58,079 bases of DNA. Origin: Peptococcaceae bacterium (lineage in GTDB: Bacteria; Bacillota; DSM-12270; Thermacetogeniales; Thermacetogeniaceae). Under the pieces are notes generated by a model, which worked only from the letters and a program-made list of their open reading frames with translations, had not been told where the DNA came from and did no database searches. The DNA is taken from positions 1 to 58,079 of the forward strand of contig JAHFCR010000016.1 in the NCBI GenBank assembly GCA_023249405.1, in the 5' to 3' direction. Below are positions 1 through 58,079 of this stretch, piece after piece. Positions within the stretch are counted from its first letter, which is position 1. The number at the start of each line of letters is the position of its first letter. A program made the position numbers and the translations under genes.

Positions 1-141
1 TCCCAGCAGATGGCGGCAACAAGTGGAACGTCTGCCTTGCAGTCCCGGCTCTCCGGAGGTAAACCACCCAAGAGAACAGGGCCGGCAACAAAACCGTCCG
101 ACCTGATCGCCCTGGATGATTCGGATTTCGGAACCTTTTAA
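1..141 (+). CDS. C-terminal tail of an unidentified protein (partial, 5' end outside window)
   Basis: Frame 1 is open from the first base and stops with TAA at 139-141, giving 46 residues. The tail is low in complexity (Ser, Gly, Pro, Lys) and ends in an acidic-aromatic stretch, DDSDFGTF. Flexible tails with such an ending occur on methyl-accepting chemotaxis proteins, which would fit, but no diagnostic domain lies inside the window and the identity is a guess. A GC-rich hairpin follows the stop at 175-200. Confidence 0.5.
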   Translation, partial: SQQMAATSGTSALQSRLSGGKPPKRTGPATKPSDLIALDDSDFGTF

Positions 142-174
142 AGCGTAAAATTGACTGATAACCGATACTGCATG

Positions 175-200
175 GGGGATAGGGCAAGCCCCCTATCCCC
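175..200 (+). terminator. GC-rich hairpin downstream of the partial gene
   Basis: A perfect 10-bp stem (GGGGATAGGG at 175-184 with CCCTATCCCC at 191-200) has a 6-nt loop and lies 33 bases after the stop codon. There is no T-tract after it, so termination on the + strand is only presumed. Confidence 0.4.
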
Positions 201-250
201 GCGGTGGTAATCAGCCAGCCTACATGCGGGGCTTTAAAAAATGAAAGTGG

Positions 251-679
251 GTGTTATCATGCATGAATATGAGCTGTAGCGATGGGGCTGAGGGATTGCG
301 CCAGACTCTGGTCATGGTTGTGGCCAGCCTTGCTCACGGCTTGTTAACAAAAGAGTGCGGTGAATATTTGCAGGCGCAGCTCACCGTTAAGCATCCATTT
401 CAAGGGCAATTTCTGCTAACAATAGAGTCCGGGTTGCTTAAACATATAACTGGCAATGCCTACGGATATGATGAGCTGTTGAAACGCCAAAATATGTTTG
501 ATGCAAGAGATTCATTAATCACCATTGCTTTAAGGTTTATAGGGATTATCATGCCGTTTGCCATTGAGTATGAACTGGGCTGGGCAGCGTTGGTAGAAAA
601 TTTACCGCTGCTTGATGAGATCTGCATGAATTATGTGTTCAACCTGGTAAAAAAGCGCCTGCTATTTTCAGTTCGCTAA
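251..679 (+). CDS. Hypothetical protein, about 140 aa
   Basis: I do not recognise this protein. The reading frame opens at GTG 251, with ATG codons at 263 and 269 as alternatives. No start has a convincing Shine-Dalgarno sequence; the purine-rich AAAGTGGG lies just before 251. The middle has a short hydrophobic stretch (around residues 90-105, LITIALRFIGIIMPFAI) that could be a buried helix or a weak membrane segment. There is no signal peptide and no cysteine cluster beyond the N-terminus. It stands alone between two stretches without genes, upstream of the spore protein. Codon use is ordinary, so it is probably real, with an uncertain start. Confidence 0.5.
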   Translation: MLSCMNMSCSDGAEGLRQTLVMVVASLAHGLLTKECGEYLQAQLTVKHPFQGQFLLTIESGLLKHITGNAYGYDELLKRQNMFDARDSLITIALRFIGIIMPFAIEYELGWAALVENLPLLDEICMNYVFNLVKKRLLFSVR

Positions 680-1050
680 CAGGTACTCCTTAATTTCCGC
701 CAAACCTGATGCGTGAATATTCTTAGTAACCAGGATCCTCTCGACTTTTGGCCAAATGTCCTATTTACTCAAAGTTTGGTCATGCCCTCATTATCACGCG
801 GCCGCCGGTAACCATCCCTGCTTCTCACAAGTAAATCAATGCCTAATAAATACCATATAGTTTAAATAAGGGCTGATATTAGGAAATACTGCAAATATTA
901 CTACGGTATAGTTTTTAATAAATTATTCCTACAAATATTTATGTGTTTTGGTGTCATCTTACTAGTATTATTTCAAGCCTTTGAACCAAACTATACTTAG
1001 AATCTCAAAAGTATTTGCAGCTAAGTATTCCGAAATCCATCTAGAAACGA
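680..1050. other. AT-rich intergenic region upstream of the spore protein gene
   Basis: No gene is seen in about 370 bases. The motif TATAGTTT occurs near 852 and 904 on the + strand, and the reverse form AAACTATAC lies near 985. Such repeated motifs before a spore gene could be regulator or sigma-factor contacts. I could not fit a clear sigma-G -35/-10 pair. Confidence 0.3.
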
Positions 1051-1065
1051 AAGGAGGTGTATCTA

Positions 1066-1260
1066 GTGGCCCGAAACGGTCTTTTGAATCCCAACGCAAG
1101 GAAAGCCCTGGATCAATTCAAGTTTGAAGTTGCCGCTCAAGTAGGAGTTGACTACAACCAGGGATATCTGGGCAACGTTTCATCCCGTGACAATGGTTCT
1201 GTCGGTGGAGCCATGACTAAGAAAGTATGGGAACAGTATCAGAATAGCATTGCAAGATAA
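1066..1260 (+). CDS. Alpha/beta-type small acid-soluble spore protein (SASP)
   Basis: This is a 64-residue DNA-binding protein that coats and protects spore DNA and is degraded at germination by the GPR protease. The family signature is plain: a KFEVA segment that matches the GPR cleavage site, followed by the conserved AAQVGVDY region, a GYLGNVSSRDNGSVGG loop and a C-terminal helix with MTKKVWEQYQ. Start GTG at 1066 is chosen because AAGGAGGT at 1051-1058 lies 7 bases before it; an in-frame GTG at 1057 overlaps that ribosome site and is unlikely. It is monocistronic, followed by a strong hairpin. It shows that the organism forms endospores. Confidence 0.95.
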   Translation: MARNGLLNPNARKALDQFKFEVAAQVGVDYNQGYLGNVSSRDNGSVGGAMTKKVWEQYQNSIAR

Positions 1261-1285
1261 CACCCGATACCCATCTTTCCTTTCA

Positions 1286-1320
1286 ACGAAAACCAGGCGA
1301 TTGCGGCGTCTGGTTTTCGT
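1286..1320 (+). terminator. Hairpin terminator after the SASP gene
   Basis: ACGAAAACCAG at 1286-1296 pairs perfectly with CTGGTTTTCGT at 1310-1320 across a 13-nt loop, 25 bases after the SASP stop. The 3' arm itself supplies a TTTT run, but no long T-tract follows. Confidence 0.6.
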
Positions 1321-1637
1321 GCTTGCCCGCAACGGCTGCTATTAAAACTGGCATTATCGTGAAACAGGAAAAAATGTGAATAATGTTAACAACTTTGTTA
1401 ATAACATGAGTAGATAACAAAAAATAGGATGCAGTTATTGGCTTCTTGCCCTCCCTTGTATAGCTTTTACAAAATTATACTTTTTATTCTTAGATATGAT
1501 TTGGGGGCTATTAGCAAAACAGTTTAAATTGCTTTCTGAACGTCTCGAGTTGCCCGCAGGGTTTGTGCAGTGTCCGCAGCAACTCAGAGATGTAAGCTCA
1601 GTCTTTATAAGGGATTGCTATGTCGGGCGCCGGATTC
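1321..1637. other. Intergenic region without a recognisable gene
   Basis: This AT-rich stretch lies between the SASP terminator and the nitroreductase terminators. It holds a loose inverted repeat around 1384-1407 (TGTTAAC...GTTAATAACA). No open frame with a ribosome site was found. Confidence 0.3.
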
Positions 1638-1710
1638 AAAAAAAGCTATCAGGGGGATAGCCCTGATAGCCTGTCGGTTTCTGCCATTGAGTTTGTGACA
1701 ACTCAATGGC
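1638..1710 (-). terminator. Tandem hairpins, intrinsic terminator of the nitroreductase gene
   Basis: There are two perfect inverted repeats: 1683-1693 with 1700-1710 (GCCATTGAGTT arms) and 1645-1654 with 1661-1670 (GCTATCAGGG arms). Read on the minus strand, the second hairpin is followed directly by seven T's (A7 at 1638-1644 on +), a classical intrinsic terminator for the gene ending at 1855. Confidence 0.75.
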
Positions 1711-1854
1711 TGGGAGAGGAGAAACTGGAGGAAGATCCTTTCATGCTGAAAAACGCATGAAGATCCTCTATCATATTGTGATCCATATCAAGCGATTTTA
1801 TACATTGGAGATCAACATTGGAGCAAAACAATATGATAATAGTAGCCGGTCCGA

Positions 1855-2361
1855 TCAAAATGTCTCATAAGAGACGAAATCACTTAGCTCTTTCCTCGGG
1901 CGCGGATCGGGATTTTCAGCTGGATACCCCAGCGGGGTCATGGCGACGACCCTGATCTGCGGCGGTATGTTCAAGATCTTTTTTACCTCATTTTCATCGA
2001 AATGGCCCAGCCAGCATGTGCCGAGACCTAACTCATGAGCCTCCAGGATCATGAAAGAAAGAGCGATGGATACATCAATCGGATAGGTATATTGACCGCA
2101 GTGCATTATTTTATCAACAGTGCCGCAACCAACCAGAACCACGGGCGCCGTTCCAACGAACTGCTGTCCGCCCGCAGCATCCACTAGCTTTTTTCTCGTT
2201 GCCCCATCTTTTACCACGATGAATTTCCAGTCTTGCAGGTTAGCTGCTGACGGAGCCAATCTCCCTGCTTCCAAGACTGCCTGCAGCTTATCCTCTTCAA
2301 TATCCTTCGGAGCGTATGATCTGATGCTTCTCCTGCCTTGTATCGCCGCTTTGACGTCCAT
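1855..2361 (-). CDS. Nitroreductase family FMN-dependent oxidoreductase
   Basis: The 168-residue protein has the nitroreductase fold, binds FMN and uses NAD(P)H to reduce nitro compounds, quinones or related substrates; the physiological substrate is unknown. Family marks in order are RRSIRSY near residue 11 (phosphate contact), PSAANLQDWKF near 37-47, the GTCWLGHFDE segment near 113, and LGYPAE near 144. The length fits the short single-domain subfamily. Start ATG at 2361 has GAGAGGGTG about 7 bases upstream. It is divergent from the HEAT-repeat gene and has its own terminator. Short nitroreductases of anaerobes are often annotated as putative NADH dehydrogenases; nothing here narrows the function. 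Confidence 0.9.
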   Translation of the reverse strand: MDVKAAIQGRRSIRSYAPKDIEEDKLQAVLEAGRLAPSAANLQDWKFIVVKDGATRKKLVDAAGGQQFVGTAPVVLVGCGTVDKIMHCGQYTYPIDVSIALSFMILEAHELGLGTCWLGHFDENEVKKILNIPPQIRVVAMTPLGYPAENPDPRPRKELSDFVSYETF

Positions 2362-2615
2362 TCCGAATCACCCTCTCGTTATATTTTTTACCGGATTGAC
2401 ATCTGTCAACCTGGTAAGATTGCCATAATTTTGGATCATATCTTAAAGAAAGTCAAATGTTGTGCCTGAATCGAATGTGCAACCATGGGGTCGACGTGCC
2501 TATGATGTCAAGATTAACTTTGGTCAGACTTGGGATTACTAAAGTTGAACTGGCAGGGAATACAAAGAAACTAAAGAATAGTAACTTAGCTGTCAAACTT
2601 TATGGGAGTGATCCA

Positions 2616-3503
2616 ATGCGTCTTTTCAGGCCAAATGTTCAGAAGATGATGAAGAAAAAAGATGTGAACGGTTTGATCAGGGCCATAGGAGATGCCGAAA
2701 GGCATGTCCGCCTTGCCGCCATCGAGGCCTTAGGAGACATCGGCGATACCCGGGCCGTTGAGCCGCTCATTGCCGCTCTCAAGGACAGTAGCTGGGGTGT
2801 GCGGCAATATGCTGCTACAGCTTTAGGGGCCATCGGCGATACCCGGGCCGTCAAGCCGCTCACGGCTGCTTTCAAGGATAATAAAAAAATTGTTCGTAAG
2901 GCAGCCGCCGAAGCCCTGGCGAAGATCGGGCTCTCGGTTGAACCCGAGGCACAGGCATGGTATTTGGTAGCATTGGAGGAATGGTCCCGGGTTATTCCTT
3001 TAGGGGAGTCGGCGATAGAGCCGCTCGTGACTGCTCTCAGAGAGGGCGAAGTGTGCGCTGCCAATGCCTTGGGGGAGATTGGCAGCGTGCGGGCGCTGGA
3101 GCCGCTCTCAGCTGCCCTCAAAGAGGATGATTATTATTTGCGTAAGGCCGCTGCTGCGGCTATAGGCAAGATCGGCATGCCATATGAACCCGAGGGGCAG
3201 GCATGGTACGCAGTAGAAATAGGTGACTGGGACCTGGTGGATACATTGGGACTAGTAGCCGTGGAGCCGCTCATTTTTAAGCTCACCAAATATAAGGACA
3301 TTGGAAAAGGATACGCGGCGCGCAATGCTGCTATAAGGCTTCAGGCACTGTATCGCTCCGGAAAGCTCAGCGACATGGACAAACAAAAAATTCTTTACGT
3401 AGGCAGCATCATGACCAAACCTCATATGGATCACAGTGAGGTTTTTGATGAAGATCCCGATCTGGCTGAACATGAGGACTATGGCATCGGAGTGGAACTG
3501 TAG
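2616..3503 (+). CDS. HEAT-repeat (PBS-lyase type) scaffold protein
   Basis: A 295-residue protein built of about five HEAT-like repeats. The canonical unit appears as [20 protein letters not shown] and again as [20 protein letters not shown], and two repeats carry the EPEAQAWY-type insertion. HEAT proteins are protein-binding solenoids without catalysis. The C-terminus (about residues 262-295) leaves the repeat pattern and is acidic, ending in [11 protein letters not shown]. Start ATG 2616 is preferred because GGGAGTGAT lies just upstream and the family often starts with a short basic segment; the frame is open back to 2457 without family similarity. Its stop TAG shares a base with the GTG start of the radical SAM gene, so the two are translationally coupled. 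Confidence 0.85.
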
Positions 3504-4720
3504 TGCCCCTCAGCCTCATGCTGATGCCATCTTACTCCTGCCCCGCCAAATGCAGTTACTGTTTCGGCCCGTGGGGCAATGATGTGATGGGCGCTGATAT
3601 TTTAAAGATGGCACTCGCATGGCTTGATGATCTGCAGCGTGACGGGAAGATAGATCAACTGGGCGTCGTCTTCCACGGCGGAGAGCCGCTGACCGCCGGA
3701 GTGGACTTCTTTAGCCGGTCTCTGCCCCGCCTGAGGCAAACCATCAGGTCAAAGAGATCGAGGATGAGCGCGCAGAGCAATCTCTGGCTGCTCACCGCTG
3801 AATTTTGTGAACTGTTTGCGGAATATGGCGTGTCGTTGGGTACCAGCCTGGATGGGCCGGAGACTATCACCGATGTCCAGCGCGGGCAGGGCTATTTCCG
3901 CCGTACCATGGCTGGCATTGAGCTTGCACGGAGGCATGGACTGAAGGTCGGATGCATCTGCACCATTACCAGCCAATCGGCGCCCCGTGCCGGTGAGATA
4001 TTGGACTTCTTTATTCGTGAGGGCCTCAACTTTTCTATTCATGCAGCCGTTCTCCCGCTAATCGATTCCGGCTTGGCTGCCGGGCCTCCTTCTGCTCCTT
4101 GGGCGCTCCCGCCAAATGTTTACGGAGGCTTGCTGGTAGATCTGCTGGACTCCTACCTTGTTAATACCAAACGGATCCGTATCAATACCCTCGATCAGCT
4201 CAGTCGCAGCATCTCCTCGGGTGAGGGATGCACATGCACCTATCGTGATTGTCTGGGAGACTACCTGGCCATAGCTCCGGACGGAAGCATCTATCCATGT
4301 CAGCGATTTGCAGGGCTGTGTTCATACCGCCTCGGTTATGTACAGGAACGCCCCAGTCTGGAGCGGTTGCGGCGGTCACCCGCATGGCAAATGCTCCGGG
4401 AGCGTGAGGAGCGCATTGCCGGAGCATGCGGCAGCTGTTCATATTTCCACCTATGCAAGGGGGGCTGCCCCTATAATGCACTGGCAGCCGGAGGCGGTTC
4501 TTTTAACGGTGGCCTGAAGGATCCTTATTGCTCCTCCTATCAGCGCATCTTCTCCCGCATCACCGAGCGCGCCCTGGCGGAGGTCTTTTCCGAGGAAAAC
4601 CTGCAGGATGTGGCAGAGCAGCCGGGAGACGACCTGTTGCGCCAGGGCCCCCTTCTGACCATCATGCGAGGTGGCCCTCACCCGCGGGCATCCGTCGGCA
4701 CACAAGGAACTAAAAAATAG
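3503..4720 (+). CDS. Radical SAM/SPASM-domain protein (putative peptide or protein maturase)
   Basis: 405 residues. The CxxxCxxC motif (C13, C17, C20, in SCPAKCSYC) binds the [4Fe-4S]-SAM cluster. FHGGEPL near 52-58 and LGTSLDGPE near 112 are typical of the anaerobic sulfatase-maturase/SPASM group. A C-terminal SPASM region carries many Cys (CTCTYRDC, YPCQRF, ACGSC, LCKGGCP, DPYC) that would bind auxiliary clusters. Known relatives modify ribosomal peptides or protein side chains. The start is GTG 3503, with GGAGTGG about ten bases upstream inside the HEAT gene, and the one-base stop/start overlap implies coupling. No sulfatase and no obvious precursor peptide is nearby. The HEAT partner is the only candidate substrate or scaffold visible here. 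The exact subfamily is unknown. Confidence 0.85.
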   Translation: MPLSLMLMPSYSCPAKCSYCFGPWGNDVMGADILKMALAWLDDLQRDGKIDQLGVVFHGGEPLTAGVDFFSRSLPRLRQTIRSKRSRMSAQSNLWLLTAEFCELFAEYGVSLGTSLDGPETITDVQRGQGYFRRTMAGIELARRHGLKVGCICTITSQSAPRAGEILDFFIREGLNFSIHAAVLPLIDSGLAAGPPSAPWALPPNVYGGLLVDLLDSYLVNTKRIRINTLDQLSRSISSGEGCTCTYRDCLGDYLAIAPDGSIYPCQRFAGLCSYRLGYVQERPSLERLRRSPAWQMLREREERIAGACGSCSYFHLCKGGCPYNALAAGGGSFNGGLKDPYCSSYQRIFSRITERALAEVFSEENLQDVAEQPGDDLLRQGPLLTIMRGGPHPRASVGTQGTKK

Positions 4721-4919
4721 CTTTCGGACATAATCCCCCATAACATATCATAATACGACAGATATTTCTAAAGGAATTCGGTAATAGATCAAGAAAATAG
4801 CAAACTGTGCCATTTATTTATATTAACTGTAACATATTGGTGCAACCCATAAGTAATTATGTATAATTTAAGTATTAAAACGCTGATGAGTTGCTGACAA
4901 TTACCAGGGGGAAGAAAGC

Positions 4920-6116
4920 TTGGTGTTCGCAATCAGCCGGGATATTAACGAGGCGCGAGAAGCTCAGGAAAAACTGCAACAGAACGAGGAGCGGTTGCGC
5001 GCTGCCACTAATGTCGCCGACCGTAAAAAAGCCGCGGAAGTCCTGCGCCTGTCCGAGGAGCGTTTCTCTAAAGTGTTTCATTCCAGTCCGTGCATGATGG
5101 CGATCGTCTCTCTACCGGACTACCGATATGCCGATGTTAACCAGTGCTGGTTGGGCACGGCTAATTTTGACTATAAAGAGGTGATCGGCAGGACGGCAGA
5201 AGAGATTGGTTACTGGCCGGAGCCGCAATTTCAACAGATGATGCTATTGTTAAAGGAAAATGGTAGAGTGCAAAACCTGGAGATCAAGTTCCGAACCAGC
5301 CAGGGCAAAGTGCGATACGGACTGTGGTCTGGGGAGATCGTCACTATCAATGATGAACGTTGCCTATTGGGAGCAACGATAGACATAACTAAGCACAAAA
5401 AGATGGAAAAGGAAATGGCCCGCCTCGACCGCCTGTATCTGATCGGCGAGATGGCATCCGGCATCGCCCACGAGATCCGCAACCCCATGACGGTGGTCAG
5501 AGGCTATCTGCAATTATTACAGAATAAAGAGGGGACGCAGCTTTATCAGAAACAGTTTAACCTGATGATCCAGGAGCTGGATCGGGCTAACGCCATTATC
5601 ACGGAATATCTTTACCTGGCTAAGAACAAGGCTGCCTGCATGAAGGAGCAGAATCTCAACAATATACTGTTTTCCATGCTCCCGTTAATTCAGTCTGAAG
5701 CCAACAAGGCGAATAAGACGATCAGGATAGAAACGGGATGCATACCCGATCTGTTGCTGGACGATAAAGAGATCGCACAGGCCATCCTCAATTTGGCCAA
5801 GAACGGCCTTGAGGCCATGGCCGATGAAGGAGTGTTAATCTTAAAAACATACCGGGATAGCGAAGCGGTTATTCTCTCGGTCCAGGATCAGGGAACAGGG
5901 ATCCCTCCCGGCATACTCGATAGAATTGGAACGCCATTTTTCACTACCAAGGATGGCGGAACAGGTCTGGGGTTGGCGGTCTGTTACAGCGTTGCTTCCA
6001 GGCACAACGCTACGATCCGGATAGAGACCGGTTCTACCGGTACAACCTTCTTTATCAGCTTCAATACGGCTGACATAATCCAGAAGTATAGAGAATTTAA
6101 ACTGACAGGAAAGTAG
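4920..6116 (+). CDS. PAS-domain sensor histidine kinase, possibly 5'-truncated
   Basis: 398 residues ending in a complete kinase core. A PAS domain with PAC segment spans about 45-158, followed by the H-box IAHEIRNP (phospho-acceptor His184), an N-box NLAKNGLEAM near 287, the G1 box DQGTGIPPG, an F-box PFFTTK and the G2 box GGTGLGLAV. There is no membrane segment. The first 15 residues (VFAISRDINEAREAQEK) look like the end of an earlier PAC motif, and the same frame stays PAC-like back to a TGA at 4887, so an upstream PAS domain may have been lost. The proposed start is TTG 4920 after AGGGGGAAG; GTG 4923 is an alternative. No response regulator gene is adjacent. Confidence 0.8.
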   Translation: MVFAISRDINEAREAQEKLQQNEERLRAATNVADRKKAAEVLRLSEERFSKVFHSSPCMMAIVSLPDYRYADVNQCWLGTANFDYKEVIGRTAEEIGYWPEPQFQQMMLLLKENGRVQNLEIKFRTSQGKVRYGLWSGEIVTINDERCLLGATIDITKHKKMEKEMARLDRLYLIGEMASGIAHEIRNPMTVVRGYLQLLQNKEGTQLYQKQFNLMIQELDRANAIITEYLYLAKNKAACMKEQNLNNILFSMLPLIQSEANKANKTIRIETGCIPDLLLDDKEIAQAILNLAKNGLEAMADEGVLILKTYRDSEAVILSVQDQGTGIPPGILDRIGTPFFTTKDGGTGLGLAVCYSVASRHNATIRIETGSTGTTFFISFNTADIIQKYREFKLTGK

Positions 6117-6173
6117 TAAGATCTTTAGCCTGTTAGGAAACACCTTCCTCAAGCGACGAACCGCATCTCTCCC

Positions 6174-6305
6174 ATGATGATACCATCATCCAAGTATGAC
6201 CCCGCCAATCTGCATCCTTCTTGGCTGAAGCTTTTTACTGTTGGAACTGACGAAAAAACAGGGAAAGTCGATGCTGAAATGCAGCGAGTTCTACAATTTA
6301 TTTAA
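6174..6305 (+). CDS. Possible small protein, 43 aa
   Basis: ATG codons at 6174 and 6177 open a 43-codon frame ending TAA at 6303-6305. The product is rich in aromatic and charged residues (YDPANLHPSWLKLF...) and looks like coding sequence, perhaps a fragment of a larger protein. No ribosome binding site precedes it. It may equally be the remnant of a decayed gene. Confidence 0.3.
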   Translation: MMIPSSKYDPANLHPSWLKLFTVGTDEKTGKVDAEMQRVLQFI

Positions 6306-6394
6306 CCGGAGAGTTGTATATTTTGATCGGGCAGGCACGTTTTTAAGATGTTTGTTTATAAGAAAACTCATCTAATCTGGAGGGAGTCTCACTG

Positions 6395-6826
6395 ATGCTT
6401 GTACAACTGGATCAGTACCGGCAGAAGGCCTATTTGAAGAGAAAACGGCATGCTTTTAGAGAGTTCATCGACTGCTACGAATACTGTTTCGTGAGCGGGT
6501 ACGAGGCCTATTTCGGAGATTACCTCTGGCATGTTATCGAGGTTGACAGTGTTCTGGTTTCCGTGGTGGAGAAACAGGGGCAGTTTGTGCTGGTGTCCAT
6601 TCAATTTCCGAAAAAGAGTTTTGATTTTAACAAGATAGTTGAGTGGCTGAACAATTATAATGTGGTGTTGCATCCCAGGGATAAGGATACAGGAACAATA
6701 ACGGATGCCAAGGCGATCATTAAAAGCCTTCTATTTAAAGGTAATCCGCTGTTGTTATACAAAAAGGGGACCAAGACCCTGAAATATAATCCCAGCAAAC
6801 TGGTGGAAGTGACCGACTGCTGGTAG
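6395..6826 (+). CDS. Hypothetical protein, 143 aa
   Basis: I do not recognise this protein. It starts at ATG 6395 with GGAGGGAG about 8 bases upstream, so the start is secure. The sequence is mixed alpha/beta in appearance: a basic N-terminal helix (RQKAYLKRKRHAF), aromatic-rich segments (YEYCFVSGYEAYFGDYLW), a beta-like core (VDSVLVSVVEKQGQFVLVSI) and a Lys-rich C-terminus. No signal peptide, membrane helix or metal motif is present. It is a single gene, convergent with the sigma-54 activator gene on the minus strand. Confidence 0.7.
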   Translation: MLVQLDQYRQKAYLKRKRHAFREFIDCYEYCFVSGYEAYFGDYLWHVIEVDSVLVSVVEKQGQFVLVSIQFPKKSFDFNKIVEWLNNYNVVLHPRDKDTGTITDAKAIIKSLLFKGNPLLLYKKGTKTLKYNPSKLVEVTDCW

Positions 6827-6883
6827 GTGGAGTGCGCATCTATGATTAGTTACCACCTCTGAAGGTGGTATAATGATAAGGGC

Positions 6884-8902
6884 TTATACCATAATGTTTA
6901 ACTTATGGAGCCTCCTGTAGAGTGAATTGCGGGAAATACCCATTTCCCTGGCTACCCGGCTGACATTGCCGTTATTTTTTGATAGCAGGGCGATGATCTC
7001 CTCATGCTCCTTTTTTATCAACAAATCTTTAATATTTCTTCGCTCATCGGTGATCGTAGTTAGTTTGGATGCTGATACTGTTTCTGCTTGCCAGGCTGCG
7101 GCGGGACGCGGCGACAGGATCTCTTCAGGCAGATGCTCCAGGCCGATCCTCTGCTCAGTGGCAATATTGACCATTCTCTCCACCACGTTCTGAAATTCTC
7201 GTACGTTGCCGGGCCAGTCATATAGCCGCAACAGGGTGATTATCTCGGGGTCGATCTCCGTGATCTCTACCCCCAACTTGCGGCAGGTCCTCTCAAAAAA
7301 AATCTCAAATAGCAACGGTATATCCTCAAGATGCTCCCTCAGAGGAGGGAGCTTGATGGAGATCACGTTCAACCTGTAGTAGAGGTCTCGCCGAAAATTG
7401 CCCTTAGCGATTTCTAGCTGTAAATTCTTATTAGTGGCGCAGATGATCCGTACATCGATCAGCGTGGCCTTATCGCCGCCAATACGGGTGATTGTTTTAT
7501 CCTGCAGCACCCGCAGCAGGGAAACCTGCTGTTCCAGAGGCATGTCTCCAATCTCGTCCAGGAACAGGGTGCCGCCGGAGGCCAGTTCAAATTTTCCCGG
7601 CCTGCCCCCCTTGTAAGCTCCGGTAAAGGCCCCCTCCACGTAGCCGAACAGTTCGCTGCCGATCAATTCCCTGGGTATGGCCCCGCAGTTCACGGCCACG
7701 AAGGGGCCATTCCGGCGGGCGCTCTTATTATGAATCGCCTGGGCGAACATTTCCTTGCCGGTGCCGCTCTCGCCGCTGAGCAGCACGTTGCTGTCATTGC
7801 CTGCGGCCAGGGAACTAATTTGAATAGCCTTTAAAAGGAGTTCACTGTGACCGATGATGTCCTCAAAATTGAAGGTGGCATGGGCGCCGCTGAAACGGTT
7901 GATCAGGTTTTTGATCTTATTGATCGGATTGATGAAGATAACGCCGCCGGTAATGTTGCCCTGATCATCCTTGATCGGTTTTCCGGAAGCCAGGCAACTG
8001 GTCGTGCCCGTGACCGTGTTTACTATGACCTCCAAATCCATGAAGGCCTTGCCGGTGGCCAGCATATCTGCAACCGGGGCGTATCGCCCTAAATAATCCT
8101 GGATCGGGCTGCTGCTGATATGTTGGGCGGACTTTGCCAACAATTTTTCTGCCACCGGGTTTACCTGCTTGATGGTGCCGCCTGTATCGACCACCACCAC
8201 TCCATCGGAGACGGTCAGAAAAATATTGTTCAGGCGGTTATTGAGCAGAGTCAGTTCCCGGTTCTTCTGCTGAACGCGCATTTGCTGCTGAATGGCTTCT
8301 ACCGCCGCCACGACCATGCCGAGTGTATGCAGGTGCGTTTTTTCCACCGGACCGGACATCTCTAAAGCCCCGATCATCTGGTTGTCATTATCGAAAATCG
8401 GAGCGCCCGAGCAGGTCCACGGGTGGTGTTTGCGGCAGAAGTGTTCGGCGCCGGAAACCTGAAACGGCCTCTGCAGCGCCAGAGAGGTGCCAACCCCATT
8501 GTTGCCCACCTCTCCTTCGGTCCACAGGGCTCCCGGGCAAAGATTGAGACCGTGGTTGCCGTTGATCACGCTGCTGTCCCCCACGGCTTCCATGAGATAA
8601 CCCCGCTCGTCGCATAGGATCACCACAAAACTGGAGCTGGCAACGAACCCATAGAGGTTCTCCATGAATGGCCTGGCGATATCGATCAGATTCTTTCTCC
8701 TCTCCAGCAACTCTTCCAATTGAGGCCTGGCAAGCAGCAGGGTGCTGCGGGGAGCGAAAGGATCGACCCCGGCCTGGCGACACCTGAGCCAGGATTGGGC
8801 AATCTCGGGCCGGACATCTCCGGGTTCAATCTCAACGGTCCTGATGAACCTCTTCCATGCAGAAAGGATCTGTTTATCTGCTGATGCACTTTTTGTAACC
8901 AT
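6884..8902 (-). CDS. AcoR-type sigma-54-dependent transcriptional activator
   Basis: 672 residues. The N-terminal region resembles the GAF sensor of AcoR-like activators (about 60-215, with NNGVGTSLALQRPFQVSGAEHF). A PAS domain follows (about 222-330), then a sigma-54 AAA+ domain with Walker A GESGTGKE, the GAFTGA loop that contacts sigma-54, and Walker B FLDEIGDM. The C-terminal Fis-type HTH reads NVSRVAREMGISRNSLYRRL. Members activate sigma-54 promoters of acetoin, alcohol or aldehyde catabolism in response to small metabolites. A consensus sigma-54 promoter lies 420 bases upstream on the other strand, before the aldehyde dehydrogenase, which is the likely target. The start is ATG 8902. Confidence 0.9.
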   Translation of the reverse strand: MVTKSASADKQILSAWKRFIRTVEIEPGDVRPEIAQSWLRCRQAGVDPFAPRSTLLLARPQLEELLERRKNLIDIARPFMENLYGFVASSSFVVILCDERGYLMEAVGDSSVINGNHGLNLCPGALWTEGEVGNNGVGTSLALQRPFQVSGAEHFCRKHHPWTCSGAPIFDNDNQMIGALEMSGPVEKTHLHTLGMVVAAVEAIQQQMRVQQKNRELTLLNNRLNNIFLTVSDGVVVVDTGGTIKQVNPVAEKLLAKSAQHISSSPIQDYLGRYAPVADMLATGKAFMDLEVIVNTVTGTTSCLASGKPIKDDQGNITGGVIFINPINKIKNLINRFSGAHATFNFEDIIGHSELLLKAIQISSLAAGNDSNVLLSGESGTGKEMFAQAIHNKSARRNGPFVAVNCGAIPRELIGSELFGYVEGAFTGAYKGGRPGKFELASGGTLFLDEIGDMPLEQQVSLLRVLQDKTITRIGGDKATLIDVRIICATNKNLQLEIAKGNFRRDLYYRLNVISIKLPPLREHLEDIPLLFEIFFERTCRKLGVEITEIDPEIITLLRLYDWPGNVREFQNVVERMVNIATEQRIGLEHLPEEILSPRPAAAWQAETVSASKLTTITDERRNIKDLLIKKEHEEIIALLSKNNGNVSRVAREMGISRNSLYRRLHKLNIMV

Positions 8903-9064
8903 TTTCCCGCCTCCATAAAGTATTGGACAAATAGGACTCGGGCCGGGTAGGGATAAGCGTTTCTATTATTTTGATCATATACGATAAGGATAATCAAGTT
9001 CCTGCTTGGACCAGGTTGCATTCAAGACGCCAGCGTTTGATGTTTCCTAGATTGATGATGAAAT

Positions 9065-9191
9065 GCGTATGACGCCTGATGCAGGTATCTGGTCTGTTGC
9101 GGGCAACTGCAGCTTGCGCGATTTTCAGACGGCGTATGATAATGCCTTCATGTGTACCTGAAAGCGAACATAATAGTGACATGTGTATGAC
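9065..9191. promoter_or_regulatory. Candidate upstream activating sites for the sigma-54 activator
   Basis: Three related nonamers, GCGTATGAC (9065-9073), GCGTATGAT (9132-9140) and GTGTATGAC (9183-9191), lie 130-260 bases upstream of the sigma-54 promoter, where enhancer-binding proteins normally sit. The first is part of a GCGT-ATG-ACGC palindrome. The assignment is inference from spacing and repetition. Confidence 0.4.
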
Positions 9192-9321
9192 AAGCAGATG
9201 ACAATTTGATAACAGTCTACCTATTTCAGAAGCTACATATAGCCAGCTAAAAATCGATCAGAACGCTGAATAAACAGGCTATATTCATTATCCAGCAGCT
9301 GTTTTCAGGCCTGAAAGCTTT

Positions 9322-9338
9322 TGGCACGTATATTGCAT
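9322..9338 (+). promoter_or_regulatory. Sigma-54 (RpoN) promoter, -24/-12
   Basis: TGGCACGTATATTGCAT matches the sigma-54 consensus TGGCACG-N4-TTGCW in every conserved base, with the GG at 9323-9324 and GC at 9335-9336, exactly 12 bases apart. Transcription would start near 9347 and run to the right into the Com-like gene and the aldehyde dehydrogenase. Confidence 0.9.
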
Positions 9339-9476
9339 TATGTATTATTGTGAACGTGCCATCAGGATTAATCCTTAGCGGCAACATTACTCATCCATCG
9401 GGTTCAGGGGCAAGTATGACACGGAGAAGTCTTGATTTCCACCAGAGGCCAGGAGGGCAAAAAAGGGGTGGCGCCG

Positions 9477-9635
9477 TTGCAGGAGATACGCTGTAAGTCC
9501 TGTGGAAAGCTTCTTTTCAAGTCGTATGGAGATCGTTGGAAGAATGCAACAGCGGAGGTTATCGACATCCTGACGCATCACTTGATGGTGAAGTGCCCGA
9601 AGTGTAAGACGATCAATGCGGTTATAAACGAATAA
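9477..9635 (+). CDS. Com-like zinc-finger protein (RNA-binding regulator family)
   Basis: 52 residues with two CxxC knuckles (C6/C9 in IRCKSCGKLLFK and C40/C43 in KCPKCKTIN), closely resembling Com of phage Mu, a zinc-binding translational activator that opens an mRNA hairpin over its target's start. The family is scattered through bacterial genomes, mostly of unknown role. The start is unclear: TTG 9477 after AAAAGGGG, GTG 9468 after AGGAGG, and TTG 9432 are all in frame; homology begins near TTG 9477. It is the first gene after the sigma-54 promoter and is followed by an intrinsic terminator and a long perfect hairpin before the aldehyde dehydrogenase. Confidence 0.75.
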   Translation: MQEIRCKSCGKLLFKSYGDRWKNATAEVIDILTHHLMVKCPKCKTINAVINE

Positions 9636-9648
9636 CGAGAGGCTCAAG

Positions 9649-9688
9649 AAGCCCGTTTTCAGGATGGAAAACGGGCTTTGCCTTTTTT
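9649..9688 (+). terminator. Intrinsic terminator between the Com-like gene and the aldehyde dehydrogenase
   Basis: AAGCCCGTTTTC at 9649-9660 pairs perfectly with GAAAACGGGCTT at 9667-9678 across a 6-nt loop, followed by TTGCC and six T's at 9683-9688. Confidence 0.85.
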
Positions 9689-9715
9689 AGGGCGCCTACA
9701 AAGATACGGGCGCAG

Positions 9716-9748
9716 ATGGTCAGAGTCCTTGTTAAGGACTCTGACCAT
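9716..9748 (+). promoter_or_regulatory. 15-bp perfect inverted repeat in the aldehyde dehydrogenase leader
   Basis: ATGGTCAGAGTCCTT (9716-9730) and AAGGACTCTGACCAT (9734-9748) are exact reverse complements separated by GTT. No T-tract follows, so this is a better candidate for an operator or a regulatory RNA hairpin than for a terminator. The remaining 200 bases to the aldehyde dehydrogenase start hold no clear gene. Confidence 0.6.
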
Positions 9749-9957
9749 GGATATAAACAAGATTGGACTTAGATAAGCATTCAGGAGGTGATATTCGGGC
9801 CGGAATTAGCAGACTCTGACTGGCGGTCGACTATAAGCTACTGCTCAACGGAGGGGGGCTGCATAGCAGGATCGGGAAAAGTTTTAGGAGTTTGCGGTGG
9901 TAAAGAGAGGCTTGAGAGATCGAGGACTCACCAATAAAAAAAACGGAGGAAAATCAA

Positions 9958-11463
9958 ATGTCTGAAATGCCAAGACCGCAAGATGCCAGCTATAAAATGT
10001 TGATCAACGGTAAGTTTGTGGATGCCAGCAACGGCGCGACCCGTAAATCTTACTGTCCTGCCAACGGGGAATTCCTGGCCAGCTTCCCCGACGCTACCAA
10101 GGAAGATGTCGATGCCGCCGTCAAGGCTGCCTGGGCTGCTTTTGATTCCTGGAAGAAGGTCAGCGTTACAGAGAAGCAGGCTATTCTGACAAAGATCGCC
10201 GACGTGATCGATGCCAACAAAGAAACGCTGGCCATGATCGAGTCCCTGGACAACGGCAAGCCGATCCGTGAGACCATGACGGTCGACATTCCCCTCAGCT
10301 CGGACCACTTCCGCTACTTCGCAGGCGTGATCAGGGGCGAAGAGGGGCAGGCGTCGATCATCGACGATACCGCACAGGGTTTATTCGGCAACAACCTGAG
10401 CATCATTCTCCGTGAGCCGATCGGTGTCGTTGGCCAGATCATTCCCTGGAACTTCCCGTTTGCCATGGCTGCCTGGAAGATCGCCCCAGTGCTGGCGGCA
10501 GGCGACTGCACCGTGATCAAGCCGTCCAGCACCACATCGCTCAGCCTCCTGCACCTGGCCAAGCTGATCGCCCCGCTCCTGCCTCCGGGTGTTGTCAACG
10601 TGATCACCGGCCGTGGTTCCACCACCGGCCAGTTCATGCTGGACCATCCGGACTTCCGCAAGCTGGCCTTCACCGGTTCCACCGAGGTCGGCTACAGCGT
10701 CGCCGATGCTGCCGCTAAGAAGCTGATCCCGTCGACCCTGGAGTTGGGCGGCAAGTCTGCCAACATCTTTTTCCCGGATTGCAATTGGGCGAAGGCGATC
10801 GAGGGCGTGCATCTGGGCATCCTGTTCAATCAGGGACAGGTCTGCTGCGCCGGTTCCCGGGTGTTCGTGCACGAGGATATCTACGACAAGTTCGTTGCGG
10901 AACTGGTGGCATCCTTCAAGAAGGTCAATGTTAACGTCCCTTGGGAGAATACTACCCAGATGGGTTCTCAGGTCGACGAGGGCCAATTGCAGAAGATCCT
11001 CTCCTATGTCGAGATTGGCAAGCAAGAGGGCGCCAAGGTGGCCGTCGGTGGAGCGCGGGCAACCGGGAACGGTTTGGAGAAGGGCGCTTTCATGCAGCCA
11101 ACCCTGTTGGTCGATGTCAACAACAAGATGCGCGTTGCCCAGGAAGAGATCTTCGGACCGGTGGCGGTCGTGATCAAGTTCAAAACTGAGGAAGAGGTCA
11201 TTGCCTTGGCCAACGACAGCGAGTACGGCCTTGGCGGCGCTGTCTGGACTCAGGATATCAACCGGGCGTTCCGGGTGGCCCGGGGAATCGAAACCGGCAG
11301 GGTGTGGGTCAATCAATACAACGATCTGCCCGCCCATACGCCGTTCGGTGGCTACAAGAAGTCCGGCATCGGCCGGGAGACTCACAAGGTGATCCTCGAT
11401 CACTACACCCAGATGAAGAACATCTTCATCAACTTCGAGGAGAAAGCGATCGGATTATACTAG
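9958..11463 (+). CDS. NAD(P)+-dependent aldehyde dehydrogenase
   Basis: 501 residues, the usual length of the ALDH superfamily. It oxidises an aldehyde to the acid. Landmarks are IPWNFPFAM (163-171), the cofactor loop FTGSTEVG (238-245), the general base Glu262 in LELGG, the catalytic Cys296 in NQGQVCCAGSR, and EIFGPVAVV. The overall pattern is that of the acetaldehyde/chloroacetaldehyde dehydrogenase group (AcoD/ExaC-like), which often goes with AcoR-type activators. Start ATG 9958 has ACGGAGGA about 9 bases upstream. It probably forms a regulon with the sigma-54 activator and the iron alcohol dehydrogenase at 15.4 kb. The substrate is not determined by the sequence. Confidence 0.92.
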   Translation: MSEMPRPQDASYKMLINGKFVDASNGATRKSYCPANGEFLASFPDATKEDVDAAVKAAWAAFDSWKKVSVTEKQAILTKIADVIDANKETLAMIESLDNGKPIRETMTVDIPLSSDHFRYFAGVIRGEEGQASIIDDTAQGLFGNNLSIILREPIGVVGQIIPWNFPFAMAAWKIAPVLAAGDCTVIKPSSTTSLSLLHLAKLIAPLLPPGVVNVITGRGSTTGQFMLDHPDFRKLAFTGSTEVGYSVADAAAKKLIPSTLELGGKSANIFFPDCNWAKAIEGVHLGILFNQGQVCCAGSRVFVHEDIYDKFVAELVASFKKVNVNVPWENTTQMGSQVDEGQLQKILSYVEIGKQEGAKVAVGGARATGNGLEKGAFMQPTLLVDVNNKMRVAQEEIFGPVAVVIKFKTEEEVIALANDSEYGLGGAVWTQDINRAFRVARGIETGRVWVNQYNDLPAHTPFGGYKKSGIGRETHKVILDHYTQMKNIFINFEEKAIGLY

Positions 11464-11492
11464 GACCTGGTCTGACGAAAAATAATACTGGA

Positions 11493-11525
11493 GCCGGGAC
11501 GCAGGGATAAAACCTGCGTCCCGGC
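11493..11525 (+). terminator. Strong hairpin after the aldehyde dehydrogenase
   Basis: GCCGGGACGCAGG (11493-11505) pairs perfectly with CCTGCGTCCCGGC (11513-11525), 29 bases after the stop. The T-tract is missing, so termination may be incomplete and allow read-through to the next small gene. Confidence 0.55.
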
Positions 11526-11568
11526 AAAATATCACATGGCCTGGGCTAGCCTGGCGAGGTGTACAGAG

Positions 11569-11787
11569 ATGGTCACAAAAGAGACCATGGTCGAGGATGT
11601 AGTTACTATACCTGGAATTATATCCTATTTTATCCAGCACGGAGTATCTCCGATCACCTGCGATGGCGCCTTTCCCCAGAGCATTGGCCGGCTGCTGGAG
11701 ATCAAGAAGGTACCCGATCCGGATGCCTTCATTGATGGAATCAATGCTTTCTTGAAGGGATTGGAAGCAGCCATAGACAGCAATTAG
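11569..11787 (+). CDS. DUF1858-like small protein
   Basis: 72 residues, beginning at ATG 11569 with GCGAGGTG about 9 bases upstream. The layout (ITKETMVEDVV-like N-terminus, GIISYFIQHGVSPITCDGAF, a C-terminal helix) resembles DUF1858, a small helical domain often found with redox or hybrid-cluster proteins. The single Cys (ITCDG) is at the position where that family usually has its conserved Cys. It sits between the aldehyde dehydrogenase and nadK, possibly transcribed from the former. The function is unknown. Confidence 0.6.
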   Translation: MVTKETMVEDVVTIPGIISYFIQHGVSPITCDGAFPQSIGRLLEIKKVPDPDAFIDGINAFLKGLEAAIDSN

Positions 11788-11821
11788 ATAACAATTCTGA
11801 TTGAGATCATCGGATAAAGCT

Positions 11822-11858
11822 GGCGCCCCAAGCTCTCTATCAATCCTAGGGTGGCGCC
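11822..11858 (+). terminator. GC-rich hairpin upstream of nadK
   Basis: GGCGCC at 11822-11827 pairs with GGCGCC at 11853-11858, with further CC/GG pairing inside across one bulge. No T-tract follows. It separates the small DUF1858-like gene from nadK and may be a weak terminator. Confidence 0.35.
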
Positions 11859-11905
11859 GAATCTAAAATATATGGCCCATAGAGCAGCGGGGAGGTGATT
11901 GCGGC

Positions 11906-12739
11906 ATGAAGGTGGAAATCGTCTATAAAAACGATTTTCGAGCTCGTTCTCTAGCCGGCGAACTGCACGGCAATCTGCAGGCCAGGGGCGTTGAGGCGGA
12001 GCTGCTGAGCAGCGCCAGGCTGCCGGAGACAGCCGACCAGATCCCGGCGGATCTGGTCTTTGTCCTGGGAGGAGACGGCACCTTGCTGCAAACCGCCCGC
12101 TATTTTGCCAGCACCGGAACGCCGATCATCGGAGTCAACTTGGGAACGGTCGGTTTTTTAAGCAGTGTTGAGCCCGAGGATCTACAGTATTATCTTGATC
12201 CGGTGCTGCGGCAGGAATATGATTTGGATGAGCGGATCATGATCGCTGCCACCGTCACCAGAGACAAGCAGATACTGTATCAGGGGGTAGCGCTCAATGA
12301 TGTGGTGATCAGATCGCGCCTGCCGCACACCATCCTGGTCACGCTACGGATCGACGGCAGACCACACACCACCTATCAGGTTGACGGCCTGGTCTGCGCC
12401 ACTCCTACCGGCTCTACGGCCTACTCTTTTTCAGCTGGAGGCCCGGTCATCGATGCCGGCCTGGAAGCCCTGGTGATCACGCCGATCTGTCCGCACCTGT
12501 CATCTTCCAGGTCACTGGTGGTCAGCGCCTCATCCCATTTGAGTTTTAAGTTGGATTCCGATTACAACACTGACATTTCCGTGGACGGCCAGGACGAGAT
12601 ACCTCTGGTCAAGGGCGACCAGGTACAGATTGAGCAATCGGAGCTGGTGACCAATCTGGTGCGCCTGAAACAGGTGAGCCGACTAGAGAAGATCAAGTAT
12701 TTGAGAAGCAAGCAATATGTGTCAAGTTCTGCCGGATGA
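11906..12739 (+). CDS. nadK: NAD kinase
   Basis: 277 residues. It phosphorylates NAD+ to NADP+ with ATP or polyphosphate in the cytoplasm. Family motifs are all present: GGDGT at 55-59 (catalytic loop), GVNLGTVGFLSS (76-87), NDVV (131-134), and TPTGSTAYSFSAGGP (166-180). The start is ATG 11906 after GGGGAGGTGATTG. The gene is followed 54 bases later by nfnA and nfnB, whose product consumes and produces NADP(H), so this looks like a functional grouping. No other nucleotide-metabolism gene is nearby. Confidence 0.95.
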   Translation: MKVEIVYKNDFRARSLAGELHGNLQARGVEAELLSSARLPETADQIPADLVFVLGGDGTLLQTARYFASTGTPIIGVNLGTVGFLSSVEPEDLQYYLDPVLRQEYDLDERIMIAATVTRDKQILYQGVALNDVVIRSRLPHTILVTLRIDGRPHTTYQVDGLVCATPTGSTAYSFSAGGPVIDAGLEALVITPICPHLSSSRSLVVSASSHLSFKLDSDYNTDISVDGQDEIPLVKGDQVQIEQSELVTNLVRLKQVSRLEKIKYLRSKQYVSSSAG

Positions 12740-12793
12740 GCTGCCGGTTAGCGGCCAATGGCAGCATTTTGGGAAACACAGGAGGTGGACGAT

Positions 12794-13630
12794 ATGTACA
12801 GGATCGTGGAAAAGCAAGACCTGACACCGACGATCAAGCTGATGAGGGTGGTCGCCCCTGCTGTCGCCAAAAAGGCGTTGGCCGGCCAGTTTATCATCCT
12901 GCGTTTACATGATCGTGCGGAGAGAATCCCCTTGACTGTCGCTGATTACGATCGTGATCAGGGAACCATCACTATCGTCTTCCAGGTGGTGGGCAAGTCG
13001 ACGGAGGAACTGGCAACGGTCAAGGTGGGGGAGAGCATTCTGAACTTTGTGGGGCCCCTAGGCCAGGCATCGGAGATCGAGCATTATGGGAATGTGGTCT
13101 GCATCGGTGGTGGAGTGGGTGTCGCCCCTATCTATCCGATCACCCGCTCCCTGCGCCAGGCCGGCAACAGGATCGCTTCCATCATCGGAGCCCGGAGCGC
13201 CGACCTGCTATTCTTTGAAGAAGAGATGAGATCGGTCAGCGACGAGTTTTACATAGTCACCGACGATGGCTCCAAGGGCCGGCGGGGCCTGGTGACAGAC
13301 GCCCTGGGGGCGATCCTGAAGTCAGGGGAACAGATCGATCTGGTCTTTGCCATCGGCCCCGTACCGATGATGCGGGCAGTGGCCGATCTGACCAAAACTC
13401 ATGGTATTCGGACCGTCGTCAGTCTGAACCCGGTGATGGTTGATGGAACGGGCATGTGCGGGGGTTGCCGGGTCTCTGTGGGTGGGACCACCAAGTTTGC
13501 CTGTGTCGACGGCCCGGACTTTGACGCCCATCAGGTCGACTTCGATGAGTTACTGATGAGGCAGCGGATGTACCGGAAAGAAGAGCAGGAATCCAGCGAG
13601 CATTACCATCAATGCTCGTGCAGGGGGTGA
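12794..13630 (+). CDS. nfnA: NfnA: small subunit of NADH-dependent reduced ferredoxin:NADP+ oxidoreductase
   Basis: 278 residues of the ferredoxin-NADP reductase/dihydroorotate dehydrogenase electron-transfer type. An FAD-binding N-terminal barrel (RIPLTVADYD), a nucleotide-binding domain with CIGGGVGVAPIYP near 98-110, and a C-terminal Cys cluster (MCGGCRVSVGG...FACVDGP) that binds a [2Fe-2S] cluster. With NfnB it forms the electron-bifurcating transhydrogenase. Start ATG 12794 is chosen because AGGAGGTGG lies at 12780-12788; the frame is open 36 bases further upstream. NfnB starts seven bases after the stop. A sulfide-dehydrogenase or glutamate-synthase label is often given to the same pair. 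Confidence 0.9.
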   Translation: MYRIVEKQDLTPTIKLMRVVAPAVAKKALAGQFIILRLHDRAERIPLTVADYDRDQGTITIVFQVVGKSTEELATVKVGESILNFVGPLGQASEIEHYGNVVCIGGGVGVAPIYPITRSLRQAGNRIASIIGARSADLLFFEEEMRSVSDEFYIVTDDGSKGRRGLVTDALGAILKSGEQIDLVFAIGPVPMMRAVADLTKTHGIRTVVSLNPVMVDGTGMCGGCRVSVGGTTKFACVDGPDFDAHQVDFDELLMRQRMYRKEEQESSEHYHQCSCRG

Positions 13631-13637
13631 GCGCAAG

Positions 13638-15053
13638 ATGCCGATAAAAGCCCGGGAAGCGATGCGGACACAGGACCCGCAGGTGCGGGTCCGCAACTTT
13701 GGCGAAGTGGCGCTCGGCTATTCGGATGGGCAGGCCGGGAGCGAAGCCGGGCGGTGCCAGCAGTGCAAGAAAAAGCCCTGCAGCAGTGGATGCCCGGTGG
13801 GAGTGGATATTCCCGCCTTCATCGGTTTGATCAAAGATGGGGATATCCTGGGTGCTGCCAGGAAGATCAAGGAGTCCAATAATCTGCCGGCTGTCTGTGG
13901 ACGGGTCTGCCCACAGGAGGAGCAGTGCGAGAAGCACTGCATCCTGGGCAAAAAGGGAGAGCCGGTGGCGATCGGCCGTCTGGAACGCTATGTGGCGGAC
14001 TATGAGCGCCAGGTCGGGGTGGAAACCCCACCTCTGCCGGCGCCCAGCGCCGGGGTGCCTGATTTAGCGGGCGCGGCCCGCAAGAAGGTGGCAATCGTCG
14101 GCTCGGGGCCGTCCGGCCTCACGGTGGCGGCCGACCTGGCCAGGCTGGGATACGGCATCACAGTTTTCGAGGCTCTGCATGAGCCCGGCGGAGTGCTGGT
14201 CTACGGGATTCCGGAGTTCCGTCTGCCGAAAGCCATCGTCAAGGAAGAGATCGACAACATCAGAAAGCTCGGGGCTGAGGTCCGGGTGGACGCGGTGATC
14301 GGGAAGATCGATTCGGTTGACGAATTGCTGGCAAATGGCTACAGCGCGGTGTTTATAGGCACCGGAGCCGGTCTGCCGAATTTTATGGGCATTCCCGGGG
14401 AGAATTTGAATGGAGTCTATTCGGCCAACGAGTTTCTCACCCGCACCAATCTGATGAAGGCCTACCGGTTCCCCGACTTCGACACCCCCGTCAAAGTGGG
14501 CAAACGCGTGGCAGTGATCGGCGGCGGCAACGTGGCCATGGACAGCGCCCGCTGCGCCCTGCGCCTGGGTGCTGAGGATGTCTACATCGTGTACAGGCGC
14601 TCCGAAAAAGAGATGCCAGCGCGCCGGGAAGAGGTCGAGCACGCCGTGGAAGAGGGTGTCAAGCTGAATCTGCTCTGCTGCCCATCCAGGATCATCGGCA
14701 ACGTTGACGGCTGGGTCGAGGCTCTGGAGTGCGTGAAGTTCGAGCTCGGAGAGCCTGATGAGTCTGGCCGCTGCTGTCCGATCCGGATCAAGGGGTCGGA
14801 GTACACGATTTCGATGGATACGGTGATCATGGCGATCGGCAACAGCCCCAACCCGCTGATCTCCCAGACCACGCCGGATCTCCGAACCGGCCGTCACGGT
14901 GTGCTGATCGCTGACCCGGAGACCGGGGCGACCACCAAGCAGGGGGTCTACGCAGGAGGAGACATTGTCACCGGCGCCGCTACCGTCATCTCCGCCATGG
15001 GGGCTGGCAAACGGGCGGCGGCAGCCATTGACCGCTACCTGCGAGGCGTCTAG
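13638..15053 (+). CDS. nfnB: NfnB: large subunit of the electron-bifurcating transhydrogenase (GltD/glutamate synthase small-chain fold)
   Basis: 471 residues. The N-terminal region has two four-cysteine groups (C40, C43, C48, C52 and C87, C91, C97, C101), as in NfnL which carries two [4Fe-4S] clusters. An FAD-binding GSGPSGLTVAADL segment follows near 152 and a second nucleotide-binding GGGNVAMDSARCAL near 293, ending with GGDIVTGAATVISAMGAGK. NfnAB couples exergonic NADP+ reduction by NADH to that by reduced ferredoxin. The start is ATG 13638 after AGGGGGTGAG. The gene order nadK-nfnA-nfnB and the absence of a large glutamate synthase chain support Nfn over glutamate synthase. Confidence 0.9.
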   Translation: MPIKAREAMRTQDPQVRVRNFGEVALGYSDGQAGSEAGRCQQCKKKPCSSGCPVGVDIPAFIGLIKDGDILGAARKIKESNNLPAVCGRVCPQEEQCEKHCILGKKGEPVAIGRLERYVADYERQVGVETPPLPAPSAGVPDLAGAARKKVAIVGSGPSGLTVAADLARLGYGITVFEALHEPGGVLVYGIPEFRLPKAIVKEEIDNIRKLGAEVRVDAVIGKIDSVDELLANGYSAVFIGTGAGLPNFMGIPGENLNGVYSANEFLTRTNLMKAYRFPDFDTPVKVGKRVAVIGGGNVAMDSARCALRLGAEDVYIVYRRSEKEMPARREEVEHAVEEGVKLNLLCCPSRIIGNVDGWVEALECVKFELGEPDESGRCCPIRIKGSEYTISMDTVIMAIGNSPNPLISQTTPDLRTGRHGVLIADPETGATTKQGVYAGGDIVTGAATVISAMGAGKRAAAAIDRYLRGV

Positions 15054-15107
15054 ATCTGCCAATTGCCTGTTGCAGGTTGAGCCTCCCGTTGACAAGAGCG
15101 CACCAGA

Positions 15108-15149
15108 GAACAACCCCGCAAGCATTTTACGCTGCTTGCGGGGTTGTTC
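15108..15149 (+). terminator. 17-bp hairpin after nfnB
   Basis: The 17-base arms 15108-15124 and 15133-15149 (core CAACCCCGCAAGCA / TGCTTGCGGGGTTG) are exact reverse complements with an 8-nt loop, 55 bases after nfnB. Only a short AT-rich tail follows, but the stem is strong enough to be the operon's terminator. Confidence 0.65.
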
Positions 15150-15324
15150 ATTATAAACGGCAGGGATGAATTGAGGCTCCTCAATTTTGGTAATCTCCAA
15201 TGCCTATCTGGATGTCTATTTAGAAACCAGACGCTATAACCAATAAGATTGCGGCTCAAAGTTCGGGGAATAGAAAGGGGTTCGAAATCAAAACATAATG
15301 AAGGATGCAAGGCAGGAAGCAATA

Positions 15325-15340
15325 TGGCACTGTTTTTGTC
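15325..15340 (+). promoter_or_regulatory. Possible sigma-54 promoter of the iron alcohol dehydrogenase
   Basis: TGGCACTGTTTTTGTC keeps the TGGCAC block and the 12-base GG-to-G spacing of a sigma-54 promoter, but reads TTGT instead of TTGC at -12. It is 44 bases upstream of the start codon. The weaker match makes this a suggestion only. Confidence 0.4.
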
Positions 15341-15383
15341 AGTGCTACTTGAAATTCATTCTACGAATCTAGGAGGAAAGCTT

Positions 15384-16682
15384 ATGTGGGAATCCAAGAT
15401 CAATGTGAACCAGATCGTAGAGATCCGTACGCGGACACTCTGCTACCTGGGCGTGGGAGCACTGCAAAAAATTGATGAGATTGCTGATTGGATGCAAAAA
15501 CAGGGGATCGATAAGGTGCTGGTGGTGACTGACAAGATCGTCTACAAAGTCACCGGCGTCTGGGACATTCTGGAGCCAGTGCTGAAAAAGCGGAACATTG
15601 CCTATGCTCTCTTTGATGAGGTAGTTCCTAATCCAACCGTGGACGGAATTGACAGGGCAGCTCAGATTGGAAAGCAGATCGGCGCCAAAGCGGTCATTGG
15701 CATCGGGGGCGGCAGTCCGATCGATACCGCCAAGAGTGCGGCGGTGTTGCTGTATCCGGACTATGCTCAGAGGAGCGCCCGCGACCTGTATACTTTTAAA
15801 TTTGCGGCGGAGAAGGCTGTCCCGATCATCGCCATCAATACTACTCATGGTACCGGGACCGAGGTTGACCGGTTTGCCGTAGCCAGCATTCCAGATCTGG
15901 AGTACAAGCCGGCTCTGGTCTCCGAGGCGATCTACCCGACCTTTGCCATCGACGACCCGGCGATCATGGCCAAGCTGCCCGCCAACCAGACGCGTTACAC
16001 TGCCATAGACTCCGTCAACCATGTCACCGAGGCCTGCACCTCGCTGGCTACCAGCCCCTATACAGTGATGATGGGAATTGAAACGATCAGGTTGGTTGCC
16101 AGATACCTGCCGCAGGCGGTAGCGCATCCGGATGATCTTGCCGCCCGATATTATCTGCTTTATGCCTCAATGATCGCCGGTATCTGTTTCGATAACGGCT
16201 TGCTGCACTTTACCCATGCTCTGGAACATCCGCTCAGCGCCGTCAAGCCCGATCTGGCCCATGGCCTGGGCCTGGCCATCCTGCTGCCGGCCGTGATCAG
16301 GCATATCTATCCGGCAGTGCCGGAGATATTGGCAAAACTGTACGAACCGATCGTGCCCGGACTGCTGGGCGTGCCCGGAGAGGCCGCTGAATGCGCCATC
16401 GGGGTCGAGGAGTGGTTGTATGCGATCGGTATTACGCAAAAGCTGGAGGACCTGGGGTACACCGAGGCCGATGTTGACAAGTGCGCCCAACTGGCGTTTA
16501 CCACCCCCTCTCTCGATGTGCTGCTCAGCATGGCGCCGATCGAAGCGACCAAACAGGTAGTGCATGACATCTACCATGAGAGCCTATCACTGCTCAGTTG
16601 TACCTGCGCTGATGCCGGAAGGATACCAGCCTCGCAAGTGGAGCAGCGCCAGGCAGGAAGCGCCGGTTCCCTACTCCAGTAA
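15384..16682 (+). CDS. Iron-containing (group III) alcohol dehydrogenase
   Basis: 432 residues, NAD(P)-dependent, interconverting an alcohol and an aldehyde. The nucleotide loop GGGSPIDTAK is at 108-117. Metal ligands fit the family pattern: Asp209 and His213 (AIDSVNHVTEA), His278 (FTHALEHP) and His293 (LAHGLGLA). TTHGTGTEVDRFAV (153-166) is also typical. Start ATG 15384 has AGGAGGAAA upstream; the frame is open for 135 bases before it but without family similarity. The C-terminal 30 residues after LSLLSC are extra and Gln/Ser-rich. It probably works with the aldehyde dehydrogenase under sigma-54 control. The length slightly exceeds the 380-390 typical of the family. Confidence 0.92.
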   Translation: MWESKINVNQIVEIRTRTLCYLGVGALQKIDEIADWMQKQGIDKVLVVTDKIVYKVTGVWDILEPVLKKRNIAYALFDEVVPNPTVDGIDRAAQIGKQIGAKAVIGIGGGSPIDTAKSAAVLLYPDYAQRSARDLYTFKFAAEKAVPIIAINTTHGTGTEVDRFAVASIPDLEYKPALVSEAIYPTFAIDDPAIMAKLPANQTRYTAIDSVNHVTEACTSLATSPYTVMMGIETIRLVARYLPQAVAHPDDLAARYYLLYASMIAGICFDNGLLHFTHALEHPLSAVKPDLAHGLGLAILLPAVIRHIYPAVPEILAKLYEPIVPGLLGVPGEAAECAIGVEEWLYAIGITQKLEDLGYTEADVDKCAQLAFTTPSLDVLLSMAPIEATKQVVHDIYHESLSLLSCTCADAGRIPASQVEQRQAGSAGSLLQ

Positions 16683-16711
16683 GGAGGTGTTTCTTTTTAC
16701 TCAGACAAGCA

Positions 16712-16750
16712 ACCCCGGAAGTCGTTATTGACTGACCGGGGTTCTTTATC
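16712..16750 (+). terminator. Hairpin terminator after the alcohol dehydrogenase
   Basis: AACCCCGG (16712-16719) pairs with CCGGGGTT (16737-16744), followed by CTTTATC. The loop is 17 nt. It is a moderate intrinsic terminator 30 bases after the stop. Confidence 0.5.
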
Positions 16751-16861
16751 AGCTAGCCAACTGTACACGTACCCATTCTTGCTATTGTAGTTGCCGTACC
16801 CCGTAAACCTAATATATAATATAGTTATCTATACAAGTTAGGACGGCTTCGACGATAGGGG

Positions 16862-16980
16862 GAACATGGACTATGCTTTGTCAGTGAAGCGCTACGGGCC
16901 AGAGCAAATTACGGCGATTTTCTGAGGGCATACCACGGACTGCTCAATCCTGCCGGAGTGTTGGAGGAGGTGGTAAAGTA
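16862..16980 (+). pseudogene. Possible decayed small coding region before methyl-transfer module 1
   Basis: Two overlapping frames look coding: one from ATG 16866 (MDYALSVKRYGPEQITA) ending at TGA 16923, and another (FLRAYHGLLNPAGVLEEVVK) running to TAG 16978-16980. Together they could be one protein broken by a frameshift near 16918, or a fragment of an older methyltransferase gene. Nothing else is seen in the 358-base gap apart from the upstream terminator. Confidence is low. Confidence 0.25.
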
Positions 16981-17040
16981 GGAACTGACAAAACGCAAGT
17001 TGCGAATGAGAGATAACAATTATTAAGGAGGCAAACTGAC

Positions 17041-17667
17041 ATGGGCGCGAATTTATCAGAAATGTTGGCAGATTTACAGGAAAACCAGGTCATCGAGGCG
17101 GTCAAGGAACGGCTGGCCAAGGGTGAGCCGGCGATCGGGATCATCGATGAATTGCAGCACGGCATGGAACTGGTGGGTACAAGGTATCAGGCGCAGGAGT
17201 ATTACCTGTCGGAACTGATCATGTCGGCGGATATCTTCAAATCAGCCACCGGACTGTTGGGCGACGCCTTCAAGGCCAGTGGCGAGAAGATCGGCAAGAT
17301 AGTGCTCGGTACGGTCTTCGAGGATATTCACGATATCGGCAAGGATATAGTGTCCATTATTTTAAGCTGCAACGGTATCGATGTGATCGACCTCGGCGTC
17401 AACGTGCCGATCGAACGCTTCGTGGAGGCGGTGCGCCAGCACAAACCGGATTTTGTGGGGCTCTCCTGCCTGTTGACCACTGCCTACGACAACATGAAGG
17501 CCACTGTCGAGGCCCTGGATGCGGCGGGATTGCATGAGGGCAGGAAGATCCTGATCGGCGGCGGTCCGGTAGACGAGACTACCCGGGCCTATGTCAAGGC
17601 GGATGCCTTCTGTAAGAATGCCCAGGAAGCGGCCGATATGGCTAAAAAGATGCTGGGGGTGAACTGA
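17041..17667 (+). CDS. Corrinoid (methylcobamide) protein, module 1
   Basis: 208 residues of the MtaC/MtbC/MttC family. An N-terminal helical cap (about 1-85) precedes a B12-binding Rossmann domain with DIHDIGKD (D95, H97, G100); His97 is the lower cobalt ligand. GLSCLLT near 142 and IGGGPVD near 174 complete the cobamide site. It carries a methyl group between a substrate-specific methyltransferase and the tetrahydrofolate-side methyltransferase. The start is ATG 17041 after TAAGGAGGCAAA. The next gene begins one base after its stop. The partner MtrH/MtgA-type methyltransferase is not in the window. Confidence 0.92.
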   Translation: MGANLSEMLADLQENQVIEAVKERLAKGEPAIGIIDELQHGMELVGTRYQAQEYYLSELIMSADIFKSATGLLGDAFKASGEKIGKIVLGTVFEDIHDIGKDIVSIILSCNGIDVIDLGVNVPIERFVEAVRQHKPDFVGLSCLLTTAYDNMKATVEALDAAGLHEGRKILIGGGPVDETTRAYVKADAFCKNAQEAADMAKKMLGVN

Positions 17668-17668
17668 G

Positions 17669-18778
17669 ATGGCACAGGCTAGCGATCTCTACGACGAGCG
17701 TTTACAACGCATTAAAACGGCGGTGGCTCTGGCCAAGCCGGACCGGGTTCCCTGCGTGCCGCTTGGAGATTCTTTTGCCGCCAAGCTGGTCGGGGAGAAA
17801 CTGTCGGTCTTCTGTACCGGTAGGCCGGAGGCTGCCTACAAGACTATGATCAGGGCGTTTACCAGTCTGGGAGAGATCGACGGAATCCAGCACGCCGGTT
17901 TTGACGCCAACATGCTGAGCACGATCTGGCTGTCCAAGGTCAGGATGCCGGGTGTGGATCTGCCGGAGGATAACCTGTGGCAGGTCGAAGAGCAGGAATT
18001 GATGAAACCCGAGGATTATGACGTGATCATCAAGGATGGCTGGCAGAAGTTCACCGATGATTTTTGGCTGAACAAGCTGGACAACCTGGGGGCCAGAGTA
18101 CAGCCGTTCTTTGCCTCCATGCCGGCGGCGATGCAGGCCTGGAAAGACCTCGGCATCGTGCCCTTCTCGCCGGTGATCGTCACCATCCCCTACGAGTACT
18201 TCTGCGGAGCCCGATCCATGCGCGAGTTTATCAAGGACCTGTACCGGCGGCCGGATAAGGTGCAGGAGGCCATGGACGTGGTCATGCCGGTTTTGGTGGA
18301 ACAGGCCCGGCAATTGGCGCGCGGCTTGAACCTGCACGGCCTATGGGTGGGCGGCTGGCGCTCCGCCAGCGAGTTCCTCTCCCGCCCGCTGTGGGAGCGC
18401 TTCGTCTTCCCCTATTATAAGCAGATAGTCGAGGCCCTGGTGGATGAAGGCGCCATCCCGGTGCTACACTGGGATTCCAACTGGACGCGAGACCTGGAGT
18501 ACTTGCTGCAGTTTCCCAAGGCCAAGTGCGTTTTCTCTCCCGACGGCGCCACGGACATCTTCAAGGCCAAGGAGGTACTGGGCGATCACATGTGCATCAT
18601 GGGAGACGTCCCTGCGGAGATGCTGGCGCTGGCCACTCCCGAGAAGGTTACCGAGTACTGTAAACGGCTGATCTCCGAGATTGGCCCATCCGGTTTCATC
18701 CTGGCGCAGGGATGTGACATTCCGCCCAACGCCAAACCCGAGAACGTGCGGGCAATGATCGCCTCTGTCCACCAATAG
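17669..18778 (+). CDS. UroD-fold (MtaA/MtbA-like) methyltransferase with altered zinc motif
   Basis: 369 residues of the uroporphyrinogen-decarboxylase superfamily. Members near corrinoid proteins are cobamide-dependent methyltransferases (MtaA/MtbA and several O-demethylase components), not haem enzymes. In MtaA-like enzymes zinc is held by HxC...C. Here the site reads HWD (H267, D269) with Cys349 in QGCDIPP, so Asp replaces the first Cys. Other conserved blocks are PDGATDIFKAKEVLGDH and the GDVP loop. The start is ATG 17669, one base after the corrinoid gene stop, with GGGGGTGAACTGAG upstream. The methyl donor is unknown; methoxylated aromatics, methanol or methylamines are all possible for the family. 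Confidence 0.85.
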   Translation: MAQASDLYDERLQRIKTAVALAKPDRVPCVPLGDSFAAKLVGEKLSVFCTGRPEAAYKTMIRAFTSLGEIDGIQHAGFDANMLSTIWLSKVRMPGVDLPEDNLWQVEEQELMKPEDYDVIIKDGWQKFTDDFWLNKLDNLGARVQPFFASMPAAMQAWKDLGIVPFSPVIVTIPYEYFCGARSMREFIKDLYRRPDKVQEAMDVVMPVLVEQARQLARGLNLHGLWVGGWRSASEFLSRPLWERFVFPYYKQIVEALVDEGAIPVLHWDSNWTRDLEYLLQFPKAKCVFSPDGATDIFKAKEVLGDHMCIMGDVPAEMLALATPEKVTEYCKRLISEIGPSGFILAQGCDIPPNAKPENVRAMIASVHQ

Positions 18779-18820
18779 CTTCCGGTTCCAAAGGACCGGC
18801 ATGATCTGATATGATGTAGA

Positions 18821-18869
18821 GGTGGCAGGCTGGACATCAGGACTTGCTCCGGAGGTCCAGCCTGCCACC
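18821..18869 (+). terminator. 15-bp hairpin between the methyltransferase and GntR genes
   Basis: GGTGGCAGGCTGGAC (18821-18835) pairs exactly with GTCCAGCCTGCCACC (18855-18869) over a 19-nt loop. No T-tract follows, so it may be a transcript stabiliser or partial terminator separating the structural genes from the regulator. Confidence 0.5.
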
Positions 18870-18916
18870 ACAACTTTGCATGGTGTTGCCTGCATTATTC
18901 AGGAAGGGAAGAGATC

Positions 18917-19648
18917 ATGGAGCTTCGTTCCTTTATACCCGCTTACTACCGTCTGGCGGAGGACTTGAAAACCCGGATTGAATCGGGTGAACTCAAGCCG
19001 GGGGATATCATTCCGTCGGAAACGCAGCTGGCGACCCAGTATGGCATCAGCCGGATGACGGTCCGGAACGGACTGTCCCTGCTGAGCAAGGCGGGCTACA
19101 TCACCTCCTTCCAGGGGAAGGGCTGTTTTGTTGCCGCCCCGCAGATGGACCGGATGTATTTCTATTTCTCCGAACATACCCTGCTGGGTGAAAATAAAAA
19201 ACTGGAGTCCAGGCTGCTGACGGTGGATGTGCTGGCGGCGGACCCCAAGACTGCCGTTAAACTGCAGGTGCCGGCGGATTCCAGGATTGTCCAGATCCGG
19301 CGGGTGTTGAGCGACGTCGATGGTCCCGTGGCGCTCGACCACCGGGTGTTGCCCTATATCAAGGGTGCCCCGCTGCTGGAAAAAGAGATCGAATATGCTG
19401 CTTTTCCGGAACTGGTCTCCCGTCATACTGAGCTGGCCTCAGCCCGCAATAATATCTCCGTACAGGCCTGTGTGCTGATGAAAGAGGAGGCTAAATTGTT
19501 AAAATCAAAGGTTGGATTCCCGGCCCTCTGTATCGAACAGATCATCTATTCCCGGGACGATAGGCCCCTGGGATGGTCGAAGATGATCTGCCGAGGTGAT
19601 CGCTTCGCCTTGAAAGCGGTATCCGAACCCTATTCCGAAAGGCTGTGA
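18917..19648 (+). CDS. GntR-family (HutC/UTRA-type) transcriptional regulator
   Basis: 243 residues. A winged-helix GntR domain (about 5-75: PAYYRLAEDLKTRIESGELK, IPSETQLATQYGISRMTVR) is followed by a UTRA ligand-binding domain (about 95-240) of the HutC subfamily. It binds a small effector, probably related to the methyl substrate. Start ATG 18917 has AAGGGAAGAG upstream. It lies inside the methyl-transfer module, same strand, between the first methyltransferase and the second corrinoid protein, and is the obvious candidate to control both. Confidence 0.88.
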   Translation: MELRSFIPAYYRLAEDLKTRIESGELKPGDIIPSETQLATQYGISRMTVRNGLSLLSKAGYITSFQGKGCFVAAPQMDRMYFYFSEHTLLGENKKLESRLLTVDVLAADPKTAVKLQVPADSRIVQIRRVLSDVDGPVALDHRVLPYIKGAPLLEKEIEYAAFPELVSRHTELASARNNISVQACVLMKEEAKLLKSKVGFPALCIEQIIYSRDDRPLGWSKMICRGDRFALKAVSEPYSERL

Positions 19649-19655
19649 TCCGGTA

Positions 19656-20315
19656 ATGGCGATCTCGCATAGCCTGATTACCTCGGCAGTATCCAGGCTG
19701 CAAGAGGCCAAGGCGCTTGAGTTGGTCAAGGAGGCTATGACCAGGGACCAGGATCACTTCCTGATACTGGAAGAGGTCCGGGCTGGCCTGGATGCCGTAG
19801 GGGAGATCTACAACCAGGGCAACTACTTTCTGGCCGACCTGATCATGGCCGCCGAGATCTTCATGGAGGTGCAGGAACTGGTGGTTGGCGCCAATATCCC
19901 GGTAGAACCGGGGCCGCCCCAGGTTATTATCGGTACCGTGGAAACGGATATTCACGACATCGGTAAAAACATCACCATCGCTACCATGCGGTCTTGCGGC
20001 CTGCGGGTGTTGGATCTGGGCGTCAATGTGCCTCCCAGGGTGTTTTTAAAAAGCGTCCAGGATACCAGGGCTCCGATCCTCTGCCTGTCCGGCCTGATCT
20101 CTCAGTCCTACGATACCATGAAGAAAACTGTCCGCCTGCTGGATAGGGATTCTCTGCGACCGGCGACCAAGGTGATCATCGGCGGACTGGTCAACGAAGA
20201 GGTGCGCAAATACACGGGCGCCGACCGTTGGGTCAAGGATTGCGCGGTAGGAACGGCTTTGTGTAAGGAAATTCTGTCATCCAACAGCAGATCTTGCCAG
20301 ATGACTGGTTCATGA
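19656..20315 (+). CDS. Second corrinoid protein, module 1
   Basis: 219 residues, with the same layout as the protein at 17.0 kb. DIHDIGKN (D98, H100, G103) is the cobalt-ligand motif, with CLSGLISQSYD near 147 and IIGGLVNEEV near 173. The C-terminus is extended by a few Ser-rich residues. The start is ATG 19656, seven bases after the GntR stop, suggesting co-transcription. Why one module needs two corrinoid proteins is unclear: they may serve two substrates or two partner methyltransferases. Sequence between the two copies has diverged well beyond a recent duplication. Confidence 0.9.
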   Translation: MAISHSLITSAVSRLQEAKALELVKEAMTRDQDHFLILEEVRAGLDAVGEIYNQGNYFLADLIMAAEIFMEVQELVVGANIPVEPGPPQVIIGTVETDIHDIGKNITIATMRSCGLRVLDLGVNVPPRVFLKSVQDTRAPILCLSGLISQSYDTMKKTVRLLDRDSLRPATKVIIGGLVNEEVRKYTGADRWVKDCAVGTALCKEILSSNSRSCQMTGS

Positions 20316-20332
20316 GGGGATGAGGAGGAGCC

Positions 20333-21034
20333 ATGAGTTCGATCATAGTGGCTTGCAAGACCATTCATAACGAAATCGAAAAGGCGATCGCCGAAACCCA
20401 AGTTACGCACCCGGTACTCTGGATCGAATCGGGACTGCACAACTGGCCTGACAAACTGCGGGCCAAGCTCCAGGAGCAGATCTCCAGCATCGATAACGTC
20501 GAGTACATCATCATGGCCTTCGGCTACTGCGGTAATTCGCTGCTCGGGGTGCAATCGCCCAATGCCAAACTGGTGATCCCCCGGGTGGACGACTGCATCT
20601 CCCTGCTGCTGGGATCTTACCGGAAACGCCAGCAGCTGTCGGCGGAGATGGGCACCTACTTTCTGACCAAGGGCTGGATGGAGTACGAGAACAACATTTT
20701 AAAGGAGTATGAGCGCTGCGTTGTTCGCTACGGTCAGAAAAGAGCCGAACATGTCATGAAACTGATGCTGGAAAATTACAAGCGGGTGGTGCTGATCGAT
20801 ACGGGGGCTTACAATCTGGACGACTGCCTGGACAGATCCTGCAACTTTGCCTGCCTGCTCGGTTTGCAACACCAGGTCGTACCCGGTTCGATGGAGTTGT
20901 TGAAGAAGCTGTTTACCGGACCCTGGGACGATGAATTCCTGGTCGTTCCTCCGGGGGAGGTTCTGACTTTCGATCATTTTCGCACCGATCTGTCGATTAC
21001 CCAGATCAATACAAACTTCGGTTTTTCCAGTTAA
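20333..21034 (+). CDS. DUF1638 protein linked to corrinoid methyltransferases
   Basis: 233 residues with the DUF1638 pattern: VACKTI at the N-terminus, ESGLHNWPDKL, the AFGYCGNSLLG segment near 62, VIPRVDDCISLLLGS near 83, and GTYFLTKGWMEY near 106. Several conserved Cys and His occur (C64, C88). The family is known mainly from genomes with corrinoid methyl transfer, and its role is not settled. The start is ATG 20333 after GGATGAGGAGGAGCC, 17 bases from the corrinoid gene. It ends the module; no terminator is obvious before the convergent gene at 21198. Confidence 0.8.
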   Translation: MSSIIVACKTIHNEIEKAIAETQVTHPVLWIESGLHNWPDKLRAKLQEQISSIDNVEYIIMAFGYCGNSLLGVQSPNAKLVIPRVDDCISLLLGSYRKRQQLSAEMGTYFLTKGWMEYENNILKEYERCVVRYGQKRAEHVMKLMLENYKRVVLIDTGAYNLDDCLDRSCNFACLLGLQHQVVPGSMELLKKLFTGPWDDEFLVVPPGEVLTFDHFRTDLSITQINTNFGFSS

Positions 21035-21197
21035 GGAGACAGTGCCCCACGCATCCAGCCGGGATGGCAAGCTGCGTGAGCGAAGTTCCGGCTGGCCTCG
21101 GGGGAGGTGCCAGCGTCAGTCCTGAGATATTGTTCTCTGCCACGATGGCGGCGATAGCTTATGATAAAGGGCTGCCCGTTGAAAAGGAAAAAACCGG

Positions 21198-22127
21198 TCA
21201 ATATACTTCAGCGATCAGCTTTCCCATCTGTGACAGGTCATACCGGCCCATGCCGCTTACTTCGTTGCGAAAAGAGGTGGAGCGGAGCAGGGTTAGCAGC
21301 GCCTTGCCGAACGGTTTTTCCAGGTCTTCCTTGCGCATCACCAGGTCATAGCGCTCCTTCTGCAGAGGAATGAAGTCCAGCCCGTCCACCTGTCTGGCCA
21401 CTGTTTCGGTGCCCAATCCAACATCCGCATTTCCCCGGGCAACGCAACTGGCGATAGCCAGGTGCGTGGTTTCGATATGGCTGTAACCGCTTATTTCAGT
21501 ATGGTCAATGCCCAGCTTCCGCAATTGTTCATCAAGCAGCACCCTGGTGCCGGAGCCTGGCTCGCGGTTGACGAAGCGGATGCCGGGCCTTGCCAGATCG
21601 GCCCACTTGTTGATGCCCAGAGGGTTTCCCGCCGCCACGTAACAACCCTGCATCCGGAAAACCAGATTGATCGTGACGATCTTTTGACCTGGTAAGAGGC
21701 GCCGGATATAGGGCAGGTTGTATTCATTGGTATCGCTGTCCCAGAGGTGCGCCGTGGCTACGCTGGCTTTGCCGTAGTAGAGGGCCAGGAGTCCATCCGT
21801 GCTCCCGACATAGGCGCGCAGGCAGTTGGTTCCCGGCAGCTCTTTTTCCAGCCTCCTGACCAGAACGTCAAGAACCGCATCCTGACCGCAGACGATGATT
21901 TGCTCTGCTAGAGGCACGGTAGCTGCGGATAAGCCCTCATGGGGGAGCGTTGCTCCCCCCTTCGTCTTCTGTTTAAAGGCTTCCAGGTCCGGCGCCTCCA
22001 CCCTGACCTTGCGCCCTACATGATAGGCTGACAGTTCTCCGCGCTTGATCAGTTCGTAAACAGTAAACTTGGAGATTTTCAAGATCTCGGCAACCTCGTT
22101 GGGAGTATAAGAAATATTATTGGACAT
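21198..22127 (-). CDS. Excisionase-type HTH regulator with periplasmic-binding-protein-like domain (probable molybdate-system regulator)
   Basis: 309 residues. The N-terminal MerR/excisionase-type HTH (YTPNEVAEILKISKFTVYEL, about 6-55) is joined to a substrate-binding-protein-like domain (about 75-300) with GSTDGLLALYYGKA, VNREPGSGTR and GNADVGLGTE, typical of the molybdate/tungstate or molybdopterin-related sensor family. Start ATG 22127 is preferred over 22133 because GAGGT lies 8 bases upstream. It is divergent from modABC and faces tandem repeats in the shared region, so it likely regulates that operon. It has the same modular design as LysR-fused and ModE-independent molybdate regulators. 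The ligand is inferred from context. Confidence 0.82.
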   Translation of the reverse strand: MSNNISYTPNEVAEILKISKFTVYELIKRGELSAYHVGRKVRVEAPDLEAFKQKTKGGATLPHEGLSAATVPLAEQIIVCGQDAVLDVLVRRLEKELPGTNCLRAYVGSTDGLLALYYGKASVATAHLWDSDTNEYNLPYIRRLLPGQKIVTINLVFRMQGCYVAAGNPLGINKWADLARPGIRFVNREPGSGTRVLLDEQLRKLGIDHTEISGYSHIETTHLAIASCVARGNADVGLGTETVARQVDGLDFIPLQKERYDLVMRKEDLEKPFGKALLTLLRSTSFRNEVSGMGRYDLSQMGKLIAEVY

Positions 22128-22207
22128 GTTCATTACCTCATAATTTGATGATTTCTACTTGCTTTTAATTATACCAAATAATATAATATGTAAAACATAG
22201 TAATGTT

Positions 22208-22235
22208 GGTTTATGATGGTTTATGTTAGTTATTG
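22208..22235. promoter_or_regulatory. Tandem operator-like repeats before modA
   Basis: GGTTTATG occurs at 22208-22215 and again at 22218-22225, with a degenerate third copy AGTTATTG at 22228-22235. The copies are spaced exactly 10 bases, one helical turn, as expected for stacked binding of a repressor or activator such as the divergent regulator. Confidence 0.5.
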
Positions 22236-22254
22236 TTTGTAAATATTTAAGAAT

Positions 22255-22375
22255 CACTCCGAGCCATGCCACCTAAACTCCAAGGCACGGTGTCTGGCCG
22301 ATAAGGGTGCAGCTGGAAACGGCTGCGCCTCCCTCTCTTTTTGGAAAGGAGTGAAGAAAAACGGCTTGGAGGCGA
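22255..22375 (+). ncRNA. Molybdenum-cofactor (Moco/Tuco) riboswitch-like aptamer
   Basis: The leader contains an outer stem CACTCC (22255-22260) with GGAGTG (22348-22353) and a GCAGCTGGAAACGGCTGC-like hairpin closed by a GAAA-type loop near 22309-22326. The segments CTCCGAGCC, GGTGTCTGGCCGATAA and GGAGGCGACC recall the Moco RNA motif as I remember it, a class that precedes molybdate transport and cofactor genes. A terminator follows directly. The assignment rests on memory of the motif and on context; a covariance-model search would settle it. Confidence 0.6.
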
Positions 22376-22432
22376 CCATATACTGCACCGGAGATCCGGA
22401 ATGTTTTGCAGTAAGCATGGTCTTTTTATTTT
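22374..22432 (+). terminator. Intrinsic terminator of the modA leader (riboswitch expression platform)
   Basis: GACCAT (22374-22379) pairs with ATGGTC (22417-22422), and inside it TACTGCA (22381-22387) pairs with TGCAGTA (22407-22413) around a CCGG/CCGG core. TTTTTATTTT follows at once. Its first bases overlap the end of the candidate aptamer, as in riboswitches that choose between anti-termination and termination. Confidence 0.7.
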
Positions 22433-22559
22433 CATTGCCTAATGATCTCGATGCTTTTTAAAGGAGGCGATACCTGAATTTATATAACAGATTTTGGTCT
22501 TTTTAGTTTTTTGTTCCATCGCTATTAACGAACAAAAATAGGGAAAGGACTGATCACAT

Positions 22560-23360
22560 TTGAAGAGGATAAAGAGTATCGCCTGTATCGTTTTAGTTCT
22601 GCTGCTGGCCCTGGCGACCGTGGCCGGGTGCGCCCCGAAGGCTGCGCCGCCTGCCGCCCAGGCTCCGCCGGTATCACTGACCGTTTCTGCCGCCTCCAGC
22701 CTTACGGATGTGCTTAAAGAGGTAGACGCCGCTTATACGCAGACAAAGCCCAATGTAACCGTCACGCCAAACTTTGCCGGGTCCGGAGCCCTGCAGAAGC
22801 AGATCGAGAACGGGGCCCCCGCCGATGTATTCCTCTCTGCTGCGGCCACCCAGATGGACGCCCTGCAGAAAGAGCAGCTGTTGCTGGACAGCACCCGTAA
22901 AGACCTGTTGGGCAACACAGTGGTGTTGGTAGTGCCCAGCGATAGTACCCTGGGCATCACCGATTTTAAGGATCTGGCCACCGATAAGGTGAAAAAGGTG
23001 GCTATCGGCGACCCGAAATCTGTTCCCTGCGGCATGTACGCAGACCAGGTATTTAAAGAGGATAACATCACGGACAAGGTGAAATCGAAGGAGGTCATCG
23101 GCAGTGATGTGCGCGCCGTACTGACCTATGTCGAGAGCGGCAATGTGGACGCCGGCGTCGTCTTCTCGACCGATGCCAAAACTTCTACCAAGGTCAAAGT
23201 GGTGGCTAACGCTCCGGACGACATCAACGCCAAAGTAGTCTACCCGGCAGCTGTCGTCAAGGCCAGCAAGAATGCCGATGCCGCCAAGGACTACTTGAGT
23301 TTTCTATCGAGCGATCAGGCCAAGACGATCTTTGAAAAGTATGGCTTTATTGTGAAATAA
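22560..23360 (+). CDS. modA: Molybdate ABC transporter substrate-binding lipoprotein
   Basis: 266 residues. The signal peptide (KRIKSIACIVLVLLLALATV) ends in a lipobox VAGC with the lipidated Cys24. The mature part is ModA-like: VSAASSLTDVLKEV, PNFAGSGALQKQIENGAPADVFLSAA, and a C-terminal DYLSFLSSDQAKTIFEKYGF. It captures molybdate or tungstate outside the membrane. The start is TTG 22560 after GGGAAAGGAC. It is the first gene of modABC, downstream of the terminator-bearing leader. Whether it prefers molybdate or tungstate cannot be told. Confidence 0.92.
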   Translation: MKRIKSIACIVLVLLLALATVAGCAPKAAPPAAQAPPVSLTVSAASSLTDVLKEVDAAYTQTKPNVTVTPNFAGSGALQKQIENGAPADVFLSAAATQMDALQKEQLLLDSTRKDLLGNTVVLVVPSDSTLGITDFKDLATDKVKKVAIGDPKSVPCGMYADQVFKEDNITDKVKSKEVIGSDVRAVLTYVESGNVDAGVVFSTDAKTSTKVKVVANAPDDINAKVVYPAAVVKASKNADAAKDYLSFLSSDQAKTIFEKYGFIVK

Positions 23361-23402
23361 TAAGTTCTGGACATCTCTAGTAAACTGAGGCATAACTCGC
23401 AT

Positions 23403-24104
23403 ATGGCTGAAACGTACCTGTCGCCGCTATGGATTTCGCTTAAGACTGTGCTTACCGCCACGGCAATCACCTTTTTTCTGGGAATTGCCGCGGCGCGCTG
23501 GATGGCAAGATACCAGGGCAAGTTCAGAAACCTGATCGATGGGATCTTTATCCTGCCTTTGGTGTTGCCTCCAACGGTGGTGGGCCTCGGTCTGCTGTTG
23601 CTGTTCGGCATTCACGGCCCCCTCGGCAAGCTGCTGCTGCTGTTTGGCGCCAGTGTCGTCTTCTCCTGGCCGGCGACGGTGATCGCTGCGGCTGTTGTCG
23701 CTTTCCCGCTGATGTACATGACCGCCTGCGGCGCCTTCGAGCAGGTGGAGATCAATATCGAGAATGCCGCCCGCACTCTGGGAGCATCCGAGTGGAGAAT
23801 CTTCTGGTCAGTCACGCTGCCCCTGGCTTTGCCGGGGGTAGCGGCGGGCGCCATCCTTTCTCTGGCCCGCTCCCTCGGGGAGTTTGGGGCCACCCTGATG
23901 CTGGCCGGCAGTATCCCGGGCCGGACCACCACTATTCCGATAGCCATCTACTTTGCCGTAGAAGCGGGGGATAATCATCAGACCATCATGCTGGTGCTGA
24001 TCGTCTTGGCTGTCGCCTTTGGATTGCTAGCCGCCCTCGCTTACTGGAAGAGAAGAGCGACCAACACCGGCAACATTCCCCTGGTTCCCCAAGATATTGA
24101 TTGA
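23403..24104 (+). CDS. modB: Molybdate ABC transporter permease
   Basis: 233 residues with five or six membrane helices, starting SLKTVLTATAITFFLGIAAA. The EAA loop that docks with the ATPase appears as ENAARTLGASEWRIFWSVTLPLALPG; the GEFGATLMLAGSIPGRTTTIP segment is typical of ModB. It forms the transmembrane channel for the oxyanion. The start is ATG 23403, 42 bases after modA. The length is normal for the family. Confidence 0.93.
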   Translation: MAETYLSPLWISLKTVLTATAITFFLGIAAARWMARYQGKFRNLIDGIFILPLVLPPTVVGLGLLLLFGIHGPLGKLLLLFGASVVFSWPATVIAAAVVAFPLMYMTACGAFEQVEINIENAARTLGASEWRIFWSVTLPLALPGVAAGAILSLARSLGEFGATLMLAGSIPGRTTTIPIAIYFAVEAGDNHQTIMLVLIVLAVAFGLLAALAYWKRRATNTGNIPLVPQDID

Positions 24105-24163
24105 ACGAGTTGCTGGCATAGTAGATTATAGGCTCTTCCCAGCTTGCTCATGGAGGTACACCG

Positions 24164-25243
24164 GTGCTCGAAGTCAGGATCAGAAAGAATCTCCCTGGGT
24201 TTAATCTGGATGTCGCCTTTGCTGTCAATCAGGAGATCCTCGCAGTTATAGGGCCGTCAGGTTCGGGCAAAACCATGACCATGCTCTGCATTGCCGGGCT
24301 GATCCCCCCGGACGAGGGGTATATCAAGTTGAACAGCAAAGTGCTGTATGATTCGGACAGCGACATCAACCTGCCGCCCCAGCAGCGCAGGGTGGGCTTT
24401 GTTTTTCAAAACTATGCCCTGTTTCCCCATCTGACTGTTAGGGACAACATTGCCTTCGGCATTCGCCACCTCTCCCGGCAGGATGTTGAAGAGAAGGTCG
24501 GGCAGTTGCTTGATAAAATGCATATCCAGGAACTGGGACATCGTTACCCCAGGCAGTTGTCGGCGGGGCAGCAGCAGCGGGTGGCCCTGGGGCGCGCCCT
24601 GGCCCCGGAGCCGGATGTCTTGCTGATGGATGAACCCTTTTCAGCGCTGGACACTCACGTGAAGGAACGATTGGAACGTGAACTCCTGAACCTGCAGCAG
24701 TTTTATCAGGGCAACATTCTTTTTGTGACCCACGACCTGTCCGAGGGTTATAAGCTCAGCTCCAAGATTGCCGTTTATGAATCAGGGCGCATCCTCCAGT
24801 GCGAAAGCAAGCAGCAGGTCATTGCCGCCCCGGCCAACCGCACCGTGGCCAGATTGACAGGGGTCCGCAACCTGATAGCGGGCTCCGTTGCTGAAATCGA
24901 GGGCTCTTCTGTTTGGGTGGCTGTACCCGGGCTGGGAGGCCGGCTCAGAGTCGCCGCGAGAGATGCCGCGCAACCGGCTATCGGCCAGCAGGTGACCGTC
25001 GGTATCCGGGCCGAGTACGTCCAGGTGGCTGACCATCCGGATGAGAACACCTTCCCGGGCAAGGTCAGTCAGGCGGTTGAAGGAGTGAGCAGCATTAATT
25101 ACTGCTTTCGTCTCCAAGGAGATACAGCCGCCGGGTATGATCTGGAGGCCAGCCTGTCCAAATCGGAGGCGCCCCCGATCTCCAGCGGACAGAGCTGTTA
25201 TCTACGCCTGCCGCCCGATCGGTTATGCATTATCAGAGACTGA
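24164..25243 (+). CDS. modC: Molybdate ABC transporter ATPase with TOBE domain
   Basis: 359 residues. Walker A GPSGSGKT (33-40), Q-loop FQNYALFPHLTVRDN, signature LSAGQQQRVALGRAL, Walker B VLLMDEPFSALD and the H-loop VTHD are in order. The C-terminal third (about 235-355) is a TOBE/MOP-like oxyanion-binding region that may sense intracellular molybdate. The start is GTG 24164 with GGAGGTACACC upstream. The gap of 59 bases after modB is consistent with one operon. No terminator is evident after it; modD has its own promoter. Confidence 0.92.
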   Translation: MLEVRIRKNLPGFNLDVAFAVNQEILAVIGPSGSGKTMTMLCIAGLIPPDEGYIKLNSKVLYDSDSDINLPPQQRRVGFVFQNYALFPHLTVRDNIAFGIRHLSRQDVEEKVGQLLDKMHIQELGHRYPRQLSAGQQQRVALGRALAPEPDVLLMDEPFSALDTHVKERLERELLNLQQFYQGNILFVTHDLSEGYKLSSKIAVYESGRILQCESKQQVIAAPANRTVARLTGVRNLIAGSVAEIEGSSVWVAVPGLGGRLRVAARDAAQPAIGQQVTVGIRAEYVQVADHPDENTFPGKVSQAVEGVSSINYCFRLQGDTAAGYDLEASLSKSEAPPISSGQSCYLRLPPDRLCIIRD

Positions 25244-25460
25244 CGCCCGGCTCTGCATGGTGATAAGCCGCGGGTGGGTAGGGGGGACTTTTGAGACTGT
25301 TGGCCGGCTAAGATGCGACAGCAGTCTTTTGCTATAAATGCTACGTTCGAAGAGCTTCTTTCCGATATGCTATCAACTCGAGGGAGCTTCTGTTTTAAGC
25401 TGATACATCTCTCTGGAGTTGTGAACCCGCATTGTTCATTGCCAGGTTATATTGTTTTTG

Positions 25461-25489
25461 TTGACGCCCTGCGATGTCCAGTATAAAAT
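25461..25489 (+). promoter_or_regulatory. Sigma-A-type promoter of modD
   Basis: TTGACG (25461-25466), a 17-base spacer, and TAAAAT (25484-25489) give a good -35/-10 pair, with a start near 25496 and a ribosome site at 25513. This suggests that modD can be made without the leader-controlled modABC transcript. Confidence 0.6.
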
Positions 25490-25527
25490 CCATACTACTG
25501 ATGAATGAATCACGGAGGTCAGGACTG

Positions 25528-26373
25528 ATGCAGTACATTGCTGATGCCGAGATTGACAGGTTTATCAAGGAGGATGTGCCCTACATAGACCTGACCACCC
25601 TGGCGCTGGGAATCGGCGATCACCAGGGCAGGATGCGGTATTTCTGCCGGGAAAATGCCGTTATCTGCGGGACCGAGGAAGCGTTGCGCATCTTTGCCAA
25701 ACTGGGATTGCAGGCCATCAAACATTGCCCCTCGGGCACACTGGTAGGGCCGGAGGAATGCTTTCTGGAGGCTGCGGGCCGGGCGGAGGACCTGCACCTG
25801 GCGTGGAAGGTGGCCCAGAATCTGCTGGAATACTGTTCGGGCGTCGCCACCAGAACCAGGCGATTGGTGGATAGGGCAAAGGGTATCAACCCCGGGATGG
25901 AGATTGTCGCCACCCGCAAGATTTTTCCCGGCACCAAGGAATTGGCCGTCAAGGCCGTGGTGGCCGGCGGCGGTTATCCCCACCGGCTGGGGTTGTCCGA
26001 GACCGTGCTGGTCTTCCGGCAGCACCTCAACTTTTGCGGCGGCCTGGACGGTTTTATTGAGATGATCGATGAGATTAAGCATAAGACCTGCGAGAAAAAG
26101 CTGATCGTTGAGGTCGAATCCCTGGAAGAGGCGGTCAAATTATGCCGGGCGGGAGTTGACGGCATCCAGTTCGACAAGGTGGCTCCGTCAGAATTGATGA
26201 GCATCGTTGGCGCTATCAGGGCCATTGACCCCCGGATGGCGATCCTGGCAGCCGGGGGTATTAACGAGGGCAATATTGAAGACTATGCCCAAACCGGCGT
26301 CAATGCCGTGGTGACCACCTCTGTCTATCATGGGCGGCCGGTTGATATCGGTGTGACCATGACCAGATGTTGA
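25528..26373 (+). CDS. modD: ModD, quinolinate-phosphoribosyltransferase-like protein of molybdate operons
   Basis: 281 residues homologous to nicotinate-nucleotide pyrophosphorylase (NadC fold), the subfamily annotated ModD because it neighbours mod genes. Conserved stretches are DVPYIDLTTLALG, LLEYCSGVATRTRRLV, EIVATRKIFPGTKELAVKAV, and VEVESLEEA...GIQFDK. Start ATG 25528 has CGGAGGTCAGGA upstream; the frame is open 54 bases earlier. Its substrate and its exact role in molybdenum use are not established. It lies 284 bases after modC with its own promoter. Confidence 0.88.
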   Translation: MQYIADAEIDRFIKEDVPYIDLTTLALGIGDHQGRMRYFCRENAVICGTEEALRIFAKLGLQAIKHCPSGTLVGPEECFLEAAGRAEDLHLAWKVAQNLLEYCSGVATRTRRLVDRAKGINPGMEIVATRKIFPGTKELAVKAVVAGGGYPHRLGLSETVLVFRQHLNFCGGLDGFIEMIDEIKHKTCEKKLIVEVESLEEAVKLCRAGVDGIQFDKVAPSELMSIVGAIRAIDPRMAILAAGGINEGNIEDYAQTGVNAVVTTSVYHGRPVDIGVTMTRC

Positions 26374-26450
26374 CACTGCGCAATCGGGACGCCCACTTTA
26401 ACGGCGGGTGCAGCATCAGGGCGCGCCAGGCTTAGCGCTACTTGTCTCCT

Positions 26451-26485
26451 GGGGAGTCTTAGTGACGGTTAGCCATCGGATAAAT
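26451..26485 (+). repeat. Dispersed intergenic repeat, copy 1
   Basis: From AGTCTT (26455) to ATAAAT (26485), 29 of 31 bases match the copy near 53.8 kb in reverse orientation. A shorter copy is at 31.5 kb. The element may extend leftwards to about 26430 (GCGCT...TCTCC). It lies about 60 bases before the aldo/keto reductase gene. Confidence 0.6.
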
Positions 26486-26542
26486 ATGAGATTACCAGGG
26501 ATAATGTTAATATGAGATCAACAACTCTGGGGAGGTGCTTTG

Positions 26543-27724
26543 ATGTTCTACCGCCAGATGGGACAAACCGGCTGCCGGGTGTCGCAGCTGGGATTTGGCT
26601 GCATGCGGCTGCGAGCGGAAGATGGTTCTGTGGAGATGTTCAATCCCAACAAGACGATCGATGACAAGCTGGCGGCCAGGCTGATCCACCATGCCATTGA
26701 ACGGGGAGTCAATTATTTTGATACCGCCTTTCCCTATCTGGGAGGCCAGAGCGAAGTGGTGCTGGGCAGGGCCCTGCAGGGAGGCTACCGCCAAAAAGTA
26801 TATCTGACCACCAAGCTGCCGCTCTGGACCGCCACCAGCGAGGCCGATTTCGAAACTGTCCTCAATCGGCAGTTGCAGAAGCTGGCGACTGACTACCTGG
26901 ATTTCTACCTGCTGCATGGCCTCAATGCCGGAACCTGGCAAAAGGCCCTGAGCTTCAATGTGCTCGAATTCCTGAAGAGGGCCCAAGCAGATGGCCGGGT
27001 CAGGAGTGTGGGGTTCTCCTTTCATGATCAATTTTCTGTTTTTAAAGAGATTATTGACGCCTATGACTGGTCTCTATGCCAGATTCAGCTCAACTATATG
27101 GATGAGAACTACCAGGCCGGGCTCAAAGGGCTGCAATATGCCGGCGCCAAGGGCCTGGGACTGGTGATTATGGAACCGCTGCGCGGCGGCAAACTGGCCG
27201 AAAACCTGCCGCCGGAGGTGGAAGCGATCTGGAACGAGGCGGATGTCAGGCGATCGCCGGCGGAGTGGGCGTTGCGCTGGGTGTGGAATTTCGCCGAAGT
27301 CTCCTGTGTGCTGAGCGGCATGAATACCCTGGAACAGGTGGATGAGAACATCGACGTCGCCGGCGATGCCCTGCCCAATACCCTGACTACTCCCAAGGAA
27401 TTGGCCCTGTATGACCGGGTCAGGGCTTTCTACAACCAGCGGATCAAGGTAAATTGCACCGGCTGCGGCTATTGCCTGCCCTGCCCGGAGGGGGTCAATA
27501 TACCCGCCAATTTCTCCGCCTACAACCAGTTTCACATCTTCGACGACCGCATATCCGGCAGCATGATCCCCGCCGACCAGAGGGCGGCTGTCTGCAAGGA
27601 GTGCGGGCAGTGCGAAGAACTCTGCCCGCAGCAGATCCCGATCCGGGAGATGCTGAAGGAAGTCAGCAAGGAGTTTGCCGAACAGCGCCCGCCACAATTT
27701 CCGCATACTGCTGCTGCAAGCTAG
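26543..27724 (+). CDS. Aldo/keto reductase with C-terminal ferredoxin domain
   Basis: 393 residues. The N-terminal AKR barrel (about 1-285) has FDTAFPYLGGQSE (catalytic Asp/Tyr region), TTKLPLW (Lys), LDFYLLHGL (His) and MEPLRGGKL. The C-terminal 100 residues carry two four-Cys [4Fe-4S]-type groups, CTGCGYCLPCP and CKECGQCEELCPQ. This fusion is common in anaerobes and is thought to reduce carbonyl compounds with ferredoxin-level electrons; the substrate is unknown. The start is ATG 26543, with GGGGAGGTGC upstream. It is convergent with the GH18 gene and shares a terminator. Confidence 0.92.
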   Translation: MFYRQMGQTGCRVSQLGFGCMRLRAEDGSVEMFNPNKTIDDKLAARLIHHAIERGVNYFDTAFPYLGGQSEVVLGRALQGGYRQKVYLTTKLPLWTATSEADFETVLNRQLQKLATDYLDFYLLHGLNAGTWQKALSFNVLEFLKRAQADGRVRSVGFSFHDQFSVFKEIIDAYDWSLCQIQLNYMDENYQAGLKGLQYAGAKGLGLVIMEPLRGGKLAENLPPEVEAIWNEADVRRSPAEWALRWVWNFAEVSCVLSGMNTLEQVDENIDVAGDALPNTLTTPKELALYDRVRAFYNQRIKVNCTGCGYCLPCPEGVNIPANFSAYNQFHIFDDRISGSMIPADQRAAVCKECGQCEELCPQQIPIREMLKEVSKEFAEQRPPQFPHTAAAS

Positions 27725-27763
27725 TTATCATACATATCCAGAGGAACAGCGGAAAGAGGCATT

Positions 27764-27796
27764 AAAAAAATCGCGGCCGGGTGTTCCGGCCGCGAT
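27764..27796 (-). terminator. Intrinsic terminator between convergent genes
   Basis: ATCGCGGCCGG (27770-27780) pairs with CCGGCCGCGAT (27786-27796) over a 5-nt loop. Seven A's at 27764-27770 read as T's after the hairpin on the minus strand, so it terminates the GH18 gene. It may also stop the aldo/keto reductase transcript. Confidence 0.85.
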
Positions 27797-27813
27797 TGGA
27801 TGTTGCACGTCGA

Positions 27814-28866
27814 TTATTTCTTGCCCCAGGTAGTGGCGATCCGGTCCCAGAACTTTTGATTTTCGAAGCCTAGCCTCCAGATACAGACGCCTGCCAGGTT
27901 ATACTTCTTGACCAGGTCCAACTTGGTCTGGAGGGTGGCCTCGTTTTCGAACCAGACTACCCGCTCCGATCCGCCCTCGCCGGGATAGGTGTAGTAGGGC
28001 TCCTGATACTTGTCGTTCCACTTTACCTGGTAGCCCTTGACGGCGGCCTGTTTCGCGATCTCCTTGGTTGGCCGGGAAAACCCGCCCGACTGGCCGGCCG
28101 GCCAGTCGTAGCCATAGGTGGCGACCCCCAGGCAGATCTGCTCAGGCTTGAACCCCTGCTTGATCGCCGTGGTGATGTTCTGCTCGACCCAGGAGAAGGG
28201 GGCTACGGGGCCGGGTGGGCTGCCTGCCTGGCTGTGGTCGTAGCACATGATGGTGACCTTGGTGAGGTATGGCGCCAGCGCCCCGTAATCGTAGACCCCG
28301 GCCATCTCTGACGGCACTCCCACGTGCGGGAGCACGGCCATGTGAGTCTCCTTTTGCATGTTGCTCATTTTTGTATAGATCTTCTTCATGAAGACAGTCA
28401 TCTTGTCTCGGTCAATGGAGAAATCCTTGTGCTTGGAGTCGGGAATAAATTCGAAATCTATGTCGATCCCGTCGTATTTGTGGGTCTGAACCTCCTGGGT
28501 CAGGTTGGCTATGGCCCGGTCCTGGGCTGCGGGGTCGAGCAGAATGGCATCCTGGCTAGGCACCAGATTCACCAGGGGCAATACCTTGATCTTATGCTGT
28601 TGGGCGAATGCCAGCGCCTGAGGATTGACTTCTTTCTGCAGGGAGCCGTCGGGCTTGACATGATACCACAGTGGCGAGATCTCGTTTAACAGATCGGCAT
28701 GGGCCTGTAAAGACGGCCAAGAGTCAATCCCGCCCGGTTCGCTGATGTAATAGGCGTCCACTCCCGGCCTGGTCTTGAATAACGGTTTTCTCTCCGCTGC
28801 GCAGCCGCCAACGGATAGCATTAAGAGCAGGCAGATCGACAGCGTGGCAAATTTTCTTATATTCAT
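27814..28866 (-). CDS. Glycoside hydrolase family 18 lipoprotein
   Basis: 350 residues. A lipoprotein signal peptide (ATLSICLLLMLSVGGC, lipidated Cys22) leads into a GH18 barrel. The catalytic DxxDxDxE motif is DGIDIDFE with Glu139 as acid. AVLPHVGVPS, VTIMCYDHSQAG and VWFENEATLQTKLDLVKKY are typical of the YaaH/YdhD-type spore or cell-wall enzymes that cleave peptidoglycan or other N-acetylglucosamine polymers. There is no LysM domain. Start ATG 28866 is favoured by AAGGAGGGCAAGG; an in-frame upstream ATG at 28902 would put extra residues before the signal. It probably acts at the outer face of the membrane. Confidence 0.88.
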   Translation of the reverse strand: MNIRKFATLSICLLLMLSVGGCAAERKPLFKTRPGVDAYYISEPGGIDSWPSLQAHADLLNEISPLWYHVKPDGSLQKEVNPQALAFAQQHKIKVLPLVNLVPSQDAILLDPAAQDRAIANLTQEVQTHKYDGIDIDFEFIPDSKHKDFSIDRDKMTVFMKKIYTKMSNMQKETHMAVLPHVGVPSEMAGVYDYGALAPYLTKVTIMCYDHSQAGSPPGPVAPFSWVEQNITTAIKQGFKPEQICLGVATYGYDWPAGQSGGFSRPTKEIAKQAAVKGYQVKWNDKYQEPYYTYPGEGGSERVVWFENEATLQTKLDLVKKYNLAGVCIWRLGFENQKFWDRIATTWGKK

Positions 28867-29083
28867 CCCTTGCCCTCCTTGAGCTTGCCGGCTAATTAAC
28901 ATGTTCTAACTTCTAGGATCTACTGGCGCCGGTAAATTATACGCACCATTCCCGTCCGGAACAGTTCAGACAAGTGGCCTCTCGCCGATGCTGAGATAAA
29001 GCCAGGATGCATAAGCAAAATATTGAACATTTCATATAGTATGGGCAAGGGTTGGATCTATCCTTGGCGGGGGACGAGATCGC

Positions 29084-30112
29084 ATGGCTGTTTTTCTTGA
29101 TTGCGCTGCTGCCATATCGCAAGCGGATGGCAGGCAGGTCGAATTGAAATTCAAGAGATGTCCGACGGGCAAATGGATCTACTGCAACTATCCGGAACTC
29201 CTCCCGGCCAGTGCGCTGGGTGACTCCGGCCTGTCCAACAAGTACTTGGACAGGGTGTTTATTAGCGGCGCAGCCCAGCTATTTGCTTCATATGTTAACG
29301 GCACCGGCGATGATATCTTTTTCGGTATCCTGCTCGGCAACCCTGGTAATGCTCCAGCCAGAGCCGTTCGGCAAAACAGCGGGCATCGCCATTCGGGGGC
29401 GTATCCTGATTGGTGTGACGTGGAGTGCGGTGTCTGGCGCGACTTCTACGCCGACGGCAGCGAAGAGGTCTTTATCGTTCCACCGGGAGGGAGCGTCTGG
29501 ATTTTCGAGGGTCCGGCGCCCACCAACAAATATTTCAACACGGTGATCGATTTCTGGACAGACCTGCTTCTGGAATGCTTTGTGTATATCTATAAGAGCC
29601 GGGCCGCTGTTGACGGCACGGCCACCTGCTTCCCTTGGACCCCGGGAAATAAGCAATACCGGGGAGAGGGGGATACTTACACTATCGAGACAACCCTGGG
29701 CCTGCATGCCAGCCGGATGCCATACCAGTACTATACTTGCCGCTGCCCCGGCAGCAAGGACGAGATGACGCCGATCTACGATCCCTGCGCCGATGCCTGG
29801 CGCTGCTGCCGCTGTCCGGATCGGAACATCGGCAACTGGGGGATGCAGTACCTTTTTTATATTGTAGTTGCCAACGATACGGCAACCGCGAAAGTGATCC
29901 GGGCCTATATGGGCTCCGACGGGGGCACCCCGGGCGCCAATATGGTGGTCAGGTATGAGGGCATGGTGAAGTGGTGCTGCTGCAACAGGAAAGAATGGTG
30001 GAACTGGCTGGTGGACTATATCCCGCCCGGGCAGAGCCGGGTCTACAAGTACCAGTTCATCCATGCCGCCAACAGCACTGCCCCCATATTACACAGCTGG
30101 CGGTTGGGGTGA
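29084..30112 (+). CDS. Cysteine- and aromatic-rich protein of unknown function
   Basis: I do not recognise this 342-residue protein. It has 16 cysteines, many clustered near the C-terminus (CRCPG, DPCADAWRCCRCPD, KWCCCNRKEWWNW), and many Trp, Tyr, Gly and Asn. No signal peptide, membrane helix or known metal motif of fixed spacing is evident; the N-terminal LDCAAAISQADGRQVEL is not a clear export signal. The central part looks beta-rich. Start ATG 29084 follows GGGGGACGAGA. It is a single gene followed by the arsR-like promoter. Possible roles include a spore-coat or surface protein, or a disulfide- or metal-stabilised structural protein; neither is shown. Confidence 0.7.
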   Translation: MAVFLDCAAAISQADGRQVELKFKRCPTGKWIYCNYPELLPASALGDSGLSNKYLDRVFISGAAQLFASYVNGTGDDIFFGILLGNPGNAPARAVRQNSGHRHSGAYPDWCDVECGVWRDFYADGSEEVFIVPPGGSVWIFEGPAPTNKYFNTVIDFWTDLLLECFVYIYKSRAAVDGTATCFPWTPGNKQYRGEGDTYTIETTLGLHASRMPYQYYTCRCPGSKDEMTPIYDPCADAWRCCRCPDRNIGNWGMQYLFYIVVANDTATAKVIRAYMGSDGGTPGANMVVRYEGMVKWCCCNRKEWWNWLVDYIPPGQSRVYKYQFIHAANSTAPILHSWRLG

Positions 30113-30136
30113 GGGCTGTGGAAAAAATTACCGCTA

Positions 30137-30165
30137 TTGACAGATCCCATATTCTGTATTACAAT
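30137..30165 (+). promoter_or_regulatory. Consensus sigma-A promoter of the arsR-like operon
   Basis: TTGACA (30137-30142), exactly 17 bases, then TACAAT (30160-30165). The predicted start near 30172 falls inside the operator-like palindrome that follows. Confidence 0.8.
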
Positions 30166-30168
30166 TAC

Positions 30169-30185
30169 TTTGATAGATAATCAAA
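30169..30185. promoter_or_regulatory. Operator-like inverted repeat for the ArsR-family repressor
   Basis: TTTGAT-AGATA-ATCAAA (30169-30185) is a perfect 6-bp palindrome with a 5-base spacer, lying over the predicted transcription start and 23 bases before the regulator's start codon. ArsR-family repressors use sites of this kind. Confidence 0.6.
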
Positions 30186-30208
30186 TATGAAGATAGGTGG
30201 GAGTCTGG

Positions 30209-30490
30209 ATGTCGGTATGCAGCCGGGAAATTCAAAGGCTGGCGAATATTTACAAGGCGCTCGGTGAACCGACCCGCTTGCAGATCGTACAATTGTTGGC
30301 AAGACATAAGGAACTTAGCTGTACGGAACTTTCTGGGCACCTGCATCTGAACGCCTGCTCCACCCTTTCCCACCATCTCAAACTGCTCACGGACTGCGGG
30401 CTGATCGAGCTGCGCAAAGAGGGGACATACCACATCTTCCGGCTGCAGCGCGATGAAGTGCAGCGTTTCGCGCCGGGGGTGCTGGAATAG
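30209..30490 (+). CDS. ArsR-family winged-helix transcriptional regulator
   Basis: 93 residues: IYKALGEPTRLQIVQLL, the recognition helix region NACSTLSHHLKLL, and a wing LIELRKEGTYHIFRL. The usual metal motif ELCVCDL of arsenic sensors is replaced by ELSCTEL with one Cys, so the ligand need not be arsenite. Start ATG 30209 is chosen because AGGTGGGAG lies about 5 bases upstream; GTG 30197 overlaps that site. It is likely autoregulated through the palindrome at its promoter and is co-transcribed with the flavoprotein 11 bases downstream. Confidence 0.88.
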   Translation: MSVCSREIQRLANIYKALGEPTRLQIVQLLARHKELSCTELSGHLHLNACSTLSHHLKLLTDCGLIELRKEGTYHIFRLQRDEVQRFAPGVLE

Positions 30491-30501
30491 AGGAGGTCTT
30501 T

Positions 30502-31107
30502 GTGGTGGTCGACCGAGAAGAACAGGTTAGTCTGCGAAAAAGGACCACGAAAAGCACCAAAAAGATACTGGGCGTAATGGGAAGCACGCGCAAGAATGGA
30601 GCGACAGACCTGCTGCTCCAGCAGGTCTTGAAGGGGGCCGAGCAGGAAGGGGCAGAAACAGATATCATCTATGCCGGTACCAATATCAAGGGCTGCCCGT
30701 CGTTATGCGACTACCAGGAACAGGGCTGCCTGTTGAAAGATGGCCTGAAGGAGATCAATGATAAGATTGCCGAGGCCGATGCTGTGGTTTTTGCATCGCC
30801 TGTTTTTGGCCGGCAGATTGTCGCCCTCCTGAAGCTGCTGTCTGGGGAACGGTGCCCGCATCTTAACCGTTCTGCCTTTAACCGGGATTCTCACAAAAGA
30901 TCAGCCCTGCTGTTTTCACAGGGCCATGCTGATGCCCAGCAATATTCCGCTTATATCAAGTGGATGGCCAATCTGTTGCCAGCGATCGGTTTTAATGCTC
31001 CAGAGAAGATCATCGTGGCGGCGGGAGTGCGTAGGGCGGCAGACGCTTTAAACGACAGTTTGCTCCTGCAATCGGCAAGCGATTTGGGCAAGCAACTGGC
31101 AGGGTGA
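30502..31107 (+). CDS. Flavodoxin-fold NADPH-dependent FMN reductase/iron-sulfur flavoprotein-like
   Basis: 201 residues. The flavodoxin-like phosphate loop GSTRKNGATDLLLQQ (about 28-42) binds FMN. A Cys segment, GCPSLCDYQEQGC (residues 61-73), lies where iron-sulfur flavoproteins have a compact cluster motif, though the spacing is not canonical. DAVVFASPVFGRQ is typical of the family. The start is GTG 30502 with GGAGGTCTTT upstream. It forms a two-gene operon with the ArsR regulator, so its expression probably answers a stress or metal signal. Its electron partner is unknown. Confidence 0.8.
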   Translation: MVVDREEQVSLRKRTTKSTKKILGVMGSTRKNGATDLLLQQVLKGAEQEGAETDIIYAGTNIKGCPSLCDYQEQGCLLKDGLKEINDKIAEADAVVFASPVFGRQIVALLKLLSGERCPHLNRSAFNRDSHKRSALLFSQGHADAQQYSAYIKWMANLLPAIGFNAPEKIIVAAGVRRAADALNDSLLLQSASDLGKQLAG

Positions 31108-31357
31108 TCGCGAATTATTCTCTTGGAACTCCCCATCGTACTTACTCAAGAGAAATTGAGCAACGCTGAGAGATCCCTTTGATATTTGAATAAATATAGA
31201 AATAATTAATTGATAGTAGCAAATATACTACTGCAACAGATTGGAAGAATCACACATTAGCGCGTACACTTATAATATAGCAAGAGATGCCCTCCAATTT
31301 TGAGTCCGACAAATACTCTGAGACCGTTTATTTTATTCAAGGAAGGGAGGGATACCA

Positions 31358-31420
31358 ATGCTGCGGAAGAGATATCTGCTCCGGGCGACTGCCCACTGCA
31401 AGGAAGGCTGCATACTATAG
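31358..31420 (+). CDS. Possible 20-residue leader peptide
   Basis: ATG 31358 follows a very strong ribosome site (GGAAGGGAGGG). The frame gives 20 residues (Arg-rich start, then HCKEGCIL) and stops at TAG 31418-31420. Hairpins follow, including 31448-31473. It could be a regulatory leader peptide of the DUF362 gene or a chance frame. Confidence 0.35.
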   Translation: MLRKRYLLRATAHCKEGCIL

Positions 31421-31447
31421 TCCTGGGCAAGACCTAAAACTGCCCGG

Positions 31448-31476
31448 GGAGGCTAGGCAACTGTCTAGCCTCCTTT
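31448..31476 (+). terminator. Hairpin in the DUF362 leader
   Basis: GGAGGCTAG (31448-31456) pairs with CTAGCCTCC (31465-31473), followed by TTTGCTTCT. It may be an attenuator 130 bases before the DUF362 gene, after the small peptide frame. Confidence 0.55.
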
Positions 31477-31482
31477 GCTTCT

Positions 31483-31500
31483 CCGATGGATAACCGCCAC
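31483..31500 (-). repeat. Dispersed intergenic repeat, copy 2 (short, divergent)
   Basis: CCGATGGATAACCGCCAC here is the reverse complement of the core of the copies at 26.5 and 53.8 kb, with one or two differences. The flanks do not match well beyond this. The rest of the 498-base gap (31108-31605) holds the leader peptide frame, its hairpin and an AT-rich stretch with a TATAAT near 31271. Confidence 0.45.
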
Positions 31501-31605
31501 TGGGTTGCTCCTGGCGACGGTATTTGGCAACCGGGTTTGACTAGTACTGCAGCCGGCCTCTCTTGTAATGTTCGGCCGGACTGTTAATCGGGGAGGATAG
31601 GTTTA

Positions 31606-32715
31606 ATGGCAAGTGATGTCTATTTCGTCAATCAGCGCGCCAGGAATATGGACCAGAACAAGGTCACAAAAGTCAGAAGATTGTTTGACCAGGCCGGTTT
31701 CAGCACTCTGATCAGAGATGGTGGCCTGACCGCCATCAAGATTCATTTCGGTGAGGCCGGCGGCGATAGTTTTATCAATCCCGTACTGGTCAGACCGGTG
31801 GTGGATAAGATCAGGGAGAGTGGGGGCAAGCCCTTTTTAACAGACTCCAATGGTGTTTATTCCGGCAGCAGGCACAACACCGTAGATCACCTGGAGACGG
31901 CCATCCGGCACGGATTTGCCTATTCTGTAGTGGACGCCCCGGTGGTGATTGCCGACGGTTTGTTCGGCGAGAATGTTCAGAGCGTGGAGATCAATCTGAA
32001 GCATTTTCAGACTGCCCAGATTTCCGGGAGCATCATCAAGGCTGACAGCATGATCGTGCTCAGCCACTTCAAGGGACACGGCATGGCCGGCTTTGGGGGA
32101 GCGATCAAGAATCTGGCCATGGGCTGCGCCAATGCGGCCGGGAAGAGGGAGCAGCATAATATGCGTCCGGAGGTGGACCCGGACAAGTGCGAAGGCTGCG
32201 GCACCTGTGTGGATGCCTGCCCGCAACTGGCTATTTCCCTGGTCGCGGAAAAATCTGTCATCGACCGTGGTAAATGCATCGGATGCGGTGAATGCATGAC
32301 TGTTTGCCCCGCCAAGGCCATTAGCGTCCAGTTCGGCGGAGACCTGGTGGAGTTTACGGAAAGGCTGGCCGAGTATGCCCTGGCCGCAGTCAGGAATAAA
32401 CAGGACCGGGTGGGCTATATCAACTATTTGTTGAACGTGACCCCGGATTGCGACTGCGTTCCCTGGAGCGATGCCCCGATTGTCCCCGATGTCGGCCTGC
32501 TGGCTTCGAGAGACCCGGTGGCCCTGGATCAGGCGTCTCTGGATTTAGTGAACAAGGCGGCGGCTATCGGCGACACTTTGCTGGATGAGGATCACCGGCA
32601 GTTTGCCGGCGACAAGTTCAAGGCGATCTGGCCGGATACCCATGGGGAGCATGCGCTGGCCTACGGGGAGGCCATCGGCCTGGGCACCCGGGCGTATAAC
32701 CTGATCACAATCTGA
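31606..32715 (+). CDS. DUF362-domain protein with two [4Fe-4S] ferredoxin motifs
   Basis: 369 residues. The DUF362 part (about 1-185, with AIKIHFGEAGGDSFINP, ADSMIVLSHFKGHGMAGFGGAIKNLAMGCA) is interrupted by a bacterial ferredoxin pair, CEGCGTCVDACP and CIGCGECMTVCP (about 190-235), and followed by a C-terminal DUF362 segment (LLASRDPVALDQASLDLVNKA). The family is widespread in anaerobes and its reaction is not established. Start ATG 31606 has GGGGAGGATAGG upstream. It is a single gene with an elaborate leader and is convergent with the acyl-CoA ligase. Confidence 0.88.
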   Translation: MASDVYFVNQRARNMDQNKVTKVRRLFDQAGFSTLIRDGGLTAIKIHFGEAGGDSFINPVLVRPVVDKIRESGGKPFLTDSNGVYSGSRHNTVDHLETAIRHGFAYSVVDAPVVIADGLFGENVQSVEINLKHFQTAQISGSIIKADSMIVLSHFKGHGMAGFGGAIKNLAMGCANAAGKREQHNMRPEVDPDKCEGCGTCVDACPQLAISLVAEKSVIDRGKCIGCGECMTVCPAKAISVQFGGDLVEFTERLAEYALAAVRNKQDRVGYINYLLNVTPDCDCVPWSDAPIVPDVGLLASRDPVALDQASLDLVNKAAAIGDTLLDEDHRQFAGDKFKAIWPDTHGEHALAYGEAIGLGTRAYNLITI

Positions 32716-32805
32716 TTCTGAAAATCGTTAGCATTGAAGTGAATAAGCCCCCGGGTTTCAATATCTTCTCAAGTGCGGCTGCAAGATAAAATAATGGCAA
32801 AGACC

Positions 32806-32849
32806 AGCGCCAGAGGGCGGCTCATTGATGTTGACCGCCCTCTGGCGCT
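32806..32849. terminator. 15-bp hairpin between convergent genes
   Basis: AGCGCCAGAGGGCGG (32806-32820) and CCGCCCTCTGGCGCT (32835-32849) are exact reverse complements around a 14-nt loop. There is no T-tract on either side, but the position between two converging genes suggests a bidirectional transcription stop. Confidence 0.55.
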
Positions 32850-32992
32850 AACTGAGCGGAACTTAGAGGATGGAACAATATTACTGCAGCACGTCTCTTT
32901 CTTGGCTACACGTCAACAGGTCTTTATCGATCAAACAACTGCAACGGTTATTTTGCACCAGGCCCTTAGCGATCAGCTTGCAGCATGATGAT

Positions 32993-34564
32993 TTAGACGA
33001 CACTGGCGAAAAAACGCTGGCGCAGGCAGGGCTTCTCGATCTTGCCGGTGGGGTTGCGGGGCACTTTGTCAAAGAACACGTGACGCGGCCGCTTGTACCG
33101 GGGTAGGGCCTCGCAGAACTCCAGCACCCGGGCTTCGGTCAAAGACCGTCCGGCCTTGGGCTCCACAATGGCCACGGGGATCTCGCCAAGGCGCTTGTCG
33201 GGCATGCCGATCACGGCCACATCCTTGATATCCTCGTGAGCCTGCAGGAAGTCCTCGATCTCCACCGGGAAGATGTTCTCCCCTCCGGAGATCACCACGT
33301 CCTTCTTCCGGTCGACCAGGAAGATGAATCCGTCCGCATCCTGTTTGCACATGTCTCCGGTATAGAGCCAGCCGTCTTTCAGGGCTGTTCTGGTAGCCTC
33401 GGGGTTGTTGTAATAACCCTTCATGATCCCCGGCCCCCTGACGATCAACTCTCCGACCTTGCCGCTCGGAACCGGTTGGCCGTTCTCATCCACGATCATC
33501 GTCTCATAACCGTGTCCGGGCACGCCGATGGCGCCCACCTTATGTATGTTGGCCAGACCCAGATGCACGCAGCCAGGCCCTGTAGATTCGCTGAGGCCGT
33601 AATTGGTGTCATACTGGTGACGCGGAAAATGCTTCAACCAGTCCTTGATCAGGCTTGGTGGCACGGGTTGTGCCCCGATGTGCATCAGGCGCCATTGGTC
33701 GAGCCGGTAGTTGCTCAGGTCGACCTCTCCACTCTCGATGGCGTCAATGATGTCCTGCGCCCAGGGGACGAGCAGCCAGACGATGGTTGCCCGTTCCTCA
33801 GAGACCGCCTCCAGTATCCACCGGGGCTTGACTCCCCGCAGAATTACTGCTCTGGAGCCGACGAGGAAGCTGCCAAACCAGTGCATCTTAGCGCCGGTAT
33901 GGTACAGCGGCGGGATACAGATGAAGTTGTCCCCGTGAGTCTGTCTGTGGTGGGTGTTTTCGGTAATGCAGGCCGATAGCAGATTGGCGTGGGTCAGGAT
34001 GATCGGCTTGGGAGTGCCGGTGGTGCCGGATGAGAAGTAGAGGGCGGCCTCGTCCTGGTCGCTGAAAGCGATGCCGGGATCGTTGGCGGGTGCTTCAGAC
34101 AACAGCTGATGATGGTTTTCGGAGCCGGCGGGACAGAAGAGGTCACCGGCCGAGTCAGCGCCAACATAGATGCAGCGCTCCAGGCAGTCGAGCTGGTTGC
34201 GGATCTCGGCGATCCGGTCAGCGAACTCCGGACCGTAGAACAGCACCTTGGCTCCGGCGGCCTTGATGCACTTCCGGATCTCCTCGGCGGTAAACCGGAA
34301 GTTTAGGGGGGCGGCCATGGCTCCGGCTCTCAGGGTACCGAAGTAGATCGGCAGCCACTCCAGGCAATTCATCATTAAAATCGCCACTCGGTCGCCTCGC
34401 TTGACGCCTCTGGCGATCAGGGCGTTAGCGTACTGGTTGGCCTGGCGGTCGAACTCCAGCCAGGTGATCTCCCGGCGCCGCCCGGAGGCCGGTTCGCGTT
34501 CGATGAGGCTGGTTTCCTGGGCGTACTTGCGGGCGTTTTCGGCAAGAATCTCGATGATCGTCAT
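32993..34564 (-). CDS. AMP-forming acyl-CoA ligase (long/medium-chain or related acid)
   Basis: 523 residues of the ANL superfamily. It activates a carboxylic acid with ATP to the acyl-AMP and then the CoA thioester. The P-loop YFSSGTTGTPKP, the NYGLSESTG segment, YTGD near the hinge, and the C-terminal catalytic Lys in NPTGKIEK are all seen. Start ATG 34564 (TIIEILAENARKYAQ follows) has GGGGG 11 bases upstream; the frame extends 38 codons further without similarity. The substrate could be a fatty, aromatic or branched acid. It stands alone on the minus strand. Confidence 0.9.
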   Translation of the reverse strand: MTIIEILAENARKYAQETSLIEREPASGRRREITWLEFDRQANQYANALIARGVKRGDRVAILMMNCLEWLPIYFGTLRAGAMAAPLNFRFTAEEIRKCIKAAGAKVLFYGPEFADRIAEIRNQLDCLERCIYVGADSAGDLFCPAGSENHHQLLSEAPANDPGIAFSDQDEAALYFSSGTTGTPKPIILTHANLLSACITENTHHRQTHGDNFICIPPLYHTGAKMHWFGSFLVGSRAVILRGVKPRWILEAVSEERATIVWLLVPWAQDIIDAIESGEVDLSNYRLDQWRLMHIGAQPVPPSLIKDWLKHFPRHQYDTNYGLSESTGPGCVHLGLANIHKVGAIGVPGHGYETMIVDENGQPVPSGKVGELIVRGPGIMKGYYNNPEATRTALKDGWLYTGDMCKQDADGFIFLVDRKKDVVISGGENIFPVEIEDFLQAHEDIKDVAVIGMPDKRLGEIPVAIVEPKAGRSLTEARVLEFCEALPRYKRPRHVFFDKVPRNPTGKIEKPCLRQRFFASVV

Positions 34565-34912
34565 AAAAAATAATACCCCCTTATGATCATGGAATGACCT
34601 GAAGGAGATATTGCTATGACGTGTCCATATTAAACAATCTCCGTGCTGCCATCCTGCTGGTTCCTCTCCCGTCTGCACTGGCCGGCTACCGCCGGACCAT
34701 TCCGCAGTTTTGCTGTGTTTACCGTCCTTGTGCCGCTACGCACCATCGGAGCGCAAACAGCCACCTGTACTACTGTATTACACAGTATACTGCAGTTAGA
34801 ACGGTATTTCCACCCCCTTTTTAAAAACCTCTTGCCGGTCAACCGCGTCCAGAGACAGCTTCTTGATCCAAGGCGGGCAGGTGGTTGCCAAAGTCAGGTA
34901 TCAAGGTGGGAC
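34565..34912. other. Intergenic region upstream of the acyl-CoA ligase
   Basis: About 350 bases between the ligase start and the terminator of the zinc-finger gene. I find no gene with a ribosome site and no clear promoter. Confidence 0.3.
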
Positions 34913-34935
34913 AAAAAAAAACCCCCGCAGGGGTC
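34913..34935 (-). terminator. Short intrinsic terminator of the zinc-finger gene
   Basis: ACCCC (34921-34925) pairs with GGGGT (34930-34934). On the minus strand it is followed by nine T's (A9 at 34913-34921), 42 bases after the gene's stop. Confidence 0.7.
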
Positions 34936-34976
34936 TTTTGCCAAGTTATGGTTCCAACTGGCAAAGAGTCGGGTGA

Positions 34977-35282
34977 TTAATACCGGCTCTTGTTTTTGGC
35001 AAAACAATCGCTACAGTAAACAGGGCGGTCACCACTCGGACGGAATGGCACCTGGGTTTCGACACCGCAGGCTGCGCATACTGCAGGGAACATTTCCCGC
35101 TGCGAGGAGCGGGAGCCGCCGCGTCCACCACCACCACGGTTCTGCTTGCGTGCTGCCCGGCATTCGGGGCAACGGCTGGGATCATTGGTGAACTCTCTCT
35201 CGGCAAAGAACTCTTGCTCGGAGGCCGAAAACACAAACTCGTTCCCACAATCACGGCATGTTAGGGTTCTGTCTTGAAACAC
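34977..35282 (-). CDS. CxxC-x(n)-CxxC zinc-ribbon protein
   Basis: 101 residues with two zinc-ribbon halves: CRDCGNEF...CPECRAARK in the N-terminal half and CAACGVETQVPFRP...CSDCF at the C-terminus, joined by a Gly/Arg/Ser-rich linker (GGGGRGGSRSS). The family is abundant in Firmicutes and its role is unknown, perhaps in nucleic-acid or ribosome contacts. GTG 35282 is preferred as start because AGGAGG lies 6 bases upstream and the family typically begins MFQD; ATG 35286-35288 abuts the ribosome site. Confidence 0.82.
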   Translation of the reverse strand: MFQDRTLTCRDCGNEFVFSASEQEFFAEREFTNDPSRCPECRAARKQNRGGGGRGGSRSSQREMFPAVCAACGVETQVPFRPSGDRPVYCSDCFAKNKSRY

Positions 35283-35511
35283 GAACATCCTCCTCGAATA
35301 AGTTATTGCCCAAATGGGTTAGGGATTCACTTTCTTTCTCCCCCAGCCATTCAGGCAAATTAAAGAAGGGAAATGACGTGGATCTCACTAAACCTATTTA
35401 CTTTGAGCTACCTAATTTTAACACCGTTAAGAGCAACTGTAAAGTTTTTTCAAGACTTTCTAGCTCATTCAGGTCCAGAAGGTCGAGCAGGATGATGTGA
35501 GGGCTCAGCAA

Positions 35512-36186
35512 TTATCTTCCTGGCGAACTCTTCTTATCATCCTGCAGGTAGTAGCCGACTCCCCTGGCTGTTCTTATCTTGCATGTTTTGATCTTTTTCC
35601 GCAGGTAATGAACGTATAGATCGACGTTTGATATGCAGACATCCGAGTTGTAGCCCCAGATCTTTTCATAAATCCGCTCTTTGGTGATGACGTGACCGGG
35701 GTTGAGCATTAATAATTCAAGCAACTGCGACTCTTTTGCGGTCAAGTGAAATACCCCTTCATCTGTTACTGCCTCATGCTTCAAGGGATCCAGCGTCAGC
35801 CCCGCAGCCTTGAGCATATTATCTGTCAGATCTGCGTTTCTTCTCCGCCCAAGGGCACCCAGCCTTGCCAATAGCTCCTCGACAGCAAAAGGCTTGATCA
35901 GATAATCGTCGGCGCCGGAATTTAGCGCCGCTATTCCTTCCTTATCTCTTGAAGTTAAAATAACGACATTAGTATTAAAACCGTAGCTACGGAATTCTGT
36001 TAAAAATGAAAGACAGCCTCCGCTTGGCAACGGGTTGTCGACAATAATCATGTCGTAATCTCCGGCTACCGCCAACTCCATTCCGTCATTGCTGTTAATA
36101 GCAATATCTATGATATATCCGTGCTTCCTTAAGGTGTGGGGCAGTTTTTTTGGCTGCTTCTCATCTTCAATTAATAATAATTTCAA
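35512..36186 (-). CDS. OmpR-family response regulator (orphan)
   Basis: 224 residues from TTG 36186. The receiver has the acidic pair (E7, D8), phospho-acceptor Asp50 in IIVDNPLP, Thr/Ser LTSRD and Lys in IKPF. The C-terminal winged helix has LTAKESQLLELLMLNPGHVITKE and DLYVHYLRKKI. TTG 36186 is chosen because AAGAAGGG lies close upstream and the family normally begins MKxLLIEDE; ATG 36204 has no ribosome site. No histidine kinase is adjacent; the kinase at 4.9 kb is also an orphan, but pairing them would be a guess. It is divergent from the repeat protein at 36.4 kb. Confidence 0.88.
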   Translation of the reverse strand: MKLLLIEDEKQPKKLPHTLRKHGYIIDIAINSNDGMELAVAGDYDMIIVDNPLPSGGCLSFLTEFRSYGFNTNVVILTSRDKEGIAALNSGADDYLIKPFAVEELLARLGALGRRRNADLTDNMLKAAGLTLDPLKHEAVTDEGVFHLTAKESQLLELLMLNPGHVITKERIYEKIWGYNSDVCISNVDLYVHYLRKKIKTCKIRTARGVGYYLQDDKKSSPGR

Positions 36187-36408
36187 GTGGGCCCTTCTTC
36201 CCATGTTACTAGGATTGAATACCTTTTTAATTCAATTCGGCAGAAATATTGAGAATCACTAAAATAATCAAAGGATTTTCCAATGTTGCCGTTCGATATT
36301 AGGATCAGATAATGATTCATATAGTTAACGATGGGAGGAGATGTGAATGAAATTTTTCTCATAGTCATGGTACAGTAAGAAATATATGATGCACGGGAGG
36401 ATGTTGTA

Positions 36409-37104
36409 GTGAATATTTCATCGTTGTATCAGTACGCCTCGGTTTACAATCAATCGTATAACTCACTTTCCACAACTGCGGTTCAAGCGTCTCAGCAGGG
36501 CGATTCCGGAAGTTTTGACAATCTGCTTGGCGCCATATTCAGCAGTTCCAGCGGAGACACCGTACAGCTGAGTGACCAGGGAATGACCATGGGGCCGCCG
36601 CCTACGGGAGACGCCGGTTCGGACATTAAAAACTTCCTGGACAAGGTAGCGAGCGGAACCGTCACCGACAGCGACCTCCAGAGCATGCAGTCTGAGTTGC
36701 AGCAGGCCGAGCAAAAGTCCGACAGCACCCAGTCGGCATCCTCTGCCACTACCGATGCTTCCGACATCAGAAGCGACATTAAAAACTTCCTGGACAAGGT
36801 AGCGAGCGGAACCGTCACCGACAGCGACCTCCAGAGCATGCAGTCTGAGTTGCAGCAGGCCGAGCAAAAGTCCGACAGCACCCAGTCGGCTTCAAAGACC
36901 GCCGGCCCTCCACCGCATCCGCCGGGCATGCCGCCGATGTCGGCCCAGGGCGTTGCTTCGTCGCAAACCACAAGCAATTCCACGGATAACAACAATACCG
37001 ACAATTCAACGTTCATATCTCAACTGTTCACTTCAATGATCAATGCTTATTCGAACGCCAATGCAAACGCTGCGAACAACTCGACGCAAAATATTACAGT
37101 CTGA
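36409..37104 (+). CDS. Ser/Gln/Asn-rich protein with a perfect internal duplication
   Basis: I do not recognise this 231-residue protein. It is low in complexity: Ser, Thr, Gln and Asn dominate, with a Pro/Gly-rich hinge (GPPPHPPGMPPM) near 165-180 and an Asn/Ala-rich C-terminus (NAYSNANANAANN). A 38-residue unit, beginning SDIKNFLDKVASGTVTDSD, occurs twice (about 71-109 and 122-160). There is no signal peptide. The start is GTG 36409 after GGGAGGATG. The neighbouring response regulator is divergent across about 220 bases. It could be a surface, flagellar-hook-like or regulatory protein; none is supported. It ends at an intrinsic terminator. Confidence 0.75.
   Translation: MNISSLYQYASVYNQSYNSLSTTAVQASQQGDSGSFDNLLGAIFSSSSGDTVQLSDQGMTMGPPPTGDAGSDIKNFLDKVASGTVTDSDLQSMQSELQQAEQKSDSTQSASSATTDASDIRSDIKNFLDKVASGTVTDSDLQSMQSELQQAEQKSDSTQSASKTAGPPPHPPGMPPMSAQGVASSQTTSNSTDNNNTDNSTFISQLFTSMINAYSNANANAANNSTQNITV
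36622..36737 (+). repeat. 116-bp direct repeat, copy 1
   Basis: Identical over 116 bases to 36775-36890, offset exactly 153 bases (51 codons), so the reading frame is kept. The 37 bases between the copies differ and encode an Ala/Thr/Ser linker. Confidence 0.95.
36775..36890 (+). repeat. 116-bp direct repeat, copy 2
   Basis: Exact copy of 36622-36737. Perfect identity, including third codon positions, implies a recent duplication or gene conversion. Confidence 0.95.
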
Positions 37105-37158
37105 CATTAACAAGAGGATAATGGAGTAGATGATATAGAAAATCATAAGCATTCAATA

Positions 37159-37191
37159 AGTGGATGAACCATGGTTCATCCACTATTTTTT
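37159..37191 (+). terminator. Intrinsic terminator after the repeat protein
   Basis: A 26-base perfect palindrome (arms AGTGGATGAACCA and TGGTTCATCCACT, 37159-37184) is followed by A and six T's at 37186-37191. It lies 55 bases after the stop. Confidence 0.85.
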
Positions 37192-37647
37192 GTGTGAACC
37201 AAAAAACCTATTTTTAAAGTCTTTAAAAAAATATGCTATAAATCCAGATAACCCCAGTGAGGCTTCATCTGAGATGCCTATCTAACCGATCACCTCCATA
37301 TTGATTTTACATTCCGTGACCAGAACCTAATATCCAATCCACTGGCACTTTTAGAATATTTAAGAAAGCTTAAATATTGCTTAAGATCTGATAGGAATGT
37401 GAAAATATTTATAATATTTGCTGGGATACGGCGTAGATGCCTCGGATGGGAGGAAGAAGCAGCAATCAGTCTGGAGGAGCGGACAGGGCTGACAAGGTGA
37501 AATGAGGAGAATGCGGGGCTGACTGCGTGAAGAGATGAAAATAGCCGGTAGGTTGTAGCGTACCGTTTTGCTGTTGTCTTCGGGTTTGTATCTTGCCCAA
37601 TAATGATTTCAGCATGGCTGCTGTATGAGTAGGGGTTTTCTCGGGAA
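37192..37647. other. AT-rich intergenic region
   Basis: No gene is seen in about 450 bases between the terminator and the stop of the DUF711 gene. A small inverted repeat CTTAAATATTGCTTAAG lies near 37368-37384. The right half is purine-rich with several GGAGGA-like runs but no following open frame of note. Confidence 0.3.
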
Positions 37648-39006
37648 TCAGTTTCTCATGCTCTGAATAGGGGCGGGTATCCGGCCGCCGCGCCTGATGA
37701 ATTCCTCACAGTTGTATTCGTTCACCCGCATCACCGGCCCCGAACCCAGTAATCCTCCGAATTCCACCAGATCTCCAACCTTCTTGCCCGGGGCGGGGAT
37801 GATCCGTACTGCGGTAGTCTTGTTGTTGATCATGCCGATGGCTGCCTCATCGGCGATGATGGCGGCGATGGTGCTGGCGCTGGTGCTCCCCGGCACCACG
37901 ATCATGTCCAGTCCTACCGAGCAGACGCTGGTCATGGCCTCCAGCTTTTCGATAGTCAGGGCGCCGCTGGTTGCTGCGGCAATCATGCCTGCATCCTCGC
38001 TGACCGGGATAAAGGCGCCGCTCAGTCCGCCCACGTAAGAAGAGGCCATAGTGCCTCCCTTTTTCACCGCATCGTTGAGCAGCGCCAGGGCGGCAGTGGT
38101 ACCAGGGGCGCCGCACTGCTCCAATCCCATCTCCTCCAGGATCAGCGCCACACTGTCGCCGATGGCCGGCGTGGGCGCCAGGGACAGGTCCACGATCCCG
38201 AAGGGTACGTTCAGCCTGCGTGAGGCCTCCTGGGCTACCAGTTGTCCCATCCGGGTGATCTTGAAGGCGGTTTTCTTGATGGTCTCCGAGACGGTGCCGA
38301 AGTCTGCCCCCTTGACTCTTTCCAGGGCGCTTTTGACCACACCGGGTCCGCTCACCCCCACGTTGATCACGCACTCCGGCTCTCCGACGCCGTGGAAGGC
38401 CCCGGCCATGAAGGGGTTGTCTTCGGGCACGTTGGCGAAGACCACCAGCTTGCAGCAGCCCAGGCCGCCCTCGGCGGCGGTCAGCCGGGCGGTCTCTTTG
38501 ACAACAGAGCCCATCTCCCGCACGGCATCCATGTTGATGCCGGCCTTGGTGGTGGCCACGTTCACCGAGGCGCACACCTTGCGCGTGGCGCTCAGGGCCT
38601 CGGGAATGGAGTCGATCAACCGCCGGTCACCACCGGTATAGCCCTTATGCACCAGGGCGGTGAAACCGCCGATGAAGTTGACTCCGACCGCCTCGGCGGA
38701 CCTGTCAAGGGCCTGAGCGAACTGTACATAGCGTTCCTCGTCGCAGCTCTCTGCCACCAGGGAGATAGGGGTCACGGCGATCCGCTTGTTGATGATGGGG
38801 ATCCCGTATTCCTGCGCGATCTCTTCGCCCACCCGGACCAGATTGCAGGCGAGCCGGGTGATCTTGTCGTAAATTTTGACCCTGGCCACCTTACCGTCAG
38901 AGCTGCAGCAATCCCTGAGGGAGATGCCCATGGTGATGGTCCTGATATCCAGGTTCTCCTCCTGGATCATCTTGATGGTTTCGATAACTTCGAATGGGCT
39001 GAGCAT
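37648..39006 (-). CDS. DUF711/UPF0210 family protein
   Basis: 452 residues, full length for UPF0210, a glycyl-radical-enzyme-like fold family of unknown reaction. Conserved segments include [15 protein letters not shown] near the N-terminus, [36 protein letters not shown], and the C-terminal [27 protein letters not shown]. The start is ATG 39006. The ACT-domain gene lies just upstream on the same strand (51-base gap), the usual pairing for this family, which suggests amino-acid-regulated metabolism. Confidence 0.9.
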
Positions 39007-39057
39007 AAGATATTCTCCCGTCGTCTTGTCGAATGGCCTTAAAAAATAGGGCGGTTA

Positions 39058-39327
39058 TCAGATCCGGTGCATGGAGTTGAAGATATCTTCGTGCTGGATC
39101 TGGATGCTGAGCCCCAGAGTATTGCCCAACTCTTTCAGGTCATCGGACAGGGTGGTAAAGGGCGTGTTGGCCCGGGAGATATCCACCAGCATCACCATGG
39201 TGAAGATCTCCTGCATGATGGTCTGGGAGATGTCGAGAATGTTGACGTTGGTATCCACCAGGATCTTGCTGACCCCGGCGATAATGCCGACCCGGTCCTT
39301 GCCGATGACGCTGATGACTGCTCTCAT
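39058..39327 (-). CDS. ACT-domain protein (UPF0237)
   Basis: 89 residues forming an ACT fold: AVISVIGKDRVGIIAGVSKIL at the start, then NVNILDISQTIMQEIFTMVMLVD. ACT domains bind amino acids and regulate enzymes. Start ATG 39327 has AGGAGGGCTCAAG upstream; the frame stays open further up without similarity. It precedes the DUF711 gene as usual. A TATAAT-like box lies upstream near 39393-39400 on the minus strand. Confidence 0.92.
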   Translation of the reverse strand: MRAVISVIGKDRVGIIAGVSKILVDTNVNILDISQTIMQEIFTMVMLVDISRANTPFTTLSDDLKELGNTLGLSIQIQHEDIFNSMHRI

Positions 39328-39605
39328 CTTGAGCCCTCCTAGCGGCCTGTACCTTTCGTACCAACTGCCTTTTCTGATTGACGCCTTACTTATTATATCA
39401 AAAAAGCTCCGGTGCGGGTGGGGGCGCCTTCGAAAAGCGAGGTGTCCTAAATTGTCTCGGGTGAACTGGCATTGAAACCCCGGTATTATAGAAAAAAGTA
39501 TAATCCTATGCCGGGCATGCAAACCTATATACTGAACAAACTCAGTGGACTGTTAAACTGTTAATGTGGTACTCTATTAGCAAATATTAGGAGGAGGAAG
39601 CTGCA

Positions 39606-40307
39606 ATGCCTGATAATAATGAAAGCAAGACCAAGAAGAAAGAAACCCCTGTCCAGTTAGCCGAACTGCAGGAGACTGCCCGGAAGATGTCGGAGCAGTT
39701 GACCGCCATGGGCCAGGAGATCGCCAGGAGCATGTCTGCCCCGGCAGCTGAACTGCAGGATGCGATCAGGAAGATGTCAGCCTTGGCCGAATTGCAGCGA
39801 ATCACCAAGCGGATCTCCGATTCGCTGGCCAGCATGGGCAAAGAGATGGGGGTGCTGATGTCCGGCCCTGCCAACGAACTGCAGGAGGCGATCAAAAAGT
39901 TGTCCACCTCTGACGAGGTCCACGAAACAGCCAGAAAGATTATTGATTCCCTGGCTGCCATGGGCCACGAGATGACCAGGAATATCTCCGCCCTCTCCGA
40001 ACTGCAGGAGACGGCCAGCGCCATCTCGGAGAAGTTGGCTTCCCTGGGGCAGGAGATTGCTGACAATATCTCCGGACCAGCCACCGAGCTGAAGGAGGCG
40101 ATCAGGAAGATGTCTCCGCCGCCGGAACTGCAGGAGAGGGCGAAGCGGATCTCTGATTCTGTGGGAGGCACGGCTAAGAAGTTTAGCAAGGGCATGGCCA
40201 AAAACCTGGCGGTAACAGTTGATGAACTGCGGGAGACGGCCAAACGGATCGCTGCCAAGAAGCAGGAACCGGCGGCTGCCGATGAGGACGAAAAGCCCAA
40301 GGAATAG
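39606..40307 (+). CDS. Repetitive amphipathic-helix protein of unknown function
   Basis: I do not recognise this 233-residue protein. It consists of tandem helical units. A core like ELQETARKMSEQLTAMGQEI recurs at about residues 20, 62, 105, 132 and 174, and a second helix, ELQ(D/E)AIRKMS-like, recurs at about 49, 91 and 161. The pattern of Leu/Ile/Met with Lys/Glu gives long amphipathic helices, as in phasins, apolipoproteins or late-embryogenesis-type proteins. No cysteine, signal or membrane segment is present; the ends are charged. The start is ATG 39606 after AGGAGGAGG. It is monocistronic with an intrinsic terminator. Confidence 0.78.
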   Translation: MPDNNESKTKKKETPVQLAELQETARKMSEQLTAMGQEIARSMSAPAAELQDAIRKMSALAELQRITKRISDSLASMGKEMGVLMSGPANELQEAIKKLSTSDEVHETARKIIDSLAAMGHEMTRNISALSELQETASAISEKLASLGQEIADNISGPATELKEAIRKMSPPPELQERAKRISDSVGGTAKKFSKGMAKNLAVTVDELRETAKRIAAKKQEPAAADEDEKPKE

Positions 40308-40352
40308 TATTCCAGTCGGCCATTTAAAAAGCAGAAGCACTTCGGCAAATGC

Positions 40353-40397
40353 ACTCCGGGCAGTTGCAAAATCGCTGCCTGGAGTTTTTATTTTTTT
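40353..40397 (+). terminator. Intrinsic terminator after the amphipathic repeat protein
   Basis: ACTCCGGGCAG (40353-40363) pairs with CTGCCTGGAGT (40375-40385) with one G-T pair, followed by TTTTTATTTTTTT. Confidence 0.85.
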
Positions 40398-40531
40398 AAT
40401 GCCCCGGGTGCCAGCGGAAATATGATCCTTTTTTGGCCCGGGCCAGCAGGAATTGTGGAGTTACTGGAGAATACTTAGGGCGCAGAGGTGGCATGCTTTT
40501 AAAAAAGAGATTTAAAAGGGGATGGCAAAAA

Positions 40532-41713
40532 GTGAAAAAGCTAGTGTTGGTGGTTGCAACGCTGTTTGTGATGGCTCTTCTGATCACTGGCTGTGCAAGC
40601 AAAGGCGGCAATCAGGCGCAGACTCAGGCCAAGACTATCAAGATCGGCTTCTTCGCTCCGGAAACCGGCTCCGAGGCCGCGGATGGCACGAGCGCCTACA
40701 ACTCGGCCAAGCTGCTGATTGACCAGGTCAATTCCAGCGGCGGCATCAATGGGGCCCAACTGGAGCTTGTCAACTATGATGATCAGTTGGATACCAAACA
40801 GGCGGTCTCCATCGCCCAGAAGCTCACCACCAAGGACGGCGTGGTGGCCGTAGTAAGCGGCTCCTACTCCGGTCCGACCCGGGCTGCCGCTCCCATTTTT
40901 CAGCAGGCGAAGATCCCTATGATCGCCGGTTATGCGGTACACCCGGACATCCCCCGCACCGGCGACTACATTTTCCAACAGAGTTTCTCCGGGGTTGTCG
41001 AGGGGGCTGCGGCCGCCCAGGTGGCCAAGGATAAGCTGAACGCCAAGAACGTGGCCATCCTGGCCATCAACAATGACTTTGGCAAGACTCTGGTGCAGGG
41101 CTTCCAGCAACAGGCGGCCAAGCTCGGGCTGAAGGTACAGGACCCGAACTGGTTCAACTTTGGCGATACGGAGTTCACCCCGGTACTGACCAAGATCAAG
41201 GACTCCGGCGCCGATGTGGTGTTTGTGCCGGCCTACGCCGCCGAGGGCTCCCAGATCATCCGGCGCATCCACGACCTGGGGCTGAAGATCCAGCCGCTGG
41301 GCACCGAAGGCCTGGACTCCACCACCCAGTTCCTGGAGGTGGCCGGCCAGTATGCCGACGGGCTGGTGATCGTCACCAACCTGAACCGGGACAGCGACCA
41401 GCAGGTGGTCAAGGACTACGTCAAGGCCTACAAGGACAAGTACGGGCATGACCCGGACATGGTCGGCGCTTCCACCTACGACGGACTGTACGTGGTGATC
41501 AACGCCATCAAGAAGAATGGGGCCACCCCGGACCAGATCAGGAACGGTATTGCAGCTACTAAAAACTTCCAGGCAGTGACCGGCGTGATTCAAGGCTACG
41601 ACGCCATCAACCAGGTGATCAAGCCGGTGCAGGTGCAGCAGGTCAAAAATGGGGTGTTCAAGTACTTTGCGGAGATCACCGACCCGGCGATCATCACCCC
41701 GCCCACAAAATAG
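40532..41713 (+). CDS. Branched-chain-amino-acid-type ABC transporter substrate-binding lipoprotein
   Basis: 393 residues. Signal peptide KKLVLVVATLFVMALLITGC with lipidated Cys21, then a type-I periplasmic-binding fold (Peripla_BP_6): IKIGFFAPETGSEAADGTSA, VAVVSGSYSGPTRAAAPIFQQ, MIAGYAVHPD, and DMVGASTYDGLYVV. Start GTG 40532 has AAAAGGGGA about ten bases upstream; ATG 40493 would give a longer, very basic N-region. LivK-type receptors bind leucine-like amino acids, but also urea, amides and aromatic compounds, and the downstream hutI-ftcD genes make histidine or a related imidazole compound a possible ligand. Confidence 0.9.
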   Translation: MKKLVLVVATLFVMALLITGCASKGGNQAQTQAKTIKIGFFAPETGSEAADGTSAYNSAKLLIDQVNSSGGINGAQLELVNYDDQLDTKQAVSIAQKLTTKDGVVAVVSGSYSGPTRAAAPIFQQAKIPMIAGYAVHPDIPRTGDYIFQQSFSGVVEGAAAAQVAKDKLNAKNVAILAINNDFGKTLVQGFQQQAAKLGLKVQDPNWFNFGDTEFTPVLTKIKDSGADVVFVPAYAAEGSQIIRRIHDLGLKIQPLGTEGLDSTTQFLEVAGQYADGLVIVTNLNRDSDQQVVKDYVKAYKDKYGHDPDMVGASTYDGLYVVINAIKKNGATPDQIRNGIAATKNFQAVTGVIQGYDAINQVIKPVQVQQVKNGVFKYFAEITDPAIITPPTK

Positions 41714-41763
41714 GCTGCAGCCTGTTGACTGAAGGATTATAGCACTCTCTTATTGGTCGACCG

Positions 41764-41804
41764 GCGAGAATCTTGCACCAAGCTGCGGGATTCTCGCTTT
41801 GTTT
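41764..41804 (+). terminator. Partial terminator between the binding-protein and permease genes
   Basis: GCGAGAATC (41764-41772) pairs with GATTCTCGC (41789-41797), then TTTGTTT. Such a hairpin usually gives more binding protein than membrane components by partial termination. Confidence 0.65.
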
Positions 41805-41823
41805 AACACTGGAGGTTGCTGCC

Positions 41824-42696
41824 GTGTTCTTACAGCAGTTGGTGAACGGTATTACCATCGGTTCCCTGTATTCGCTGGTGGCCCTGGGCCTGACCATGGT
41901 CTACGGGATCATGCGGGTGCTGGACATCGCCAATGCCGGGGCTTACGTGCTGGGGGCCTACCTGGGGGTGTGGGGCTACACCCATACCCACAGCCTGCCG
42001 GTGGCTTTGCTGGCGGGGGTGATCGGGGCGGCCCTGGTAGGATACCTGTTTCAGAGGCTGATCTATACCCCGGTCAACAGGCCGGACGATCCGATCGTGC
42101 CCCTGATCGCCAGCATCGGCCTGTTTATCGTGATGGAGGACCTGTTCCGGCTGATCGCCGGCCCCTGGACGCTCACCTTTCCCGCCCGTCTGCCCTTTCA
42201 GCGGCTGGCGCTCGGCGGCGTGATCGTCACCGGCAGCCAGTTGACCATCCTGGCGACCGCGGCGGTGCTATTCCTGCTGTTGTGGCTGGTCCTGAACAAG
42301 ACCAAGATCGGGTTGGGGTGGCAGGCTACCGCCCAGGACACGGAAACATCCATGGCTATGGGGATCAACACCCGCGCGGTGCTGGCCTTTGCCTTCGGCA
42401 TGGGCTACGCCTTTTCCGCCATCGCCGGCATTCTGGTGGCGGTGCACCATAATGCGGTCTTTCCCACCATGGGGGACATTCCCTCCTACAAGATGCTGGC
42501 CATCGTCGTGCTGGGCGGCCTGGGCAATCCCCTGGGGGCGATCCTGGCGTCTATGTTGATCGGCCTGCTGGAGGCGTTTGTGGGGGGTTACGTCGGATCA
42601 TCCATCCCTACCGACGCCCTGGCCTTCATGGCCCTGATCGTCATTCTGTTGGTGCGGCCGCAGGGTCTGTTTACCTCGGGAGGCGCCGCCAAATGA
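41824..42696 (+). CDS. livH: LIV-type ABC transporter permease (LivH-like)
   Basis: 290 residues, multi-helix membrane protein. LVNGITIGSLYSLVALGLTMVYGIMRVLDIANAGAYVLGAY is characteristic of LivH, as is the later VLGGLGNPLGAILASMLIG. Start GTG 41824 has GGAGGTTGC upstream; the frame opens 51 bases earlier without a ribosome site. It pairs with the next gene as the channel heterodimer. The stop overlaps the start of livM by 4 bases. Confidence 0.9.
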   Translation: MFLQQLVNGITIGSLYSLVALGLTMVYGIMRVLDIANAGAYVLGAYLGVWGYTHTHSLPVALLAGVIGAALVGYLFQRLIYTPVNRPDDPIVPLIASIGLFIVMEDLFRLIAGPWTLTFPARLPFQRLALGGVIVTGSQLTILATAAVLFLLLWLVLNKTKIGLGWQATAQDTETSMAMGINTRAVLAFAFGMGYAFSAIAGILVAVHHNAVFPTMGDIPSYKMLAIVVLGGLGNPLGAILASMLIGLLEAFVGGYVGSSIPTDALAFMALIVILLVRPQGLFTSGGAAK

Positions 42697-43580
42697 ACTA
42701 CTGGATGGTGTTGTTGACCACGGTGGGCATCTGGGTGCTGCTTGCCCTGAGCCTGAACATCATCACCGGGGAGACCGGCCAGCCGAACATCGGGCATGCC
42801 GCCTTCTTCGGCATCGGGGCCTACGCCGCGGCGGTGGCCGGCACCAGGTACGGGGTCAGCTTCTGGGGCGCCCTCGTCATTGCCATGCTGGCCAGCGCCG
42901 CCATCGGCGGCCTGCTGGGCCTGGTCAGCATCCGCCTCCGCAACGATTTCCTGGCCATCACCACCATTGGGCTGAACTTTGTGGTGGTGGCTGTTTTTCA
43001 GACTGTTCCCTATTTCGGTGGGGCGATGGGCATCGGCGGCATCAAGCCGCCGCAGTTGGGCGGCCTCTCCTTCGGGCCATTGGAATTCGCCATTGTCAGC
43101 TGGGTGCTGGTCGGCCTGGTGGTGTTGCTGAGCTATCACTTGCAGCGGGCCTGGTTCGGCTATGCCCTGCGGGCGATCCGGGATGACGAGGCGGCGGTGG
43201 AGGCGATGGGAATCAACGTGCGCCGCTACAAAGTGCTGGCCTTCATCATCGGCGCCGCCCTCGCCGGTCTGGCTGGCTGTGTCTACGCCCACTTCATGAC
43301 CTTCATCTCTTCCACCGACTTCTCCTTCAATGTTTCCGTCACGATCCTCTCCATGGTGGTGCTCGGGGGGCGCGGTTCGGTGCTGGGAGTGCTGCTGGGC
43401 GGGGTGCTGCTCGGCATCGCCCCGGAGGTGTTCCGTTTCATCTCCAATTTTCGGCTGCTCGTCTTCGGCGGTATCCTGGTGCTGGTGATGCGCTTCTCGC
43501 CATCCGGCTTGCTGGGCCAGGGAAGCTGGCTGCGGGAGCGTTTTGCCAGGTTGAGAGGGGCTGATCTCCATGGTGGATAA
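42693..43580 (+). CDS. livM: LIV-type ABC transporter permease (LivM-like)
   Basis: 295 residues, about 8 to 10 membrane helices: VLLALSLNIITGETGQPNIGHAAFFGIGAYAAA is the LivM hallmark, with SIRLRNDFLAITTIGLNF and the ABC-docking loop RAIRDDEAAVEAMGINVRRYK. VVLGGRGSVLGVLLGG follows. The start is ATG 42693, overlapping the end of the preceding gene (ATGA). The LivG gene overlaps its last 11 bases. Confidence 0.9.
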   Translation: MNYWMVLLTTVGIWVLLALSLNIITGETGQPNIGHAAFFGIGAYAAAVAGTRYGVSFWGALVIAMLASAAIGGLLGLVSIRLRNDFLAITTIGLNFVVVAVFQTVPYFGGAMGIGGIKPPQLGGLSFGPLEFAIVSWVLVGLVVLLSYHLQRAWFGYALRAIRDDEAAVEAMGINVRRYKVLAFIIGAALAGLAGCVYAHFMTFISSTDFSFNVSVTILSMVVLGGRGSVLGVLLGGVLLGIAPEVFRFISNFRLLVFGGILVLVMRFSPSGLLGQGSWLRERFARLRGADLHGG

Positions 43581-44400
43581 AGCGGGGCGGCCCGAGCAAT
43601 TGCCGGACAGCCTGCCGAATGAAGCCACAACCACAGAGGCGATCCTGCGGGTTGACCACGTCACCATCCATTTTGGCGGCCTGACTGCCCTGAGCGGTGT
43701 GGACTTCCAGGTGCGCCGGGGTGAGATCTGCGGCCTGGTGGGGCCGAACGGCGCCGGCAAGACCACTCTCTTCAACGTGGTCTGTGGGGTCTACCGGCCG
43801 TCTGCCGGTGCGGTCTACTTCCGGGGCCAGGCGATCTCCGGCCTGCCGGTGCACCGGATCGCCCGCCAGGGGATCGCCCGCACCTTTCAGGTGGTGAAGC
43901 CGATTCCGCACATGACCTGCCTGGAGAATGTGATGGTGGCTGCCGGCGCCCACCTGCTGGCCAGAACCTGGACGCCCTTCACCACCAGGGACAAGCGGCG
44001 GGTCGAGTCCCGAGCGCTGGAGGCCCTGGACCGGCTCGGCCTGGCCGGGGAGGCCCACCTGCCGGCAGGTCAGTTGAACCTGGGTTATTTGCGCCGGCTG
44101 GAGTTGGCCCGGGCGATCCTGCTTAACCCCAGCCTCCTGCTGCTGGATGAGCCGGTGGCGGGGCTGGGCTATGACGCCGTGGAGGAGTTCATCGCCCTGA
44201 TCCGGTCACTGCACCGGACCGGGCTGACCGTCCTGCTGGTGGAGCACAACACCGGAGTGGCCGAAGCCCTGTGCAATCGCTTGCTGGTGTTGGACCAGGG
44301 CCGGTTGATCGCTCAGGGCCACCCTGATCAGGTGCTGTCCGACCCGGTCGTGATCGAGGCCTATCTGGGAAAGGATGATCAGCATGCCCCCATTCCTTGA
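43570..44400 (+). CDS. livG: LIV-type ABC transporter ATPase (LivG-like)
   Basis: 276 residues. Walker A GPNGAGKTT (58-66), GIARTFQVVKPIPHMTCLENV (Q-loop), Walker B LLLLDEPVAGLG, and H-loop VEHNTG. The usual LSGGQ signature is degenerate here: the position reads LNLGYLRRLELARAI. LivG-type ATPases often have a signature shifted from the consensus, but the loss of the first Ser-Gly is worth noting. It has about 25 extra residues at the N-terminus. The start is ATG 43570 after AGAGGGGC. Confidence 0.88.
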   Translation: MVDKAGRPEQLPDSLPNEATTTEAILRVDHVTIHFGGLTALSGVDFQVRRGEICGLVGPNGAGKTTLFNVVCGVYRPSAGAVYFRGQAISGLPVHRIARQGIARTFQVVKPIPHMTCLENVMVAAGAHLLARTWTPFTTRDKRRVESRALEALDRLGLAGEAHLPAGQLNLGYLRRLELARAILLNPSLLLLDEPVAGLGYDAVEEFIALIRSLHRTGLTVLLVEHNTGVAEALCNRLLVLDQGRLIAQGHPDQVLSDPVVIEAYLGKDDQHAPIP

Positions 44401-45118
44401 GGTGCAGAACCTGCAGGTCAGCTACGGACGGGCGCGGGTGGTCAGAGGGGTCTCCCTGGAGGTGGCCGCCGGGGAATGTGTGGCCCTGGTGGGGGCCAAC
44501 GGGGCCGGCAAAACATCCATCATCCGGTCGATCATGGGGCTGACCCCGGCAACCGGGGGCCGGGTGTTGATCAATGGGGCGGATGTGACAGGTGCCCCAC
44601 CCTGGAAGCGGGCATCGGCGGGCATCGGCTACATGCCCGAGGGGCGGCGTATCTTTTCCAACCTGAACGTGGAACGCAACCTGCTCGTCGGCGCCTACCA
44701 GGTCAGAGACCAGACCCGGGTGCGGACATCTCTGGAGCGGATCTACGGGATCTTTCCCCGGCTGCGGGAGCGTCAGAGCCAATTTGGCAGCACCTTGTCC
44801 GGCGGCGAGCAGCAGATGCTGGCTATCGGACGGGCATTGATGTCCGACCCCCGGCTGCTGATCATCGACGAGGTCTCCATGGGCCTGGCTCCGGTGCTGG
44901 TCAGCCAGGCCTTTCAACTGATCACCCGTCTGCACGTGGAGGGTCTGACCATCCTATTGGTGGAGCAGAACGCCAAGAAGGCCTTGCAGGTGGCAGAACG
45001 GGGCTACCTGTTGGAGAGCGGGAGGGTCGTGCTCAGCGGCACTGCCTCCGACCTGAGTGGCCACCCGGACTTTGTGGGCACCTACTTCGGGCGTACCTGC
45101 ACAACGGGAGCGGAATAA
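44384..45118 (+). CDS. livF: LIV-type ABC transporter ATPase (LivF-like)
   Basis: 244 residues from ATG 44384, chosen because GGAAAGGA lies about 8 bases upstream; ATG 44375 is also in frame. Walker A GANGAGKTS, the GYMPEGRRIFSNLNVERNLLVGA segment, the signature LSGGEQQMLAIGRALM and Walker B LLIIDEVSMGLAP are canonical. It ends the five-gene transporter operon. Its start lies inside the livG coding end. Confidence 0.9.
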   Translation: MPPFLEVQNLQVSYGRARVVRGVSLEVAAGECVALVGANGAGKTSIIRSIMGLTPATGGRVLINGADVTGAPPWKRASAGIGYMPEGRRIFSNLNVERNLLVGAYQVRDQTRVRTSLERIYGIFPRLRERQSQFGSTLSGGEQQMLAIGRALMSDPRLLIIDEVSMGLAPVLVSQAFQLITRLHVEGLTILLVEQNAKKALQVAERGYLLESGRVVLSGTASDLSGHPDFVGTYFGRTCTTGAE

Positions 45119-45143
45119 TGTTAGAGCGAAAGGACCTGACAAG

Positions 45144-46418
45144 ATGGAACAGGCAGATCTGCTAGTATGTCATGCGGCGCAATTGGCCACCCTGGCCGGC
45201 CATTCTCAGCGCCCCAAACGCGGCCCGGAGCTGGGCGACATCGGTATTATCGAGGATGGGGCCGTGGCGGTGCGGGGTGATACGATCATTGCCGTGGGCG
45301 CCACCTCCGAGGTCCTGTCCCGGGTGGGCGCCGGCCCAAAGACGCGGGTGTTGGAGGCGGGCGGGAGGCTGGTGCTGCCCGGACTGGTGGATCCCCACAC
45401 GCATCTGGTTTTTGCCGGGTCCCGGGAGTATGAGCTAGAGATGAAAATTCGGGGGGCCGGCTATCTGGAGATCCTGGCCCGGGGTGGCGGTATTTTGGAC
45501 ACGGTGCGGGCTACCAGGGCTGCCAGCCGTCAGGACCTGATCCGGACGGCAACCAAGTATCTGGACCAGATGCTGGACCAGGGAACTACTACCGCCGAGG
45601 CCAAGAGCGGCTATGGGCTGTCTCTGGCAGAGGAGTTGAAGATGCTGGATGCAGCCCGGGAACTTGACCGGGAGCACCCGGTGGACTTGGTATCCACCTT
45701 CATGGGGGCCCACGCCGTACCCCCGGAATATCGGGACCGGCCGGAGCAGTTTGTGGCTCTGGTCATCGATGAGATGTTGCCAACCGTCGCCAACCGACAG
45801 TTGGCCGATTTCTGCGATGTCTTCTGCGAGGAGGGGGTGTTCAGCGTCGATCAGTCCCGGCGCATCCTGCAGGCCGCTAAAAACCTGGGCTTCCGCCTGA
45901 AGATCCATGCGGACGAGATCATCTCGCTGGGCGGGGCGGAACTGGCGGTGGAGCTGGGGGCCACCTCTGCCGACCATCTGATGGCGGTCTCCGATCAGGG
46001 GATCAGGCGTCTGGCCGAAGCGGATACCGTGGCGGTGCTGCTGCCGGCCACCACCTTCTGTCTGATGGGGGACCGGTATGCCCCGGCCCGCCGGCTGATC
46101 GCCGCCGGAGCGGCGGTGGCCCTGGCCAGCGACTTCAATCCGGGCAGTTGCCCGGTCAACTCCCTGCAGATCGTCATGGGCATCGCCTGCCGCCAGCTTA
46201 AGATGACCCCGGCAGAGGCCATCTCGGCGGCCACCATCAACGCCGCCCACGCCATTGGCCGGGCGGGGGCGGTGGGCAGTCTGGAGGTCGGCAAGCAGGC
46301 CGACCTGGTCATCTTCGATGCCCCCAACTATCAGTATCTGATGTATCGCTTCGGCGCTAACCTGGCAGAGACGGTGATCAAGTCCGGCCGGGTAGTCAAG
46401 GGAGGAACGCAACAGTGA
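45144..46418 (+). CDS. hutI: Imidazolonepropionase
   Basis: 424 residues, amidohydrolase fold. It hydrolyses 4-imidazolone-5-propanoate to N-formimino-L-glutamate in histidine degradation. The metal motif HxH is H85-T-H87 (VDPHTHLVFAG), with KSGYGLSLAEELKMLDAAREL, KIHADEI (metal His) and ASDFNPGSCPVNSLQIVMGIAC. Start ATG 45144 follows AAAGGACCTGA; the frame is open 87 bases upstream inside livF. It is 25 bases after livF and overlaps ftcD by 4 bases, so it is co-transcribed. Histidase and urocanase (hutH, hutU) are not in the window. A related amidohydrolase of imidazole or purine breakdown is possible but less likely. Confidence 0.9.
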   Translation: MEQADLLVCHAAQLATLAGHSQRPKRGPELGDIGIIEDGAVAVRGDTIIAVGATSEVLSRVGAGPKTRVLEAGGRLVLPGLVDPHTHLVFAGSREYELEMKIRGAGYLEILARGGGILDTVRATRAASRQDLIRTATKYLDQMLDQGTTTAEAKSGYGLSLAEELKMLDAARELDREHPVDLVSTFMGAHAVPPEYRDRPEQFVALVIDEMLPTVANRQLADFCDVFCEEGVFSVDQSRRILQAAKNLGFRLKIHADEIISLGGAELAVELGATSADHLMAVSDQGIRRLAEADTVAVLLPATTFCLMGDRYAPARRLIAAGAAVALASDFNPGSCPVNSLQIVMGIACRQLKMTPAEAISAATINAAHAIGRAGAVGSLEVGKQADLVIFDAPNYQYLMYRFGANLAETVIKSGRVVKGGTQQ

Positions 46419-47314
46419 ACAGCAAGCTAGTGGAATGTGTGCCCAACTTCAGTGAGGGCCGCCGCCCGGAGGTGGTGCAGCAGATCCTGGATGCCGTCAG
46501 AGCGGTGCCGGGGGTCAGACTGCTGGATTACTCCTCGGATGCCAGCCACAACCGCTCGGTGGTCACCTTCGTGGGTGAGCCGCAGGCCGTCAAAGAGGCT
46601 GCCTTTAGGGCGGCGGAGAGAGCCATGACCCTGATCGACATGGAACAGCACCAGGGGGCCCACCCCCGGATCGGAGCCACCGATGTCATCCCCCTGATCC
46701 CGGTCGGCGACACCACCCTGGAGGAGTGCGTCGTCCTGGCCCGTGAACTCGGCCAGCAGATCGGCGAGCAACTGCAGATCCCGGTTTACCTCTACGAGGC
46801 GGCGGCCACCCGCCCGGAGCGCCGGAGTCTGCCCCAGGTGCGCCGGGGAGAGTACGAGGGGTTGAAGTCGGCGATCCATCTTCCGGAGCGCCAGCCGGAC
46901 TTCGGACCCGCCAGGATGCACCCCACTGCCGGCGCCACTGCGGTGGGCGCCCGCCCGCCGCTGATCGCCTACAACATCAACCTGAACACCGCCGACGTCG
47001 CTATCGCCAAGGCGATCGCCCGGTCGATCCGGGGCAGCAGCGGAGGCTATCCCAGCATCAAGGCCCTGGGGGTGCTGATCGAGGACCGCCACCTGGCCCA
47101 GGTGACCATCAATGTCTGCAATTATAAGGAAGTGCCCCTGACCCGGGTATTCGAGACAGTGCGGAGCGAGGCCGCCCGTTACGGCGTGCAGATCGTCGGC
47201 AGCGAGATCGTCGGCCTGCTGCCGCTGGAAGCCCTGCTGGAGGCCGCCTCCTTCTACCTGCGGCTGGAGCATTTTCAGCCTGATCAGGTGCTGGAGCAGC
47301 GTCTGCAGCGGTAA
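46415..47314 (+). CDS. ftcD: Glutamate formimidoyltransferase (formiminotransferase domain only)
   Basis: 299 residues, matching the formiminotransferase N- and C-subdomains of FTCD (CVPNFSEGRRPEVV, DASHNRSVVTFVGEP, HQGAHPRIGATDVIPLIP, RPPLIAYNINLNT) without the cyclodeaminase domain. It transfers the formimino group of N-formiminoglutamate to tetrahydrofolate. Start GTG 46415 overlaps the hutI stop (GTGA), with GGGAGGAACGC upstream. A separate cyclodeaminase (FchA) would be needed and is not in view. Formimino-THF leads to methenyl-THF, an intermediate of acetogenic metabolism. Confidence 0.92.
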   Translation: MNSKLVECVPNFSEGRRPEVVQQILDAVRAVPGVRLLDYSSDASHNRSVVTFVGEPQAVKEAAFRAAERAMTLIDMEQHQGAHPRIGATDVIPLIPVGDTTLEECVVLARELGQQIGEQLQIPVYLYEAAATRPERRSLPQVRRGEYEGLKSAIHLPERQPDFGPARMHPTAGATAVGARPPLIAYNINLNTADVAIAKAIARSIRGSSGGYPSIKALGVLIEDRHLAQVTINVCNYKEVPLTRVFETVRSEAARYGVQIVGSEIVGLLPLEALLEAASFYLRLEHFQPDQVLEQRLQR

Positions 47315-47405
47315 TAGAAGAGCGTGGCCGTATATTTGCCCTGGATCTCCGGTAATCTTGTGGAACACAGGCCGTCCCGGTATGATCGAGGTTTTAAGTC
47401 CATGA

Positions 47406-47591
47406 TCATTGACCCTCGTTTTTGGTCCTCAGCGCCTCTTTGATTGCGCCCAGCTCCCGGATTATCACATCCTGGGAAGTGGCGATCTTTCTCAGATTTC
47501 TCAGATCAGAGATCACATTCCGGATGGTGACCAGAACGACGGCAAACACCAGTAAAGACAACAGGGTCACGGCCAATTCTCCCAGGTCCAT
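47406..47591 (-). CDS. Small single-pass membrane protein
   Basis: 61 residues from ATG 47591. A hydrophobic helix (ELAVTLLSLLVFAVVLVTI, about 5-23) is followed by a charged, probably coiled-coil tail with RKIATSQDVIIRELGAIKEAL. GAGGAGG lies 10 bases upstream of ATG, better than the 4 bases to TTG 47597. I do not know its function; small proteins of this design sit in the membrane and may act as regulators or anchors. Confidence 0.6.
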   Translation of the reverse strand: MDLGELAVTLLSLLVFAVVLVTIRNVISDLRNLRKIATSQDVIIRELGAIKEALRTKNEGQ

Positions 47592-47814
47592 AGTCAAGAC
47601 GCCTCCTCGGCACGGGATATAATATCCGGATCTGGTAAAATTATATCATAGGCAGCGGTGTTTTTTTCTCGAACACCACCGGAGCGAGAGGTTTGGCGGT
47701 TGTCTATAGTTTTTGTATGCCTTAAAATTAAGCTGCAATTAATAGCGAACAGATATGAGGCCGCTCTGTTTGTTTAGGGCAGTTGCCAGAACAGGTTGCC
47801 GGACACGGGATGAG

Positions 47815-48036
47815 GTGGTTCAGATCATTAAACAGGTGATATTGAAGGTGGATGGCATGAGTTGCGGCCACTGCAAGATGACTGTGGAGCAGGCCCTGGT
47901 GGCCACCCCGGGAGTGCGGGACGCGGTGGCCGATCTGGGCGCCAGGACGGTCAAGGTCACCTATGTCGAGGGTAGAGCGAAGAGGGAGGACTTAGAAAAG
48001 GCTGTAGCGGATGCCGGTTACGAGGTAATCAAGTAA
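47815..48036 (+). CDS. Heavy-metal-associated (HMA) domain protein, CopZ-like
   Basis: A single HMA domain of about 70 residues with the metal motif GMSCGHC. It binds Cu(I) or another soft metal and would pass it to an ATPase. KMTVEQALVATPGVRDA and the final DAGYEVIK fit the fold. The start is uncertain: GTG 47815 is the most likely; an ATG at 47755 has no ribosome site. No copper ATPase is adjacent, so the partner is not known. Confidence 0.85.
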   Translation: MVQIIKQVILKVDGMSCGHCKMTVEQALVATPGVRDAVADLGARTVKVTYVEGRAKREDLEKAVADAGYEVIK

Positions 48037-48192
48037 GATATAGCAGTATTTACTATGGCGGTGCCATGTCCTCTAGTGCAGCGCGGACTGGGTGAAACAA
48101 TACTTTGAGGAAACACCTTACTTCAGATGATGTTTTGTAGAGTTTAATTAACTTAATAGCTTCGGATAAATAAAGGCAATGGCAGAACATAC

Positions 48193-48225
48193 AACTGCGC
48201 TCGAGACCAGAGCGCAGTTTATTCA
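48193..48225 (-). terminator. Hairpin terminator of the amino-acid permease gene
   Basis: AACTGCGCTC (48193-48202) pairs exactly with GAGCGCAGTT (48210-48219), 9 bases beyond the permease stop at 48228. On the + strand it is followed by TATTC, so it may also stop the HMA transcript. Confidence 0.65.
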
Positions 48226-48227
48226 AT

Positions 48228-49586
48228 TCAGCCGAGCGCTCCGGTCCTGCGCAGCATGCCGTAAACCAGGACGATCAGCCCGATAATGACAGCGCCGCCG
48301 ATCAGGCTGGGCACCTGGCCGGGATAGAGGGGCGAGGTGGCGAGTACGGCGATGATCGCCAGGATCATCAGGATACTGGTCCAAGGGTAGCCTGGCGCCT
48401 TGTACGTCAGCTTGTCCGGAGATTCGCGCAGGGATTTCCGGCGGTAGAAGTAATGGGTGGCAGAGATGGTGAGCCAGTTGAACATGGCCAGGAAGCCGCT
48501 GGCCCCGGTCAGCAGGATGAATGCCTGCTGTGGCAGGACGTAGGCCAATACCGCCGTGAGGAACAACACCAGGCTGCTGGCCGCTACGGCGTAGACCGGC
48601 GCCCCGTTGCGGTTCAGCTTCAGAAACAGCGACGGGCCCTGACGGTCGCGGCTGAGCGAGTACAGCATCCGGGAGGCGCTGTACATGGAGGAGTTCAACC
48701 CCGAGAGTGCCGCCGACAGCACTATAAAATTGAGTAAGGCGCCTCCGGCAGCCAGGCCGAGGTGGTGCAGGATCTCCACAAAGGGGCTGGCGGCGGTGGA
48801 TAGCTGCTGCCAGGGGATCAGCAGCACCACAAACAGGATCGCCAATACGTACAGGCCGGTGACAGCGGCTGTGATGATGTAGATCGCCGGTGGCAGATCA
48901 CGGCCCGGCCTGGCGGTGTCGGCCACCGCCAGGCCGATAATGCCGGTGCCGGTAAAAGAGAACAGGACGAGTAGCAAGGACGCCAGCAAGCCCTGAAATC
49001 CATGCGGCCAGAAGGCGCCGGCGGAAACGAAAACCTCGGTATGCAGCGGCGCGGCCAGGGGAAACACCCGGAGCAGGGCCAGGGCGCCGAAGAGAATGAA
49101 CCCGGCCAGGCTGACCACCTTGACCGACGCCAGCCACATCTCCACCCGGCTCAGACCCCTGGCGTCCAGAAAGTTGATCACGGTCATCACGGATGCGTAG
49201 ATCAGGGATAATCCCCACAGCGGCCAATGGGGCAGCCAGTAAGCGGTAAATATGGCCGCCGCCGTGGCCTCGCTGGCCATACCCAGCACCCCGCTGCACC
49301 AGAACATCCAGCCGTTGACAAACCCCACCGCCGGGCCGAAGATCTCCGCGGCGTGCACCCTGAAGGAGCCGGGAGCGGGATTGACGATGGACATCTCGGC
49401 GATGAACGCCACCTCCAGAAACATGATACCGCCGGCGATGGCATAGGCGAGCACGATCGCCGGCCCGGCCAGGGAGATCACCGCTCCGCTGGCCAAAAAG
49501 ATGCCGGAGCCGATGATGTTGCCCAGCGCCATGATCACCAGGTGGCGGCGGTTGAACCCCTTTTTGGCGGCGGCAGGAGGATTCAA
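48228..49586 (-). CDS. APC-family amino-acid permease
   Basis: 452 residues with about 12 membrane helices. The first helix region GNIIGSGIFLASGAVISLAGPA is the family hallmark (GSGIF loop), and a later LSGLNSSMYSASRMLYSLSRD is typical. It exchanges or symports an amino acid. Its start is TTG 49586 after AAGGAGC with nine bases spacing. It lies alone on the minus strand. Given the neighbouring hut genes it might carry histidine or glutamate, but the sequence does not show that. Confidence 0.9.
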   Translation of the reverse strand: MNPPAAAKKGFNRRHLVIMALGNIIGSGIFLASGAVISLAGPAIVLAYAIAGGIMFLEVAFIAEMSIVNPAPGSFRVHAAEIFGPAVGFVNGWMFWCSGVLGMASEATAAAIFTAYWLPHWPLWGLSLIYASVMTVINFLDARGLSRVEMWLASVKVVSLAGFILFGALALLRVFPLAAPLHTEVFVSAGAFWPHGFQGLLASLLLVLFSFTGTGIIGLAVADTARPGRDLPPAIYIITAAVTGLYVLAILFVVLLIPWQQLSTAASPFVEILHHLGLAAGGALLNFIVLSAALSGLNSSMYSASRMLYSLSRDRQGPSLFLKLNRNGAPVYAVAASSLVLFLTAVLAYVLPQQAFILLTGASGFLAMFNWLTISATHYFYRRKSLRESPDKLTYKAPGYPWTSILMILAIIAVLATSPLYPGQVPSLIGGAVIIGLIVLVYGMLRRTGALG

Positions 49587-49775
49587 AGCGGTCTGCTCCT
49601 TTGCATTACTGAATACCGGATGCGGTTATTATCCCCCGTTGGCCCGTTCTCTGTGCAAAAATATTCGGGAGGCCGTTAACTGCCCCTTTGAAACCGCAGG
49701 GTAGGTGGTAGGATAGGGTTTGCACATATTGACTCTGAGACAGTATGGTATCTAAGGCTGTCAACGGTGAGGCCA

Positions 49776-49810
49776 ATAAAACATCCCCCGGTAGATTGCC
49801 GGGGGATGTT
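49776..49810 (-). terminator. Intrinsic terminator of the double-cubane-cluster gene
   Basis: AACATCCCCCGG (49780-49791) pairs with CCGGGGGATGTT (49799-49810). On the minus strand it is followed by TTTTATT. Two smaller perfect inverted repeats lie closer to the gene (49891-49908 and 49933-49951). Confidence 0.75.
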
Positions 49811-49959
49811 GGCTGTTGTCGCAGGCGGGCTGTCAGATAGCCAGGTCACTGCTTAGGCATTCACGACGCCGACGGCGGCGCCATCGCGGATGAGAATGAA
49901 CATTCTCAGAGCAGTTGTTCTCTGATCTTTCAGGCATACGAAGCGTATGCCATGATGGC

Positions 49960-51114
49960 CTAGACCATCTCCAGAAAGGCCTGGATCCGCACCCGGAGGG
50001 TTTCGATGTCCGACTGGGAGTAGTCGGTCTCCAGCTGCAGGAAAGGCAGGCCGAGCTGGTTCTTGATCAGGCCGGCCACAAAATGAGATTCGATGTTGTA
50101 GGTGTGGCAGGCCTGCCAGGTGAGGTCGATGACGCCGTCCACCTGGAAATCCCGAATCATTCTCTGCAGCAGATCCAGCCGCCGGCGATTGGGGGACATC
50201 ACCGAGCAGGGGATCTGCATGTATTTCCGGGCCAGCAGCAGCAGCGGGTCGGACTCGTCCCGCTCGTCGACGCGCAGTTCCACGGTTTTGTAGCCACCGC
50301 AGTTCTCCATCGCTACCACCAGGCCTCCGGATGACTCCACCAGGTCGATCACCTTCTCGCTGCCCACTCCCACCGGGGTGCCGGTGACCAGGATGCGGGG
50401 CGCCGCAGCCGGAGCCGCGGCCAGCCCCTCGGCGGCCCTGGCCCTGGTCTCCGCCACCAGGTTGTCGATCAGGCGCACCGCCTCCCGGCGGTCGGCCTGA
50501 AAGCCGATCTGCCAGGCCACCCTCAGCATGTCCAGGCCGGAGATCAGGGCGGGCCTGGCCTGGTTCAGGTCGAACAGGGACTGCAACGCCCGGCTTTCCT
50601 CATTGACCTGGTGGATCGCCTGGCGCAGTGCCTTATCGGTGATGGCTCTCCCGAAAAACCTCTCCAGATATACCTTCAGGCGCTGCAGTTCCGAATACCA
50701 CAGCTGCACCGAGGCCTCCTCGTCCGGTACCTGGGGCAATTGCATCACGTAGACATCCTTGATCTGTTTGCTCTGCATGATCTCGAACATCTTCTTCTTG
50801 CCGTCGCAGGTGGTCTCGCCGATCACCAGGTCGGAGGTGGCGAAGAAGGGGCAGGTGTCGGTGATGGCAAAACCGTAGGAGGACTTGATCAGGGGACATA
50901 GGTTGCGGGGGAGGTCCTGCTCGGCGGCGGCGATCGGTGCCTCCCTGGTGCCGCACAGGCCGACCGGGATACCCCCGCCGGCCAGCACCAGTTCCCGGGG
51001 ACAGTAGGTACAGTAGATCCCCACCACCTTAGTGCCGTCCTGCTTGGCGCTCCGCATGGCCACCAGGCTCTCCTCCCTGATATTGTCGAACGTGTCCAGG
51101 GCTGCCGGTTTCAA
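49960..51114 (-). CDS. Double-cubane-cluster protein (2-hydroxyacyl-CoA dehydratase-like reductase)
   Basis: 384 residues of the HgdB/BcrC family, in the branch that carries a [Fe8S9]-type double-cubane cluster and reduces small molecules under ATP-driven activation. Recognisable segments are GIYCTYCPRELVLAGGGIPVGLCG, DLPRNLCPLIKSSYGFAITDTCPFF, and GETTCDGKKKMFEIM. The Cys in CTYC, NLCP, DTCP and TTC are likely cluster ligands. The usual activator ATPase (HgdC/DCCP-R type) is not adjacent. Start TTG 51114 has AAGGAG eight bases upstream; GTG 51123 overlaps the ribosome site. It is divergent from methyl-transfer module 2, separated by 395 bases. Confidence 0.85.
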   Translation of the reverse strand: MKPAALDTFDNIREESLVAMRSAKQDGTKVVGIYCTYCPRELVLAGGGIPVGLCGTREAPIAAAEQDLPRNLCPLIKSSYGFAITDTCPFFATSDLVIGETTCDGKKKMFEIMQSKQIKDVYVMQLPQVPDEEASVQLWYSELQRLKVYLERFFGRAITDKALRQAIHQVNEESRALQSLFDLNQARPALISGLDMLRVAWQIGFQADRREAVRLIDNLVAETRARAAEGLAAAPAAAPRILVTGTPVGVGSEKVIDLVESSGGLVVAMENCGGYKTVELRVDERDESDPLLLLARKYMQIPCSVMSPNRRRLDLLQRMIRDFQVDGVIDLTWQACHTYNIESHFVAGLIKNQLGLPFLQLETDYSQSDIETLRVRIQAFLEMV

Positions 51115-51509
51115 GGCGATCACTCCTTATAAAGTTTGCGATAAAAACGCGGATTTTAGAAGCGCAGTTAAGAGAGACACAGTATAGTATTGGCTGGTAT
51201 TATATAAAATCCTGCAATGTGATAAATAACTTGAGATAATATTGCAACAAGGCTGGAAGGAGCATTAGTATAACGTGAACTAATAAAAACTATGCAGGAT
51301 AATTATGTCCGGGCTCGAAACTAATTAGTGGTTGGCCCGAGCGTCTAATTTCAACCCGGTCATGCCTCGATGATTAATCAGCAGCAGTTCCTGACCGCCA
51401 CGGCTTGCCCTGCCAGCTTCAGTGCCCGAACAACACTGGTGCGGGAGGATCGTGCCAACTGGCCAGGGTGTTTTATCAACCTCTATTAAAGAAACAGGAG
51501 GAATGGAGA
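51115..51509. other. Divergent intergenic region before methyl-transfer module 2
   Basis: 395 bases between the double-cubane gene and the first module-2 gene. AT-rich near the left side, with no gene and no recognisable riboswitch. Both transcripts' promoters should lie here but no clear -35/-10 or sigma-54 site stands out. Confidence 0.3.
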
Positions 51510-52613
51510 ATGAGCGCTGAAATACCCGAAGATCGGATGACGCCGCGCCAGCGGATGGCAGCTTTTGCAACCGGCCGGGAGATCGACCGCCTGCCCTGCT
51601 CGCCGCTGATCGGGGAGCATGCGTGCCGCCTGACCGGTGTCACCGTCTCCCGCTACAGCCACTCTGCGGAACTGATGGCGGAGGCGCAAATAGCGGCCTT
51701 CCGCGCCTACCGGCCGGACTCCATCGGTTTCGGCCCCGGCCTGTTCGGCATCGCCGAGGCGATGGGCACCAGGCTGGCCTTTCCCGAGAACGGTATGCCC
51801 TATGTGGAGGACCCGGCATTGAAAGACTGGGCGGATCTCGACCGGCTGGCGCCAGCCGACCCGCACCGGGACGGGCGCTTGCCCCTGTATCTGCGGGCGC
51901 TGGAGATCGTCAGGGAGCAGATCGGCAGTGAGGCGCCGGTGGGCAGTTCCGTGGGCGGCCCATTCACCGCCGCCGCCAACCTGCGCGGCACCGTCGACTT
52001 CCTCAAAGACCTGCTCCGTCGCCCGGAGCAGGTGCACCGCCTGCTGCGGCTGGTGACGGAAAGCGCCCTGCGCTTCATCGATGCGGTCTGCGACCTGGGC
52101 CTGAAGCCCGGCATATCCGAGCCGACCGCCTCGGGAACGGTGATCAGCGCCTCCCAGTTCCGGGAGTTTGCCCAGCCCTATCTCAAGTTGTATGCCGACC
52201 GGATCATCGAACGCTGCGGCAGCGGGCCGCAACTGCACATCTGCGGGGATACCAGCCGCATCTGGCCGGAGATGGCAGATACCGGCGCCGGCACCCTCAG
52301 CCTGGACAACATGAACGACCTGGCTGAGGCCAAGGCGGCCGTGGGCAAGCGGGTCTGCCTGACTGGCAACGTGCACCCGGTGATGACCCTGATGCGGGGC
52401 ACCCGCGACCAGGTGCTGTCCGAGGCCCGGGAATGTATCCGCAAGGCCTACGACAGCCCTAAGGGGTACATTCTCTCCTCCGGCTGTGCCCTGCCCCTGG
52501 ACACGCCGCCGGATAATGTCGTCGCCCTGATGGACGCCGCCCGGACTTACGGCCGCTGGCCGATCGATCCTGAGCGGTTGATGGCGGGTCCTGTTTCAGC
52601 CGGGGCCCGATGA
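51510..52613 (+). CDS. UroD-fold (MtaA/MtbA-like) methyltransferase, tandem copy 1
   Basis: 367 residues. The zinc motif is canonical: H243-I-C245 and Cys326 (SSGCALPL). GFGPGLFGIAEAMGT and PHRDGRLPLYL are shared with the next gene. Start ATG 51510 has AGGAGG 8 bases before it; the longer open frame (from 51405) lacks similarity. It is followed by a close paralogue (shared segments such as TGAGTLSLDNMNDLAEAK), so the two likely arose by duplication. The methyl donor is unknown. Confidence 0.85.
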   Translation: MSAEIPEDRMTPRQRMAAFATGREIDRLPCSPLIGEHACRLTGVTVSRYSHSAELMAEAQIAAFRAYRPDSIGFGPGLFGIAEAMGTRLAFPENGMPYVEDPALKDWADLDRLAPADPHRDGRLPLYLRALEIVREQIGSEAPVGSSVGGPFTAAANLRGTVDFLKDLLRRPEQVHRLLRLVTESALRFIDAVCDLGLKPGISEPTASGTVISASQFREFAQPYLKLYADRIIERCGSGPQLHICGDTSRIWPEMADTGAGTLSLDNMNDLAEAKAAVGKRVCLTGNVHPVMTLMRGTRDQVLSEARECIRKAYDSPKGYILSSGCALPLDTPPDNVVALMDAARTYGRWPIDPERLMAGPVSAGAR

Positions 52614-52738
52614 GAAGCAATCAATGGTTTCGCAGGTCTTGTATTGATAGGGATTGAGGAACGATCCCCGGGAGGTGACCGGAAGCATTACAACCGTACT
52701 GGTCAAATAGGTTAGGGGAGATTGAGGAGGGATCGAGA

Positions 52739-53818
52739 GTGAGCGTTGAGTTGCGGGAAGATCGGATGACCTCTAAGGAAAGAATGGATGCCTTCGCCGC
52801 GGGGAAGGAGATCGACCGTATCCCCTGTGCTCTGTTTCTGGGGGAGACGGCGGCGCGCTTCATCGGCAAGACTATCTCTGAGTATCACCACTCGCCGGCG
52901 GTAATGGCGGAAGTGGAGATGGCCGTCTTCCGGATGTTCGGCCAGGACGGCGCCGGGGTTGGCCCAGGCCTGTTCGGCATCGCCGAGGCGATGGGCACCA
53001 GGTTGAGTTTCCCCGACGACGGCATTGCCTTTGTAGCAGAACCGGCATTAAAGGACTGGTCGGACCTGGACCGGCTACAACCGCCGGACCCGCACCGGGA
53101 CGGACGGCTGCCCCTGTGGTTGGAGGCGCTGCAGCTGCTCAAGGAAAAACTGGGAGATCAGGTATACGTGGGCAGCAGTGTGGGAGGCCCCTTTACCGTC
53201 GCCGCCTCCCTGCGCGGCACCCCGCAGTTTCTCAGGGACCTGAGAAAAAATACTGAGCTGGCCCACCGACTGCTGAAGCTGGCCACGGAGAGCACACTGA
53301 GGTATATCGATGCGGCCTGCGACCTGGGGATGCCTCCGGGATTTGCCGATCCGATCGCTTCAGGCACGGTGATCAGCGCCACCCAGTACCGCGAGTTTGC
53401 CCAGCCCTATTTGAAGATCTGTATGGACCGGGTCATCGAACGGTGCGGCAAGGGCACCATGCTGCATATCTGCGGCGACAGCAGCCGCATCTGGCCGGAA
53501 ATGGCCGCTACCGGCGCCGGCACCCTCAGCCTGGACAACATGAACGACCTGGCTGAGGCCAAGGTGGCCGTGGGCGATCGGGTGTGCCTGATGGGGAATG
53601 TGGCCCCGGTCACTACCATCGGCAAGGGAAAGCCGGAGGACGTCATCTCCGAGGCCAGGGCCTGCCTGCTCAAAGCTTACGACAGCCCGAAAGGGTATAT
53701 CCTGGCCCCGGGCTGTCAGATCCCCTTTGGGGCGCCGCTGGAAAATATCCAGGCCCTGATGGACGCCGCCAGGACTTACGGCCAATGGCCGATCGACCCC
53801 GAGCGCCTGAAATATTGA
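52739..53818 (+). CDS. UroD-fold methyltransferase, tandem copy 2
   Basis: 359 residues, aligning with the previous protein without gaps for at least the first 330 residues (H243, C245, Cys326 in APGCQIPF). N-terminal ELREDRMTSKERMDAFAAGK matches EIPEDRMTPRQRMAAFATGR. Start GTG 52739 has GAGGAGGG upstream. A 56-base block (53509-53564) is identical to 52280-52335 of the first copy although the rest is more diverged. It may handle a second substrate or form a heterodimer. Confidence 0.85.
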   Translation: MSVELREDRMTSKERMDAFAAGKEIDRIPCALFLGETAARFIGKTISEYHHSPAVMAEVEMAVFRMFGQDGAGVGPGLFGIAEAMGTRLSFPDDGIAFVAEPALKDWSDLDRLQPPDPHRDGRLPLWLEALQLLKEKLGDQVYVGSSVGGPFTVAASLRGTPQFLRDLRKNTELAHRLLKLATESTLRYIDAACDLGMPPGFADPIASGTVISATQYREFAQPYLKICMDRVIERCGKGTMLHICGDSSRIWPEMAATGAGTLSLDNMNDLAEAKVAVGDRVCLMGNVAPVTTIGKGKPEDVISEARACLLKAYDSPKGYILAPGCQIPFGAPLENIQALMDAARTYGQWPIDPERLKY

Positions 53819-53830
53819 ATCCGGTAGAGC

Positions 53831-53866
53831 ATTTATCCGATGGCTAACCGCCACGAAGACTCATCC
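53831..53866 (-). repeat. Dispersed intergenic repeat, copy 3
   Basis: Read on the minus strand, AGTCTT...ATAAAT matches the copy at 26455-26485 in 29 of 31 bases. It lies just after the stop of the second methyltransferase and 170 bases before the corrinoid gene. Confidence 0.6.
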
Positions 53867-54032
53867 TCTCAGGCAGGAGCGCCGTATCCGGGCTAATGGC
53901 CGGCCAGAAGGCAGGCTCTGAGCGGCGGGTGCCCTCTGAGCGCGATAAGTCAACTAAACTTCAGTCGGGGTTTAGACCCAGCTGAAGCAAGTTTCCTCTA
54001 TAAAAGCTACTATAAAACGGAGGTATCATTTG

Positions 54033-54695
54033 ATGGCAGTGGAAGAGATACTGGAACGCCTGACCCGGGGAGTCCGGGACATGGATGAGGAGTTGGCCGC
54101 AGAGGCGGCGCAGGATGCCCTGGCCAACCAGATGCCGGCCCTGACCGCCATCAACGACGGCCTGGTCAGGGGTATGAACGAGGCCGGCCGGCTCTACGAG
54201 ACTCAGGAATACTTCGTGCCAGAACTGCTGCTCTGTTCGGACGCCATGTACGCCGGCCTGGGGATCCTGTCGCCTCACATTCAGCGGGCCGAAGAGGAGA
54301 GCAGGGCGAAGGTGGTGATCGGGGTGATGCAGGGCGACACCCATGACATCGGGAAGAACCTGGTCAAGCTGATGCTGGAGGTAGATGGGTTCGAAGTCTT
54401 CGATCTGGGGCGCGACGTGACTCCGGCCGATTTCGTGGCCAAGGTCAAGGAAACCGGGGCCGAACTGCTCGGCATGTCCACCCTGATGTCCACCACCATG
54501 GATGCCATGGGCGTGGCGATCCGGATGCTGCAGCAGGAAGGGCTGCGGGAACAGACAACGGTGATGATCGGTGGCGGGCCGATTTCCCAGGCCTTTGCGG
54601 ACCTGATCGGGGCTGACGGCTATGCTGAGAATGCCACCGGCGCCGTCCGTGAGGCCAGGCGGCTGTTGGCATCCAGAGGGGCTGCTGTCCGGTGA
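54033..54695 (+). CDS. Corrinoid protein, module 2
   Basis: 220 residues, MtaC/MtbC type. The cobalt-ligand motif is DTHDIGKN (D102, H104, G107), preceded by a helical cap and followed by LLGMSTLMSTTMDAM and IGGGPIS. Start ATG 54033 has ACGGAGG upstream. Its stop overlaps the next gene's GTG by 4 bases (GTGA), so the pair is coupled. It likely receives methyl groups from one or more of the UroD-fold enzymes. Confidence 0.92.
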   Translation: MAVEEILERLTRGVRDMDEELAAEAAQDALANQMPALTAINDGLVRGMNEAGRLYETQEYFVPELLLCSDAMYAGLGILSPHIQRAEEESRAKVVIGVMQGDTHDIGKNLVKLMLEVDGFEVFDLGRDVTPADFVAKVKETGAELLGMSTLMSTTMDAMGVAIRMLQQEGLREQTTVMIGGGPISQAFADLIGADGYAENATGAVREARRLLASRGAAVR

Positions 54696-55759
54696 TCAAC
54701 GCCAGAGACAGGCTGATCAGATCCCTGCAGGGGGGCCTGGTTGACCGCCCTCCGGTGATCAGTCCCGGCGGCATGATGAACATGGCGATTGTGCAGGTTA
54801 TGGAACAGACCGGCGCTCTCTGGCCGGAGGCGCACTGCAACCCGCGGACAATGTCCCGGCTCGCCCTCGGTGTGCAGCGGCTGACCGGTATGGAAAACCT
54901 GGGTGTGCCCTTCTGCATGACCGTGGAGGCAGAAGCGATGGGCGCCGCGGTGACCATGGGCGGCCTGGATAATGAGCCCCGGGTCACCGGCTACCCCCTG
55001 ACTGCGGTGGCGGATTGGCCGCGCCTGCAAGAGATCAGGACCGGCAGCGGCAGGGCGGCGGTGGTGGCCGAGGCGGTCAGCCTGCTGGCCGAAGCAGCTG
55101 CAGGAGGCAGCGAACTGCCGGTGATCGCCAACCTGACCGGACCGCTCAGCCTGGCCACCTCGCTGATCGAGCCGATGATCCTGTTCCGGGCGATGGGCAA
55201 GCAGTCCCAGGCGGTGCATGACCTGCTGGCTTTCATTACGGACAACCTGATCAACTTCGGACGGGCGTTGCTACAGGCCGGCGCCCATGTGTTGAGCATC
55301 GCCGATCCCAGCGCCTCCGGAGAGATATTGGGGCCGCGCCGGTTTGCCGAGTTCGCCCTGCCCTGCCTGAACCGGATGCTGGATGAACTGGGCACGGCAT
55401 ATCAGGCTCGCCTGGTGCACATCTGCGGCCAATTGAGCCCGATCTTTACGGAGATTGGCGCACTGCATACCGGGGCGATCAGCATCGACTCTGTCACCAG
55501 CATTGCCCGGCTCCGGGAGAACGTGCCGGACAAGGCCGTGGTGGGCAATGTCAGCACCCACCTGCTGTTGAACGGTGATCCGGACCGGATTGCGGCTGCT
55601 GCCCTTCACTGCCTCCGGCAGGGAGTAGCTGTGCTGGCGCCGGCCTGCGGCATCAGCCCCCGGACACCCCTGGTCAATCTCCAGGCGATGGCCCGGGCAA
55701 TAGAGGTCTTTGCCGATTCAGAACAGGTGCCGCTTGCCGTCCTTGAGCCGGACGCATAA
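54692..55759 (+). CDS. UroD-fold (MtaA/MtbA-like) methyltransferase, third of module 2
   Basis: 355 residues, only distantly similar to the two upstream copies. HICG (H243, C245) and Cys319 in APACGI keep the zinc triad. N-terminal MINARDRLIRSLQGGLVDRPP and PVISPGGMMNM are typical of the methylcobamide:CoM methyltransferase branch. As bacteria of this kind lack coenzyme M, the acceptor is more likely tetrahydrofolate or another thiol; that is inference. Start GTG 54692 overlaps the corrinoid gene's stop. Confidence 0.87.
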   Translation: MINARDRLIRSLQGGLVDRPPVISPGGMMNMAIVQVMEQTGALWPEAHCNPRTMSRLALGVQRLTGMENLGVPFCMTVEAEAMGAAVTMGGLDNEPRVTGYPLTAVADWPRLQEIRTGSGRAAVVAEAVSLLAEAAAGGSELPVIANLTGPLSLATSLIEPMILFRAMGKQSQAVHDLLAFITDNLINFGRALLQAGAHVLSIADPSASGEILGPRRFAEFALPCLNRMLDELGTAYQARLVHICGQLSPIFTEIGALHTGAISIDSVTSIARLRENVPDKAVVGNVSTHLLLNGDPDRIAAAALHCLRQGVAVLAPACGISPRTPLVNLQAMARAIEVFADSEQVPLAVLEPDA

Positions 55760-55951
55760 CAGACGGCGGGGTTTACGGCAAAGCTGATTGCCGGTAGCAG
55801 CTGGAGCAGATTCCATGCTGCGGGGAAGACAGCAAGAGGCCATGTGCAGCGTGACAACGCGGGGCCTTCTTAATGCTTTTTCGGTTAGAGACAGCAGCAG
55901 ACATATCTAGTAAAATCTAGATAGCAGCAAGGTTTCAGAGGAGGCTAACCG

Positions 55952-58079
55952 ATGCCGATCATCGAGAGGAAGCCTGCCATCTGTGGGGTCTGCCCCGGCG
56001 GCTGCGCCGTCGAGGTGGCCCTGGAGGATGGCCGGCTGGTGGACGTGGAAGGGCGGCCGGAGGCGCCCTATGGCAATCTCTGCGTGCGGGGCAAGCATGC
56101 CCCGGAGATCGTCTACGCACCGGAGCGGTTGAGGCGACCGCTGATCCGCACCGGTGAGCGGGGCAAGGGCAAGTTTCGGGAAGCATCCTGGGGTGAGGCC
56201 CTGGACTTGACGGTCAGCAAAATGCAGGAGATCAGGGCTAAATACGGCCCTCAGGCCCTGATCAGCCACTCCGGGCGCGGGGCCTTCGAACAGTCGATGT
56301 TGGAGTTCTGCAACTCCCCGCAGGATACGGTGGCCTCCAAACTGCTGTTGCCCTTCGGGTCGCCGAATATTGCCAGCACCGGCTCTCTCTGCTACACCTC
56401 TTATGGTATTCTGGCCCCGGCGCTCACCTTCGGCCTGCCTGGCAACCGGCTGCTGCCGGATCTGGAACAGAGCAAGCTGATCGTAGTCTGGGGCACCAAC
56501 CCGGTCACCGACTCCCCGCCCTCCTTTTTCAAGCGGATCATCAAGGCGCAGCAGAACGGCGCCCGGGTGATCGCCATCGACCACATGCGCTGCGATATCG
56601 CCCGCCGGGCTGACCAGTGGGTGGCGGTACGCTCCGGCACCGACGGCGCCCTGGCCCTGGGCCTGATCGATGTGATCATCGATGAAGGGCTGCTCGATCG
56701 GGAATTCGTGGAGCGTTGGACGGTAGGGTTCAAGGAGCTCCAGGCCTACGTGCGGCAGTTCACACCGGAGCGGGTGGAGCGGATCACCGGGGTGCCGGCG
56801 GAGACCGTGGTCTCCCTGGCCCGGGAGATCGCCGCCACTGAAAAAGTCAGCCTGCGCACCTATACCGGATTGGAGTATACCAACAGCGGCGTACAGAATA
56901 TCAGGGCAGTGTATCTCTTGTGGGCGCTCACCGGCCACCTGGATACGCCCGGCGGTCTGCTGATCAACCCGGTGCCGCGTCCGCCCCTGCAACGGGCGGA
57001 GATGCCGGCGCCGGATGACGTACTGCCGATCGGTGCCCGGGAATACCCGCTCTTCCATGCGCTGTCCGGGTCGGCCCAGTTCCTGGAGCTGCCCAAGGCG
57101 GTGCTGCAGGATGATCCTTACCCGGTCAGGGGTTTGCTGATCAATGGCTCTTCCACCCTGACCTCCTACCCCCAGCCGGAGGTCTTCGAGGATGTCTACC
57201 GCCGGCTCGATTTCCTGCTGGTGATCGACGTCATCGCCACCCGGGACACCCTGTTCGCCGATGTGGTGCTGCCGTCGGCCACCTACTACGAGATCGGCTC
57301 CTACCAGCGCTACCCTGATTACGTGCGCCTGAGACGGCGGGTGATCCCTCCGGTCGGCGAGTCGCGCAACCAGGTCATGATCCTGGCGGACCTGGCCCGG
57401 CGGCTGGGCTACGGCCACCTCTACCCGCAGAGCGAGGATGCCTTGATCGCGGCGGCGTTCGCCCAGGCTCCGGACCTGCTCCAACAGCTGCGGCAGAGCC
57501 CCGACGGAGTCAGGCTCACGCCTTCCGGGCGCCGGTACCGTCAATGGGAGAGCGGCGCCCTGCGCCCGGACGGCCAGCCCGGCTTTCCCACCCCCTCCGG
57601 CAAGGTGGAGATTGCCTCCAGCCTGCTGGCCAAGTATGGTTACGAGGCGCTGCCGGTCTACGTCGAACCGCAGGAGGGGCCCCTGGCCAGCGCCGCGATC
57701 CACGCCGAGTACCCGCTGGTATTGAATACCGGGGCGCGCATCCAGTCCACCTTTCGCTCCCAGCACCTGAACGTACCGGGACTGGTGCGGCTGCAGGAGC
57801 ATCCCCAGGTGCTGATCAACCCCAGGGATGCCAGGGAGCGGGGGATCGAGCAGGGTGACCGGGTGGTCGTAAGCACCAGGCGGGGGTGCGTACACTTTTG
57901 GGCGCGGGTCACCGGAGAGGTGCTGCCCGGCTGCGTGGAGGTCAACATGGGCGGGGGCAATCCTGGTCAGGTAGAAACCTGGCGTCAATCCAACGCCAAT
58001 CTCCTGACGGACTGGCAGAACCGCGATCCGATCTCCGGGTTCCCCGTGTTCAAGGCGCTGCTCTGCCAGGTGGCCAGGG
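55952..58079 (+). CDS. Molybdopterin oxidoreductase, catalytic subunit (3' end outside window)
   Basis: 709 residues are visible and the frame stays open to the last base. The N-terminal [4Fe-4S] motif is C11, C14, C18 and C44. GSPNIASTGSLCYTS holds Cys147, at the place where the PsrA/PhsA-like group has the Mo/W ligand Cys. VVWGTNPVTDSPPSFFKRI, DHMRCDIARRADQW, GLEYTNSGVQNIRA and a C-terminal TGARIQSTFRSQHLN (MGD-binding) fit the DMSO-reductase family. Start ATG 55952 follows AGAGGAGGCTAA. No twin-arginine signal is seen at the start, so it is probably cytoplasmic. It lies 192 bases after module 2. The substrate cannot be told; formate, sulfur compounds or an arylic acid are options. Confidence 0.9.
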   Translation, partial: MPIIERKPAICGVCPGGCAVEVALEDGRLVDVEGRPEAPYGNLCVRGKHAPEIVYAPERLRRPLIRTGERGKGKFREASWGEALDLTVSKMQEIRAKYGPQALISHSGRGAFEQSMLEFCNSPQDTVASKLLLPFGSPNIASTGSLCYTSYGILAPALTFGLPGNRLLPDLEQSKLIVVWGTNPVTDSPPSFFKRIIKAQQNGARVIAIDHMRCDIARRADQWVAVRSGTDGALALGLIDVIIDEGLLDREFVERWTVGFKELQAYVRQFTPERVERITGVPAETVVSLAREIAATEKVSLRTYTGLEYTNSGVQNIRAVYLLWALTGHLDTPGGLLINPVPRPPLQRAEMPAPDDVLPIGAREYPLFHALSGSAQFLELPKAVLQDDPYPVRGLLINGSSTLTSYPQPEVFEDVYRRLDFLLVIDVIATRDTLFADVVLPSATYYEIGSYQRYPDYVRLRRRVIPPVGESRNQVMILADLARRLGYGHLYPQSEDALIAAAFAQAPDLLQQLRQSPDGVRLTPSGRRYRQWESGALRPDGQPGFPTPSGKVEIASSLLAKYGYEALPVYVEPQEGPLASAAIHAEYPLVLNTGARIQSTFRSQHLNVPGLVRLQEHPQVLINPRDARERGIEQGDRVVVSTRRGCVHFWARVTGEVLPGCVEVNMGGGNPGQVETWRQSNANLLTDWQNRDPISGFPVFKALLCQVAR

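Follow-up and report, generated by a model that had tools for sequence, protein, structure and literature searches.

The window analyzed here is a 58,079-nucleotide stretch of DNA from a Peptococcaceae bacterium. It contains a HEAT-repeat gene and a radical SAM/SPASM gene, both on the forward strand. The HEAT-repeat gene (2616..3503) encodes a protein of 295 amino acid residues, starts with ATG at 2616, ends with TAG at 3501-3503, and is preceded by a Shine-Dalgarno-like GGGAG sequence (2604..2608). An alternative ATG at 2457 opens a longer frame upstream of 2616; the ATG at 2616 is the better start, because the orthologue of a congener begins at the same MRLFRPNV sequence. The radical SAM/SPASM gene (3503..4720), which belongs to family TIGR04083, encodes a protein of 405 residues and starts with GTG at 3503-3505. 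Its Shine-Dalgarno-like GGAG sequence (3489..3492) lies within the codons for the tail of the HEAT-repeat protein. As described in the original prediction, the HEAT stop codon and the radical SAM start codon have base 3503 in common. Promoter and terminator scans of the window give signals at chance level.

The HEAT frame matches the Pfam families HEAT_2 (1e-38) and HEAT_PBS (1e-23), and its AlphaFold2 model is an alpha-solenoid at residues 5-266, in blocks mostly with pLDDT values of 84-97. It is identified neither as the phycobilin lyase CpcE nor as NblB, because it scores only 65 and 60 bits against NCBIfam profiles with curated cut-offs of 330 and 300 bits respectively. The 3.57 Mb genome contains three HEAT_2 matches, all of which are located within this frame. 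Therefore, it is unlikely that the HEAT-repeat gene lies next to the radical SAM gene by chance.

The radical SAM/SPASM enzyme

The enzyme matches the Pfam families Radical_SAM (1e-12) and SPASM (2e-7). It contains the CxxxCxxC cluster motif (C13, C17 and C20; 3539..3562), which is invariant across seven homologues, and a SPASM region that extends from C245 to C343 (4235..4531), so that the cysteines expected of TIGR04083 are present in both regions. Its whole-protein score for TIGR04083 ("peptide-modifying radical SAM", rSAM_pep_methan) is 375.6 bits, against a curated NCBIfam cut-off of 300 bits. The profiles that follow score far below their own cut-offs. They are those of the sulfatase maturase TIGR03942 (155 bits; cut-off 349), DynA (154; cut-off 450), AmcB (115; cut-off 425), YhhB (103; cut-off 445) and GrrM/OscB (92; cut-off 310), and the last four are profiles of peptide cross-linkers. 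PRK13758, another sulfatase maturase, scores 104 bits, far under its cut-off.

TIGR04083 appears to have been named for its archaeal members. The control genome of Methanosarcina acetivorans matched the TIGR04083 search, indicating that archaea possess the family. A description of its substrate was not found in the literature and database sources searched. The one paper found that mentions radical SAM, SPASM and HEAT repeat together does so in unrelated contexts, and no description of the family or the pair was found in the literature searched. The original statement that no characterized system has this composition therefore agrees with the literature searched, but the enzyme is a member of a recognized NCBIfam family rather than an orphan.

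The AlphaFold2 model of the enzyme (pTM 0.81) most closely matches the anaerobic sulfatase-maturating enzyme anSME (PDB 4k36, TM 0.75) among the solved structures, followed by ChlB, CteB, TigE, SkfB and SuiB. Like the enzyme proposed here, anSME acts on a whole protein. The catalytic residue of anSME, Asp277, aligns with Gln267 in the SPASM region, and each of the seven homologues carries Gln or Glu at this position. Cys151 (window 3953-3955) is located outside the cluster motifs, is invariant in the seven homologues and corresponds to Ile in anSME. It is a candidate catalytic residue, judging from the alignment. A RiPP recognition element (RRE) or PqqD-like domain is not seen in the enzyme, and the radical SAM core starts directly at the N-terminus. 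This arrangement suggests that substrate recognition is probably provided from elsewhere.

The C-terminal tail of the HEAT-repeat protein

The solenoid is followed by a C-terminal tail (residues 267-295; 3414..3500), which is the proposed core segment. It is predicted to be disordered, with pLDDT values below 50 in the AlphaFold2 model. The tail contains a first HxD site, H-M-D, at residues 270-272 (3423..3431), and a second HxD site with a GIG signature at residues 286-295 (3471..3500). Counterparts of the second site are found on contigs L001, L019, L021 and L030. The motif of the tail is written as HxD...HxDxG[IV]G[IV][DE][FL], in which the second HxD is part of HxDxG[IV]G[IV][DE][FL].

When the tail is compared with that of a congener, 25 of 28 aligned residues are identical, as against 70% in the body of the protein, and the pN and pS values of the tail are 0.07 and 0.81 respectively. 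This result indicates that the disordered tail is under purifying selection in the genus of the window. In Coatesbacteria the whole tail evolves as fast as the body or faster, and only the motif residues are held. The ends of the Coatesbacteria-type tails, HTDTAGSGGLHTDVGIGIEFPDEP, HSDTAGGGRHSDVGVGIEFPNEP and HSDTSGGGHHSDRGIGVDFPDEP, agree with that of the window. The conserved features of the tail are the two HxD sites and GIGV[ED]. Five HEAT-repeat proteins contain exactly two HxD each, all sited in the tail, and these provide the aromatic-x-x' motif that is expected of triceptide substrates. A conserved cysteine is not present in the five tails, the window tail contains no cysteine at all, and a sulfatase motif is not present. 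The other HEAT proteins of these genomes do not carry the tail. The original prediction drew attention to the acidity of the tail. The tail is acidic in the window, but those of Coatesbacteria are not markedly so, and acidity is discarded as a signal, because it is not conserved.

Distribution of the enzyme and the tail

TIGR04083 is rare. It is detected in three of 20 genomes of the class of the window, in 3 of 398 genomes of an even sample of the phylum, and in one of 83 genomes of the class of genome G196, where a wider search added no member. The sole close match in genome contigs is that of a Candidatus Coatesbacteria MAG (L001; 43%), and three of the four Candidatus Coatesbacteria genomes examined contain the family. 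In these three genomes (contigs L001, L019 and L021) a HEAT gene encoding 204-205 residues lies directly downstream of the enzyme gene. The tails of these proteins contain HTD..HTDVGIGIEF (G020/L001), HSD..HSDVGVGIEF (G404/L019) and HSD..HSDRGIGVDF (G405/L021), and their bodies resemble that of the window protein at 32-37%, which does not exceed the general level for HEAT repeats. The order of the two genes is the reverse of that in the window, and therefore the pairing is not simply inherited synteny. The fourth genome of this group, G406, contains neither the enzyme nor the tail. Genes of a dipeptide/oligopeptide-type ABC transporter flank the pair on L001, L019 and L021, on differing sides and strands.

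In two congeners, G013 and G014, the enzyme is 68% identical to that of the window and its gene lies upstream of dprA without a HEAT neighbour. In both (L023:2912-4150 and L024), the radical SAM gene is located between a comM-like gene and dprA, unlike in the window; the comM-like gene adjoins it directly in G013, and other genes intervene in G014. The overlap of the two genes, which the original prediction emphasized, is therefore a local feature, and is rejected as the main evidence, because it is not conserved in the genus.

The DNA pattern for HxDxG[IV]G[IV][DE][FL] was run over 19 genomes. It was derived from the tails of the window and Coatesbacteria and was built before the HEAT gene of G013 was seen, so that the matches to the window and to the three Coatesbacteria-type tails arise by construction, and the G013 match and the negative results constitute the test. 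The pattern matches these four tails and one place in G013, and only once in the genome of the window. In G013 the matching place is where a HEAT gene ends; this gene is 71% identical to that of the window and is located on another contig. Homologues of the enzyme without a HEAT neighbour had been expected to speak against the pairing; they exist in the two congeners, but one of these, G013, keeps a tailed HEAT gene elsewhere. A tailed HEAT gene is not detected by the pattern in G014, which is 84% complete and contains the enzyme, and the only HEAT_2 match of this genome is an unrelated frame of 813 residues.

In the 398 genomes of the phylum, the tail pattern gives four matches besides the window, none of which is a HEAT tail: they lie in the interior of an AraC-type regulator and in ORFs without resemblance to HEAT. 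The reversed control pattern gives no match in the same genomes. Thus, the tail is present in five of the six genomes in which the enzyme scores over its cut-off, and on a HEAT protein in none of the 395 sampled phylum genomes without TIGR04083. The full tail is shown by two independent lineages only. Several other matches were rejected. The narrower pattern DxGIG[IVM]E[FL] gives two extra matches in G000, outside HEAT ORFs and in frames that look antisense or non-genic. The radical SAM enzymes of viral contigs and phage records are all distant (20-31% identical), and a single viral match to the tail is not a HEAT ORF. Plasmid matches are all below 60% identity (25-27% among the matches listed).

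The locus of G196 is suggestive only as a third case of the pairing. Its double radical SAM protein of 729 residues (L022:8058-10247, G196:C1) carries each of the radical SAM and SPASM domains twice, in tandem, and the first copy is of the TIGR04083 type (295 bits). The start of this gene overlaps the stop of a gene for a 434-residue protein by four bases, and a gene for a 316-residue protein lies downstream. These two proteins have no Pfam HEAT match and appear helical-repeat-like by eye. The neighbours carry HxD sites without the GIG motif, and the number of these sites is near chance (shuffle P 0.04-0.10; 0.06 and 0.10 for the two flanking proteins). Proteins like these neighbours are scarce in the family to which G196 belongs. 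A nearby protein of 381 residues, which has no Pfam match, ends with HVDHGDEDDHGDRYLTLIQPHT.

Proposed modification of the tail and alternative explanations

These results suggest that the enzyme and the HEAT-repeat protein probably form a protein-modifying pair, in which the solenoid serves as the leader and the HxD-bearing tail is modified. With its folded HEAT domain and its flexible, conserved end, the HEAT-repeat protein has a leader-plus-core arrangement. The TIGR04083 enzyme would recognize the folded solenoid in place of a leader peptide, and would modify the flexible tail at its two HxD sites. We infer that the enzyme acts on the tail and that its recognition element is the HEAT domain. 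The original prediction, in which the HEAT-repeat protein is the partner of the enzyme and probably its substrate, is thereby partly supported, by the tail motif common to two unrelated lineages and not by the gene overlap. It had also been stated that neither a sulfatase nor a short precursor is encoded nearby. This is borne out by a Pfam scan of 24 ORFs of the window, including most of the larger ones, which reveals no sulfatase, and by the short ORFs in the flanking gaps, none of which is a plausible precursor.

Three-residue cyclophane formation is the likeliest of the known chemistries, because the tails contain no conserved cysteine and no sulfatase motif and their His and Asp residues are at positions i and i+2. 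Thioether chemistry of the sactipeptide or ranthipeptide type is rejected, because the tails lack a conserved cysteine. The triceptide maturases (3-CyFEs YhhB, HaaB, GrrM/OscB and YxdB) belong to the SPASM enzymes and connect an aromatic residue at i with the Cb of i+2. According to the excerpted text of PMC11002830, His at i is joined to the Cb at i+2 in the products of HaaB and YhhB, and Tyr or Trp is joined to the Cb of Asp in those of YxdB and OscB. Thus, His and Asp are each known as partners, but the triceptide products given in this text (PMC11002830) do not include one in which His is linked to Asp. These maturases differ from the window enzyme in that they act on short precursor peptides, and the window enzyme scores under their cut-offs. 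DynA, the dynobactin maturase and third-best NCBIfam profile, cross-links Tyr and His over two positions, but its substrate is also a short precursor peptide. By analogy with these products, each HxD site might become a three-residue cyclophane that links His to Asp (i to i+2), but this is speculative. The HxD sites may instead undergo epimerization, hydroxylation or decarboxylation. The modified tail would remain attached and give the protein a functional end that is rigid or binds metal. For the role of the finished protein, our guess is a tail that is modified permanently and serves interaction or metal binding. The most detailed form of this proposal, in which two cross-links join the imidazole to the Cb (i to i+2), the solenoid is a permanent leader and the product is a working cyclophane-tailed protein, is tentative and somewhat doubtful.

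Alternatively, the HEAT-repeat protein may be an adaptor, whose tail docks on the enzyme and whose solenoid presents another, unlinked protein. HEAT solenoids bind proteins, a conserved disordered tail also resembles a docking motif, and the HEAT and enzyme genes need not be linked. However, other candidate substrates are not seen, the HxDxGIG motif is unique in the genome, and the invariant His and Asp residues with their small neighbours resemble reactive sites rather than a docking motif of the usual kind, so that an adaptor is unlikely. It is less likely still that the HxD sites serve metal binding or another ordinary function of the tail, and that the enzyme acts elsewhere, with the neighbourhood reflecting a shared pathway only. 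Paired His and Asp residues can bind metal, and two enzyme-bearing genomes, G014 and G196, show no tail; but the tail goes with the enzyme in both of the unrelated lineages, and no enzyme-less genome tested has this tail on a HEAT protein. A role of the enzyme as anaerobic sulfatase maturase for a sulfatase encoded elsewhere, with an incidental HEAT gene, is highly improbable in spite of its structural likeness to anSME and its TIGR03942 score, because this score is far under the cut-off whereas that of TIGR04083 exceeds its own, a different residue stands in place of the catalytic Asp277, no sulfatase is found among the scanned ORFs of the window, and the co-occurrence of the tail is left unexplained.

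If the enzyme and the HEAT-repeat protein are a modifying pair, a family annotated only as 'peptide-modifying' gains a concrete candidate substrate with named residues; for TIGR04083, this would be the tail of a HEAT-repeat protein, in bacteria. Genome mining for such maturases usually seeks small ORFs. Searches for short precursors may miss targets such as this one, which is the tail of a protein of 204-296 residues and is sometimes unlinked to the enzyme. The occurrence of the same enzyme and tail in unrelated bacteria suggests that the enzyme chemically alters a complete folded protein at its end, and not a small peptide.

Near the end of the window, an ORF of 693 residues on the minus strand (55907-57988) has no Pfam match at 1e-5. 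The window also contains four genes of the uroporphyrinogen-decarboxylase family (17669-18778, 51405-52613, 52739-53818 and 54692-55759), three of which are nearly consecutive. These genes perhaps encode corrinoid methyltransferases.
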